Of a DNA stretch of 64,000 nt, positions 1 through 64,000 are shown one piece after another. Position 1 is the first letter of the stretch; every line of letters starts with the position of its first letter. The stretch lies in contig BQMF02000818.1 in the NCBI GenBank assembly GCA_027922465.2, positions 27,807-91,806 on the forward strand. The letters are read 5' to 3'. The notes below the pieces were generated by a model. That model made no database searches. It had not been told where the DNA came from and was given only the letters and a program-made list of their open reading frames with translations. Source of the DNA: Turritopsis dohrnii. Its lineage: Eukaryota > Cnidaria > Hydrozoa > Anthoathecata > Oceaniidae. The position numbers and the translations under genes were made by a program.

Positions 1-812
1 CATCAATGTAATAAGCGTTAATAATTTTACAAATATTTTGCAAATATTGATGCTTTGCATATAAAATTATTTGGAAAATTACTCAAACAGTGAAGAGTTG
101 CGGTGATTATTATGTCTCAACTTCAAGATGACATGTCAGATAATCTGCTGTCAAAAGTTGAAATTGTTGCATTTCATGGTAGGTCATAAACTAATTCAAG
201 TAGAAAGACAAACCCTAAGTTTAGAGGCTATATTTTTCAATGATCAATATGAATATTAGAATGACATTCAGGGAAATGAAATGATAGCAGTTTGTATTTA
301 TAAGTGAGCTTGGTTGGTTGTAAATATTTCCTCTTTCTGTAGCTTCAAGAGAAGGAAAAAAGTTAGGATTTAAGTTCCCAATTTCTTGATGGGTAATACA
401 TCAGAACTTCTGATTGACAATGTTTCAGTAACAGTAATTTATGTACACATTTTCATTCATTATACCATGGTGATAATTTACATTTCTTTGTGCATAAAAT
501 CGTGAGATGCACCTAGGTACTTAACACTCAATCAGAAAGTAACAACAGATTTGCAATCAGCATTATCATTCTATCATTCATGTTATTTCTCATAATATCT
601 TTATTTCTCATAATATCTTTGATCAAAGTGAAAAAGGGCTATATCCTAAATTCATCTTACATTCATTTTCTTTAATGTACATCTTTTCATCAAGTTTTTA
701 ACATTTGCTGATTTGAAGAAGGGGCTATCAATTGTATGTTTCGCACCCCCTAATTTCATTGATGATCTTGGTATAGAAATAAATGCTGATTAACAACACA
801 TCAACTCTCATT
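1..812. other. AT-rich, no gene seen
   Basis: No open frame with recognisable motifs on either strand and no terminal repeat of a mobile element was found here. It is ordinary AT-rich sequence with a short duplicated stretch (ttatttctcataatatctt) near 582-620. Confidence 0.6.
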
Positions 813-831
813 GAGAGAGAGAGAGAGAGAT
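813..831. repeat. (GA)n microsatellite
   Basis: Nine uninterrupted GA dinucleotides. It lies just before the GC-rich 36-bp tandem repeat. Confidence 0.9.
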
Positions 832-863
832 TTTAAATAGAAGCCTTAATTTTATCGACGTGT

Positions 864-951
864 CTAGATGCCCGGCAGCCGGGCAGCATATCTCAAAAAC
901 TAGATGCCCGGCAGCCGGGTAACGGATCGTAAAAACTAGATGCCCGGCAGT
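864..951. repeat. 36-bp tandem repeat with CCGGC/GCCGG hairpin core
   Basis: CTAGATGCCCGGCAGCCGGG starts at 864 and 900, and its first part again at 936, giving a period of exactly 36 bp and about 2.4 copies. Each full copy contains the short inverted repeat CCCGGC-AGCCGGG, able to form a small hairpin. The GC-rich core contrasts sharply with the AT-rich surroundings. A long minus-strand frame over it contains repeated AAGHLVF/PAAGHL words that merely reflect the repeat and is not considered a gene. Confidence 0.85.
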
Positions 952-1194
952 CCATAACTCTGATTTCATACTATGCCGGGCAAAATAATAACACATGTAT
1001 GTTAGAACATTTTTTTTCCATATCATTTTATTATTTGCAATTGCTGCATTTATTCTTAATTCTTAATTAGCATGTATAAAAAAAAAGAAAAAAAAAGAAA
1101 AATAATAAAAAAAAATGACAAAAATGCGTCTAGGTCTATGTTAGGAGAAAGTAGGAATATACTCTTTTTTCTATATAAGAACCAGTAAATTTTT

Positions 1195-2145
1195 GTTGAG
1201 GCTTACTCCAGACTTACTCACATCCTGGCAGCAATGCGAAGATGTCAAAGGGAACGCAATTATAAAAAAAGAGATTGGAGAAAGTAAGAGGAAAGGAAAA
1301 GGAAGACAAAGAAGCAGCAGAAGAAGATCAAGAAGAAGAAGAACAAGAAGAGCAGGAAAAGGAACAAGAACAAGAGCAAGAAGAAGAAGAAGAAGAAGAA
1401 GAACTAGAACAAGAACAAGAGGAGAACCAAGAAGAACAAGAAGAAGGAGAGGACCGAGAACAAGAAGGAGAGCAAGAAAAAGAAGTGCAGGAAAAGGAAC
1501 AAGAACAAGATCAAGAAGAAGAAGAAGATGGAGGAAGAGGATGGAGCAGAGTAGTAGAGAAAGAAAATAGTACTGTCAAAAAAGGAGAATGCAAAACAAA
1601 TGGTGACGTAGATAATGGTGATGCTGATGAGGAAGTTTGTCATGAAGTTCGGGCAAAAGAATTACAACCTGTTGGAAGACTCCATATCATTAAAATGCCC
1701 TCCAAGATCTTGAAGCGAGGTAGACCCAAAGGTGCAGATGTAACAGTTGTTGGCCTACCAGCTAAAAAAAAAGTAAATTTACAAAAGGAATGGTGACGCC
1801 GTTTTCAAAATTACAGCCTGGTGAAAAAGATCGAATACTGTTAGAGTGTGTAGTGAGTCGCTTCAAAGCCAATGTAACGGTACAGGGAGCCTTGCTCCTT
1901 AAGTCAGAGGACGTCAGGAATGCCAACGATATTCCAGATACCATACGAGATGATCATAACATCGAGATCTACAGAATCGAAAAATATTTCGAAAAAACCG
2001 TTTGAAGGAGAGTGATGAGAGAAGTAACTAAACTTACCAAAAAGAAATTGTATTGCTTAGTCTGTGACAAGGTAATCCGCAAACATGATGAAAGTGTGGC
2101 ATGTGATAAATGCTTAAAATGGTGCCAAATCAAATACACCGATAA
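1195..2145 (+). pseudogene. Decayed C-terminus of a SWIM/PHD-like zinc-finger protein
   Basis: Three consecutive frames fit one protein. First, residues resembling the end of a SWIM finger (RLTHILAAM, about 1210-1240). Then a purine-rich stretch (1275-1590) coding mostly Glu/Gln, followed by KILKRGRPKGADVTVVGLP at about 1710-1765. After a frameshift near 1785 comes a block with the words PFSKLQPGEKDRILLE and IPDTIRDDHNIEIYRIEKYF, ending in an in-frame stop at 2003-2005, and then a CxxC...CDKCLKW segment (2050-2130) like the first half of a PHD-type finger. The GRPKG...TVxGLP, PDTxRDD and CDxCLxW words recall large invertebrate families of SWIM-PHD proteins that often accompany transposons; that assignment is from memory. 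The finger is cut off at about 2145. The Glu/Gln part may be an expanded microsatellite rather than ancestral protein. Confidence 0.5.
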
Positions 2146-2234
2146 ACATTACTCTGTTGTTCTATGTTTTCTTTCTTGGGAAGTGATGTGTTCTGGCAAA
2201 ATGATCAGAAGCCATTTTCATTAAGCCAGCATCC

Positions 2235-3740
2235 ACATCCAAACATTTTACTTATACTTTAACAACTTTATTGCGATTGCATTTGATGGACTTGACAACA
2301 CCAATTTGCCCATTTATAAGTTTGTCAGCAATGTTGATATTAGAAATAAGCATAGCATAACTTCCGCACCAAATTTAAGAATAACCTTTGTTGGAAGGCC
2401 ACCAGTGTCAGTGTGTTTACGGTTAATCGCAACAGCGATTAATCTGTCAAGTACATCTTTTGGCAAATCATCAATGGGCATTGATCACAAATTCCTGACC
2501 TTCCAAACTTTCAAACGTTTTTTGGTTGTAAGCAGTAGGTGGGGCATTTTCTGCAAATAAATGAATTGCTCCTTTTTGGGTAATCTGGAGAGGAATCCGA
2601 AATGAGCGTGATTGAATAAGTGGTTCATCCTCAGGAGATAGTTTAGCAGTGCAAATATTGTTAAGAAGGCCCATGCATATATTGTCACCTTGCTGTCGCA
2701 TTACTTTAGTTAGTTCAGCTATTTTGAAATTACTCCAAAGTTTTAACAAATCCACTGGACATGTACACAGGCTTTCCTATCACTCGAGGTAACTGGAAAA
2801 AAAATCACCAGATGCAATAACAGTTCTACCAGCAAATGGCACATGAGTACTAACCCCAAATATTTCACAAAACTGTAGATGTACATTTTTGAACAGTTCT
2901 TCCGAAACCATCAATATTTCATCAATAATCAACACAGTTCTGAAAGCTTGTTACGTAATGATGGTCGCTAAGTGGAGCATAACTTTTACCATGCATTTCC
3001 AATCCAGAGTAGATTGTGGTACCACCAATATTGACAGCAGCTACACCAGCAGCTACACCAGTAGGCTTTGGTAGCTTTACAAAGTAATTCTTTGAAACGG
3101 CATGATACACTGTTTTCAATAAATGTGATTTACCACAGCCACCTTGGCCAGTTAAAAAATATATAACAGATAAACACTTTTTAACACAGCACTGATCTTG
3201 CATTTGATCAATATTTTTGACCACGTCAAGATGGTGTCAAAGATTTCCCGTTATTTATTATTGAGGGAGCGTATCCTTGTGTTGATTTCATTGTCATTTA
3301 ATACGATTGCCTATCTGGTACAATCCCTGACGTAGGGGTTTGATTTTCATCCTCGATTTCATCGTCAGAAATGTGACCATTCAACCAATCTTGTATTTCC
3401 TCATTTTCCTGCTGTGCAAATGGATCAAAACTGGTTTCAAGATCAGCTTGGTAGGTTCGAAAAGCTTAGTCAACAAGTTCAGCATGTGGCTCAATCTTTC
3501 TTTGTTATTATTTACTTTATCAAGAACACCAGACTGTGAGAGTTTTTCCAAATAAGTATCACATAATTCCTTTTCAGTTCAGAAAGGAAAACACATAAAC
3601 AACAAATAGTGTGCATATTACTACTCGTTAACGGAATGACAGGAAAGTAAAGACTGTTGAAGCCTTCCCCTTCCATCACTTCATCACACATAGTCCGGGA
3701 GCTAGTGGACAGTTTTTTCAACCCATTTGGTGCAAAAGGT
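2235..3740 (-). pseudogene. Helitron helicase half (PIF1-type), degenerate
   Basis: Read on the minus strand from about 3740, pieces in several frames align in order with the region before and including the PIF1-type helicase of large-protein Helitrons. QYAHYLLFMCFPF (about 3630-3590) is followed by EKELC, then IEPHAELVD-stop-AFRTYQADLETSFDPFAQQENEE (3500-3390). Next is the Walker A motif LTGQGGCGKSHLLKTVYH (about 3150-3100), then PTGVAA and NIGGTTIYSGL. Further down are AELTKVMRQQGDN (about 2715) and ILKFGAEVMLISNINIADKLINGQIG (2380-2300), where the C-terminal helicase motifs sit. There are at least two in-frame stops and several frameshifts, so it is dead. The Rep half is missing locally. 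A Rep half in the same orientation and complementary order occurs at 17.15-26.9 kb, so this may be the other end of one element split by later insertions. Confidence 0.8.
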
Positions 3741-3766
3741 TTGACCCTTTAAATAAGTTGTACACA

Positions 3767-3767
3767 T

Positions 3768-3798
<31 letters not shown>
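3767..3798. repeat. (TTTA)n tail of the LINE
   Basis: Eight TTTA units on the plus strand, i.e. (TAAA)n on the LINE strand. This is the simple-sequence 3' tail that marks where the minus-strand LINE ends. Confidence 0.85.
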
Positions 3799-3801
<3 letters not shown>

Positions 3802-4238
3802 AATATTTATACAGGATATTTACATATCAACAAATATGCTGTTTTCCATATGTGTCCTGTAATATAAAACAAAAGAAAATATAAAATGTGAGAAATGAAG
3901 AAGGCAAAAAACTGTGAAAACAAAGGAGTGAAATTGAGAAACTGACAGAACGCTAAAAGCAGCAGGCATTGAAATAGGAAACTCACGAAGTATATCGTTG
4001 ATTACGACGCACAGAAAAGAGGAGACGTCACAGAGAAAAAAGCAAGATCATTATATACTATAATTAATGTATAATGCAAAAAGACACCAAAACATTGTAA
4101 ATTAGTAGTCTTCTTACATCATACAGAAATGTGTTGGAATATATGCATTTAAAATGGTAAAAAATGATAAAAAACAATCAAAAACTCGAACCTAAATTAA
4201 ACATCAGACATATAATACAAAAATTACAAAAATATTAG

Positions 4239-5243
4239 TTATATGAGGTGCTCTTTTAATAACATTGAAAATTTAAAAAATGACTTTTCATTTCTGATAT
4301 ACATAGGAAGTTCATTGTAAATCTTTGCAGCCATGAACCCACAGGACCGCTTTCCGTACTCAGTTCTCAGGGCGGGAAGACGCAACGATATATTGTTGTT
4401 TCTCGTCGCAATGGAGTGGTCAACTTTCTTGAAGTAGTTCTGAAAATTTTCACATATCCTATCAGCAAGGCACTTTCGTACAAATTCACACGCTGTTCTC
4501 TTCCGGAAGCCAAGAATTGTTGGTAGTTTTGAATCGACAGCATTTCCAAGTATACATGCAGCTCTCCTTTCGAATTTTGTATACTTTTTCACTTGTGTTG
4601 ATGTCTGTTTCAATTGTACAAGACTGCAATATCTAAATATCGGAAGGACCATGGCTCTGTAGATAGCATTAGCTGTGTCAATATCCATGCGATGTCGTAA
4701 TCTTGCCAAGAGGTTGAGGCGAGAACTTGCTTTCTTATAACTAGTATCAAACTGGCTGTTTAAGTTCAAGTTACTGTCAATTTTGATACCCAAGTACTTA
4801 TACGAGGTAGTAACATTAACGATACCATACCGATATTTTAATTCGATTTTTCTTGGAAGCTTGGATAACCTTTGAGGTGTACCGAACATCATGACTTCAG
4901 TTTTGTTGGTTTTCATGTTGATTAAAAGTTCGTTATCTGTACACCAGTTACATAAAGCTGTGAAATCTGAAGACAGCTTTGACTCAATTTCATACAAGTC
5001 TTTCCCAGCGTAATAAAGGACGGTGTCGTCCGCGTAGTGTATCAAATTACTATGTGTTATATGATCACCAACATCATTTAGATAAAGCAAAAATAAGAGT
5101 GGACCAAGTAGTGATCCTTGAGGAACACCAGATGAGACAGATAGGGAATCGGAATTTTGACCACCATACACCGCAGATTGCTTTCGGTTAAAAAGGTAGT
5201 CCGAAAACCAGGACAGTTCACTATCCTGTACACCATAGGCTAC
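4239..5243 (-). CDS. LINE reverse transcriptase C-terminal part
   Basis: About 335 open codons. The frame is already open at 5243 with LVAYGV, WFSDYLFNRKQSAVYGGQ, so the true start is lost. RT palm motifs follow in order: SGVPQGSLLGPLLFLLYLND, then the catalytic HYADDTVLYY box, then NELLINMKTNKTEVMMFG and YKYLGIKIDSNL of the thumb, and a typical C-terminal domain of group II-like LINEs (RLRHRMDIDTANAIYRAMVL...). The endonuclease and N-terminal RT are absent through 5' truncation. No internal stop is present, so the insertion is fairly young. An overlapping 60-codon minus-strand frame is a shadow. Confidence 0.88.
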   Translation of the reverse strand, partial: VAYGVQDSELSWFSDYLFNRKQSAVYGGQNSDSLSVSSGVPQGSLLGPLLFLLYLNDVGDHITHSNLIHYADDTVLYYAGKDLYEIESKLSSDFTALCNWCTDNELLINMKTNKTEVMMFGTPQRLSKLPRKIELKYRYGIVNVTTSYKYLGIKIDSNLNLNSQFDTSYKKASSRLNLLARLRHRMDIDTANAIYRAMVLPIFRYCSLVQLKQTSTQVKKYTKFERRAACILGNAVDSKLPTILGFRKRTACEFVRKCLADRICENFQNYFKKVDHSIATRNNNISLRLPALRTEYGKRSCGFMAAKIYNELPMYIRNEKSFFKFSMLLKEHLI

Positions 5244-5248
5244 TAGTT

Positions 5249-6061
5249 GGGTCTAAAATTGGGTCTAAAATTTTATTTGTCAGCTGCTGCGCTTCCGGTG
5301 GGTGTGGCCAGTGCACCAGGTGCAAAATAGTCAAATTTGCAATGAATTATGTCCATCGAGGTGCATGATTAGTTTTTGGTGAAAAAGAACCTTATGAACC
5401 TTACAAATCTGACAAAAAATTTCCGGGGGTAAGGTGGGGTCAGACCCTCCACAAAGCTGCAAAAAAGATACATTAATTTATCCCATCAAGTGCATGCATG
5501 AAATTTTCATGGTGAGTTATCCAGACCTACGTTAGTACGAAAACAATATAACTTACCAAATTTTCCAGGGGTAAGGTGTGGTCAGATTAGCAATTGCTTC
5601 ATTACCCCTAGTAGCATGCATCAATTTAATGTATGAAAATTCAAATAATCATGGACACACGATCGATTATTATTAGCAATTTAGCCAAAGCTTTCATCTT
5701 TTTGTTGCATAAAATTAAAAATGGTTGAGAGAATAAATAGTTTCAGCCATAAAATAAAGTCTTATACAAACGCAGATTAAATGTGACGAGATAGCGACAC
5801 ATAACTTTTCTTCTTTATCGAAGTCTGTCATTCATTTTCATATCTTTAAGTTCCGGTAACAAAACATTCGAATGTTGTAGATTTCACTAAAATAAGTTCA
5901 TTGTAAAATAGAATAAAACATTCGAATTAGAGATTGCAATAATAATAGTTTGAGAAAGTAATAGCTTAAGAGTGTGGTAAAATATTGTCTGGAGAAAATA
6001 CAATGATACGTTAGCTTTGCTTTGTTTAGTGTAGAAAAGTATATGTAAGAAAAGAATAGAT
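5249..6061. other. Non-coding; diverged tandem duplication and an inverted-repeat end
   Basis: No gene seen. Two diverged copies of a unit of about 135 bp lie between about 5345 and 5590. Each ends in TTTCC(A/G)GGGGTAAGGTG(T/G)GGTCAGA (5422-5445 and 5562-5586). The second copy contains the left member of the long-range inverted repeat listed separately. The stretch 5640-6061 is AT-rich and would hold the promoter of the gene that starts at 6062. Confidence 0.6.
5572..5599 (+). repeat. Left member of 28-bp inverted repeat (possible TIR)
   Basis: TAAGGTGTGGTCAGATTAG followed by CAATTGCTT. The reverse complement occurs at 16712-16739, with 27 of 28 bases identical including a 19-base perfect core. 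If the outermost TA is a target duplication, the terminus would be AGGTGTGG. It lies 463 bp upstream of the start of the PIN-like gene. Confidence 0.6.
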
Positions 6062-9000
6062 ATGGAAACAGATTGCGATGGTAGTAAATGTTGTGATGAT
6101 GATGAGCTAGCTTCTTCAAATATTTGTTTAACTGGTGAAAGCATCGAGGAAACCTCACTTCGTAAGTGTTACTTTACTCATTATTCTGTGTGTTTGTTGT
6201 TGTGGTAAATGGTAAATGATTCTTTACAACTTTTGCCTTATTTCTAATCAGCATAATAATGACGTTTCTTTGCATGATAAAAATATTCAATGTCTTGAGG
6301 GTCATAAACTTTTACGACCACTATTATCATGAAGAAAAACGCCATAATTATAATGATCAGAAACGAGGCAAAAGTTGTAAGGATCGAAAGTGACGTAATT
6401 TATGAAAAGGTCTATACAAATTGGGTGTTTCTATATCAATCAGAACTGCAAAATTTTATAAAGTTACGTTCTTTGAGCAGGAGAGGAGGTGTGTCAAGTA
6501 AAACAGACACCATTTCGACTGGTTGAAAGTGAACACATAGATTGATAGCTTCCCTATAACAATTCTTTATTTTTACAGAAAATGAACAACCAAGAAGTTC
6601 TGACAATGTATTAGAAGTATCACAAGGTACCACATTTACATTTATCAATCATACAGCAACAATTAGTATTTACTAGGCGACAATACAAAATCATGTGAAT
6701 CTATTAATGTTTATTTCTGACGAACATATGCATATGTCAATGTTCATTTCTAATGATGTGCATATATCTGAAAGCATGAAAAGGATATTAGAAGAAGGGA
6801 AGTGTGAAGGTGATCTACTATCACCGGCATAAGAAATCTATGTTTGTGATTTTAGTGCTTCATTATAAGGAAGTTTGAATCTTTCTTTGGTGCAACTAAC
6901 AATATTATGATGAATTAGATTATGAGAATTATTTGTACATATTATTGAGATATCTTGTAAATATTAATTTATGTATAAAAAAAAATTGTGTAGATTTTAT
7001 AATACATCCAGTTTTACCTTTGACTTGTGAGAGAGTGCATATTTTCGTCTATATAGGTTGTGCTACCAATTGTGATTACTTTTTTAAAACTAGCTATTCT
7101 ATTTACTTCGTATATTTTTTCGTCTCCTTTTTTTGGCAATATGTTTTTATTTTCTTCTTTTCAGATAATAAGGTATGTTGTTTACATACTGAAAAGGATG
7201 GAGCGACCGATGGGAAAATCACTGTTTTTAAAGATGAAACACTTTTAAAGTGCAGACAGATTCTTACTGCAAGGAAAGAACAAAAGTTGAAATATGCTAA
7301 TGTTACATTACCAAACTTTATATCGTCTGAAAAAGGATTCCATATTGAGTGTTTCAGAAAGTTCACAGCATTATCTAAGCCACAGCGAGAAAAAATGGCT
7401 GCAACACTTGAAAAAGGAGAAGAAGAAGAGAAAGTCACTCGAGTAACCCGTTCTGATGTAGCTCCTTCAACATCTAACAAGAGAACTGGGGTATTTTTGG
7501 CATCTTGTTTATTTTGTGGCAAATACAGAAAGAATCATAATGGTATTGAGCATCCTTTGGTTAACGTTGAAACAGCAAATTTTGAAGAAAATATACGAAG
7601 GTATGCAGAAGCCAAATCGGACGAAAAGATGCTTATAAGGATATCATCATCAAACTTCAGTGCTAAAGAAATCAAATATCATAGTTTATGTCGAAAAACG
7701 TATCAAAAGGAAGCAGAGAGTATAATGAAGGAAGAGACTTGGTTACAAATGGAACTTCTTACTGGCATAGAGAAAGAGATGTTTATGGGAAGACCTTTGA
7801 TGTTATTGCTGCATTCGTGGAAACAAACATAATTGAAAATGAAGAAGTACATTTGTTGGTCAACGTCAACCACCACTATAAGGCTTTAGTTCGTGATATC
7901 GGAGGTCAGGAGTTTGAAGATGCCGAGCCAACTGTGATGAACCTGGAGAGAAAAATCACAAAGCATTTCAAGGCTAGAATTTGTATCGAAAAAGGAGGCA
8001 GCAGACGAGGTAATATTGTTTACAGTTCAAAGCTGACTACCGAACAAGTTATCAGGAAAGAAATTTTGGATGTAAAAATTAGAGATGTTGCATTTTTGAT
8101 AAGAGAAGAAATAATGAAAGCCAAGAAGAGACCTTTACCGGACGATTTGCAAATTAAGGACATATCTGCGGGTGAAGTTCAAACTCCTGAGATGGTTACA
8201 GACTTCTTTAATTATTTGATCGCTGGACCTGATGCAAGGAGTTGGCAAAATATGAGTAAGAAACGGAGAGTACATTCGATCAGTCAAGACGTAATCTTTA
8301 CTGTAACATCTGGCAACAAGAAACCTAATAAACATCTAGAGCTTGGATTAGCCATTACAAGCCTAACTGGAAGCAAGAAAGTCATAGGAATTTTAAACAG
8401 ATTGGGTCATTGTGTGAATTATCATACGGTTGAGGAGTTAGAAACAGAGTTAACATTTACAGCAACAAAAGATGAGTCTACAGTGCCATTTGGAATGGAA
8501 ATTCAGAAAGAAAATAAATCCATTGGAGTTGAGTGGGAGAACTATGATAGATTTGTCAGAACATTGAATGGAAAAGATACATTGCATGATACAGTGGGCA
8601 TAGCTTACCAAGTTGTTTATGGATGTATAAACAGTTCCGAAAATGATGGAGAAGAATCATCAAGTATTCAAAGATCAACTACACAAGAAAATGACCTTTC
8701 TTTGCCAAAAAGATCAAGAAAGCGTAGAAGAATATTCGAAGCTACTGGACTAGATATTACACCATATCGGAAAAAACCTAAGCAATTGTCTTCGTCATTT
8801 TTGCCGAAAGATAGTGCATTCAGAAAAAAGACAGATGATTTGGTGAGAATTGAAGCAGACACATTAAAGAAAGACATGCTTTGGATTATTGACGTGTACA
8901 CAGACCAAGACAGGAAAACACCAATGTGGTCTGGCTGGAATTCGAAGCTTTCGCCAAAACAGAAAGAAGTTCAAAAAGTATGGTATCTACCTCAGCTTAA

Positions 9001-11967
9001 CGAATCGCCTACATCTAATGCTGTTGTCGCAGAAACTATGAATCGTTCTCTTATTGTTGCAGCAAAGAACAACAAGGAATCCATTGCTGTTACCTATGAC
9101 TTAGCAATTGCAAAATTGGCAATGAAGATTCAAATGGAAGATCAACCAAAATACAATAAAGTACTTGTAGCCTTAGGTTCTTTCCATATAGAAATGGCTC
9201 TTCTTAGTGCATATGGTAAATTTGTAGCTGTGTCTAGTGGTCCGTTTATACTCATGGAATGTGACGTGCTTGCAAAAGGTTCCCTACATTCTTTTCAAAT
9301 TGGAAAAAATTACAAGAGGAGTAAGAGGCTGCACGAGTTACTAGCTGCTGCAATGCAATGTCTACATTTTCAAGCTTTCCTTTCAACTGAGCAAGACACA
9401 GAAGATCTTTGTAATGAGCTTCAGCATGAATTTGATATGCTACATAAACATGGAAACATTTCAACATTTACATTTTCTGAAACTTGTGAACAAATATTAA
9501 AACGATATGATGCGTTCTATAAGAAGACCATGCAAGGAGACTTAGGCAAGACAGCTCAATATTGGATCCAATACATTGACATGATGCAGCTCTACCATAA
9601 ATTCAGCCGAAGTATTAGATCTGGTGATTTTGATTTATACGTCAGTTGCCTACCTGAAGTATCTTCCTATTTCTTTGCCTTCAACCATCAGAATTATTCA
9701 AGGTGGACTTTGAAGTATCATGACAATCTTTTAAAGCTACAGCAAACACACCCAGAAGTGTATCAAGAATTTAAACAAGGTAGATTTGGAATTCAAAGAA
9801 CAGCAACAAATTTTTCACGCAACCCAATCGATCTTACACTTGAATAAACAATAAACAGAGATGCTGCTAGACAAGGTGGAGGGATATTTTCAATGACAAA
9901 TTCAATTGCAGCAAGACAAAGATGGGCATACTCACATTTTATCAGAACTAGCGTCATCTCAAGTGTTCTTGACAAGGTAGGGATGATGAAGAAAGATGAC
10001 ATATCACATCAACTAAAATATCACAAGATAAGAAAGGATAATGCTGCTGTGCAAGGTATCATTTGCATGCTGAAAGAAACCATAAACCCTTTCGATGGCG
10101 GAGTTGAAAAATCAAAAGTCTTCAATCTTGGAACAGGAAAGTCGGCTTCGGAAGATACAGAGAAGTTTCTTTTGAATGTGAAAGAAATTGGGATTAATGC
10201 AAGAGAAAGATTTTTGGACGAGTGTTTGGATAACCCAGAGAGATTTGAAAAGCCAATAGCAAGACAGAAGACAAGTACATTTGCAACTGAGGCTGGTCGT
10301 AAAAGGTTATCATCAAAGGATGGGAAAATAATTGCTGCTTGTATGGTTAGAGATGTTTTCGGAAGTTTACTATCATTGTCTTTAGAGAAGAAAGTTGATA
10401 TTGCTGAGGTATTAAAATTCCCTTTGACTCCTGTACCTCTTTCTCTGAGTCATGTTAATGGAATCATGCAGAAAACACCAAAATCATCACTTTTGAAGCA
10501 TTTAGAATCACTTGTTGTAACGGAAGCTCCGATTACAGTTGACGTTACCATTATAGATGCAATGTTCTTCTTACATCTTCAAAAGAATTTACCATCTTCA
10601 TATGGCGCTGTTGCAATGTTTCTGCTGAAGAGAGTAATGGCTAGTAGAGGTAGCACCATCCATCCTTCAATAAAAGATTGTGAACGAGATGCTAGATCTG
10701 CCAATGAAGTCTCTTATTAAGTGAATGGCTCTGCTCAAAAGCGTCCATCAAACTGGCTTGGGGCATTAAGAAATTCTCACTTTAAACAATCTCTCATTGC
10801 TTTTTTGGTAGAAGAGTGGAAACATGAGTCCTACGCTCAAGTATTTCGAAAGAAAACGTTGTATGCAAACAATGGAAATGAATGCTTCAGGTTCAAGGTA
10901 GAAAACAATAAAGTTGAAAGAGTAGAAATGGATTGTTTGTATAACAGTCACGAAGAAGCTGACACGAGAATGCTTTATCATTTAGCAAATGTCGATTCTC
11001 CCTCAAGCATTGTTTTGCGCACTGTAGATACAGATGTCTTGGTAATTTTGCTAGGGTCCAAATATGTATTTGATGATAGAATCAAAATTTGGATGGAGGT
11101 TGGATTACAAACAATACTTTACGACATATAAGCATCAACCAATTACAACAAACTCTGGGAAGCAAAGTTTGCAAAGCCTTACCGGCTTTTCACGCATTTA
11201 CAGGGTGTGATTATACCGCTTCCTTCAGTCGAAAGGGAAAGATAAGACCATTCAAAACCCTGGAGAAAAATGAAGAAATACAGGATGCATTTTATCGAAT
11301 CGGTGTGGAAAGAGAATTACCTGCAAGTGTTTACTTAGAAATGGAAAAGTTTGTTTGTTTAATGTATGGCATGAAGAAAACCACTTCAGTTGATGAGGCT
11401 CGCACACAATTATTTCTAGGCAAGTACAAGCAGAAAGAAGATACTGAAAGATTATCATTTGTAAAAAAACTGGATGCAAGTACGTTACCACCTTGTGCTG
11501 AAGTTCTTCATCAGAAAATCAAAAGAACGCATCTGATTGCAAGACAATGGCTTTCAGCAACATCCTTGTTTCAACCAGTCATGAATCCCTTAGAGTAAGG
11601 ATGGAGTTTAACAGATACTGGCTATCAAATAATTTGGTATGAAGGAGAATCATCGCCAAGAACATTGGATGTAGTGGCTGAAGATGTAGGAGAGCACGAA
11701 GAAATTGAAGAAGGTATCTATTTGAACCATTTCATAGGTGTTTCTTACTTATCTTTGGCTGAAAAGATGCCCAAAGTTTCTAAATTTTAAATATTTGATG
11801 TAGTCAGTTTGGATTGAATCTGGGAGATTAGAAAGCTATGAAGAAACAAAAATGTAATCAAACTTATCTTTTTAGTTGCCGAGGAAGACGTACAGGAAAC
11901 CGAAAGATCTGACACCGATAATGAATATGATACAGATGGTGAAACGAGCACTGATGAAAATAGCTAA
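6062..11967 (+). pseudogene. Four-exon gene for a large protein with zinc-binding N-terminus and PIN/XPG-like C-terminal domain, broken
   Basis: Exons inferred from splice sites with agreeing phases: 6062-6161 (ATG; ends phase 1 at C/GTAAGTG), 6579-6626 (after TTTTTACAG), 7165-11713 (after CTTCTTTTCAG), 11876-11967 (after ATCTTTTTAG, ends in TAA). Joined, about 1,590 codons. Exon 3 starts with a Cys/His segment (VCCLHTEKD...KGFHIECFRKF, then CLFCGK...KYHSLCRKTYQ), probably zinc-binding. The C-terminal half has SHEEADTRMLYHL (about 10950), RTVDTDVLVILLG (about 11025) and ALPAFHAFTGCDYTASF (about 11185); these spaced acidic motifs resemble PIN/XPG-type nuclease folds. A short acidic Asp/Thr tail ends the protein. 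Damage: frameshifts near 7750 and 11100, in-frame stops at 9845, 10718 and 11596. Similar proteins form large families in invertebrates (recollection). Function unknown; the flanking inverted repeats suggest, but do not prove, a transposon. Confidence 0.72.
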
Positions 11968-12136
11968 AACCTCAGAACGTACAATCAATTGATATCATTG
12001 AATAGATATCTTTTATCAAGTACAAATTTGTTATGTGTGTGTACATTCCTTTTCCATTTGTTAAAGTGTTCTCATAATTATCGTAACTACATCATAAATA
12101 ATTTTACGAGCTTACCTTTGGTCTTGCATCAGGTAT
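11968..12136. other. 3' flank of the PIN-like gene
   Basis: About 170 bp of AT-rich sequence between the inferred stop codon and the LINE 3' end. No polyadenylation signal is convincing. Confidence 0.5.
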
Positions 12137-12314
12137 AGTAATTGTTTATTTGCCATTTTAAAGAAGCACATTACAAATCAGCATAAAAGTATGATAATTT
12201 TAATGGCTGGAGACCATACATATAGCCAAAGGCTAGACAAGGGCATGGCCACCAATAATTTAACAGTTGGATCAATAGACTACCATAAACAAGTAAAAAC
12301 TAATTTGCGAAAAA

Positions 12315-15300
12315 TCAATAGTTAATAAAAGTGATGCTTTTGAAGAGTTCGATTAAGTTGTGCTTAGAGATGCTAGATAGGTCTGATTCTGGACAATGCA
12401 ACTGAAACTCATTCCATTGAACAACAGACTGGTAGATAACAGAGTTTAAACCAAATTTAGTGGTATTGCATTTAGGTCTTGATAAGAGTCCCAATAAATT
12501 ACCCCTGGTGTTGTGACAATGTGGATATTTACTTAGATTGTAAGTATTAATTAGAGCTGGAGGTGCAGAGTTAGAGAGTATGTGAAAAGTAGAGATAATG
12601 TTAAGAAGTTTAACTAGATCAGAGAATTTTAGAATTTTAAGATTACGAAATAAAATAGATGAAGGAGAGTTAAATTCAGAGAAGGTAATCAATCTCATAC
12701 TTTGCTTCTGAAGTCTAGAGATTCTAAGGCAAGGTGAGTTTCCCCAAACCTGACAGGCATATCTCATGTGAGTGTCAAAGAATGAAAAATAAACTTGAAG
12801 AAGAATAGATCTTGAGATAAAATGTCGAAGTTTAGAGATGATACCATTTGCTTTCCTTAATTTTACACATAACAATTCAAGGTGTTTTTTCCATGAAAGA
12901 GTGTTATCTAAGTGAACACCAAGATATTTGACTGAGTCATTGAGATCAAGGGGATGACCATTTAGTATAAGCCGTATATTGTAGTTGGGAATCTTATGTG
13001 AGCCATGGAATAATAAGACTTCTGTCTTAGGAACATTCAGAGAGATCTTGTTAGCGCATAACCATTTGAAAAGTCTCCTTAGATCTAAGTTAAGACGTTT
13101 TTCTATAACCTTAAGGGAGGAATTTGAATAAAGAATACAGGTATCATCAGCAAATAAAGTAGCTACACTAAAGATAAGAGAGTTAGGGAGATCATTAATA
13201 TAAATGATAAACAGCAAAGGTCCCAGAACTGATCCTTGAGGAACACCGTGAAAAACTTCCTTAAAATCTGATTTTTTACCATTTAGATACACATACTGTT
13301 TTCTCCCAGTTAAATAAGATTGGATCCAACGCTTACACTTACCTCTGATACCATAGAGTTCAAGTTTGCGTAACAGGATGTTTATGTCAACTGTATCAAA
13401 AGCTTTTCGCAGATCAATGAACACCCCACAAGAAAATAGTCCAGTATCAAGTGATTTTCTGATAGTTTCGGTAAGGGTAATTAAGGTTTGAGTTGTGGAA
13501 TGTGATTTTCTAAATCCAAATTGTCTGTTAAATATTAGGTTGTGTTTAAGAAGAAAGGAATTAAGTCTTGTGTGAACCAATTTTTCAAAAATTTTATCAA
13601 TATTAGAAAGTAGTGAAATAGGCCGATAATTATTCACATCAAGATTAGAACCTTTGTTCTTGAAAACAGGTATTACTTTGACTAATTTAAGAGTGTCTGG
13701 AAATATACCTGTTTCAAAAGTTAGGTTGATTAAAGATGATAAAACACTAGCAAGTTCATTTGGGACACAATCAAAAATTTGTCTTGGAATACTATTGTCA
13801 CCAGTACTTTTGGAATGGTTTAGGGTTTTGAAAGTTTTAAGCATTTCAGCATGAGTTACAGCTCTAAAAAAACAGGAATCAGGTGAAGGATTTCCAATTA
13901 AAAAGTCTTCAAAATTACCAAAGTTTGGAATTTTGTCTTGCAAATTTTGCGCAATAGAGCTAAAATAATCATTAAAAGCACTGGCGACCGTAGTTTGGTC
14001 GTTAACAATATTGTTATTCAAAATCAAGAGAAATATTAGCATTATTTTTATTTTTAGAACTATGGATTATACCATTAATGCCTTTCCAAAGTTTTTTTGA
14101 GTTTTTGATGTTATTTTCGAAGAATGTTTTGTAATACATATTTTTACTAGTTTTTATAAGTTTAACGATAGTGTTACGATAAAATTTATATTTAATGTGT
14201 AGTTCATTTTTTATGTTATTGTTCTTACAATTAATGAATTGTTTTAAAAGAACATCACGTTTAAGTATTGATTTACGTATACCCTTAGTTATCCAAGGTT
14301 TGGTCTTATCAAGGATTTGTTTTTTGGACATCTCTCTTATGGGAGTGAATTGATCTACGAGAAAATTAAGTTTATCAAAGAATAGATCAAAAGAGACATT
14401 TGGATCTTTTGCATCAAGTTTCATGAAGGAATCCCAGTTGATTGATTGAAAATATTTTCTAAATTTTTCAGCATCAAAGTTTTTCCAATCTTTGTAAGTT
14501 TTAGGGATATTATTGGTTTGTTTTTTATTTGATTTATCTAATAGTACAAATTGGGCCAGATGGTCAGAAATGCCTGAAATAAGATTACCTGAGATAGACT
14601 TGTAAGAATGGGGAGAAATAAAAATGTTATCAATCAGTGTCTGTGAGTTATTACTAATCCTAGTAGGTAAATTGATATATGGTAATACAAGAAAGCTACT
14701 TAAAGTGTCAATAAAGTTAGTGACAGAATTTTCACTAGAACTTAATAGATTCAAATTAAAATCACCTAAGAGAACAAGTAACTTACCTTGGCGATTGACA
14801 ATTTCTAAGATGGGAAGAAGAAACTTATTTGTAAATTCAATTGGTGATAAGGCATGATGTCTGTATATTGATCCCACTACAATATTAGGCTTATTTTTTA
14901 CCTGGATTTCAGCAAATGTTGATTCCAATAATTTTGAAGCATACATAATATTCTCAAGATCAGGTCTTCTAAAAGATGTAAGTTTATCGGAAATAAAGAG
15001 AAGGGTGCCACCATGGTTTGCTTCAGTAACAGTGACATGAGATTGATAATTAGAAATTACAGGAAAATAAGGAGAAGTTGATAGAATACATGTTTCACTC
15101 AGCCCTATTACATCAAATTCAAAATTAAGAGAATCAAGAAAAAGTTCTAAACTATCAAGATGTAAATTTAAAGAATTGATGTTTAAATGGAAGAATGAAT
15201 AAGAAGAGGTATTGCAAATAGCTGAATTAGAAATCATAGTTTTAAAGGAAAGTTCATCATAATACTTACAATTTAACGTTTCCAGATTGTCAAAATTTTG

Positions 15301-15576
15301 AGAAGTGTGTTGGGAGGAAAGAGTACTTAAAGACGGGTCAGGTTCAGGTTCAGGTTCAGGTTCAGGTTCAGTATTGAATGGAAAAAGCAGACAGCTACAC
15401 CTATAACAGAACCAGGCCTCACTATCATCTGTTTCAATGAGCTTATTGAAATCACTAGTGCTAAGACGATTACATTTGGGATGAACCCAGTGTTCACAAA
15501 AGTTACAAAAAATAGCATCACTTTTAATTGGTTTATCGCAAATAGAACATGGATCACTATCCACTTCAACAGACAT
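12315..15576 (-). CDS. LINE ORF2: PHD-like finger, endonuclease, reverse transcriptase (one frameshift)
   Basis: Upstream part 15576-14014 (520 codons) and downstream part 14042-12315 (575 codons) differ by one nucleotide near 14020, the only visible lesion in about 1,090 codons. Residues 9-60 form a PHD-like finger (CSICDKPIKSDAIFCNFCEHW...CYRCSC), followed by an (EP)n linker coded by a CAGGTT hexamer repeat at about 15339-15371. The apurinic-type endonuclease follows (FFHLNINSLNLHLDSL, DVIGLSET, LLVLLGDFNLNLL, SGISDHLAQ). After the frameshift comes the reverse transcriptase: NYRPISLLSNIDKIFEKLV, FRKSHSTTQTL, VPQGSVLGPLLFIIYINDLP and the catalytic LFADDTC box, then a CR1/Jockey-type C-terminus (RHFISRSILLQVYFSFFDTH). 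The enzyme nicks target DNA and copies LINE RNA there. A recent indel or sequencing error could explain the shift. Confidence 0.9.
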
Positions 15577-15677
15577 GAAATCAAAATGATAATTGTTTCT
15601 CGAGCCAAAACTTGTAATAAAAAAAAAATAGAATAAAGTATCAAGATGTCTTAAAACAATTAATAGAGAAAAAGAAT

Positions 15678-16595
15678 CTATTCTAAAAGTTCTTTTTGTT
15701 CAGGAAAATTACTAAGAAGGTCGTTAAGATGCGTAATTTTCATGACTTCATCATAGTCAAGAAATCTAATGTAAATTGTACCATTAAAAACCCAGAATGA
15801 ATCGATTAGTTTATTCTGATGGAGAGTTTTAACTTTTCCCCAGAGATAACGATAATAGTTGCAAAGATTGTTATTGATGTAAATTTTGTCGGCAAGATCA
15901 GCTTTTTTATAGATGTCATGAGAACGGAAGTTTTTACCTTTCTTGAGAAGTTTTTCAGCGAATATTCTGTTTACAAATCGAACGATAGTGCGTTTAGGGC
16001 CTTTTTGATTAGGTTTTTTTCGAAGTCGATGACAAGCTTCAATATCATTTGTTGAAATGTTGATATCAACTGCCTTTGCTATTTTGATAACTTTATCTTC
16101 TAAATCCTCATCACCGACTGAGTCTGGTATTCCAACAATCTCTATGTTGTTTCTTCTTATGTATTGCTGAACTTCCGCGGTGTCTCTTTCTACCTCAATA
16201 AATTCCTCATAGTCTGCTTTCTCGTCTTTAAATACTTTCAAATCATGTTGGATTTTTTTAATGATTACATCTTTTTCCGACAGTTCAGATTTCAGTTCCT
16301 TTATTTCAGATTTGAGAGCAGTATTTTCATTTTGCAGTTTTATCAAAAGTTCCTCTTTTACTGTGTCAATCTTAGAATATAAATCTGATTTTATAATCCT
16401 CAATTCATAATAAATCATCTCAAGTGTAATTTCTTGATCATCGTGAATAAAATTATTTATCGAGTCGTGAAATACCTCATTCTCATCAGATGGAATATCT
16501 TCTACAGTATCAGTATCAGTATCTTCTACAGTATCAGCTTTGTCTTCGACAGTATTGACAACATTTCTCTGTGAACTTCTCGTTGATGCTACCAT
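15678..16595 (-). CDS. LINE ORF1 protein (coiled coil plus RRM-like)
   Basis: 305 codons, intact, ATG chosen as the first in frame. Residues 1-60 are acidic with a VEDT(D) repeat. About residues 75-135 are a Lys/Glu/Leu-rich coiled coil (KEELLIKLQNENTALKSEIK), which in this class drives trimerisation. RRNNIEIVGIPDSVGDEDLE at about residue 165 begins the RRM-like nucleic-acid-binding domain, and a basic C-terminal domain follows (ACHRLRKK, RTIVRFVNR). The layout is that of L1-type ORF1p nucleic-acid chaperones, also found in several CR1/L2-like elements. The protein would bind LINE RNA in the cytoplasm. It sits 101 bp upstream of ORF2 on the same transcript. Confidence 0.85.
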   Translation of the reverse strand: MVASTRSSQRNVVNTVEDKADTVEDTDTDTVEDIPSDENEVFHDSINNFIHDDQEITLEMIYYELRIIKSDLYSKIDTVKEELLIKLQNENTALKSEIKELKSELSEKDVIIKKIQHDLKVFKDEKADYEEFIEVERDTAEVQQYIRRNNIEIVGIPDSVGDEDLEDKVIKIAKAVDINISTNDIEACHRLRKKPNQKGPKRTIVRFVNRIFAEKLLKKGKNFRSHDIYKKADLADKIYINNNLCNYYRYLWGKVKTLHQNKLIDSFWVFNGTIYIRFLDYDEVMKITHLNDLLSNFPEQKELLE

Positions 16596-16711
16596 CTTGT
16601 TACAATGTTTGGCTCGAGAAACGCCTACTTTTTACGCGCGAATCAACTTGACACGTCCGTACTTCACGAGGTTCATCTGTTATCAGGTGTATTGCGTATT
16701 TTTTAACTCTA

Positions 16712-16739
16712 AAGCAATTTCTAATCTGACCACACCTTA
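16712..16739 (-). repeat. Right member of 28-bp inverted repeat (possible TIR)
   Basis: Reverse complement of 5572-5599 with one mismatch; the core is CTAATCTGACCACACCTTA at 16721-16739. With the left member it brackets the PIN-like gene and the LINE. No target duplication longer than TA can be seen. Confidence 0.6.
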
Positions 16740-16943
16740 TTGGTCCAAGCATTTTAATTCTTGTAATGTAACAATCCCCTGTGCCAAGTTTTGAGCTTCA
16801 ACTGTAGTAGGAAATTCCTTTTCTAGAAAGTACCTGTGACATCATAATGACATCATCAGTACCAAATATGGCCTAAGAATTTTAACAATATCTCACCTCC
16901 CAAGTTTTAAGCCTCAGCCACAACTACAACTGCGGCTGTAAAG
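16740..16943. other. Non-coding; two diverged copies of a short unit
   Basis: CCAAGTTTT(G/A)AGC(T/C)TCA occurs at about 16780 and 16900, suggesting a diverged tandem unit of about 120 bp. No gene. Confidence 0.5.
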
Positions 16944-17121
16944 GTTTACTACATATAGCGGAGGCTTACTACATTTGTCGGAGTTACTACATTTGTTGTT
17001 GACTTTACTACATATAGCGTTACTACATTTGTCGTTGAATTTTACTACATATGACGGAGTTACTACATTTAGTGTTGAAAGTTTACTACATTTGTCGGAG
17101 TTACTACATTTGACGGTGTAA
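16944..17121. repeat. Minisatellite, unit about 18 bp
   Basis: Eight to ten imperfect copies of a unit like GTTACTACATTTGTCGGA, alternating with TTTACTACATATAGCG variants. The open minus-strand frame across it (repeats of KCSN/DKCSK) is created by the repeat. It lies exactly where the old Helitron Rep reading stops (about 17150), so it marks a junction. Confidence 0.85.
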
Positions 17122-17149
17122 CAGCATTTGATCAAATTTATTCAAGCTT

Positions 17150-19440
17150 TAGGATTTTGATTCCTCTAAGGCTTGCTTCAATGCCTTGCTTCAATGCCTT
17201 GGAGCACTCATCTTCTGATTTAGAAAGACATGTAGGTGATGGTTTTATAATGATTGAAAACAGGTTGGATATCCATGTTAGCTTCCCAAGCAGATAATCT
17301 TTCCATAAAGTAGTTGTTTTGGAAGAATTTGGTGGGTGACGTAAATAAATTTCATAATCTTTATCTTTTAAAATTGATGCCCTGTAATGCCCTGCTTAGT
17401 TTATCCAGAATCTCTGTGATTGTTCCAGGATTCTCGTAGTCATCACTTGATGGATCCATTATATAACGTTTTTTCAGCAGTAGAAATTCATCTATGTATT
17501 CTTTAACCTTATCTGACACAATTTTCCTGCCATCCGGTACCATTTCTTTTTCATCGGCATCCATATATTCAGGTAATGGACTGGAAATAATAGTACCATC
17601 TGTAAAAAAATGACCAAAGAGCTGTTCTTATGTTTCCGACAAGTTTTGGAATGAGTGTGAACTTGATATGTTTTAACCAATTCAAACAATTCCGGTTCAA
17701 GAACAGGATCTGGTTAATCAGCTCAAACAACTGCATCAACAAATGATTTGTATTCATCCTTGGATTTTTCAGTTTAAACAGGAGGATCTTTGAGCCATAA
17801 GAAAATATGTACATGTGGACTTCCCCTGACTTGAAATTCAACATGAATGATGTAGTAAGTCAACTTCCCCAAATTACCAGCTGCTACGATTTCTTTAAAG
17901 AATGTCTCGACACGATATTGAAAATGCCGAGCTAAAAAAAACGGATTTATGTTCAAAATGACACATTTATCTTTATAACTCATGTTGCGAATTTCGTTTT
18001 CCTAAAGATTCAGTTTATAAATTTGAATGCAACTCGGCCAACGTAAATCTGCACAGGATAATGTCATAAACAAAGTAGGAATACCAAGTTGCTTAACCAT
18101 TGCTAACACTTCCAACAGGAATTACTTCCAATAAACTGGAGTGCCCTTTACCTGGTTCATAAAGTTAAATGCTTCATCGTTTGCGATAAAAGTTCGGGCT
18201 GTTTCTTGAAAATTTTGTGATAACATACCAGCTGTAACATTACCACTGGACATTTTTTTCATGACAACATTGATCTTGTTGTGGAGATTTGTAGACTGGA
18301 CAACATGATTAGCAAAAGATATGTAATCTGCATCCAATGAAAGCTTTTGGCTGTAGTTTAGTAAACGCTGATTGAAATATTTAACCGGACTAATTGATAT
18401 ATTTCTTTCAACATTATATCCAAACTTGTGGTATGGAAACAAATGTGGAAATGCCATTTCATCAGCATATATAGGAATTGCTGTGCATCCTTCACCTGGA
18501 GCAATTATAACCAAGTCCTCATTAACATCAATAGGTATTTTATGTGTCATGACAGTCTCATTTGAAGCTGCTTGGTGCTTATCTAAGAGATTTTCGTCTG
18601 TTTCATTTTCATTTTCATCAGCTATTCCATCAGTGGCTTCACCCACATCATCAGCAAGATTCAACACACCCTCAATGTTAGACATATGAACCAATACATT
18701 GATGTACAAATGATTGTTATCTTTCAAAAAGTCCAAAGCTTGCACAATTAAGTTTAGTCTAACAGGTTTGAAGAACATGGCCATGATACATCAATTTTCG
18801 TTTTAATTTCAACACTAATAAACCATTGCTATCAGCAGGCCTGGACGAAACATTGCTTACAGTTTCAGTATCTAGCGGAACATTACAAATCGCTCCTTTA
18901 ACCTTGGGGAAATTTCCTTTTGGCATTATGACAACTTTCTTGAATAGAATTCGCTTTGAAATGAGAACTTTTTCCAATCGATTTATGTCAGCTAGATGTT
19001 GCGGCAAATCATAAACTTCCAGTTTGTTCCAAACAGCTTGAGTGGGGATCTTTTCCCCCAACAGCTTCTGATAACAAGTAATACAAATATATGGCACGCT
19101 GTCAAAACTTAAAACAATTGAAAATTGAAAATCATCAGTTTCAATATATTTATTTCTATCAAAAGAGACAACTGATCGCTTATACAAACAACGATTACAT
19201 GAAACACAAATATAGTAAGGTCCAAACCATTTGTGTGAATGATTGAATTCGTTTTTCTGCTGTATTAAATAAATTCCTTTTAGCTAAAGCGTATCTTTCC
19301 CTTTTACTTCTAAACATTTCATGATGCTCATCAGTTTCTTTTCTATCAAAATATTTCTGATACAGTTTGGACAATAGGTTTGTATGCTGTGGACTGCCAT
19401 TCATGGATGTATATTTTGCTTTAGCCGATTCTTTTACCAT
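17150..19440 (-). pseudogene. Old Helitron: zinc-finger region and Rep (HUH) domain, degenerate
   Basis: Read from 19440 downwards on the minus strand. ESAKAKYTS...LYQKYFDRKETDEHHE, then RIQSFTQMV and, after a frameshift, GPYYICVSCNRCLYKRSV (about 19205-19150) with a C-x2-C pair. Next IPTQAVWNKLEVYDLPQHLA and MPKGNFPKVKGAICNVP (about 18930), typical of the segment before the Rep domain. Then a region ending in APGEGCTAIPIYADEMAFPHLFP (about 18500), and the Rep core ILNINPFFLARHFQYRVETFF...HVEFQVRGSPHVHIFLWLKDPP (17950-17775), the last containing the HxH pair of HUH nucleases. NYFMERLSAWEANMDIQPVFNHYK (about 17310-17240) follows, then sequence is lost at about 17150. At least four frameshifts or stops. 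It is older than the Helitrons at 19.6-26.5 kb and belongs to a different lineage. Confidence 0.82.
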
Positions 19441-20207
19441 TTCCTTACTTTCTCTATATAATAGACCTTTTTGGAAAATACGTCACAGCAGATCTTAAAC
19501 CAAATAATAATGACATTTGTGTTGTTTTTGAAAAGAAAAGATACCCGAGAGGAAACCTTACACAAACTTTTTTATGATTCTTAATTACATCTATATATTA
19601 ATAGCCAATTCTCTGTCTGTCTGTTTGTTTGTTTGTAAGTCACGCAAAATGGTAGATTTCGCTTCGAAAGAAATCTTCGAAAGAAATCGGGGATCTGCAA
19701 CAGAGAGATCGCGGAGATATGAAGAAAATTAGGGGGTAAAAACGGAAAAAAATGGCTTCTAAAAAATAGCGATAATTGCATGAAATTGTAATATTTTTAA
19801 CTGAAATATATGTACATGAGTAATATAAGTCAATTTATAACTTAATATTCCCACAATACTTAAGAATGACCTTTAGTGAATCCACTTTTAAGCGTTTGTT
19901 AACCCCCGTTCAATGTCATGGCAACAATTGGAAACTGATCAGGTTTGCTTTGAACAAATTTTCATATATTCGCGCGAAAAGAAAGTGAAGAAAGTTGAGA
20001 AAAAACGATCATTTCGTTTGCCTAAAGACAACAAAGGAAAGTTGTGTTTGCTTTTTTGTTTATTGTTGTCTATTTAGCTAGGTAAACTGACAAAAAACAC
20101 AAGGCCTGTTGTGTTTTTATTTTTGTGGTGATAATAAAAATTATATAAATAGATATATACATTCCTGTATAGATTGTTCTTTTGTTTGAGTTTTTTCTCA
20201 ACGAGTT

Positions 20208-23200
20208 ATGAATTCTGATCATGACTATGGCATCCCTCAAAGGTTTGCATTGCCTAGATCACAATTTGATAGAGATGTAGTTGATGCACGGCAACAACAT
20301 CAACAACAACAACCCCCTGCTGATGACCCTCAACAACGTCGTCGCATTAGAAATGCTGAACGACAAAGGAGATACCGTGCAAATCAAAGTGAGATTCGTG
20401 CTCAATTGAGAAGGGAGAGGGATGCACAACTTCAAAGACAGCGACGGGCTAACGAGCAACCTGAGCAAGTTGCTGCTCGACTTGAAGCGCAAGCTCACCG
20501 ACAACAGGCGGTAAGAGATAATGAGCAACCTGATCAAGTAGCTGCTCGACTTGAAGCGCAAGCTCACCGACAACAGGCGTTAAGAGATAATGAGCAACCT
20601 GATCAAGTAGCTGCTCGACTTGAAGAACAAGCCCTCCGACAACAGTCGCTAAGAGATCATGAGCAACCCGAACAAACTGCTGCTCGACGTGCAACTGATG
20701 CTCAACATCACCAACTTCTGAGAAACAATGAGCAACCTAAACAAGCTGCTGCTCGACGTGCAACTGATGCTCAACAACACCTAACAGCATATGTCCGAAA
20801 CAGACGAGTGCGCAGGGCTCGCTTTTTAAATGCTGCACGGATTGATATTGAAAACAATAATTTACCTGACATTCATTCTTTAGGTGAATTTAACATTTTA
20901 TGTGAACATTGTGGAGCAATCAAATTCGACCGTGAAACTAATTTTAAATGTTGCACAAATGGAAAGGTACAACTTCCTAATTTATTAGATTATCCGCCTG
21001 AGTTAAGGAATCTTTTACTTGATGATTCTGCACTGGGTAAACATTTCCGTAAGTGTAAGAGTTTATAATAATGCATTTAGTTTTGCTTCTCTGTCAGCTA
21101 ATCTACGTCCGCCCCCAGGAAATGGTCCTCCATGTTTTAGGATATGTGGACAACTGCTACATAGGTATGGAGCACTGCATCCTAATGAAAACCAAGTGCC
21201 TATGTTTAGCCAACTGTATATTATCGAAGCTGGAGGAAGCTGCCCATGAACGAAACCTCCGTGCGGGTAATATCGTTGTATTGCCATCTACCTTTTCAGG
21301 TTCACCGAGAAATATGCACCAATTGTACCTAGATGCTATGGCATTAGTTTCAAAACAAGGTAAACCAGATTTATTTTTAACTTTTACATGCAATCCTAAA
21401 TGGCCTGAAATTGTTCAAAATCTTTTGCCTGGTCAAACCGCATCAGATAGGCCAGATCTGGTTGCACGAGTATTCAAATTGAAGTTGGAAACTCTTAAAA
21501 ACGATATTATCAAAGATTCTGTTCTAGGTGTGTCTGTAGCACAGGTGGATGTTATAGAATTTCAGAAAAGGGGTCTACCTCATGTGCACATGCTGTTGCA
21601 TCTTGGCAACGAATTTAAGTTGCGCAATGGTGATGACATTGATTCATTGATATCAGCACGAATTCCAAATCGCGATCAAGAACCAGAACTTTATGAAATC
21701 ATCAAATCCTGCATGGTCCATGGTCCATGTGGCCATTTGAATGTGTCTTCACCGTGTATGCAAGATGGTAAGTGCAGCAAAAATTTTCCAAAGCAATTCA
21801 ACAATGGAACTGTTTTAAATGTGGATGGCTATCCTTTATATCACCGACCAGATGACGGAAGAACTGTTCGAATTCAGAATATGGATCTTGACAACAGATG
21901 GATCGTCCCACACAATCCTTTCCTCAGCAAAAAGTACAATGCACATATAAACCTAGAGGCCTGTGTTTCCATTAAAAGTGTCAAGTATTTGTACAAATAC
22001 ATTTACAAAGGACACGATACTGCTCATATTGAAATCAATGAGCGAATAGATCACGACGAAATCAAAACTTTTTTAGATGCGAGGTATGTATCTGCTCCAG
22101 AAGCTGTGTGGCGTTTATGCTCTTTTCCAATGCACACTCAAAGTCATGCAATTTTACGACTTCCTGTTCACCTTCCAAATGAGCAGCAGATTTTTTTCAG
22201 AGAAGGACAGGAACAAGCAGCACTGGAAAGAGGACAAGAGCACACTAAGTTAACTGCTTGGTTCGAATTGAATCGTGTTGACGAACAGGCACGTCAATAT
22301 TTATATCCTGATATCCCCCACCATTATGTGTTTCAAACACGACAACGTAAGTGGGTGACACGTCAGCGTGGAGCAGAAAAAATTGTAAGTAGAATGTACA
22401 ATGCTAGCATTCGGCAGGGTGAAAGGTATTTCTTACGTGTGCTGTTGTTACATGTTCCTGGTGCGACTTCCTTTGAATACCTTAGAACTGTTAATGGGAT
22501 TTTATATAGATCTTTTAGGGAAGCGTGTATTGCACTTGGACTATTGGATGACGATACTTTGTGGATACGAACCATGGAAGAACTTGGCGAATCAGCAACT
22601 CCCTCTAAAATTCGCAAAGCGTTCTCTTTCATTCTGATCCATGGAGAGCCAAGCAATCCAGCTGCGTTGTGGGAAAGATTTCGTGCTCACATGATTGAAG
22701 ATTTTTTGAGACACCAGCCGGAAGTACAAGCAGAGCAGTCAGCTCTTGGAAAAATTCAGGAAGTCCTGCAGCAATTTGGTAGGGTTGTTACTGACTTTGA
22801 TTTACCGGGTTTTGAACAAGCTATTGCTGACAATCTACCAAATGCTGATGAAATGAGGGAAGAGGCCATCAGCATGAGGAACACGTTGAATGTTGACCAA
22901 CTTGCTGTTGCTGATGCAGTCCTAGACGCAGTGGCAACAAACGACAATAATAATGCAAAAGTTTTCTTCCTTGATGGACCCGGTGGAACAGGTAAAACTT
23001 TCACGTACAATTACATCATTCGTGAGGTTATTGGAAGAAACCTATCAGTAAGTACGTGTGCATGGACTGGAATTGCAGCAACACTGTTACAAAATGGTAA
23101 GACAGTCCATTCTCTTTTTAAATTACCTGTTCCTGTATTGGACAATTCAACATGCAATGTCAAGCCTAACAGTAGGCATGCCGATTTCTTATGTAGTCAG

Positions 23201-24274
23201 CATATTTTGATATTTGATGAGGCAAGTATGATTCCTAAGCATGCACTTGAGGCTATTGATAGAATGTTCAGAGATATCTGTAACAGTGATGTGCCTTTTG
23301 CTGGAAAGGTTGTTCTTTTAGGTGGTGATTTTAGACAGACTCTTCCAGTAGTGAAAAGAGGCAGACCAGCTCAGATAGTGGAAGCATGCATCAAGAGCTC
23401 TGTCTTGTGGCCAATAGTGCAAATCTTTCATCTAAATGTCAACATGAGAGCTGCACCTGGAGAAAGGCGATTTGCAGAATTCCTACTTGAATTAGGAAGT
23501 GGAACAATACCGAAAAAAGTGGATGAGCCATTTAAAGACTCCATCGAAATTCCGCACGAATGTGTTGTGCACGAAAATAATGATATTGTCCATTCTATTT
23601 TTAGTGATGCTGGAGGAGAGGATATGTCGAGTCGTGTAATTCTGACACCAACCAATGATGAGGCTTTAGTAATTAATGAACGGATTCTTCAGGGAATGCC
23701 TGGTGAAACAGCCACGTACTTTAGCGTCGATTCTGTTGTTTCTGATGAGCAAGAAGAGATTGACCTGTATCCGATGGAGTTCATCAATTCGCTTACTCCT
23801 TCTGGAATGCCTCCACACCGGTTGAACTTGAAAGTCAACAGTATAGTGATGCTGCTGCGAAATTTATCATTGAAGGACGGTTTATGCAACGGCACCCGAT
23901 TAGTCATCCGTAATCTCCGAGAGAATATCCTTGATTGTGAAGTGCTGACGGGTATCTCCGCTGGAAATCGGGTGCTCATTCCTAGAGTAACATTGTGTCC
24001 CAACGATACCAACCTTCCGTTTCAGCTGAAGCGTACACAATTTCCTCTCCGTTTGTCCTACGCAATAACCATAAACAAAAGTCAAGGTCAGACTTTTGAA
24101 CGGGTTGGTATTTACATGCAAAGGCCTTGCTTCAGTCACGGTCAACTGTATGTTGCATTTTCACGAACACGACGCTTTGAAGCGGTGAAAGTAAAGGTTT
24201 GTAGAACTTTGCAGCAAGGCTATGTTAGAGAGAGATGCTACACTAGAAATGTAGTCTACCAACAGGTATTATGA
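20208..24274 (+). CDS. Helitron replication initiator-helicase (RepHel), two frameshifts
   Basis: Three frames make one protein of about 1,355 residues: 20208-21060, 21060-21240, 21240-24274, each junction a 1-nt shift; the rest is intact. The N-terminus is rich in Gln/Arg with four or five copies of a unit like NEQPDQVAARLEAQAHRQQ (20455-20780). A Cys-His finger follows (NILCEHCGAIKF...CCTNGKVQLP). The Rep domain has YNNAFSFASL, FLTFTCNPKWPEI, FQKRGLPHVHMLLH (HUH histidines, about 21560-21600) and YLYKYIYKGHD with the two catalytic tyrosines (about 21990). The PIF1-like helicase has Walker A FLDGPGGTGKTFTYN (about 22970), IFDEASMIPK (Walker B), LGGDFRQTLPV, and C-terminal LRLSYAITINKSQGQTFERV with YVAFSRTRR. 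The protein would nick, unwind and strand-transfer the element. ATG at 20208 is the first in frame. Confidence 0.9.
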
Positions 24275-24379
24275 ATATTTTTACCTTGCTAAAATATTTG
24301 TGCAATTGATATTAAATGTTTTGAATTGAAACTTTACGCAAAGTTAATGAGGAGGCATCACATTGCATTACCTGAAAAT

Positions 24380-24535
24380 TCAATTGGTATACATTGAATT
24401 GAATAATACTGAAATTAAAGCAGTTTACATTGAAATGAATTACATTGAAATGAATTACATTGAAATGAATTACATTGAATTGAATTACATTGGATTGAAT
24501 TACATTGAATTGAATTGAATTGAATGAGTATAGCA
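24380..24535. repeat. Tandem repeat of ATTACATTGAA(A/T)TGA
   Basis: About ten imperfect copies of a 15-bp unit, ATTACATTGAAATGA or ATTACATTGAATTGA, decaying into ATTGAATTGA at the 3' side. It sits in the 3' non-coding part of the Helitron, after the RepHel stop codon. Confidence 0.85.
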
Positions 24536-24680
24536 TTAGATTAGATGACCTAGAAATTAGATTAGTTTACATTAAATAGATTAGATTGAATATGCCAAAT
24601 GATTAGTATATAGCATTAGATTAGATTACCTTGAACTTTGAGTAGATTGAAGATTGAATAGATTATGGAAAAATATGGAA

Positions 24681-24750
24681 GCGGCATGGAGCCGGGTGGA
24701 GGAGGGTATGAAAGCGGCATGGAGCCGGGTGGAGGAGGGTAGGCAAGCGG
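24681..24750. repeat. 33-bp tandem repeat, two copies
   Basis: GCGGCATGGAGCCGGGTGGA begins at 24681 and 24714, and GCGG restarts at 24747. GC-rich, inside the Helitron 3' region. Confidence 0.85.
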
Positions 24751-25577
24751 CAAAAAGTCGTTGTATGTGTGACATATTGTAATTTATTCTCTTTTTTTGA
24801 GATTCTGATGTCATTGAAAAGGCAGTTTTATCATTGTTATACAGTAACATATGGCCATACATGTTGAACTGCATGGTTTCTTTTAAAAATTGGTATGAAT
24901 GTTTCGCTTACAATTCTTTTCCTTTTTTAACCTGATAGTCCATTACTATTTGTTGTACCTGCAGTTCTCTTACATTTTCTTTTCTTTTTTAGATAATGAG
25001 ACAAAGCGTAAACCTCTACACATAATTTGCATGTTGTGTAGCTTTGGATTGAGACACTTGGGTAAGAAATCTTTTGAAAATATTCCTCCTAACTTGAGGC
25101 TTTGCTAACAAATTGAAAGTAGATTCAGTTAGATTTTTTCACAAGTTCATGTTGTGAGCACAACTTAATTTCATATGTTTAGAGTTTGCGTATAGTCGTA
25201 GAATAGAAAATACATATCAGCTTAATGTGAAGAAAGATGAAATTTCGTTGCACTTGAGAGATTGGTCTATGTTTATTGAGATAATAGAAAGTTTGGAAGT
25301 TAGACAAAGCTGCATGTTCACAAGTGGTTTTGTTTATAATTCAGTGACATCCCCCACCCTATCTATACGGTTTCTTCTGGAACAATAGACTTAATCAATC
25401 CCCTTTGGCTTGGGATAACCAGGAGTTTTTCCCCTGGAGTCGGTATAATAATCACACGTGTTTCACGTGTAACACTTTCCATTGTCAATTCCTGAATTCC
25501 AATATTCGTGAACTCATTGGGAGGTGACACAACGCATACTGAACATGGGCGGCGAGCGACGCCGCCTTGGCGGCTAG
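24751..25577 (+). other. Helitron 3' non-coding region and terminal hairpin
   Basis: No convincing gene. The last 45 bp (GACACAACGCATACTGAACA then the hairpin) recur at 58381-58431 and, decayed, at 62691-62730. They define 3'-end type 1, as opposed to the GATACAGTGATACACAGAGC type at 26495, 35114 and 59280. Confidence 0.7.
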
Positions 25578-26495
25578 TCTATATATTAATAGCCGATTCT
25601 CTGTTTGTTTGTTTGTTTATTTTTAAGTCACACAAAATGATAGATTGAGTTGTGAGCGAAATTATTTCTTTTTTTGTGTGCGACGTGAGTTCGCAGCAAA
25701 TACATTGCAACCCCAACCGAACGTGACGTTTTTTTGGCTGATGAACTAATAGGAATAATGTTTTGTTTTTATTATTATTGTCAGGTTTATATTCCACGTT
25801 GACTTGGCTTTGAAAACAGTACATCAACTAAATACAAAGAAACTAACTGATTAAACAGTTTGGACAAAAAGCAGCAGTGGCAGAATGTGGCAGCATGTTC
25901 GGTTTGTCAGTAACTCTTGCCTGACTGTCTGAGACGGGCGAACTTTCTTTTTGAGCAATCAAAATGTTTAAAAACCGATAGGTAAAAAAACAAAATGCTT
26001 TTTTTTGCTTTTGTTGTAATAGTTGTCTTAATTTGTTTTAATCGATTTCTTTTAATCTATTTTAATCTGATCGAACGTTTTTTTTATTCTCTTTATACAT
26101 TTAGTACGTGCATTTTTTCTCTCCTCCCGTGTGAACATTGTAAGAAGAGAAACCATTTTCGACCTGTTTGATAGCATCCATGTTTGAACTTTTTTAAAAA
26201 AGCTTTTTTACAAAAAATAATAAAAAGTGCAAGTTTTTCTTCCTACGTTTTGAGTGTATTGTTGTACTGATCAACGATTGGTTATAAAAAATTAATAAGT
26301 CACACATAATGAAAAACCTGAAAAATAGTTAATTTTAACACTGATGTAACACTGACTGCACACCAGAGGTTGTGACTGTGAATCTTTTTGAAGTTGTATG
26401 AGTTGTATGTTTATAAAGTAATTTGCCGTTTATTGATACAGTGATACACAGAGCAGGTGGATATGTGCGGCGAGTGCCGCCGCCTTGGCAGCTAG
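25578..26495 (+). mobile_element. Non-autonomous Helitron (second of the pair)
   Basis: 918 bp. Starts TCTATATATTAATAGCC directly after the CTAG of the preceding Helitron. Ends with GCGGCGAGTGCCGCCGCCTT, then GGCAGCTAG (CTAG 26492-26495), followed by T. No coding capacity. Its body matches the elements at 57382 and 58432 and the two halves around 34.7-36.1 kb. The 3' end is type 2 (TTGATACAGTGATACACAGA). Confidence 0.88.
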
Positions 26496-26584
26496 TAAGT
26501 AATTAAAAGTCTTAGAAACAAGGCAAGATCTGCCATGACGTATTTTCCGAAAAGGTCTATTCACGTTTTGATTCCAGTTTTTTC

Positions 26585-26905
26585 CTGTGCTCTTCTCATC
26601 CAAAATTCTGCCAGTATTTTTCACGAAGAGCTTCTTGCATTGTGATCTGCTGAGGGGTATCCTTGCTTTCCAAATACTTCTTATGTAAACTGTCCTTGCT
26701 TTCCAAATATTTCTGATGTAAACTGTCTTTGTTTTCCAAATATTTCTGATGTAAAATGTCTTTGTTTTCCAAATATTTCTGATGCAAAGCATTTTTATTT
26801 AACAAATACCTTTGATGAAAACTTTCCAATTTTTTCGTATGTTGATCGGATCCTTTCTCAAGAGAATAGTCATGTTGCATTTGTTTCAGCTTATCAGTCA
26901 CTTTG
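26585..26905 (-). pseudogene. N-terminal repeat region of the same old Helitron protein
   Basis: About 100 codons starting near 26901, with five copies of a 13-residue unit like YLENKDSLHQK (39-bp DNA period visible at 26660-26810), then EALREKYWQNFG, an in-frame stop, and EEHRKKLESKRE. Lys/Glu/His repeats of this form are common at the N-terminus of large Helitron proteins (recollection). The reading stops at a TIR element (right TIR 26525-26557) and resumes as YRESKEMVKESAKAKY at 19463 on the other side of that element, so the two pieces were contiguous before the insertion. A 1-nt frame change is needed at the junction. Confidence 0.7.
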
Positions 26906-28112
26906 CCCTTATTATATTCATCGCGCCAAGAAAAACAACGATGATCGTAAAGTATTTCTTGCTACGCAGAAATCCAAAAACGGCCTTTTGTCAACCTAGA
27001 CAAGTTTTTCACAATGAATGTAAAATAGTTTAAGGTTGATTTATCAGAACTAAAGTTAGTACAGTATAATCTAGAAGCAATAGGACAGTCTTTATAAAGT
27101 TTCACCTGTCCAGAAGGAAGAAAAGGAGAATGGTTTTTAGCTTCTGCAATGAAAAGGTTAATTATTATGATTGCGATTAAAAGACTAGTAAAATGGTCAA
27201 AGATTGGATCATACGTGCCAGCTACCGTAAGTCTTCAAACTAGTTTTCTAGTGCTTTTCAGCTCTGCTCAGCTATATCTGTAGGTGAAAGGGTCTCGTGC
27301 TCGGAGTCTTCACCCAAATGCTAGTCTTAAGTAAATGTTGTGGAAATTTCTTGAAGGAAAAAAAAATAAATCACCTTTTTCAAACTTTTCTTCCATAATG
27401 GACTGTAAAAACTGCAGTAAAAAATGCTAAAACCAACATCACCAGGATTTGAATTCCCAGACTAAGGAAAGACGTTTTATGCATTTTGAACATGACTAAA
27501 CAACAGAACTATATTTTTCCTTTTTAATAATGTTACTATAAAAATGTTACTATAAAAATAAAATGTACTTTGAAATTATACTTTGAAAATTGAATAATTG
27601 ATATTATTTGAAAATATACTTTGAAATATAAGAGTTAAAAAAATTGGGGTAAAGACGAATGGATATATTTAACATAAATTATAAATTCTGAATAAAAGGC
27701 CTTCAAAGTAACAAAACCTTGAAGTAACTAAAACCTTGTGAAACTTTTATTTCAAAAGATGCAAATAATGAACATAGTGAACAAAATACAATATGAATAA
27801 ATTAATTTGCTGCAAACAAAAAGATAAAGCAAGCTTTAAAAAATCCAAATGAACAGCCATCTAAGTCAAAAAAGTGACAAAACTTTAAACAAAGATGTAA
27901 GAGCTACCTTGTATAACACTTTTTTCAAAAATCCAAAGTATAAACAAATTGAACAAAATACAACTTTATGTAAATCAATTTCTTGCAGAAACATAAGAGG
28001 TACATTTTAGTAGGTGTTGAAAATATTGACTTTAAAAGTTTATTGCTTTTATAAAACTTTTTGTCATCAAAATATTGGTATTAAAAATAGGCTTAAAGAA
28101 AAGGAATATTGG
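26906..28112. other. AT-rich, no gene; diverged internal duplication
   Basis: Two copies of a unit of about 180 bp are recognisable by AACAAATTGAACAAAATACA-type words near 27775 and 27945, followed by TTTGCTGCA / TTTCTTGCAG. No coding frame with motifs. Confidence 0.5.
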
Positions 28113-30970
28113 TTAAAATAACCTTTCACTTGGTCTTCTTCTTTTCTGGCTTTGCTTTTCCAGCATCATCTTTCTTTGACTTTCTTTGATGATTTTCAAA
28201 GTAATTATGATGTTTAAGAGGGTCAGTTTTTTCTTGCATAACTGAAGCAAATCTTCCTTCTTCCTCTCGGGGATACCACAAGGCTTCAGATACTTTCTCA
28301 TCTCTTTTCCTTAACTTTCTCAGATTGCTTGTTTCTGAGATTTACGGGGGTGTTTGAAAATTTTGCTGTGCAGTAACTTTCATCATATTGGTACTTAAAG
28401 TACATTTAAGGCACACTATTTCTGATTAGAATGCTTTTGTGGCTTTCCTCTTCAGCATTCCAATCTTTTCATTGTACTGCTTCTTCCTCGCTTCTTCTGT
28501 CATAATCTCCTCGGGTTTGTCATTCAAAACTTCATGAGATTCCGGAAAGGCTTTGGGATTCTAGAAATTGATTATGTCAGAATGCTCTAAGACTTTGAAA
28601 ATACATGGGTTTGTTTGAAAAGAACATTGTATTACAACTTCCCATTCTGCTTGAGTATAGTTCGTTTTGTTTCTAACTATCCTTTCAATTATTGAGTGTG
28701 CTACATCATTTTAACTTTACGAGTGCCTAGAGACGAGATACGTGAAGGTTATAGATTCAATGTGGAATGTTTTAATTGCATACGATAACATGATAAAAAT
28801 CATTCTGTTATTGTTTTGCCCTCCACAACGGTCACAAAACAGCTGGAATCATTTCACACCACTACCACTTTTTACTTCAAGGAATTTCAGAATACTTGTT
28901 GCAACCACACAGGACCCCTTCTGGCATTCGGCTTTAGTCTAAAAGAAACAGGACGTCTCTATGCTCGTAATGTCTGTAACAGTTAAATTATGATTTGTGA
29001 GCCTTCTCGAGTAATAGAAGGAGCTGACCTGCCACCAAAAGTTCCTTGTCGGTTTTTGTTGCAGTTTTACAATCCTCCTTAATTTGTCTTACCATACCAG
29101 CCTTCATTTCTTCAGTCAACTCTTCTGGTTTATGATTGCTATATGATTTGCAGGTGTCCTTTTTGAGTGTTTGAAACTTCAAATTACATCTTTCATTGAA
29201 GAGACATGCATAAAACGGGTACGCTATCTCAGGGTAGGATTTCGTTTGACGCCATTCGTTGAACATGCGCTGCATTGCAGCTATTGTTAGGTCGGTTGGA
29301 AGATATTCACATTGGGTCTCCCTTTCACATAATGCGATTCAAGCACTTCGAATTGTTTGCTGTGATCTATAACACAAGCTTCTTCTGTCTCACAAGTCCT
29401 TTGTTTAGAGTGTCTTCCTATGTCATCAGGCTTTGGAGTGCCTGGAGTTGTTTGGTTTTTCAGAACAGTACGCACACCCTTTTCACTGATATTCGATAAA
29501 AATATCACTGAACTTGCTCATCATTTATTTGAAGGTGATACAGTTAAACTTTTTCGCTCTCTTTGCTTCTTAGATTGATTGGCTAATGTAATGATCTGTG
29601 CATTCTGTGTTTGATGATTTGCACTAGCATAAATGTCGTCAAAAATTTTCTTTTGTATTTTCTGTTGTACCTCATGGCATTTTCGGCTACAGTTACAAGG
29701 CCCCTACATTGTTTTCTTTTCGATAGGTTTTGACACGCTTGCAGCCTTTCTTTTTATATTGAAACTCAAAGTTTTCACCAGAAAGTCTAGCTACTTTGCA
29801 TATGTTTCCCATTTATCAGGGCTTCATTTCTGTTTTTGTTGGGTGCTTAGCTTCAGTGCCAGCTTTTTCGATTGATTTCATTTATATTCTTTTAATGTTG
29901 GACGTATTCCGTAATATTGCTGATCCTTCGTATGTGATATAAATATCAAATCCTTCCCAACTGTCTGCTTTTCGAAGGACCTTTATAATGAAAATCGGCC
30001 TTCCCCTGCTTGTATATATTTACCTTGAACCAATGTCCCTGGGGTTGTTTCTTGATATTTGTCTTTGAAAATCTCATCTGTTTCATGAACGCGATAGACT
30101 TTCTCGAGATAGGTTTCCATTCAGTTTTAGTGTTAGCTTGGCATTTATTGCCACTACAGTCTGAGTCTGATACATATTCAAAGCTGTCATAATTAGGTAC
30201 ATGTCTGTAGAACGTTCGTTTTGAGACTTCAATACTAAGTTTGGCAAGCTGCTTATTATTCCGCAAAATGTTCTGCTCTCTCACTGCCTCAATATCTCTG
30301 TTGTTCATCTAAAATAAAAAAAAAGTAAAATAATTTAGGTATGTAACAAAAAGGAAAGACTTTTCCAGACCTCCAGATTGTATATGGATTATTATGTAAC
30401 AAAAACAAGATATTTTGGTGTAGTTTAGTTAAAAGAGTTATCATACCAACCATACCTCAAAAATGGTACTATCATCCTCTGATGATGATGTTGATGAAAA
30501 AAGGTCTTCCAAATCATCTCCTGAAAAAAAGTTTTTAAAATTAAATTTATTTTTGCCACCGTGGCAAAGCATTGCTTCATATGATGATAGTGGATTTTTC
30601 GTCATCACTGTTGCATGTTGCCACACATGAATAGCTTCTATATGTTACTTTACATGAAGTAATAAATGGCGTCAACTAACTACTATAGTACTTACATATT
30701 CTTAGAATTTGTTGTATTTTGTGCAAATGGACACAGTAGTATTCTCTCTGTGTGTGTGTTTTTTAAGGTAAATTATCGTTTGTAGAGTTGTGTTGGTTCA
30801 AGTTCCCTTGAAAAAGAAAAAGATAATACGAGAATGATAGTATTTCTGTTCCTCAATCAATAACACCTAACAAAATCTATGAAAAAGGGTGAATGTACAC
30901 ACCATGTATCACATTTGAGGAATTCATCACTGTTGAGGGACTTTCAACTTGACCGTCATCATGGAGGGCA
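28113..30970 (-). pseudogene. Multi-exon decayed transposase-like gene with CDxCGGQN motif
   Basis: Minus strand, several frames. Likely N-terminal exons: about 30970-30902 (ALHDDGQVESPST), about 30527-30460 (GDDLEDLFSSTSSSEDDS, after TTTTTTTCAG and before GTATGG), and 30308 onward (after TTTATTTTAG: MNNRDIEAVREQNI...). The latter continues through HWFKVNIYKQGKADFHYKGP, a CNCSRKCHEVQQKIQKKIFD block (about 29700-29640) and SHYVKGRPNVNIFQPT (about 29330). Then come RMFNEWRQTKSYPE...FNERCNLKFQTLKKDTCKSY, FQLFCDRCGGQNNNRMI (about 28840), AHSIIERIVRNKTNYTQAEW (about 28700) and NPKAFPESHEVL...LKRKATKAF (28570-28440). A Lys-rich tail runs to 28113. The CxCxxxC...IFDxIY, SHY, D-x-C-x-G-Q-N and H-x(2)-ERxxR order matches a widespread invertebrate family with a presumed RNase H-like DDE core (recollection). 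Stops and frameshifts occur throughout, so it is non-functional. Confidence 0.6.
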
Positions 30971-33506
30971 CCTGAAAATCAAGAAATAAACATGCTATAT
31001 ATTGGTAAAAGAAATCCATCTTTTTTACTTCTGTTTAAAAAGCTAATTTAGTTGAACAGATTATGAAAAACAATTAACCCTCATCTATGGGATCATTAAA
31101 AAGTGCGTTTGTCCAAGGAGGGGGGCAGGGTACTAGCAAAACAAACAAGCATTGTTTTATGACGTTATTGGTCAGTGCCATGAGGTAGCTGATCTTTCTT
31201 TTACCCGTGTCTGTCAGTCAGTGTTTAATGCTACAGTACTTTATCCCCGCTTTAACACCAATCATTGGTAACTTTCTATTTTACAGTACAAACTCAGAAA
31301 GTTTAAAGCACCACATTTATTTTTGGAAAAACAATTACCAGTTTGTAACAATTTAAGTATACAATACAAACAGGATTCATTTCACTTAAATGAATAAATA
31401 AATTATTCATTTCAATGAATCAGTCGAATTCGTGTTTTGCAGATAATATGAAAACAACATTACTTGAAGCATATTGAATCGAAACATTTACAACCACGTA
31501 TCCCATGTATTTGATAGGAGACAAATTTATCAAGGAGAAAGAAAAAAGTCACAGCGCTTGAAATAACGGCTGATCACCGGTCATTGACTGTCTGAAAATT
31601 TGTTGTGACCACCCTAATTTATTCTTGGCAGATCATTATAAAAAAGAAATGAATTTAAAAATGAAACGATATTTATTTAAAACAATCATTTTTTTCTTCT
31701 TCATAATTAAAAACACCATACTTTTAAGTATGGTGTCGTCTGTCGAAAGTGATATTCTTTTTATATTTAAGTTGATTGTTTATTTTCTTCCAATAGAATA
31801 TTTTATTTGCATGTTCTTATTGTAATGAATGAACTCATTGTTGTAATTCTTCAAAATAAGAAAGTGAAACGGGGGTGCATTACTTCTTGTGTTTGTGAAA
31901 TAATTTTTAAAATGCATGTAAATAATTACTTTATAACAGTACGTTTTGATATCATTTTTATCGACTAGCATTATTTTAGACTATTGTTTTACTGAAACGG
32001 TTTTTTTTTTAATTTTCTGTATTAATACAATTTTTAAATAGTGAAATCAAAGAAGATATTCATTATTTTGTTTCCATTTATTTTTCTATTAATGCATACA
32101 CGCTGTCTTCATAAACAAATAAACTATTGAGATTTTTGTTTTATCACGCTTATTAAGTAGGCTATTGATATTATGTTATATTATGCATATTATGTGCATC
32201 ACGTTTATTATGTTACATGTTGATATCTTGTGAGATTCTTGTGTTATTTTCTTACTTTAAGCCCCGTCTTAGATAACTGATTAATGGCATATTGCATCAA
32301 GATTTACCTTAACAAACCCCAGAATTCAAAAACCATAACTATTTTCACTTTGCATGTCATGTAAAGTTAGCCCAGGTCCCGTTATTTTCGTCTATTTATA
32401 CGAATAATCTTAGCATTATTTAGCTGTTTAGAACGTTATTTGGAAAGCAATATTGTCGACCCCCTGATGAAATTTTTTTACTCGCACTTCGCGCTTGCTT
32501 TTGTGACCGGCCAAGATTTATTCTTATTTCGAGCGCTGGTTGCATAGATTATTTATTATAATATGAAAGTTGTGCAAATCATGTTTTCTTTTTTCCCTTG
32601 CTGAATTTTTCAATTTTATTACATTATGCCCTGTAAGCACTTCACTGTAAACCCGAAATTTTATTTCGCATTTATAAGTATGGAAATGATCTTTATTAAG
32701 GGATGGTTTTCCAACAAAATATACACCACTATGGTGACACTATGTCTACGTTTCACAGGAAAACATTTGAAAAATTTTGTGTGATAAACTGGCATTGTTT
32801 GTAGGATGTCTGTGCCCAAAAGCTTTCAACTGCATAGTGAACTTGAATGAAAGAATGAAAGAATAGGTCTGCATAAAAATGGAAGTTTTAGTTATTTAAG
32901 CTAACTGAAAATACATTGATACTTAAAATTTGGTTATATATTGTTTTTTTGTTAGTAAAGCCTTTCAGTTAAAAACTTCTTATTACATCATTTGTTAGTT
33001 AGAACACCGTTAAAAGATCTAGTTCAAGAAGGCATTTATTTGTTTGAATTCAATTTTGGTTCCAAGAAATTATAATTAAAAACATATAATTTTTTTCGAA
33101 ATGCATGGTTTGTTTCTACACATGGTCTTAGGGTAACATTAAACGCCTACTTTCTGCCTTGTCTAATTTAATAAGTGTTTAAAATTTTGAATTAGAGAAG
33201 GCAAAAAACGACTGTTTATTTCCACTCAAAAATTACTTGCTGCAACTTGAATTAAGATCAAGAAACTGTCTAATTTAATTCACAAATTCGACTTAAATCC
33301 ACCTGTACTTTAAATGCCTTGTCTAATTCAAAGTATAAGTGTTTTCATGTAAAAGGGAAAACCAAATAATGCCGAATTATAAATTTTTCGGAATAGATTG
33401 TCATGGAAACATGCTTTTCCTATTGTTGTTTGCCGATAATCGTTATGATTAGAAAGTTACAATATAAGAAAGATCCTTTTTCAAAGAGTTTCTAAGTGAT
33501 ACGGAC
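30971..33506. other. AT-rich, no gene seen
   Basis: Short random frames only. Near 33140-33330 there are several copies of words like GCCTTGTCTAATT(T/C)AA in both orientations (CTTGTCTAATTTAATAAGTG, TTGAATTAGAGAAGGC, GCCTTGTCTAATTCAA), possibly the subterminal region of the Harbinger element that follows. Otherwise featureless. Confidence 0.5.
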
Positions 33507-34627
33507 ATGTTAGAAGAAAATGATGTACCTGCTCCTGAAATTCATGTAAGGATGTAAAAAAAACTTTGTAGAATAAAGCACATTTTTTTTTAAGAAAAAG
33601 TAATATATATAAGTAGCAAATATTAAACCTTTTCTTCAGGAGAAACAAAACTTCAACGAAGACTTTGAAGATAGTAGCAATGTTGATGATGTTAGTCCTT
33701 TTCAATTTAAACAAAGTTCTAAGAAAATAGCAAAAAGAGGAAGAAAGTGTTTATGGGCAGAAGCAGTGGTTACCGACCTTGTGGACATTATTCTAGATAA
33801 CGAGAAGTTCAAGAAAAAACTTTTGTTGACTAATACCAAAAATGTTAAAAATGGCATCTACTACACTGATGTTATTCGTGAATTGAAAGAAAGATGTAAT
33901 GAACGAGATGAAGAGTTTATTTATAATGTTGCACAAACAAGGTCTAAATTCAAAAGATGTGTCAGTTTGTGTAGAAATGCTGCTCTCAAAATTAAAACAG
34001 CATCTGGAATACAACGGTTCCAAGAGGAAAAAGAATTCGGACCATGGTTTGGAAAACTTTATCAAGTAGTCTGTACAATGGACCACTGTCAGCCGAATCA
34101 ATCAATTGAACCTGGACAGGAGTCTATATGATGATGGTGAGACTGATGTATCAATGTCAACATCTTTATCGACATCGTTTTCAGAACAAGCAACAAGTCT
34201 GGACTCTGAGCAAGGTTTAACAAAAAAAAATGCTGTCAAGAAAAGAAAAACATTTGTTCCAACCATCAATAATGGTGCCAATAAACAGAAATTGGAGAAA
34301 TCATTGGAAAATTTATCAAATACTCTCAATGGAATTTGTGAAGCAGTCAAAAGTAATGGAACACAAGAGCTTGTCGATTTTTTAAAAGCTGATGCTGACA
34401 GGCAAGAAAAAAGAGACGAAATGTTTATGCATATGATGGAAAGGCTACTTATGCCACCTCCCCAAGCACAGCCACCTTACAATTCTTTTTATGTTGGGAA
34501 CAATTCCTCAGCCACCAGTTATCCATATTATCAAAGCTTTCCGGTTCATGGACTCAGCGCAAATAGCACCAACACTGAAAGCAACAGCAATGATGTTCTT
34601 GAACGTTTTTTAGCATATACAAAGTGA
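33507..34627 (+). CDS. PIF/Harbinger accessory protein (Myb/MADF-like), two exons, one frameshift
   Basis: Exon 1 is 33507-33545 (MLEENDVPAPEIH, donor GTAAGG); exon 2 is 33640-34627 (after TTTCTTCAG); both are phase 0. Residues about 40-140 form a helical Trp/Phe-spaced DNA-binding segment (KCLWAEAVVTDLVDIILDNE, YYTDVIRELKERCN, FIYNVAQTRSKFKRCVSLCR, FGPWFGKLYQVV) like the Myb/SANT or MADF domain of Harbinger second proteins, which help the transposase bind the element ends and enter the nucleus. A 1-nt shift near 34110 joins it to a Ser/Asn-rich tail (DADRQEKRDEMFMHMMERLL). The upstream frame is open, so the start may lie further 5'. The cognate transposase remnant is at 35115-35599. Confidence 0.65.
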
Positions 34628-34727
34628 AACATTACATAACATAAACTTTATAAGAAATATAGCCTGTTCGTTCACAAAACGTTTTCTTTCTCTTCCCAAA
34701 AGAATTTTGTGAGGGCATGTTGATTGT

Positions 34728-35114
34728 TGATTTTTTCTCTCCTCCCGTGTGAACATTTTAAGAAGAGAAACCATTTTCGACCTGTTTGATAGCACCCATG
34801 TTTGAGCGCGTAACTTTTTAAAAAAGCTTTTTTACAAAAGCTAATAAAAAGTGCAAGTTGTTCTTCCTACGTTTTGAGTGCATTGTTGTACTGATTAACG
34901 ATTGGTTTTAAAAAATAAATAAGTCACACATAATGAAAAACCTGAAAAATAGTTAATGTAACACTGATGTAACACTGACTGCACACTAGAGGTTGTGACT
35001 TCGAATCTTTTCCAAGATGTATGAGCCGTTTATAAAGTAATTTGCCGTTTATTGATACAGTGATACACAGAGCAGGTGGATATGGGCGGCGAGCGACGCC
35101 GCCTTGGCGGCTAG
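34728..35114 (+). mobile_element. 3' half of a non-autonomous Helitron
   Basis: Starts near TTTTTTCTCTCCTCCCGTGT and follows the second half of the 25578-26495 Helitron closely. It ends in GGCGGCGAGCGACGCCGCCT and CTAG at 35111-35114, type-2 3' end. The 5' half is absent here but is found inverted at 35587-36139. Confidence 0.8.
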
Positions 35115-35599
35115 TTTTTATAAAAAAATCGTGCCAGAACTTGATCGTCCTTCCTATAGGCGCAGCGTCATATTTTTCAAGTTATTGATGGCATAGGTAT
35201 TCCCCCAATGATTATAGGAGATGGTGCATTTCCACTGAAGCTTGGATTTGCGAAACATATGGTGATGCCGTTTTAACTGAGAAAAAGCGCTACTTCAATT
35301 ACCGCCTCAGCCGAGCGAGAATGGTGTCAGAGGGTGCTTTTGGTAAACTGAAAAGTAGATTTAGAATTTTACACCCCAGAAATGAAAGTTCGAAAGATTC
35401 AGTCAAGGCTATGGGTTTAGCGGCAGTAGTTTTGCATAACGTCTGCATCGAGGTGGGAGACATTGTTCCTCGCAATATGGATTTGACTGTCGACCCAGTT
35501 ACAAACAAAAGAAGGGATAGAACCGAAATTGCATCAATACTAGACTTGGCAGACAGACATCAAAAGAATTACCCAATAGATGTTGATTCAAATGAATAA
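35115..35599 (+). pseudogene. PIF/Harbinger DDE transposase, C-terminal fragment
   Basis: About 160 codons in two frames. The first has MIIGDGAFPLKLGFAKHMVM with the second catalytic Asp. After a frameshift near 35275 the next has KRYFNYRLSRARMVSEGAFG with the catalytic Glu, then KLKSRFRILHPRNE and MGLAAVVLHNVCIEVGD, the usual end of DDE_Tnp_4 enzymes. It finishes with a Lys/Asp tail and TAA. The N-terminal two thirds, including the first catalytic Asp, are missing because the fragment abuts the Helitron end at 35114. With the Myb-like ORF at 33507-34627 this is the expected two-gene Harbinger set in the same orientation. Confidence 0.8.
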
Positions 35600-36139
35600 A
35601 GAGAATAAAAAAAACGTTCGATCAGATTAAAATAGATTAAAAGAAATCGATTAAAAGAAATTAAGACAACTATTACGACAAAAGCAAAAAAAAAACAAAA
35701 AAACATTTTGTTTTTATATGATACTCTTTTTTTACCTATCGGTTTTTAAACATTTTGATTGCTCAAAAAAAAAGTTCACCCAGTCAGGCAAGAGTTAGTG
35801 GCAAACCGAACGTATGCCGCCACGTTCTGCCACTGCTGCTTTTTGTCCAAAATGTTTAATAAGTTAGTTTCTTTGTATTTAATTGATGTACTGTTTTCAA
35901 AGCCAAGTCAACGTGGAATATAAAACTAACACTAATGATAAAGACAAAACGTTATTCCTATTAGTTCATCAGCCAAAAAAAGTCACATTCGATTGGGGTT
36001 GCAATGTATTTGCTTCAAACTCACGTCGCACACAAAAAAAGAAATAATTTCGCTCACAACTCAATCTACCATTTTGCGTGACTTACAAACAAACAAACAG
36101 ACAGACAGACAGACAGAGAATCGGCTATTAATATATAGA
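35587..36139 (-). mobile_element. 5' half of a non-autonomous Helitron (inverted)
   Basis: On the minus strand it begins TCTATATATTAATAGCCGAT at 36139 and follows the first half of the 25578-26495 Helitron (GTCTGTTTGTTTG run, AAGTCACGCAAAATGG, TGTGCGACGTGAG). It stops near 35587 at the Harbinger stop codon. The other half lies at 34728-35114 in the opposite orientation. Confidence 0.8.
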
Positions 36140-36194
36140 AAACGCTGACTTATATGCGCATGCGCCTATATTTAATCGAACCTTTAGAATATCC

Positions 36195-36200
36195 TTTCAT
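36195..36200 (+). repeat. Target-site duplication TTTCAT (left)
   Basis: TTTCAT immediately precedes the left TIR and is repeated at 40418-40423 immediately after the right TIR. Confidence 0.85.
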
Positions 36201-36248
36201 TACGGAAGCCCATTGCTGCCATATTTTTTAAGCAAACTTTTCAGTTTT

Positions 36249-36497
36249 ACTGCGCAATATTCTGATCGTATTGCGCAATGATAAGCTCTTATTGCGCAAT
36301 AAACTACTTCTTGCGTGGATAAGTACAACTTTTAAAGAAGTCGTCATAACATGGTCATTGCGTCTTACTGAATGAAAACTGCGCAATAGGGAAGTAACTA
36401 TTGCGCAATATGAACATCACTACTGCGCAATAAGAACGTTGCTACTGCGCAATATGAACAATGTATACTGCGCAATAGCAAAAAGTTACTGCGCAAT
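36249..36497 (+). repeat. Left subterminal array of TTGCGCAA/CTGCGCAA motifs
   Basis: About nine copies of (A/T)(T/C)TGCGCAAT at irregular spacing of roughly 20-80 bp. The core TTGCGCAA is palindromic. The matching array at the other end suggests binding sites for an element-encoded protein. Confidence 0.8.
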
Positions 36498-36594
36498 AAT
36501 AAAAACGAGTAAACTTTTAAATGGCCAGTATTGTTGATTGATAAACTGTTTTGTCGTATTCCGGCTCAAGTGTAAGAATATATGACATCGAAAC

Positions 36595-37766
36595 ATGGCG
36601 ACATTAAGTCATGAAGCTGTAAAATTTATTCAAGAGTGTCTTTACTCTGGCTATGTTTACTCAGATATATTATCGAAAGACAGTTTGGTATCCAGATTAG
36701 TATGAGAACCTTACATAGAGTATTAAGGAAAAACAATATTAGGAAAAGAGGAGTGGATGTGGAAACCTCTGTGGTTTTGGGCATAGTACAGGAACAAATA
36801 GTCCAAGGTAATGGTAACCGAGGCTATCGCAGTATTTATGAACGGTTAAGGAATTCAGGCTTGCCTGTAAAAAGGGATGTAATTGCTCAAGCCCTTAAAG
36901 TAATTGACCCAGATGGGACCGAAAGAAGAACTGCCCATAGGCTTACTGCACGAAGATACATTTCCAAAGGACCGAACTCTGTGTGGCATGTGGACGGTTA
37001 CGATAAACTGAAGCCCTTTGGTTTTTGTATACATGGCGCTATTGATGGCTACAGCCGACGTGTTTTGTGGTTAAAAGTATCTAATAGCAACAATAATCCC
37101 AAGATCATTTGTCATTATTACGCTGAATGCGTATGTGCCCTGGGATTTATCCCGAAAATAGTCCGTGGGGACAGAGGTACAGAAAATGTTAACATCTGCG
37201 AAATGCAGCGATATCTGCGTCGAAATCACACTGATCGGTCAAGTGGATTTTCAAGTTTTCAATATGGCAAGTCAACGGCTAATCAACGTATTGAAGCTTG
37301 GTGGTCCCTTCTAAAGAAAGATTCTGCAAGTCGTTGGATAAATTATTTCAAAGATATGAGAGATGCTGGAATTTACGATAACACTGATCAAATTCATGTT
37401 CAAGCTTTGTTATTTTGCTTCTCGTGGTTTATACAGGCTGAACTACACAGCATTATGAAATATTGGAACAATCATCAAATTAGGAAAAGCAAAAATTCTG
37501 AAGTTCCACATGGACGCCCCGAGATAATGTTTTTTCTTCCTGAAACTTTTGCAGGAGAAAACAATAAACAGCCATATGACGAAAGAGAATTTCAAAGATG
37601 TGTAACAGCGTATACGCAGCAACCTGATGTATTTTCATGTTCCGTTGAATTTGCGAAACTTGCAGCATCACTTATGAAAGAAAACAATTTGCGTTTTCCG
37701 AAAACTATGCGAGAATCACGAGATCTGTATTTTGAGCTTGTAAGTTTGTGTAATAACATAGCTTAA
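36595..37766 (+). CDS. Integrase-core DDE transposase (one frameshift)
   Basis: The ATG at 36595 gives MATLSHEAVKFIQECLYSGY. Near 36670 a 1-nt shift leads to the long frame (IERQFGIQISMRTLHRVLRK, a helix-turn-helix; then RGYRSIYERLRNSGLPVKRD). The catalytic core has VWHVDGYDKLKPFGFCIHGA (first Asp), IDGYSRRVLWLKV, KIVRGDRGTENVN (second Asp) and, 40 residues on, ANQRIEAWWSLL (Glu). The C-terminus (FCFSWFIQAELHSIMKYWNN, EVPHGRPEIMFFLPE) follows the usual pattern of this retroviral-integrase-like family. About 390 residues is normal length. It would cut and join the element ends in the nucleus. All three acidic residues are present, so only the early frameshift visibly disables it. Confidence 0.85.
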
Positions 37767-38186
37767 GTCGTAAATCACCAATGAATTTTTACTAAAAAAT
37801 CCCATATTTCCCTTCGGTCATCTTATTCATAAAATCCTCTATCAATTGAAGGAATTAGGGTTTAGAAAAGATAAATTTTGCAATATATAAACTGTACTAA
37901 AAGTACAAACATAACATACAGAAAACTTGCAGAAATTAAAACAAAACAAAATCTAAGAATGTAAGCAGAGTACAAGCAGGAACTTCTACTTCGAATAACA
38001 TAAGAAAATTTTCTGTCAGTTGTAATACCATGCAGAAAAACAAAAAATATCAACAAAATCAAAAATTGCAAATGTATCCACTTTTTTAGATCATTAGATG
38101 AAGTTTATAAGCAAAAATCCTTCAACAAAAACAAAGTCCAAATTAAAACAAATCAAGAAAGTTAAATTAAGTTCAACTTAATTCAG
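37767..38186. other. Intergenic space between the two convergent transposon genes
   Basis: About 420 bp of AT-rich sequence with no frame of interest. It would hold the two opposing polyadenylation sites. Confidence 0.6.
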
Positions 38187-39866
38187 CTATATGTTTCCAA
38201 ATAGATTGCCATGTTGGAGAGCTTTAAGAATGTTTTCACGGGTATTTTGACATGATACTTTTGCAATGAAACCACAAGTTGATGCGGTGAGCAATCGGTT
38301 CTCGTCAATGAAGTGTACTTCAATTTTTCTGGAAAATCCATATGGTGGAATTCGATCATACGCTGTAAAAAAGACCAACAGATCTTCTAAACGAAATTCA
38401 AGTCGGCCTTCAGCCATATCTCTAATAAGAAATTCTAACTCTAACATGGCATCATCTTCCACAAGCCTAAGATTTGAACCAAAGCTCACCTTGGTTGTGA
38501 TAATCAAGTAATTGTAAGAATTCATTGATAGCCAAAGTTTGTTTGTTAGGTATAAAGAACTGGAAATATGCTCCTGGGTTCTTTAAGATTGCACAGTTAA
38601 TATTAGATAAACCTTTTTTAAATTGCTGAATAGCAGCAAAACGTGTGAATATTCCATAATGCATACTATAGACCTTTTTAGCTCGTTCAATGTCAAATAT
38701 TGCTATATCAGCAGCAAGAAGGCAGTCATAGTTCCCTTTTTCTATCTCTTGCAGATTGTACAAAAATGCTCTGTCATAAAGAGTAATTTCATTAGGTAAC
38801 TCTATATCAAATATAGCTTTGGCCAGCACTGGATGCAAGCACTCTGGACCACGACTCATTTGAAAGATTGATACAGCACATAACTCACCCAAGCGTTCCT
38901 AAGCTGTTTCTCCCATCTGGAAAAAATATTTCAATTGCTGTTTCTATAAGCTCTGCAACTGTAGACTCCTTTCTGCCATCAATTTCTCTGGTCCCTCCAC
39001 ATTTACGTACATTCACATATCTACGCTTCTTTGAACAAAAATGATGCATACCAATTTTAACAACTCTGGTATTACGTTGACGCTTTGTTGTTGGAGTTTT
39101 ACCATCTTCAATCTTCTTCAATAATGCAGATTTATCATAAGTATCATTATTTTGCATCACAAAGTTTTTAAAGCTAAAATGTCTCCAATTGCTTCAAGCC
39201 CCAAAGCTTTAAGTTGGGAGTCTGGGCACACAAGAACAGCATATCCATCCATCTAAAATTGGAGTAAAAGAAAAGCAAAAAATTTTTTAGTGAATATTAG
39301 AATAAGCAATACAGGAATCACATGTGTTCTGGGATAAGACAAAAGCTTCGTAATTCTTTTAACTTCATACACATGTTGGAAGTAATGAGATAAACGCTTG
39401 AGAAGAATACACTAAGTCCAAAGTTTGGAAAACATAACAGAATTATTATTGTTGCTTAGAATTATTAACAACTCTTATTCTGTATGCAAGTTGAAAAGTA
39501 AAATAATTTTCTAAAAAACTTTTCAAAAGAAAGTTATCAATTCCTTATATATACAGTTGAAGATACGTTCAATACAAGTTGAACACAATTTTCAAATGAT
39601 TATCTCATTATTGAAAAAGCTAAAGATCTTGTACAAACCTTGCTCCTTCTGAAATTGTCGTTCACAGTTTCACATATATTTCTTTCCTCGCGTAAAAATC
39701 TGCATATCTAAAATATACACAGAATAAAAAAGCCAATTAGATATGAAAACCAGCTAGCAATAATTATGAATACGTGGTAAGACGGAAAAAAGTAAAGAAA
39801 ACAAGAACAGAATTATACCTCTTCTATGGTGACCAGAGTCACAGACCCGGCCATCATTTCCCTCAT
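38187..39866 (-). CDS. HECT E3-ligase-like protein carried by the transposon (exons, several lesions)
   Basis: Phase-consistent 5' exons: 39866-39819 (MREMMAGSVTLVTIEE, donor GTATAA), 39707-39639 (ICRFLREERNICETVNDNF, donor GTTTGT), then from 39252 (after CAATTTTAG). The last starts MDGYAVLVCPDSQLKALGLE and AIGDILALK, a SAM-like helical motif. After a frameshift near 39165 it continues with MHHFCSKKRRYVNVRKCGGT and VAELIETAIEIFFPDGRNS, a segment commonly preceding HECT domains in invertebrate G2E3-like proteins. It then shows LGELCAVSIFQMSRGPECLH (HECT N-lobe) and finally FFTAYDRIPPYGFSRKIEV and LTASTCGFIAKVSCQNTREN. In that last C-lobe motif, TASTC would hold the ubiquitin-accepting Cys. Frames change near 38885 and 38500. 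Family identity comes from motif memory. Why a transposon carries it is unknown. Confidence 0.6.
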
Positions 39867-40063
39867 GTTTTCATTATTTTAATCATGCTTTGAAACATCA
39901 TAGTGCAAAACAAAGTAGATATAACAAGTAAATAGTTAAATTCAAAAATTCTTTGCTGCACAAAACATTAACAACAACATCAACAAAAAACAACAACAAA
40001 AAGCTTTTAATTGCGAAACTATTAATTTTTTATTGTTCAAAGTAATTTCGTTAACGTTATTTA
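39867..40063. other. Promoter-side spacer of the HECT-like gene
   Basis: About 200 bp of A-rich sequence between the first ATG and the right motif array. No gene. Confidence 0.5.
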
Positions 40064-40371
40064 TATTGCGCAGTAGCTACGTTCCTATTGCGCAGTATTG
40101 ATGTTCATATTGCGCAGTAGTGATGTTCATATTGCGCAGTAGCAACGTTCTTATTGCGCAATAGCGATATTCATATTGCGCAATAGCGTCATCTTTATTG
40201 CGCAGTAGTAACTTTGCTATTGCGCAGTATTCGCTCATTAAGGCGCAATAGCTATTTTTGATAACTTCTTTACGGTGATCTACTTATCACGCCATAAGTC
40301 ACTTTGCGTATATAATACAATACAATATCAAGTTCCTATTGCGCAATATGACCATGTCATTGCGCAATATA
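40064..40371 (-). repeat. Right subterminal array of TTGCGCAA/TTGCGCAG motifs
   Basis: About eleven copies of (T/A)TTGCGCA(A/G)TA between 40064 and 40371, some spaced about 20-22 bp apart (GTTCATATTGCGCAGTAGTG and relatives). The consensus is the reverse complement of the left array, so the two arrays are inverted relative to each other. Confidence 0.8.
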
Positions 40372-40417
40372 TGGTGAAAAGTTTGCTTAAAGAATATGGC
40401 AGCAATGGGCTTCCGTA

Positions 40418-40423
40418 TTTCAT
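40418..40423 (+). repeat. Target-site duplication TTTCAT (right)
   Basis: Second copy of the hexamer at 36195-36200, immediately outside the right TIR. Confidence 0.85.
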
Positions 40424-40527
40424 GGCCTGGAATAAGAGCCTTCCATATGGGTGGGGAAAAGTCTAACAGGAAAAGCAGGAAAATTCATTTTCTAATGGTT
40501 TTACATTTTAAAACTCTGTCTACAACA

Positions 40528-40825
40528 ACATCGTGGTTATGAGATGCTGACAGCAGAGATGGAGCCAGAAAATGAACACGACAAGTTCGCAGTGAAAATT
40601 GTCAAAAACAATGAAGTTGTTGGACATCTTCCAAAAGAACTTTTGAAATACTGTACTTCTGCCTTACTTGCTGGGGCAAAGACATCCTGTAAAATTACGG
40701 GAAAGAGGGAAAACAAGACAAAGAATAGCTTGGAACTACCATGTACCTATACGGTGAAAGGACCAGACTTTATGGTGTCTAAAGTGGAACTTTTTGTTAG
40801 AGATTACCTGAGAAGAACAAAATAA
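40528..40825 (+). CDS. HIRAN-like domain fragment
   Basis: About 95 codons: HRGYEMLTAEMEPENEHDKF, then AVKIVKNNEVVGHLPKELLK, SCKITGKRENK, ELPCTYTVKGPD. The order L-x-x-E-P-x-N-x-x-D-x-x-A-V, then VGH(L/V)P, then a C-x-I-T-G strand pair resembles a HIRAN domain, a DNA-end-binding fold present in SWI/SNF helicases and in many small invertebrate proteins. No start context is clear (the frame is open from about 40500), and the element ending at 40417 lies just upstream, so this is probably the remaining 3' part of an interrupted gene or an older element. It ends at TAA with no in-frame stops inside. Confidence 0.55.
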
Positions 40826-41717
40826 GTCGTAATTAAAGATGTGAATATTTTACTGGTTTCGTCCCCTAAGCTTGGACTTGTGATCGAGTCATTTCAACGG
40901 GATATAGGCACATGCGCCATGAACGGATATAGGCGCATTGCGCCTATAACCGTGGTGCGCTTATAATGGGGGTAATAGGGTAACAGAGAGATGCATTTCG
41001 GCTGCTGAAACTTGATGAAACTTCCTACACATACAGTTCGTATCACAAATCCTGCACAGTCTATATATAGTATATTACATCACTACCAACAGGATGCAAG
41101 ATAAGGGAAATGGTACCACAGACGTACACAAATGAAAGCGAAAGCAGCGTGTTTGATGCAAACCATTGATGGCGAAATGAATGGTCAATTTCGAACTGAA
41201 AACACAGGTCGAGCTTTTCACATTCCTTCTTCTGTTTAGGCTGGCCATGACCTCTCTTTACACGTCTTTTGCCTTCTTCAGCGCACGTGGTCAGTTTTCT
41301 TCTTGAGAGGAAACGTTTCAAGAAGAAAACACCAAAAATATCTGACTGTTCACATAACTTAATGGAATTCTAAGTTTACATTGACTCTTGAGCTGTTTTA
41401 AGTTGTACAGCACTTACAATGCATGCCACTAATTGTACTTTTGTACCCCTCTAATTATTCATGATTCTGATGCAGATTTTCACACTGATTTTGAACCTAT
41501 TGATCATTAACGGTAAGGGTAAGGGTTAGGTTTAGATATCTATAAGCAGCAGCATTGAATCTGCTTCAGAATCGTGAATAATATTAGGGGGTACGAAAAT
41601 GCAATAGCGCCCCCCAATGCATATGTGTAACCTGACGAAGAGAGTAAATCTCAAACAAATGTAACTATACATTAAACAACATCATAAAGAAAGCAAAAAA
41701 AGTACATTTTTGTTATG
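40826..41717. other. No gene; palindromic TATAGGCGCA motifs and a short telomere-like string
   Basis: GGATATAGGCGCATTGCGCCTATAAC (40929-40954) is a near-perfect palindrome, and GATATAGGCACATGCGCCAT precedes it. A related GCATGCGCCTATATTT occurs at 36160-36175 on the other side of the 36.2-40.4 kb transposon. GGTAAGGGTAAGGGTTAGG at about 41513 resembles telomere repeats but is under three units. The minus-strand frame 41061-41321 has no recognised motif. Confidence 0.5.
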
Positions 41718-41755
41718 CAGTAGTAGTAGTGGTAGTAGTAGTAGTAGTAAGTAGT
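41718..41755. repeat. (TAG)n tail of the truncated LINE
   Basis: GTAGTAGTAG-type triplets with one GTGGTA variant. On the LINE strand this is the (TAC)n-like 3' tail. Confidence 0.8.
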
Positions 41756-42549
41756 AATTGTTTATTTGCCATTTTAAAGAAGCACATTACAAATCAGCAT
41801 AAAAGTATAATAATATTAATGGCTGGAGACCATACATATAGCCAAAGGCTAGACAAGGGTATGGCCACCAATAATTTAACAGTTGGATCAATAGACTACC
41901 ATAAACAAGTAAAAACTAATTTGCGAAAAATCAATAGTTAATAAAAGTGATGCTTTTGAAGAGTTCGATTAAGTTGTGCTTAGAGATGCTAGATAGGTCT
42001 GATTCTGGACAATGCAGCTGAAACTCATTCCATTGAACAACAGACTGATAGATAACAGAGTTTAAACCAAGTTTAGTGGTATTGCATTTAGGTCTTGATA
42101 AGAGTCCCAATAAATTACCCCTGGTGTTGTGACAATGTGGATATTTACTTAGATTGTAAGTATTAATTAGAGCTGGAGGTGCAGAGTTAGAGAGTATGTG
42201 AAAAGTAGAGATAATGTTAAGAAGTTTAACTAGATCAGTGAATTTTAGAATTTTAAGATTACGAAATAAAATAGATGAAGGAGAGTTAAATTCAGAGAAG
42301 GTAATCAATCTCATACTTTGCTTCTGAAGTCTAGAGATTCTAAGGCAAGGTGAGTTTCCCCAAACCTGACAGGCATATCTCATGTGAGTGTCAAAGAACG
42401 AAAAATAAACTTGAAGAAGAATAGATCTTGAGATAAAATGTCGAAGTTTAGAGATGATACCATTTGCTTTCCTTAATTTTACACATAACAATTCAAGGTG
42501 TTTTTTCCATGAAAGGATGTTATCTAAGTGAACACCAAGATATTTGACT
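41718..42549 (-). mobile_element. Second, 5'-truncated copy of the 12-16 kb LINE
   Basis: From 41756 to 42549 it matches 12137-12932 with very few substitutions (e.g. 12377 A versus G). Homology stops abruptly at GATATTTGACTG, after which 12.9 kb continues AGTCATTG but this copy continues TCAAAAGCG. The open frame 42548-41931 is the C-terminal 200 residues of ORF2 (KYLGVHLDNILSWKKHLELL...) without stops. Near-identity implies recent activity of this family. Confidence 0.92.
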
Positions 42550-43878
42550 GTCAAAAGCGTATATCCTCGTATGTCCTACTATACCAAAGCCTTTCAAATT
42601 CTAAGCAGAATACAAACCATAAGGCGGGGCGACTTCAATCAATTTTGCCACTATTTTAAAAGTAATACAACCGAAATACAACCATTAATTACTTCTGCAA
42701 CTTTGAACTCATTACATTACATATTTCTTCTATTTCAGTGCAAAATTTCACATTAACTTAACTTGTAATTCCAGAGAAATAACCTGATCTTTTCAAGAAA
42801 ACAACAATATCGATTATGGGGTGACTTCGATCAGCTTATGAGAAGTGCCAAATTACTTATAATTATATTTAACAATTTTTTTGAAGCGTCACTATAACAA
42901 TATTCACAGACCACCATTTCTCAGCCGTGGTAAATGTTTGACCATGAAAGATCAGCGATTGTTAGTAAAACAAAAGGTTTATGACGTTTACACATGTGTA
43001 ACCTTCGTTAATACGAAACAAAATTAATGTTAAAATTGAAATTTTATTGTACCTCAAACAAAATTTATGAGATTTATCATCATGGGGAAAGAGCATGCTT
43101 ATTAAAATTTTTTTCGTTAAGTCATTAAATCTCCCATGAGATACAACGACTTTTCACGAAGTTCTTCCGAACATGTAACTTATATATAACTTTTTTCGTG
43201 TTTTTACAAACACGATATTATCGATAAAGGAATAAGGAAAAGAAAAACAGAATATAGCGGTGAAGAACACAATTTTTCCACAAATTTATAGTTTTCTTAA
43301 CATTCGGCCTTTGTACTTCACATCTATACTAAAAATGTCCAAGCTAAACTCTTGAATATGACGTAGAGTGAGCGGTGAAAATTTTCATGTTTTTTGGAAG
43401 AAATTGATGGTTTCGCTTGAAGTCGATTCTGATGACATTTTACAATAAGAATCTAAATGAAAATCTTTAAAAAAGGGGGGAAACACACTTTAATTTCAAA
43501 GTTTAAACAGTTTATTTTCACTGATCACCCCTCTTTACTACCGTAAATTAGATTAAAAATACTAAAAATACTAAATATGCCACATTTTGAATGAAACACA
43601 AACTTTTATTTGATTTCTTGGTATATAACTACATCTTATTATATAAGGAACCAGCACTTCTTTATTTGCTTCTTTTATGTGCTCAAAATGGAATGTTGTT
43701 CGTTTTTATTTCCTTTTGTTTGAACATCTTTGTAACAATATAACAAAAACAGCTTAAGAAATACAGAAGTTATTAATATGATCAGATCAGCATCCTTCAT
43801 ATCATTTATGTGTATGATGCTTATTGATTTATTTTATCATTATTCTATTTTTGAGTTTGTCTTTGCTGGAATAAAGTA
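42550..43878. other. AT-rich, no gene seen
   Basis: Only short frames, none with motifs. CGATCAGCTTATGAGAAGTG and neighbouring text show no match elsewhere in the window by eye. Confidence 0.5.
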
Positions 43879-44746
43879 TGGAGGAATTGCCTATCCGTGT
43901 GTATCCCTTGTTGGAAGAAGTTAGCAATTTCAATGATGCTGTTGATCAACTATCAACTCAACCGACAGCTTCCACAGAAAATGCAAATATAGCTGAAATA
44001 TTACGATCATGTATGACTGTTGATATGAAATAGAATCAACCTTAATTTGATTTTTTTAAGGACAATATTATGATGGAAGAAAGCTTGAAATCTGTTGAAA
44101 GTCAAGGTAGAAAAAAATAACATTTCAAGTATATATATACATTTTTCCTTTTAAACTGTTTAATCTCTTTATTTTCCAGTGATTTATTATCATATAGACC
44201 ATAATGGTTTCTAGTAATTAGTTGCAAAGGAATAGATTGGGAACTATAATGATGATATAATGATGATGTTATAATGAATTAGTACATTTGTTCCATTTTT
44301 AAATTATCCTATATATATATATTAATACAATATTAGAACATACATATAAAGTAAGTGATATATATACCATTTGAAGGGTGTACTACATACTAAATTCATA
44401 CTGATAAAATGCTTATGGTCATGTGTAAATTGCTATTTTAATAGTCTAATCCTATTGTAGTAAAAAAAACTCAAGATTTCACTAACAGTTTTTTTTCAAT
44501 TTAGATTCCAAGTGTTATGCTGCAATAGAAACACTTCTGTGATGTACACAAGCAGTGAAAATGTATAGTGATACATTTTGTGTGTTGACACAGGATATTT
44601 TAAAACCTGGGAATAGTTTATTTGATATTGAAGATGCTCTATTGTCCCTCTCTTGCTCAGGATTTGTGGATGGCATTTATTTCAATGTAGTTTTTAAATG
44701 CACGAACAATAAGGAATCTTGGTATGGCAGTCGTTATTTTGAGCAG

Positions 44747-45010
44747 TAGTAGTAGTATTTATTTCACATACATAGATTTTACAGTGGAGGAGACCATCAA
44801 AATAGTTTAAAAAACTAATCATAGAAAATGGCCACCTAGCATGGATGTTTTCCTGGATTTCAAAGTGCGAATGCTGCTAAAATTAAGGTGCTGACATCCA
44901 TTGAAAATTTTATTCATTGAATATCTATACTGCTGATGATATACTTTCCCAAAATCAAAGAATGAAGAAATGTTTGTGAATCGAAAAAAATCAGGTTAAG
45001 TGGTGGACCC
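44747..45010 (-). repeat. Possible LINE 3'-end fragment with (TAG)n
   Basis: AGTAGTAGTAGTATTTATTT, then TTTTACAGTGGAGGAGACCAT, mirrors the 3' end layout of the LINE at 12.1/41.7 kb (tail, TTTATTT, ATTACA, GGAGACCAT). It interrupts the gene right after codons for YGSRYFEQ. Similarity is short and only suggestive. Confidence 0.3.
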
Positions 45011-45990
45011 ATTTGGATTTGCAAACATATTTGTAGTCTTACTATCAATATTCTGGTTTGCAAATTATAAGCAGAGAAGTGTATAAGTTATCAATACCTT
45101 TTAACTAAAATCAATTACAACCTATATAAAAGAAGTTTGTATAGCAATAAAAAATCTGTTGCGAATTCAATGAAACAATTCATAAATGAGAGCCAAAATT
45201 GTGTACACTCATGCATGTGTTTGTCCTTGTTCTACACAAAAACCAAACATGGGAAGAAAGTAAAGATGAAAAAGGACAAGAAAGTCATCCGTTACTGATC
45301 TATTATTTAATTTTGGAAATTCTTTTGTTAATTTCTACTTTTAAAATTCCAATTTCAATTATTTTTATAGATATTGATATGACATGGAAGAAGCACTCAT
45401 GATTTATCTGTCAAATCCAACAGTAGTGGAATTGTTAATCATTTGGAGTGATGTTGATTATGATTTGCCAATAGATAATAGGTTGAGGTTTTGAATTCAA
45501 TTCCAAACTTTCACAAATGGAAACGGACAGACACAGTTATGAACTTGCGTTTTGAGCAGCAATTGCCAACTGCCAGTAGAGTCTTTCCTGGTTCACCAAG
45601 GCATAGAATAATCCAAGCAATACAATATCGATCTAAAGTAGCTTCCATTTTACACGGATGTTTTCACAATATTATTGATAATAAAATGCTAGTTGTTTAT
45701 AATAAAACGAAGAAAAGACGCGTGGTATGTGTTAAAGTAGTCAATTACAACATCGAGTTACTCTGTTCTATATGATAATGGCTACTGTCATCTGTTTTTA
45801 GTTATAAGGGATATGATAATGCCTTATGGAACCAACAAATGGCTTCCTAAATTAACTTGATGAAAATATTTTGGATGCAAGGAGAGGGTGTGATTTACCT
45901 TGACCGTAACAAAGAAGCGAGTGTAACTAAAACAACAGATAATGATTGTGGTGATTTATGATAATGCTGGTGATATTGATTTTGTTGATT
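45011..45990. other. Probably intronic or insert sequence; unassigned ORF at 45497-45775
   Basis: The plus-strand frame 45497-45775 (IPNFHKWKRTDTVMNLRFEQ...KVASILHGCFHNIIDNKMLV) is open for about 93 codons and could be a further exon of the surrounding gene. It has no motif I recognise and no clean flanking splice pair. Confidence 0.35.
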
Positions 45991-48900
45991 TTACAGCTGA
46001 TGTCTGTGATGATAACTCTCAGGTAAACAAATGCTTCACTTAAAAACCTGGTTAATGTTTATAAAATTTTACCAAAACTCCATTTTGATAATAGAATATC
46101 GAAGATCAAGTTGCTGGAATCTCTGAAGCTTGTACTTCAAGTGAGGCAATTGTGAATGCAACTGAAATAAATATGTCTCAGGATTACATGGTAAGTTGTT
46201 AGCTATATATTTCTAGAATCAAATGTTTTTCACTGATTTCGCAAACAATTTACACAACCACCATGTGCTTTTTATTCCTTTAATTTTGTCTTATCTTAGC
46301 ATAAGAAATCAGTATGTCTCTTCGATTGTTTTTGTGGCGAACTGTTTCGCCGTGATTTCATATGTTGGAGAGTGCTTACTGAATTAGTAGAAGTAGTATT
46401 GATGAACAGCTATTGCTCAGAAACAGGAAATTTTATGGTGAGTCCTAAATATTTGGGAAGTTGGGTAATTATTTTCCTAATGTACACATATTTCCTTTTT
46501 TAGGAAAAAGACTTTGTCCACGTTAGTGTTGATTTTGATGGTGGGTCACCGTCTTACCGATGTGGCTGTGAAAGTTATAGTGTTCTAGTGACAACACTGA
46601 ATGACATTAAAACTTGTTGTCACATTCGTTTGTTAAAGAGCTTGTTGCAGTATACGCCTTGTGGTGGCAATATTCAAGGTGAAGGAAACAGTTACATAAA
46701 TGTTGCGAAAGTTATGTTGGCAGTACAATCTCAGAAAGCAAACGTTGTGATGTTGCCTTGCAGAACTGGCGTGGAACGGTTTTCTGCTGCTTCTGGTGTT
46801 TCACCCTCTATTGTTACTGTTTTTAAAGTTGTCAAAAGTAGCAGAAAAGTAGTGAAATGTCACTCATCGATTTGCCAGGTCAATCAGATTGCATCAAGGA
46901 GTATAACCAATCTGGCGAGCCATAATGTATGCAAACACTTGAGAGTATTTTACTCATATTACAAACTCGTAGAAGATATACCGGATGGTTCAGACGTTTC
47001 AGACGATGAAGGCGATGAGAATGGCGATAATCATTACGATGATAATCTCCCTCATGAAAAGGTACACGTTATGATTTGGTGTTTTTGCTCTGGACTAACA
47101 TCTTCAAATAAAAAGTCCAGTACTATTATTCGTAAGTACCTATCAATAGTTTACTGTTACATTTTAGTGGGAAGATGTGTTTGATACTGAGACTGGTTTG
47201 TGGACATTTGAAAAGAATGCCTACAGTAAACGTGCAGTCGACTGTAATCCTTTCAGTGAGAAACTAGTACATGATATTGGATCTAGACAAAACATCCACG
47301 CAAGGAATTTGTCTGGGGATGTTGTTTTTGCTCCATTACTACCAGGTTATTATTCTGTAAAGCACCAAATTTTCTTTGGTTTTTAACTTGGAAAATCATT
47401 CTATTCAGGCTGGATGGCGCGCTGATAGCCATCCAAATGGTTTGTTATCCTTCAGCCATCGTACTCATTTATATCTCGATCGTGGTTGCATTGAATGCGA
47501 GGTGTTCCTACGAAAATGTACTGCTAACATTTGCTTGAGGACTTGGGATGGAGCTGAAAATTCCATATTTTGCTTATCTCGATCTACCTGCGCTGGTTAT
47601 GAATTCGGCGAGTTCTATTTAAATCAACCTGTAACAGGACTTCACCTAGAAGATGTTCTGATAAAAATTATTTTGCTGTTTTAGGTTGGGAATTTGTAGA
47701 CACTGTAATGACCGGCAAACAAACATTTTGTGGATTTGTCAAGTGCTACAATAATCGATATCACCGTTCATTCATGTCAATTCAGACTTTCATTGAGTGG
47801 TTTATTGCGTGGTCATCGCAAATGAAAATCAATTTTCGTCAACCCTGTCATTGGTGTAAGGAACAACCTCAGGTTGTGGCGTGTGATGGGACAAAAATCG
47901 GAACAGCATTTAGAAATGCGTTTGTGGAGCCCATCGAAACCGCTGTTGGCGACGAAGTAATTGCGACCCCTAATCGCCGCTTTGATCGAACGTTTATAAC
48001 GAATCTGGATCCAAAAAATTCTGTGGTTTTCAAGGAAGCTCGATTCTTACTAAAGGATATATGTCAGAATATTGTTCATGATATCTCGAAAGGCAATGAT
48101 TTATGATCCGGTGTAAATGGACTCATGGAAGTTTTGCCTGAGCCATCTCTGCGTGCGTTTGAGAGAATGATTTCTCCAACAAGTGATACACGAGTAAAGA
48201 AATCATATGCCAACGTTTTCAAACTCTTATCTCAAGATGCGAGTCTGGATACAGTTATACCACTGGCAGCAGCCGAAGAATGTTTGTTATTTTGCAGGAA
48301 TTCCTTTAATGGCAGAATTACGGAACATGAATATTTAGTCTTCTGCGAAAGAATCCATATTGTCTGTCCAGAGTTCTGTGTCCTTCTACGGCAAGAGTTA
48401 ATGTCCACCAAATCTTTGACCAACAGCGCTGTTTCTTTACTTTATTATTGCACTATGTTCGTTGAAGATTTTCATCAAAGCGATGTGGAGCCTGATCCAC
48501 CTGCTATTATTCCAGGTACGTACAACCCTGCTCGCTTTGGTCGTGCTGTTAACACGTCGATCTGTGAACAATTTAATTCCTTCTTGCAGAAATTAAAAAC
48601 TTCAGAAAGAAACATTCCTGAAGAAACTCCATATTGCAAAAAAAGCAATAACGTAAGTACTGCTTAACTTTAAATATATCGGTTTGAAATAAACACATAT
48701 TTCACATATCATGGTCATTTTCTTCTCTTGTCCCCCAACTTATTCTTCTCTTCAAACGATCAACGGGTCCATGTACGAGACTATTTTAAACTTGAATTCG
48801 CCCATTCAGCTTCCAAAACTGAAATTCAGAACTGAGTAACCCCACTAAACAGATATGTGAACTCACCCGCAATTATCTGGTACTCACCCGCCATCTTCAA

Positions 48901-49262
48901 TGACGCAGAACTCACCCGCAATTTTGGGTCAATTGCGTCGCCATTGGACACGACAACACTAATACGAATATGGGTGACAAGAACTCGATTAAGACCAGAG
49001 TGCTGGCAAAAAACTCAAGTGTTTTTGTCAATGGATGTCCTTGTCACATAATTCACAATACTGCAAATGAGGCAGCGAAAAAGTTTACCGAGGAGTCCGG
49101 TTTCGACGTAGAAGATTTCTTGGTCAATCTTTTCCACTGGTTTGATAGGAGCACAAAAAGAAAGGTAAGAAATACTGCAGCCTCGTCCCCAGCATATCAG
49201 AAGAGACAAAACGGCACTAGGGACGAGGTTGGAAATAATGCGTAGTTAATCATTACTCTTCC

Positions 49263-49757
49263 CTGCCAAATAAAAGGGGGGGTGCGAATAAAAGGGGGGG
49301 TCTGACAATTTTTCAAAATACTAATAAACGGGGGGGTCCCAATAAAAGGGGGGGTCCGCAAAATTTGATATAAAGCTAAGATGCATGTTATTTTGTGTTT
49401 TAGCAATGATACATAAGAGCAATATCGAAAACTTCTTCTAATGTCAATACACAACTCGATATCTTACATTTGAATGAATGAAATATTCGAATCTTATAAA
49501 GTTTTTATTCAATAATCGAATTCCGTAAGAATTCGAAATAAAGTTCGAAATTAAGATCACGCAAACGCTTTCATATAAAAACAGAATAACTTTCTGTAAA
49601 CTAATACTGTTATACTAAAACTAAAATTCTTTGATTTTATAAGTTTTATTTCTACGAAATCTTCAAAATTTAATAAGCGGGGGGGTCCTAATAAGGGTGG
49701 GGGGGTCCGACAAAAAATTCAAAAATTAACAAGCGGGGGGGGACGCTTATTTGGCAG
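49263..49757. mobile_element. MITE-like element with repeated runs of 7-8 G
   Basis: Ends are inverted: CTGCCAAATAAAAGGGGGGG at 49263 and, reversed, CTGCCAAATAAGCGTCCCCC from 49757. Inside, AATAAAAGGGGGGGTC(C/T) units occur near both ends (at least four on the left, three on the right) around an AT-rich middle. The plus strand could form G-quadruplexes. No target duplication is evident. Confidence 0.6.
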
Positions 49758-49779
49758 ACAAGAGTAGTCAACCTCAGCT

Positions 49780-51165
49780 TCGTTTTGTTTTAAAAACGAT
49801 TTTGTTGCTTTTAATATTAAGACGACGAAACGTGAATTGATCAAGAGATGACACATTCAGTTATGACACGTTCATGTATTACAAAGCTTTCGGCTGACAA
49901 CAGCCATCTTCAGTGCGAGTACATACAGATATGAAATATTTTTTAAACAAACACCTTTTTTAACAATTATCATAAAATAAGATATTACCTAATAAGGTAA
50001 ATCAAATGTCAGTATGCTGCGATTACGCAAGCACTCCTAAGACGATTGATTAACCGAACTTATCGAATAAATACAATGGAGCAGAAGAGATATTTTTGTT
50101 GAGAATAGGTTTTTCTTTATAGATCATTAAGCTCTCTTTTATTTCAAGAAGATAGTTACTACGTGCAGAAGTAATGACATGAAAATCATCAAAACAAGAA
50201 CTAAAATTACAAAATATTAAGTGGTCTTAAACTGCTGTGTTCTGTGTGTTCTTAACTATCTTTCCCGTTAACGGGGACAAGCCCAGGTGTTCAGAAGCTC
50301 TGACCTTCAAATGTCTAGTGGTCTTACCAAAATAAGAAGCATTGCAGCTACTACACGTAAATCTGTACACTACATTTGAAAGTAAGGACTTAGGAACATG
50401 GTCTTTGAACCTAAAAAACGAGGACATACGAGATCGTGAACTAAAAATAACTCTAAGGTCACATAAATTGGAAGACCTTTGCACCGCTTTAACAAGCTTA
50501 CTACGAATATTCAGTGATAAGTTTCCTAAATATGGTAAATACAAGTATAACATTTTCTTATCAACCGAGGATTTAATCGATCTAGGAATGAGAACCTTAT
50601 TAAGAAACAATCTGATACATCTATCGAGCAGACTATGAGGGTATTCATTCTTAAGAAGAATATCTTTCAATTTGGCAACTTCGACATGAAAAATTTTGAA
50701 GTCAGAAGAAATGCGAAAAATACGATATAAAAGCGAAAACACTAATCCATGTTTATATTCATCAGCTATAAAACTATTGTAATTAGAATAGACCCCACTG
50801 AAAGTAACTTTCCGATAAAGTGATGTAATAAATTTACTATTACTACGACTAACCTTAACATCAAGAAAAGAGATAAATCATTATTTTCAACTTCAGACGT
50901 AAAAGAAATATTGGCGTGTTGTTTGTTCAAGTACTCTTTAAACTTGGTGACATGATCAGGAGACGAGAACAAAACAAAAACATCGTCAACATATCTTCTA
51001 TAGTAAACAGGTTTAAACTCATTAGGACATTTATCCAACCATATTTTCTCATGATGACATAAAAATGCATTAACTAAACTGGGTCTCAGAGGAGAGCCCA
51101 TAGCAACACCGTCAACCTGTCTGTAGTAAGAATTATTAAAACAAAAATAGGATTGTTTTATGGCT
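49780..51165 (-). mobile_element. 5'-truncated Penelope-like element
   Basis: Minus strand: end of a Penelope-type reverse transcriptase followed by a GIY-YIG endonuclease. The 3' flank contains CTGAAGATGGCTGTTGTCAG and CCGAAAGCTTTGTA, wording typical of Penelope 3' regions. The 5' edge lies near 51165 where the RT reading begins. It sits in the intron of the hAT-like gene, opposite in orientation. Confidence 0.8.
50227..51165 (-). CDS. Penelope RT C-terminal part plus GIY-YIG endonuclease, frameshifted
   Basis: The reading opens at SYFCFNNSYYRQVDGVAMGS (about 51160-51105), then SPLRPSLVNAFLCHHEKIWL, the catalytic YYRRYVDDVFVLF box (about 51010) and KEYLNKQHANISFTSEVENN. A frame change near 50870 leads on to a linker and the frame 50742-50227 (SSDFKIFHVEVAKLKDILLK, RCIRLFLNKVLIPR). 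That frame contains FTCSSCNASYFGKTTRHLKV and RASEHLGLSPLTGK, the GIY-YIG nuclease with its Cys pair and conserved Arg/His. In Penelope elements the nuclease cuts target DNA for primed copying. The fingers and upper palm of the RT are missing by truncation. Confidence 0.82.
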
Positions 51166-52577
51166 ATATATTTGTTGCTTTTGCCGAGTATGATTGATAT
51201 ATTCTTTTACAAGTTATTTTCAGGATATGGATAATTTTTATTCCTCAATTGTATTTCATCGCCTTTTCCTTTCTGATTAGTTTCATATCAATTGTCTGTA
51301 GGTTCAACTTGAAAGCTTCTGCCAATTTCGTGACCAGGAGTACAGACGAATCATCAAATATATCAGTACTAGATGGTTGTCGTTGGAAGCAGCAGTTGGG
51401 AGTGCTTTAAAGATATTTCCTTCCGTCATACTTTCTGTCAGATGATGATAGTTCGCCAAGATTCAAGCGGTTGTAGGATCATTTTTAAAATTCCATGTTG
51501 GAAGTATATCTTTTATTTTACCAATTCTCTTTGCAAGTTTTCATAAAGATGAACTTACTGCTACAACGGGAGGATCCATTGATTTCGCGAATGTATTCAC
51601 ATATACAAAAGTTCTTCAAAAAACTTGGCTGCAAATTTTTGAAACTCCGCGTTATGGCAAGCAACGACCCTGAGAATGTAGATTTTGAAAACAGAGGCAA
51701 CCAAAAAGATGGTGAGATTTTCATCATGGGAACGTTTGAGTAGTACCCTAACTATGCTTGGTGAAATGTTATTACATGATCAGATGTTAAGGTTTTTGGA
51801 GTTGACGCTCCTCAATTTGCTTCCAATATTTTGTTTTTAGATTCGTCATTAGATATTGGATTTGAAACACAAAATTTGTTGAATAAAGTGCTGAATGAAG
51901 GTGATATCAGCGATTACGAAAAGCGTTCCTTTCTACTGTCAGTGAGAGTATTTTACGAGCATGCATATGGATATGCTTTGGCAAATATGCCTCATTTAGA
52001 CGAACTGTTGAAAAGTGCACTGGTGATCAACTGGGAATCGAGACTTGACGCAAATGGAGAAAGGGGTCTATCTTATTTTGTTAAAAGGTATAAGAAATTT
52101 TAGCTGAATATATATAAGACTAACCACCGAGGTGGTTATAATTGTTGGTAGTTTGTGTATTCATTTTGTTTTTACTTTAGGTACCCTACCCTACTACCCT
52201 TCGGAGAACCTGCAGAGATGGAAGCTCTTATTGAGGAATTTAACAACTACCAGTTAATTCTAGACGATGATATTCCAGACCGAGTCATGGAATCGTGCAA
52301 AACTGCAAGGGGTGACTTCATGCTCGCTGAAGGGACAACAAGATTTCCACGCTTAAGAAAAGTTGTGAGGTTGATCCTCACAATTCCCCATTCAAATGCC
52401 GAGAAGGAAAGGGTTTTTTCGATTGTAAGAAAGAACAAAACTTGTTTTAGACAGAATTTGGATCCTGAAGAGACTCTCGCAAGTATCATTACGGTGAAAC
52501 TATTGATGGAATCGCAATCAGTTGAACGTTTCAACATACCTGATGAAGTCCTTACCGCTGCGAAATGCGACATATAG

Positions 52578-53280
52578 ATATAAGTTGCAACATTCTTCTT
52601 CAGTGGGTAAAAAGGAAGAGGCGTAACCATATTTTGCAAAGATTCAGGGCCTGTACATTCATTAAATTGCCTCGAAATCCGGTTTAGACTCTTTCTTCTT
52701 CCATTGTATTTTATAGTAGCTTTGTTTGTTCGTTTTGGATCCTAGCTTTAAAACAAGAATTATTTTGTCACATGAATGTTTATTCCCTTACGGAAAAATT
52801 TTCTGTACATGGCGATGGTGTAGCCAAGATGCTAAGCTATGACTTATTCTCTTTCGTTTATTGTAACCGGAAGAAGCAGGGAACAAACCTGGGTTCCCAT
52901 AAGCCTATGATAGAAGCCTGGGCATATCCTGATCAGCCTATGGACATTCGTCAAGGCCAGTGTTCTTAAAAAGTTTCAGAAAACCTCCTGCTATTTGTGT
53001 GTTTCAAGCAATAATGTGCGGGTTTCTTCTTGACAGCGGAAACAAACCCTCGGGGTCTACATTTTATTAATCAAGTGCGAAAAAGCAACCAACATGGAAT
53101 GGTCTCTCTTTGGTCTCAGATTTTTTTGCAACGACTCTGCTGGTATTTCAGTTCGTGACCATAAATTTTTGAAGACGATGAGACTTGAATTGAATGGACA
53201 CGGAGGCTATTTTATTGCGTTTGATTTTTTATTTTATTCGTTCTGGGCATCTGGACCTCTAATTTCGCAAAAATTTTCCC
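52578..53280. other. No gene recognised
   Basis: Short plus-strand frames at 52772-52969 and 53094-53312 have no motif. Confidence 0.5.
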
Positions 53281-53307
53281 TCAGGCCCCAACCATGGTGG
53301 GGCCTGA
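53281..53307. terminator. Perfect 10-bp hairpin
   Basis: TCAGGCCCCA, a 7-base loop ACCATGG, then TGGGGCCTGA. It is an isolated strong stem-loop. The role is unknown, and the label terminator only describes its shape. Confidence 0.4.
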
Positions 53308-55741
53308 GTTAGGCCCCACTCGGTTAAGCCCATCACCCGCATTTAGAATTTGGAGGTAGGCATCTCTGACTAAAGCCGTTTCCTTCTGTCAGTTGACATG
53401 TATGAGACTACGTTGTCCCTGAATTCGCCCGTTTTGGAATTTTGTTTCGGAAGAGGAATTGCTAAGTAAGACGGTAAAAACCTGAATTATAACACGACAT
53501 GTCTCAATTTCGGGCATTTTTGTTCCAAAAATTTTGTTGCGGAAGAGAAATAACTTGTTTTTGTTAGAGAATCAATGCCATTGATAAACTTATATAGACT
53601 GGAAAGTTATCAAACTTCTATAAAATCTACATAAGAGAAAAAGACTCATCTCTGTAATCACGTAAACTCCGTTCTCAGCACAACTTAAAAAACGTGATTT
53701 TTCACGTTGAGGAGTATAGAACGTGCAAACATGTTAATGATGTGATTATCTTCCTAATGGGCTCATTAGCGGTATAAATTCTTTCTAAACAAATTCCACA
53801 TAGAAAATACAGCTATTGTTTTAAACCTGTTGTCCTTGCGATTGCTTAAGCTCCCTATTGCCAATAACGAAGCACTAAGTTGTATCAGCTACAATCATAC
53901 AATCGGTACAAATTTCTCTCAGCCAATTGTATTTCAGATTAACTAGCAATGGTGTAGCCTGTCCACAGACTCCTCGCACTGAAAATCGAAATTGTGCCTT
54001 ACTTCGCTCCAAAATGTGTGCGATGTCGAGTTAGTGTTATCGGCTAGCAATGGTGGTGAATCATAGGACGGTAGTCCTTTGATAACAGAACTGGGGAACA
54101 AACAATTTTTTGATAAATCAAGAACAGTGAAAACCGACGTCAATTTCATGTTTCACAGTTTTGAAATGTCTGAATAACAGAATACATAACGACAGCAACT
54201 ATACCTTTTCATGCAGTACGTCACTTCAAACACTTCTTCTACAAACACTACAAACTCGTTTTCAAAACTGAATATTAATGATGTTTGCGCCACTTATAAA
54301 GAGAAATGACACCTTGGGGAAACATTCTTCACAAAATTCCTTTATTAAGGTTAAGCACATAATAGTCCATTAGTTAAGAAACGAGGCGATGTTGTAATGA
54401 TGTAATCCATGAAAAGGTCTTTAACACAGAACAACAACAAAGCCTTGCAGCAATAACCTGCAGAACGTTTTTCTTAATGAATGAACCATAGCCATAAAGG
54501 ACCTGAATCCGAGTACCCATGGCCTCAACTTTTATTCACATTTACATAATAGCAAGGTTCATTGCGATTCAATGAGAAGTCAAAGGTTTGATACACCTAT
54601 TACCGATTAAGCTTGTCACACTAATGTTCACGAATTTCGTCGATCCTCGTGATGTACTTTTTTCTAAGCGTACATTTTGAAGTTTCAAGAGGCACAAAAT
54701 TATCCAATAAATTAAAATATTTTACAACAAAGTTAACGAAGTAGGAGCAATTAAAACACAAAAAAATCTACAAATACACCATGTTCTGATCTCAAAAATA
54801 TCTGCGCGCACATCTTCAAAACAATACGTATTACGGCAAAGGGGGGAAACAAACACTAAGACAGCAGAGAAACGAGGCACAAAACATTTTTCAAATAAAA
54901 AAGAATTGAGTACCTTTTTAATTCATGAAGCTCCCTCACCCCTCTTTTTTCTTTGTTTACCCAAGCATTGTTGATATGAAGTACATATATTCTTTCTACG
55001 TATAACCTTTTACTTATCAACAAATAAAGCGTGCGTAAATAATAAACACGTTTAATCATGTCGCCACTCAATCAAACTACGAAGGTAATGGTAGATATAA
55101 CTATTGAAGGAAAAATATGTCAATGGAACCACCTCCTCTATTTTATGTAGTGTTTTAGAGTGCTGTTCTTGAGATCGGAAAGTGACGTATTCATCATACT
55201 GTATGTATATGCGGTCATAGATAGCTATTATACAATAGGCATACTTGACATACAATACATATTTTGAAAATAAGTATATCAGCAAAAACGAAAAAAGATG
55301 CAGAAAAGAAAAATGTTTGTTAGCTAATCGATCAATTTACAACGTCGTTCAGCAATTACAAGACCACTTTTGCTCTAAAATTGTAAATAAGCTTCCATTC
55401 ATTAAGAAGAAAGATCATATATTATTGTTGTACTTAAAAAGAAGTTAGTTGCGCGTAAGCAATGGGATGCTATTTTCGCTCAACAATTTTTGCATCACAG
55501 TCTTACAACAAAGAATCAAATAGATACTGATCTTACACATAAATTGTGTTCATTTTCAAAAGCAGTCAAGGCCACACTGTAGTCATAATTATTTTTAGTT
55601 TCAGCGTTAAAGTTGCTTCAAAGTTTATCTAATTATAAAAACCTTAAATCAAATATTTGGAACTACCAGTTCAACCTCAAGAGATACTTTCAAAAAAATC
55701 TGATGAATCTGATGTAAAAAAATCAGATTAAATCAAACCTG
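53308..55741. other. No gene recognised
   Basis: Random short frames. A segment at about 53398 (ATGTATGAGACTACGTTG, then CTGAATTCGCCCGTTTTGGA) is a diverged copy of text near 48771 (ATGTACGAGACTATTTTAAA, CTTGAATTCGCCCATTCAGC), so an unnamed dispersed repeat flanks the hAT-like gene on both sides. Confidence 0.45.
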
Positions 55742-56745
55742 TTATTCCTGTTCAGTTTCGTTTACTTCAGACAAGAAAAGATCTTCTGAGTCATAACCAA
55801 TTTCTTGTAAATGTACAAGTATATGAAAACAACTTTCTGAAAACAGCAACAGCTTCACTTGAATATATGAAAGTCAGTTCTTACCGTCACTTGTTTCAGA
55901 TATACTTCTTTCACTAGAGCTAGTTCCATCATAAGTTTCTGGTGTATCTACAGTTTCTTTACCTGTGCATAATAAAAAAAATTAACAAAAAAATTTAAGT
56001 AAATTTGAAGTTACTTTTATTCAGATGCAAATATCAACTTTCACAACATTTGACCATTCTTTCAAATTCTTTGCATCTTTATTTCTAAAAAAATAACAAC
56101 AGAATACTCCAAGACCAATGCAGACAATTTAATGTTATGTTAGAAAAATTCTTGTAATCTTATAAAATGAGATAATAATGCATACTTTAGAAGGTTGTAC
56201 TGTTTACGTGACATTCTGTGTTGAATTCTAAAATGTTTAGTCAAATCAGAATAGGGATTTTCCTTCAGAGCACAGGTGCCATAGAAAATTATTCTACTTT
56301 CCTATACTTAACATAATTCTGATTACAACCTTTTTTTAAAACATGTTTAAAGGATGACACAGGCAATTTTTTATGTTCTGCCAAAATCATATTATAAGTC
56401 TTTTCAACATGTTTTCATAGGTCTTTCAGCATATAATGGTAAAATTTGCAAGTGATGATCCGACATTTCCCCTTTTTACTTTACATTCTGTATCCTCATT
56501 CCAAATCTGAACAACATTCCATTAACACAATTTTACATATAACAAATGATGACTGACTTTCATTTCATTAATGTTATTGTTGCCTTATTGAGCACATCTT
56601 CAGACCTTAGGGCAAAGCACTACAAGTAAATGTTGGGGTTATTCATCAATGCTCTGGAATTTGTACCTAATAACTCACCAATATTTTTCAATGTAGGGTC
56701 TCCAAAACGAAATGGCAAGGACAGTATTTCGCCCCATGACTTGGA
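55742..56745 (-). other. Small phase-consistent exons of an unidentified minus-strand gene
   Basis: Exon 55962-55885 (after TATGCACAG; KETVDTPETYDGTSSSERSI SETSD; donor GTAAGAAC) joins in phase to 55836-55742 (after GTTTTCAG; SCFHILVHLQEIGYDSEDLF then LSEVNETEQE and stop TAA). A possible upstream exon near 56745-56683 reads GSKSWGEILSLPFRFGDPTL with donor GTGAGTTA. The product would be a Ser/Glu-rich C-terminus. No family is recognised. Because donors, acceptors and phase agree this may be a real 3' gene end, but the exons are short. Confidence 0.35.
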
Positions 56746-57381
56746 TCCTTGTTGTTATTATTTATTATGTGCTGAAATAGTGAAATGGTAAATTTATAAA
56801 CAGAAAACAGTTGAAACCACCATTTTTAATAATAGTAACAATAGATTTTAATTTTTGCATCCTTCTTATTGAAAACTTCTTAATAATTTTCATCTTATTC
56901 AAACAAATATGTGCTTCGTTCACCAACTATTTGCCTCATAAAGAGAAACCCAAAATTCAATTGAAATTCAAAAGTCAACTGTTAAGTTTCAATATAACAA
57001 AATGATTATAGTAGTGGAAAACTCTGGTCTAGTCAAAGAGCATTATTGTTATTTAAGAGTATTAGATGACATTATAGCAGTATACGAAAGTTACAGCTGA
57101 GGGAAATATGCAAGCTGCTCAGTCAAAGTAAGCAAAATTGGTGTTTACTGGTACTCTGGCTGGTAGAGTATATGAATGTACTGCTTTTGTTTGCTTCTGT
57201 TTGCTGGAAAGCCTTAGCCTAGGCTCACTATGGAAATATCGTAACTGGGCTGCATGAAAAGGAACAAAAATCAGAAAGAATCCGTTCATATGATAAGTTT
57301 TTCAATTAAGTATGAACCCACTCACACCGGGTGGTAGGTCTAATACATAGATGATAATATGACTGACTATTTCCTTAATAA
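56746..57381. other. AT-rich, no gene seen
   Basis: No motif-bearing frame. It ends at the A that precedes the Helitron 5' TC. Confidence 0.5.
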
Positions 57382-58431
57382 TCTATATATTAATAGTCGA
57401 TTCTCTGTTTGTCTGTAAGTCACGCAAAATGGTAGATTGAGTTGTGAGCGAAATTATTTCTTTTTTGTGTGCGACGTGAGTTCAAAGCAAATACATTGCA
57501 AACCCAATCGAACGTGACTTTTTTTGGCTGATGAACTAATAGGAATAACGTTTTGTTTTTATTATTATTGTGTTAGTTTTACAATTCACGTTGACTTGGC
57601 TTTGAAAACAATTCATCAAATAAATACAAAGAAACTAACTGATTAAACATTTTGCACAAAAAGCAGCCATGGCAGAACGTGGCAGCATGTTCGGTTCGCC
57701 AGTGTATCCTAACGTATCCTTGCCTGACTGTTTGAGACGGGTGAACTTTTTTTCGAGCAATCAAAATGTTTAAAAACCGATAGTTAAAATAAGAATATCA
57801 TGAATTAAAATATTTTTTTGCTTTTGTTTTAATAATTTATTTTCTTTTTATAAAGTGCTTCTCATCGAACGTTTTTTTTTATTCTCTTTATTCATTTGGC
57901 ACTTGCTTTTTTTCTCCCGTAACTTTTTAAGAAGAGAAACCATTTCCCCCTGTTTGATAGTACCCATGTTAGAGCGCATAACTTTTTTAAAACAAAAGCT
58001 AATAAAAAGTTTTTTTCTCTCTACGTTTTGAGTGTATTGTTGTGCTGATCAACAATTGTTTTAAAAAATAAATAACACATCATGAAATTTGGATTTTTTT
58101 GGAACCATTGTTTAATCTGATATTTGATATCTGATTTCGAATCTGCCTCTAGGGATAACTGACGTTATTGAGGGTCCACGATATAGGCGATGGGGTGACG
58201 AAAAATTTAGGTCTTATATTTTTGGGAGGGGTCTGTGACGTCATGAAAATCTTTGAAGAATGATATCTCTGTAACGGTTGATCGTAGCGGAATGATCCCA
58301 TACATTTTTTTATTAGTTTTTCGAGCTCTACAACCTGGTAACACTTTCGGTTGCCAATTCCTTAATTTTATTTTTCGTGAAGTCAACGCATGCTGAACAT
58401 GGGCGGCGAGCAACGCCGCCTTGGCGGCTAG
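57382..58431 (+). mobile_element. Non-autonomous Helitron (first of the second head-to-tail pair)
   Basis: 1050 bp. Starts TCTATATATTAATAGTCGAT after an A (57381). The body matches the 25578-26495 Helitron up to about 58080, but the 3' part is type 1 (CAACGCATGCTGAACATGGG), ending GGCGGCTAG at 58431. It is therefore a chimera of the two subfamilies. No coding capacity. Confidence 0.88.
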
Positions 58432-59280
58432 TCTATATATTAATAGCTGATTCTCTGTTTGTTTGTGCGTTTGTTTGTAAGTCACGCAAAATGGTAGATT
58501 AAGTTGTGAGCGAAATTATTTCTTTTTTGTGTGCGACGTGAGTTCGAAGCAAATACATTGCAACCCCAATCGAATGTGACTTTTTTTGGCTGATGAACTA
58601 ATAGGAATAAAACGTTTTGTTTTTATCATTATTGTTAGTTTTATATTCCACGTTGACTTCGCTTTGAAAACAGTACATCAACTAAATTCAAAGAAACTAA
58701 CTGATTAAACATTTTGGACAAAAAGCAGCAGTGGTAGAACCTGGCAGCATATGTTCGGTTTTTGCCACTGACTCTTGCCTGACTGTCTCAGACGGCTGAA
58801 CTTTATTTTTGAGCAATCAAAATGTTTAAAAACCGATAGGTAAAAAAAGAGTATCATAGCAAAACAAAATTTTTTTTTTTTTTTTTTTTTGCTTTTCTTT
58901 AAATTAATTAATTTCTTCTTTTATATAATTGTTAAGCGCTCTGATCGAACGTTTTTTTATTCTATTTATTCATTTAGCACGTGCCTTTTTTCTCTCCTCC
59001 GTGTGAACGTTTTAAGAAGAGAAACCATTTCCCCCTACGTTTGATAGCACCCATGTTAGAGTGCGTAACTTTTTTTAAAACAAAAGCTATTAAAAAGTTG
59101 AAGTTTTGAGTGTATTGTTACACTGATAAAAGATTGGTTTTACCAGAGGTTGTGACTTCGAATCAGCTTCTGGTTGAACACAAGTTGTACGAGCCGTTTA
59201 TCAGGAAATTTGACGTTTATTGATACAGTGATACAGAGCAGGTAGACATGGGCGGCGAGCAACGCCGCCTTGGCGGCTAG
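58432..59280 (+). mobile_element. Non-autonomous Helitron (second of the second pair)
   Basis: 849 bp. Begins TCTATATATTAATAGCTGAT immediately after the CTAG of its neighbour, ends with the type-2 3' end and CTAG at 59277-59280, followed by T. The A-T target is therefore split only once, around the pair. It contains a run of about 20 T at 58871-58890. Confidence 0.88.
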
Positions 59281-60509
59281 TCATCACAGTTAAAACCCTA
59301 ATACAGGTCATGAATTTAGATTTCAAACTCAAAGTAATGCTGTTAAATAAGATGTTAAACCCCTTTTGCTTCCCACAAAAGATAATATGATACAACAACA
59401 GTTTTAACATGCCTGTCTTATTTTTCAAGGAGAAAAAGCATGAGTAAAAACAGTACATTTTAATACACCTTCTTTCAATGTGATCAAACCATTTTGCTTC
59501 CATATGGTCTGGGATGGCTATGTTGATATACTAACAACATTAGAATCCTCACTCAGCTTTTACTTACACCCATTTATATGCCTGATTATTGTTAAAGGCT
59601 AATAAATGCAATGGTGGCAGAAACGAAGACCCTGGGTTTGAGATTATTTATTTAGTCTTTCGAGTTGTATATATGTATAGAAATTTTAATGTTTTTTTTC
59701 TTCTATCAGTATCAGTTTTGTTCGTTTTTATTTTGAAGCAAGTGTTGAATATAGGGCCTCTATTTGCTTATACTAATAAGCACAAGTCATTACACTCACT
59801 GTGTATGGAAAGCAAAGATATGCTTCCAATACAGCTGGTGCAATAGTATGGTTTTATCACAGTATGACTCAATGTTGTAACATGATGTATTGAAACAGAA
59901 AAATAATGCTGAGAAGGAGCAGGGGTCGGCGACAAATAGCTTTCGTCATGCTTCATGGATTTTGTCTGCGAAGTTGGAGGGGATCGCAGCTTTTCCACTA
60001 ATATCTATGTGACAAAAATCTGTTATTCCGGAATACGTGCCAATAAATGTAATCAATATATCACAAAGATATCTTGAAACCGTAAAAAACATCTGATCAT
60101 ACTCATCTTCTTATGAGAAATCAAAAAATCAAAATCAAAAATCAAAGTTATAAACCTTGGAATGCAAAGCTAGTCAAAATATAAAGGGTGTACAAATTGA
60201 AAAAGTCATTAACGAAAGAACCAAAAAGCACAAATAAATACTAGTTATAAACAGAAAGGTTCAACAGCAAACCATCGTCGCCTTTTCTGTGGCTTATTTT
60301 ATAGCCATTTCTTCAAAGCACAAGGCGAGTTATGTGGCAACCATCGCAGCAGACCCATTCAACATCCCCATTGTGTGTACTGTCCTTGGGTAAAAAAAAT
60401 GCTAAGAAGGGGGAGGGGAGGGGTCAAACCTTGACTGATTTTTCCGCAAAGCGTGACAAGTTATTTGTCCCCGCCCCCTTGTCTGAATTGCTCGATAAGT
60501 GGAACCTAT
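59281..60509. other. No gene recognised
   Basis: AT-rich; the plus-strand frame 59589-59846 is hydrophobic without motif. A GC-richer patch at about 60405-60480 has no feature. Confidence 0.5.
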
Positions 60510-62275
60510 ATTTATTCATATCTATTTATTACTTTATTTAATGTCGATAAAATACTGTTACATACTTAGCTTTCTAAATTACTAAAATAAATAATCTAGT
60601 AGCTAATAAACATCGACTTAACATTGTTAAAATAGAAAGGTAAAAATGATAAAAAAGATAAAAATAAGGTTTTAAATATAACCTACATGCTGGATGTATG
60701 TAGCGCACAGACAACATTTGCAAGGAAGTCTTTCGGATGTTAGAAGTTTAGATTTAAACTGTTCCACCAAATCAGCAGATTTGGTGGATTCACTTAAAAG
60801 TCCCCAAGTTTGTGGTCCCCGAAATGATGGGGTTTCAACACCACGGTTTACAGTGCAAGCCTGCCCAGCCCTAAGATCATTACGATTACGAAGGCCAGTA
60901 CCGGAGGTATTCAGTGGAAAGACTTCCTACAAATAAGAAGGACCCAGATTATGTAGACGTTTAAAAAGTAAGACCATGAGCTGGAAAATATTTGAAGCGT
61001 GATTTGATTTACATCCATACTTGGCAAGGAGTTCAGAGAAATCAAGATTAGTGTTACTATCTACAAGATGTAGGGCTCTTTCATGGAGAGAATTTATTCT
61101 ATTGATATTGCTACGAGAAGTGTAAGCCCATAACAGAGGACAATAATTAAACTGAGATGTAATGTAGCTATTTACCAATTGAATAAGTTTCTCTTTATCA
61201 AGATATGGTTTCAATCTCGCTGTAGTATATAATTTATTTCCAGCTTTCTTACAGATCTTGGAAATATGCGATGACAGATCGAGCTTTGGATCTACAGTGA
61301 TACCAAGGAGTTCAACCTCGCTAGAGGGTTTAATAATTACATTATCTGCAGAAATATAAAATTTTTCGAAATTTTCTACCACATTTCTATGGTTAGTCAA
61401 TAATAATAAAAGCTTACATTTGCCTAAGTTTAAAATAAAATAGTTATTTTGAAACCATTCAGAGAAACACTGAAGAGATTGCTGTAGCTCAGACTTGATA
61501 TATTGAGAGTTTGTGGAAGCACCAAAAATAGTGTTATCATCTGCATAGTTACAAACATTAGAATTTATGAAATAGAAAAGATCATTGAGGTAGATATTAA
61601 AAAACAATGGTCCTAGAATTGAGCCCTGAGGAACACCTACTTTCAAACGAAGTGATTCGCTGAGAGTACAGTTCGCTTTAACTACCTGAAAACGATCAGA
61701 GAAATAGCTAGAAACAAGACAAAGAGAGGACTTATAGAGACCATATGCTGAAAGTTTTGCTAGCAAAAGATTGTGTCTAACACAATCGAAGGCTTTGGAC
61801 AAGTCCATCAGGACTACTCCTATAGATTTGCCTTTATCTAGAAACTTACGCCAAATTTCAAAAAGACGAAGTAGAGTGGCCTGAGTGTTAAAACCCTTGC
61901 GTTAACCTGATAAAAGAGGAGAGAATTAAGCCTCAAAATACTGATTTAGTTGCTTAGAAATTAATTTTTCAAAAATTTTAGCAAAAGGTGGTAAACAGCT
62001 AATTGGTCGATAATTCAACTTGTCAGTTGAGTTCCCTTTATCCTTATAAACAGGTGTTACTTCAGCTGCTTTCATTTTATCAGGAAAACATCCATTTTTC
62101 ACAACTTCTTCGTTAAAACATTTTGTAAACTTTTCAGCATATAAATCCATATTCCTTTTCATAATACTAACAGGAATACTACCTGTTGGTGCTCCTTTAT
62201 TCTTTAGATTTTTGATTTTTGCTTGTACCTCTTCAACAGTGACATTACGAAAGCTGAAAGTGTTATTACTGTGAT
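60510..62275 (-). mobile_element. 5'-truncated LINE, third lineage (Jockey/CR1-like)
   Basis: Minus strand: RT coding region from about 62260 to a stop at 60672, then an AT-rich 3'UTR fading near 60510. Divergent in protein sequence from the LINEs at 4.2 and 12-16 kb. The 5' end is cut inside the region between endonuclease and RT. Confidence 0.78.
60672..62260 (-). pseudogene. LINE reverse transcriptase with three in-frame stops
   Basis: One frame throughout. VTVEEVQAKIKNLKNKGAPT precedes the RT. Then PDKMKAAEVTPVYKDKGNS, NYRPISCLPPFAKIFEKLIS, a stop at 61926, and another about 20 codons on (LLSG-stop-RKGFNTQATLLR). DLSKAFDCVRHNLLLAKL follows (the first catalytic Asp lies here), with VGVPQGSILGPLFFNIYLND, VCNYADDNTIFG (catalytic pair) and VELLGITVDPKLDLSSHISK. 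A further stop at 60927 is followed by the usual C-terminus (GTGLRNRNDLRAGQ, VETPSFRGPQTWGLL, CKCCLCATYIQ). No frameshift, so the reading is certain, but the stops make it inactive. Confidence 0.88.
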
Positions 62276-62690
62276 TACTTTTAATTCAAGTATTAATTTT
62301 TTAGGTAATAATAAAAAAAAGCATAAAGAAATGAAACTCATGGTTTTAATCATGACGTTGATGGTTTTGGGAAGAACAGACTATATATCGTTTCAAAAAT
62401 TCATTAATGGTTGCTGTATAATGTAACTTCCGCACGAAAGAAACACAGTTGGAAGGTATCAATTTGTTTTCAATTCACATTTTGTAATGTTATTCAATGT
62501 TTGGTTTCGTATGTCTGGGTAAACAGTTCTGTGTTATGTATTGCCATTTTTTTACATTAAAGTTACTTCTCTTCTGCGTATAAATATATTATTCTGAGCC
62601 ATGTTGCTATTTGTTTCTGTTTTTAATCTTCTGAATGTAATAACAAATTAATGCCTGAAAAGAAACTTTTATATACACAAGTTAAATTCT
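62276..62690. other. No gene seen
   Basis: AT-rich, short frames only. Confidence 0.5.
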
Positions 62691-62730
62691 GTGACACAAC
62701 GCATACTGAACATGGGTGGCGAGTGACGCG
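62691..62730 (+). repeat. Decayed Helitron type-1 3' end
   Basis: GTGACACAACGCATACTGAA followed by CATGGGTGGCGAGTGACGCG matches the last part of the 19590-25577 Helitron, but the hairpin is broken and the CTAG terminus is missing. Confidence 0.6.
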
Positions 62731-64000
62731 TACGTACCACAGGAATGGCAGATTTGACCTAATGTTTTCAAAGTTAAGTTCGGTAAAAAGTTTTTACCCG
62801 GGATACTAGTCTTATTATACTAATTCGCTTTGTGTGTCACACTTTTATTTTAGAGAGTGACATATTTGTTTTTTTTCACGGTTGAATCCTTCTTATTTTT
62901 TCCCTTTTTGTCGTAAAACCACGTAGAGGCGAGAACACTTTTTTTGATTTTCCGCGATTAGTATATGCTCCTCCATTTTGTTATTTTTGGTTTGCGCAGT
63001 GGAAATCAGCCGAAAAACGTCTTTGGAGGAGTGCGAGCAATGCAATGTTAATCGTTCGAAATTTGTCAACGATCATTTCGTGAGCAAGAAACTTCGCGAA
63101 GAAGACGTGTTTCTTTTTGTATACAAATATTTTAATTTAAATTTGATTGTTTTAGGCAGCAAATCGACGAAAGAACTGACAAAGAAACACAGGTTTGTAT
63201 GCACGAAGGTATTGTTATTATTATAAAACGTTTTATTATCGTTTGTTTACAATGAAAAATCATATTTAGATATACAGAAGAAGTGCAGTGAAGTTTTTAA
63301 AAGATCGAACGAACAAAAGGTATTATTAAAACTTTTATTTTTGATTAATAAAAGAACAAGTTAGAAACATGTATTTGTATTTAAATGTTAAATGATTGTT
63401 TACGTTTTAGTTATCAAATGTCGCTATACAGAAGAAAGTGTAGTGAAGAAATGCAGAACAAAATGATGTTTATTTACACAGTAAGGAATGGTTTTAATTT
63501 AGTTTTGAAAGATTAAATACTATAGCTTTGAATAGATATCTTATTATATGAGTTCTTTCATTTAGTTTATATGCTACTGGATGAAAAACGAAAACGAGAG
63601 TAATTTGTTTTGGTAACTTTTGGTAATTATTTTTATAGTTAGCAAAGAAGATTTGATTTGATTTATTTATTTACAGATCAATTAAAAATGGTCCCACAGC
63701 TATGACTGTTTTCCTTTCTCATGGCTGTGGAAGTAGGGAACGTGTTATGCTGTCAAATTGTATCTATTGACGATGTTTGATGCTTTGTCTGCATGCCTTT
63801 CTGCCAGCCATTTATGCCTTTTGTTTTGGTTTGCTTAAATATGGTTGCAGTAGTAGTAAGTATTGTAGCTGTTCTTTACTGAAATCTTTTAGGTCAGAAA
63901 AGAAAAAGTGTAGCTATTTATAAACGAACTTATAAATGTATAAATGAAAGACATGGTATCTTGAGAAGGTTATTTAAGAGAAGAAGCATTGCTTGCTGGG
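62731..64000. other. No gene identified; possible small exons
   Basis: Frame 62978-63226 (+) has no motif beyond an isolated C-x2-C (CEQC) and is followed by ordinary AT-rich sequence. A word like TATACAGAAGAA(G)TG(C)AGTGAAG occurs at 63268 and 63423, a short dispersed duplicate. Confidence 0.35.

What the first reader, a model, noticed from the sequence alone, without database searches (positions are those of the whole stretch)
5572..16739. Large PIN/XPG-like gene bracketed by a 28-bp inverted repeat: possible undescribed DNA transposon
The four-exon gene at 6062-11967 codes for a protein with an N-terminal Cys/His region and spaced acidic motifs (EEADTRM, DTDVLV, TGCD) resembling a PIN/FEN-type nuclease, not a DDE enzyme. 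The only long inverted-repeat pair found around it (27/28 matches, 11 kb apart) has its outer edges bounded by TA. Removing the LINE at about 12.1-16.6 kb leaves an element of roughly 6.7 kb that is almost all this one gene. If real, this would be a transposon mobilised by a PIN-like nuclease, or a gene family carried by one. The left repeat also lies in a local tandem duplication, which weakens the case.
Basis: partly seen in the sequence, partly recalled or inferred. Interest (0 to 1): 0.75.

Follow-up and report, generated by a model that had tools for sequence, protein, structure and literature searches.

The report
Decayed DNA transposon with repair-like nuclease
This is a broken, LINE-riddled copy of a jumping gene whose single large protein joins an ordinary cut-and-paste transposase to a nuclease of the DNA-repair (FEN1/XPG) type, most likely a member of the already described Academ group of transposons.

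Summary
The inverted repeat is real and so is the FEN/XPG-type nuclease, but the stated boundaries and the "not a DDE enzyme" reading are wrong. The 17-base core forms five convergent pairs in the genome, window included. The 28 bp are only the inner edge of long terminal inverted repeats (0.63-0.9 kb). Sibling ends read TAGTCCGGGAGC; the window's left end lies at 3691, parted from the rest at 5257 by a LINE. A second LINE fills 12137-16681 and the outer right repeat is missing. The gene is dead: two in-frame stops, two frameshifts, a 24-bp loss.

The parts
3691..3767 (+). True left terminus and outer part of the left terminal inverted repeat (TAGTCCGGGAGCTAGTGGACAG...)
   Evidence: Window 3690-3767 is 100% identical over 78 bp to the outer repeat of sibling L011; same start at other sibling ends.
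3768..5256 (-). LINE fragment inserted in the left repeat (reverse transcriptase ORF 4239-5252)
   Evidence: RVT_1 E 1.1e-14; the repeat resumes at 5257 where L011 is continuous.
5257..5599 (+).
   Evidence: 92.4% identity to L011 repeat positions 80-432; direct repeat D5 and inverted pair I2.
6062..6161 (+). Exon 1 (start codon to GT donor)
   Evidence: Read from the sequence; no transcript evidence.
6579..6626 (+). Exon 2
   Evidence: AG/GT borders read from the sequence; no transcript evidence.
7165..11713 (+). Main exon: N-terminal Cys/His region, transposase core, nuclease; degenerate
   Evidence: ORFs with stops at 9845-9847 and 10718-10720 and frame changes; homologs. Borders read from the sequence.
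7167..7703 (+). Two Cys/His modules (CCLH...HxxC; CxxC...HxxxC), probable zinc binding
   Evidence: Motif positions; similar pattern, by eye, at the N-terminus of relatives P0071, P0123, P0127 and P0135.
8537..9844 (+). RNase H-like DDE transposase core: D1 at 8546-8548 (ENYD), D2 at 9098-9100 (TYDLAIAK), E at 9842-9844 (DLTLE), helical insertion before E
   Evidence: AlphaFold model of window 8318-10051, pLDDT 86, pTM 0.87; column counts D77 47/48, D261 51/51, E509 33/33; Hermes/Transib matches.
10470..11598 (+). FEN1/XPG/EXO1-type nuclease domain (approximate borders): acids at 10556-10558, 10955-10957, 10961-10963, 11027-11029, 11033-11035, 11209-11211; the second acid is lost in this copy by a 24-bp deletion near 10660
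11876..11967 (+). Last exon, acidic C-terminus and stop
   Evidence: Read from the sequence; no transcript evidence.
12137..16681 (-). Second LINE, inserted in the 3' end of the element
   Evidence: Exo_endo_phos, PHD, RVT_1; element sequence continuous across this point in L009, L010, L011 and L013.
16682..16739 (-).
   Evidence: 96.6% over 58 bp to L011 repeat positions 866-921; no further minus-strand match to the repeat in the window.

Best explanation
A degenerate copy of a cut-and-paste DNA transposon, about 7.9 kb when whole, with long terminal inverted repeats and one gene. The gene encodes an N-terminal, probably zinc-binding region, an RNase H-like DDE transposase core with a hAT-like helical insertion, and a C-terminal FEN1/XPG/EXO1-type nuclease in one polypeptide. 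Most likely an Academ transposon of the nuclease-bearing lineage (AcademX). Shown here: repeats, shared ends, siblings, the two predicted folds in one protein family, conservation of both acid sets. Inferred: the DDE core cuts and joins the ends; the nuclease trims branched or flapped intermediates at the ends or target gap; internal deletions in siblings reflect broken-off gap repair after excision.
For: Five convergent pairs of the 17-mer in the genome, window included. Siblings share one terminus with flanks that look unrelated by eye. Siblings are internally deleted or rearranged versions of the same element, about 95-98% identical over the longer matched pieces, with junctions at short shared bases in L011 and L013, none clear in L010. 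TSD TAA in L011. DDE fold and triad. EXO1/FEN1/XPG fold; 34 of 36 rows keep all seven nuclease positions acidic, 2 further rows of 38 were gapped. Both domains in one chain: P0001 and P0036 from D1 to the nuclease, P0003 from D2 on; in this genome the 767-aa ORF of L010 runs from the helical insertion into the nuclease. AcademX: nuclease, 3-4 bp TSDs.
Confidence: 0.83

Rival explanations
1. A DDE transposon with a fused FEN/XPG nuclease that belongs to a superfamily other than Academ, perhaps one known so far only as DUF6589 proteins.
For: The only family hit shared by many relatives is DUF6589 (17 of 38); no held paper contains the name DUF6589; Academ sequence could not be compared.
Against: A nuclease and a short duplication are what is said of AcademX.
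Confidence: 0.13
2. One reading: an element moved by a PIN-like nuclease with no DDE enzyme.
For: The nuclease fold is predicted with high confidence and its acids are conserved.
Against: A DDE core with a nearly invariant D-D-E lies in the same protein.
Confidence: 0.02
3. A host gene family that happens to lie between chance inverted repeats.
Against: Chance is excluded; four other loci carry the same paired inner ends, and outer ends shared in flanks that look unrelated.
Confidence: 0.01

Closest known systems
AcademX lineage of the Academ superfamily (defining paper PMC7165386 not held)
   Same: DDE-class transposon with inverted repeats, a nuclease, 3-bp duplication in one copy; AcademX is said to make 3 or 4 bp TSDs and, by the sentence that follows, to encode a nuclease (PMC10045372, passages seen). 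That this nuclease is XPG-type is recalled.
   Different: No difference shown; sequence relation untested. Longer (about 7.9 kb) than the mean of curated bivalve Academ elements, 5565 bp (PMC10294476, passages seen).
hAT transposase Hermes
   Different: hAT makes about 8-bp duplications (PMC3706591, passages seen); L011 shows 3. Hermes has no FEN/XPG domain (recalled).
EXO1 / FEN1 / XPG nucleases
   Different: About 15% identity; here fused to a transposase.
KolobokE / KolobokD / KolobokP
   Same: DDE transposase with an accessory nuclease (PMC9587614, passages seen).
   Different: Those nucleases are lambda-exonuclease-like, DEDDh and His-Me finger, not FEN/XPG.

Membership tests
Academ (AcademX) | DDE/D transposase | tested here: met
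   RNase H-like model with D77-D261-E509; Hermes, Transib and a foamy virus integrase fill the top 7 of 50 rows.
Academ (AcademX) | Accessory nuclease in the element | tested here: met
Academ (AcademX) | Target-site duplication of 3 or 4 bp | tested here: inconclusive
   TAA in L011; not in L010; the other held copies lack one end.
Academ (AcademX) | Terminal inverted repeats | tested here: met
   Both ends of L011 start TAGTCCGGGAGC; the repeats are 897 and 730 bp, 727 identical of 897 aligned columns. That Academ has such repeats is recalled.
Academ (AcademX) | Transposase groups with Academ by sequence | not testable with these tools
   No Academ sequence held; Pfam gives only DUF6589 for many members.
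AcademH | Encodes a helicase | tested here: not met
   No helicase hit in the eight element ORFs scanned or in 38 relatives.
AcademH | 9-10 bp duplication | tested here: not met
   Neither of the two two-ended copies (L010, L011) shows one.
hAT | About 8-bp duplication | tested here: not met
   Neither of the two two-ended copies (L010, L011) shows one.
FEN1/XPG nuclease superfamily | Fold and conserved acid set | tested here: met
   Fold by prediction; acids by motif and order.

The most novel reading that the evidence does not exclude
A DDE transposase with a covalently joined, catalytically conserved FEN/XPG nuclease in which the nuclease is a working step of transposition. It would process 5' flaps, hairpins or the target gap, which would explain why the nuclease-bearing lineage leaves 3-4 bp duplications where the helicase-bearing one leaves 9-10. 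Not excluded either: that this DUF6589/XPG group is a superfamily separate from Academ.
Probability: 0.25. Interest if true: 0.6.

Novelty: new member of a known kind. Interest (0 to 1): 0.36.

Why it matters
The models say what they are: a transposase and a repair-type nuclease in one chain, with both active sites conserved, in relatives from a hydrozoan, arthropods, a mollusc and a fish (several of these gene models are partial). That helps annotation and makes a clear question testable: why does a DDE transposase need its own FEN/XPG nuclease, and does it set the duplication length?

Tried and rejected
Rejected: element ends at the 28-bp arms (siblings share sequence far outside them). Rejected: PIN-only mobilisation. 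Rejected: chance repeat. Considered and dropped: that GxFH in the relatives stands for a lost second catalytic Asp; the second model puts D261 (TYD) at the end of strand 4, so the triad looks complete.

The four one-mismatch hits of the 17-mer (C19, C29, C144, C146) share a different flank with each other and were not counted as copies. The backward control gave 10 matches against 14 for the pattern; the case rests on pairing and on flanking sequence, not on the count.

Full report
Observation. The inverted repeat 5572-5599 / 16712-16739 is real, 27/28, and not chance (two matches, 0 of 100 shuffles with two). A search of the genome that holds the window (436 Mb, 891 contigs) for its 17-base core found 14 matches at up to one mismatch, ten of them exact. 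The exact ones form five convergent pairs: the window, C235, C355, C461 and C518. The same pattern read backwards gave 10 matches, so the bare count is weak evidence; the pairing, and the sequence shared around the pairs, are strong.

True ends. In the sibling copies the similarity continues far outside the 28 bp. The repeats are long: 897 and 730 bp in L011, 631 and 727 in L010, 871 and 741 in L009 (stretches as I cut them; the outermost right end of L009 is missing). The two repeats of one copy differ in internal repeat number: identical columns were 727 of 897, 508 of 822 and 719 of 881. L011 carries a 299-bp unit, 2.1 copies. The outer end is TAGTCCGGGAGCTAGTGGACAG. Of seven distinct ends held (window, L009, L010 two, L011 two, L012), six begin TAGTCC; the right end of L010 differs in the first bases. 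Flanks look unrelated to one another by eye. The window keeps its left end at 3691; a LINE fragment (3768-5256) separates it from the rest of the repeat at 5257. On the right only 58 bp of the repeat survive next to a second LINE (12137-16681), and no outer right repeat was found in the rest of the window, which ends with the contig.

Duplication. L011 reads CCGTAA|TAGTCC...GGACTA|TAAGTG, a 3-bp TAA duplication (from the flanks; one copy, and AT is possible if the end is placed one base in). L010 does not show it. L009, the C518 copy and the window copy each lack one end.

Siblings. L010 equals window 5404-6063 plus 9306-12136; L011 equals 5404-5868 plus 8452-12136; L009 holds the last part of the element twice, head to head; the C518 copy lacks 8326-10590 and holds two insertions. 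The deletion junctions of L011 and L013 lie at short shared bases (AACATT and ACC); that of L010 shows none clearly. Interrupted gap repair after excision would leave such copies (inference).

Gene state. The long exon has in-frame TAA at 9845-9847 and 10718-10720 and frame changes near 7740 and 11107. A 24-bp loss near 10660 removes one nuclease acid. The window copy is therefore dead. The C518 copy has an uninterrupted 822-aa frame, but with the transposase core deleted.

Protein family. 137 relatives at E up to 1e-3 for the 767-aa ORF of L010 (best 120 listed) and 94 for the first part of the window ORF. In each search just under 8000 candidates were scored, and the lists overlap. Named sources include Hydractinia, ants and other Hymenoptera, Lepidoptera, beetles, flies, a spider, a limpet and the fish Coilia; one record is labelled as a Desulfocapsa MAG, probably contamination (inference). 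Most are unnamed or 'uncharacterized' or similar; a few carry other names. Pfam gives DUF6589 for 17 of the 38 relatives aligned in A1 and, below its cutoff, for the window ORF. No held paper contains DUF6589.

What it is. A DDE transposon with a FEN/XPG nuclease fused to the transposase. AcademX, as quoted in PMC10045372 (passages seen), makes 3-4 bp duplications and is linked to a nuclease, against 9-10 bp and a helicase in AcademH. I recall that the X stands for XPG. The defining paper is not held and no Academ sequence could be compared. The family name is the best fit, not a proven membership.

How it works (inferred). The N-terminal Cys/His region binds the long iterated repeats; the DDE core cuts the ends and joins them to the target; the nuclease removes 5' flaps or opens branched intermediates left by cutting or joining. 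Conservation of its acids in relatives from a hydrozoan to a fish says the nuclease is used, not that it is used for this.

Noticed in passing
L012-L013 (C518:232500-263400): The C518 copy of the transposon spans about 30 kb because of two insertions: a 1.9-kb element with CCCARTGGGCACGCG-type inverted ends at the equivalent of window 6775, and a roughly 23-kb insertion at 7150 with Polinton-like, virus-type genes (Pox_A32 ATPase E 2.4e-7, weak Capsid_N)..
   Followed up: partly
L009:1063-4309: A fold-back sibling: the last part of the transposon occurs twice head to head (junction 3010/3011), each arm with its own right-type terminal repeat.
   Followed up: partly
window 21059-24274: Helitron: Helitron_like_N (2.1e-45) and PIF1 (4.1e-57) in one frame.
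   Followed up: no
window 36615-37766: Integrase-core protein of the rva_4 type (9.1e-36), probably another transposon.
   Followed up: no
window 6221-6383: 60-nt inverted repeat, 82% complementary, 43 nt between arms, inside the first intron; looks like a small hairpin element.
   Followed up: no
relative P0205: A Chrysoperla protein named C2orf42 carries a piece of the transposase N-part near its end: a fusion or a gene-model error.
   Followed up: no
C19, C29, C144, C146 (L015-L018): A different repeat family shares AGGTGTGGTCAGATTA next to a similar flank (close to CGAGCGTTAT) in all four places.
   Followed up: no
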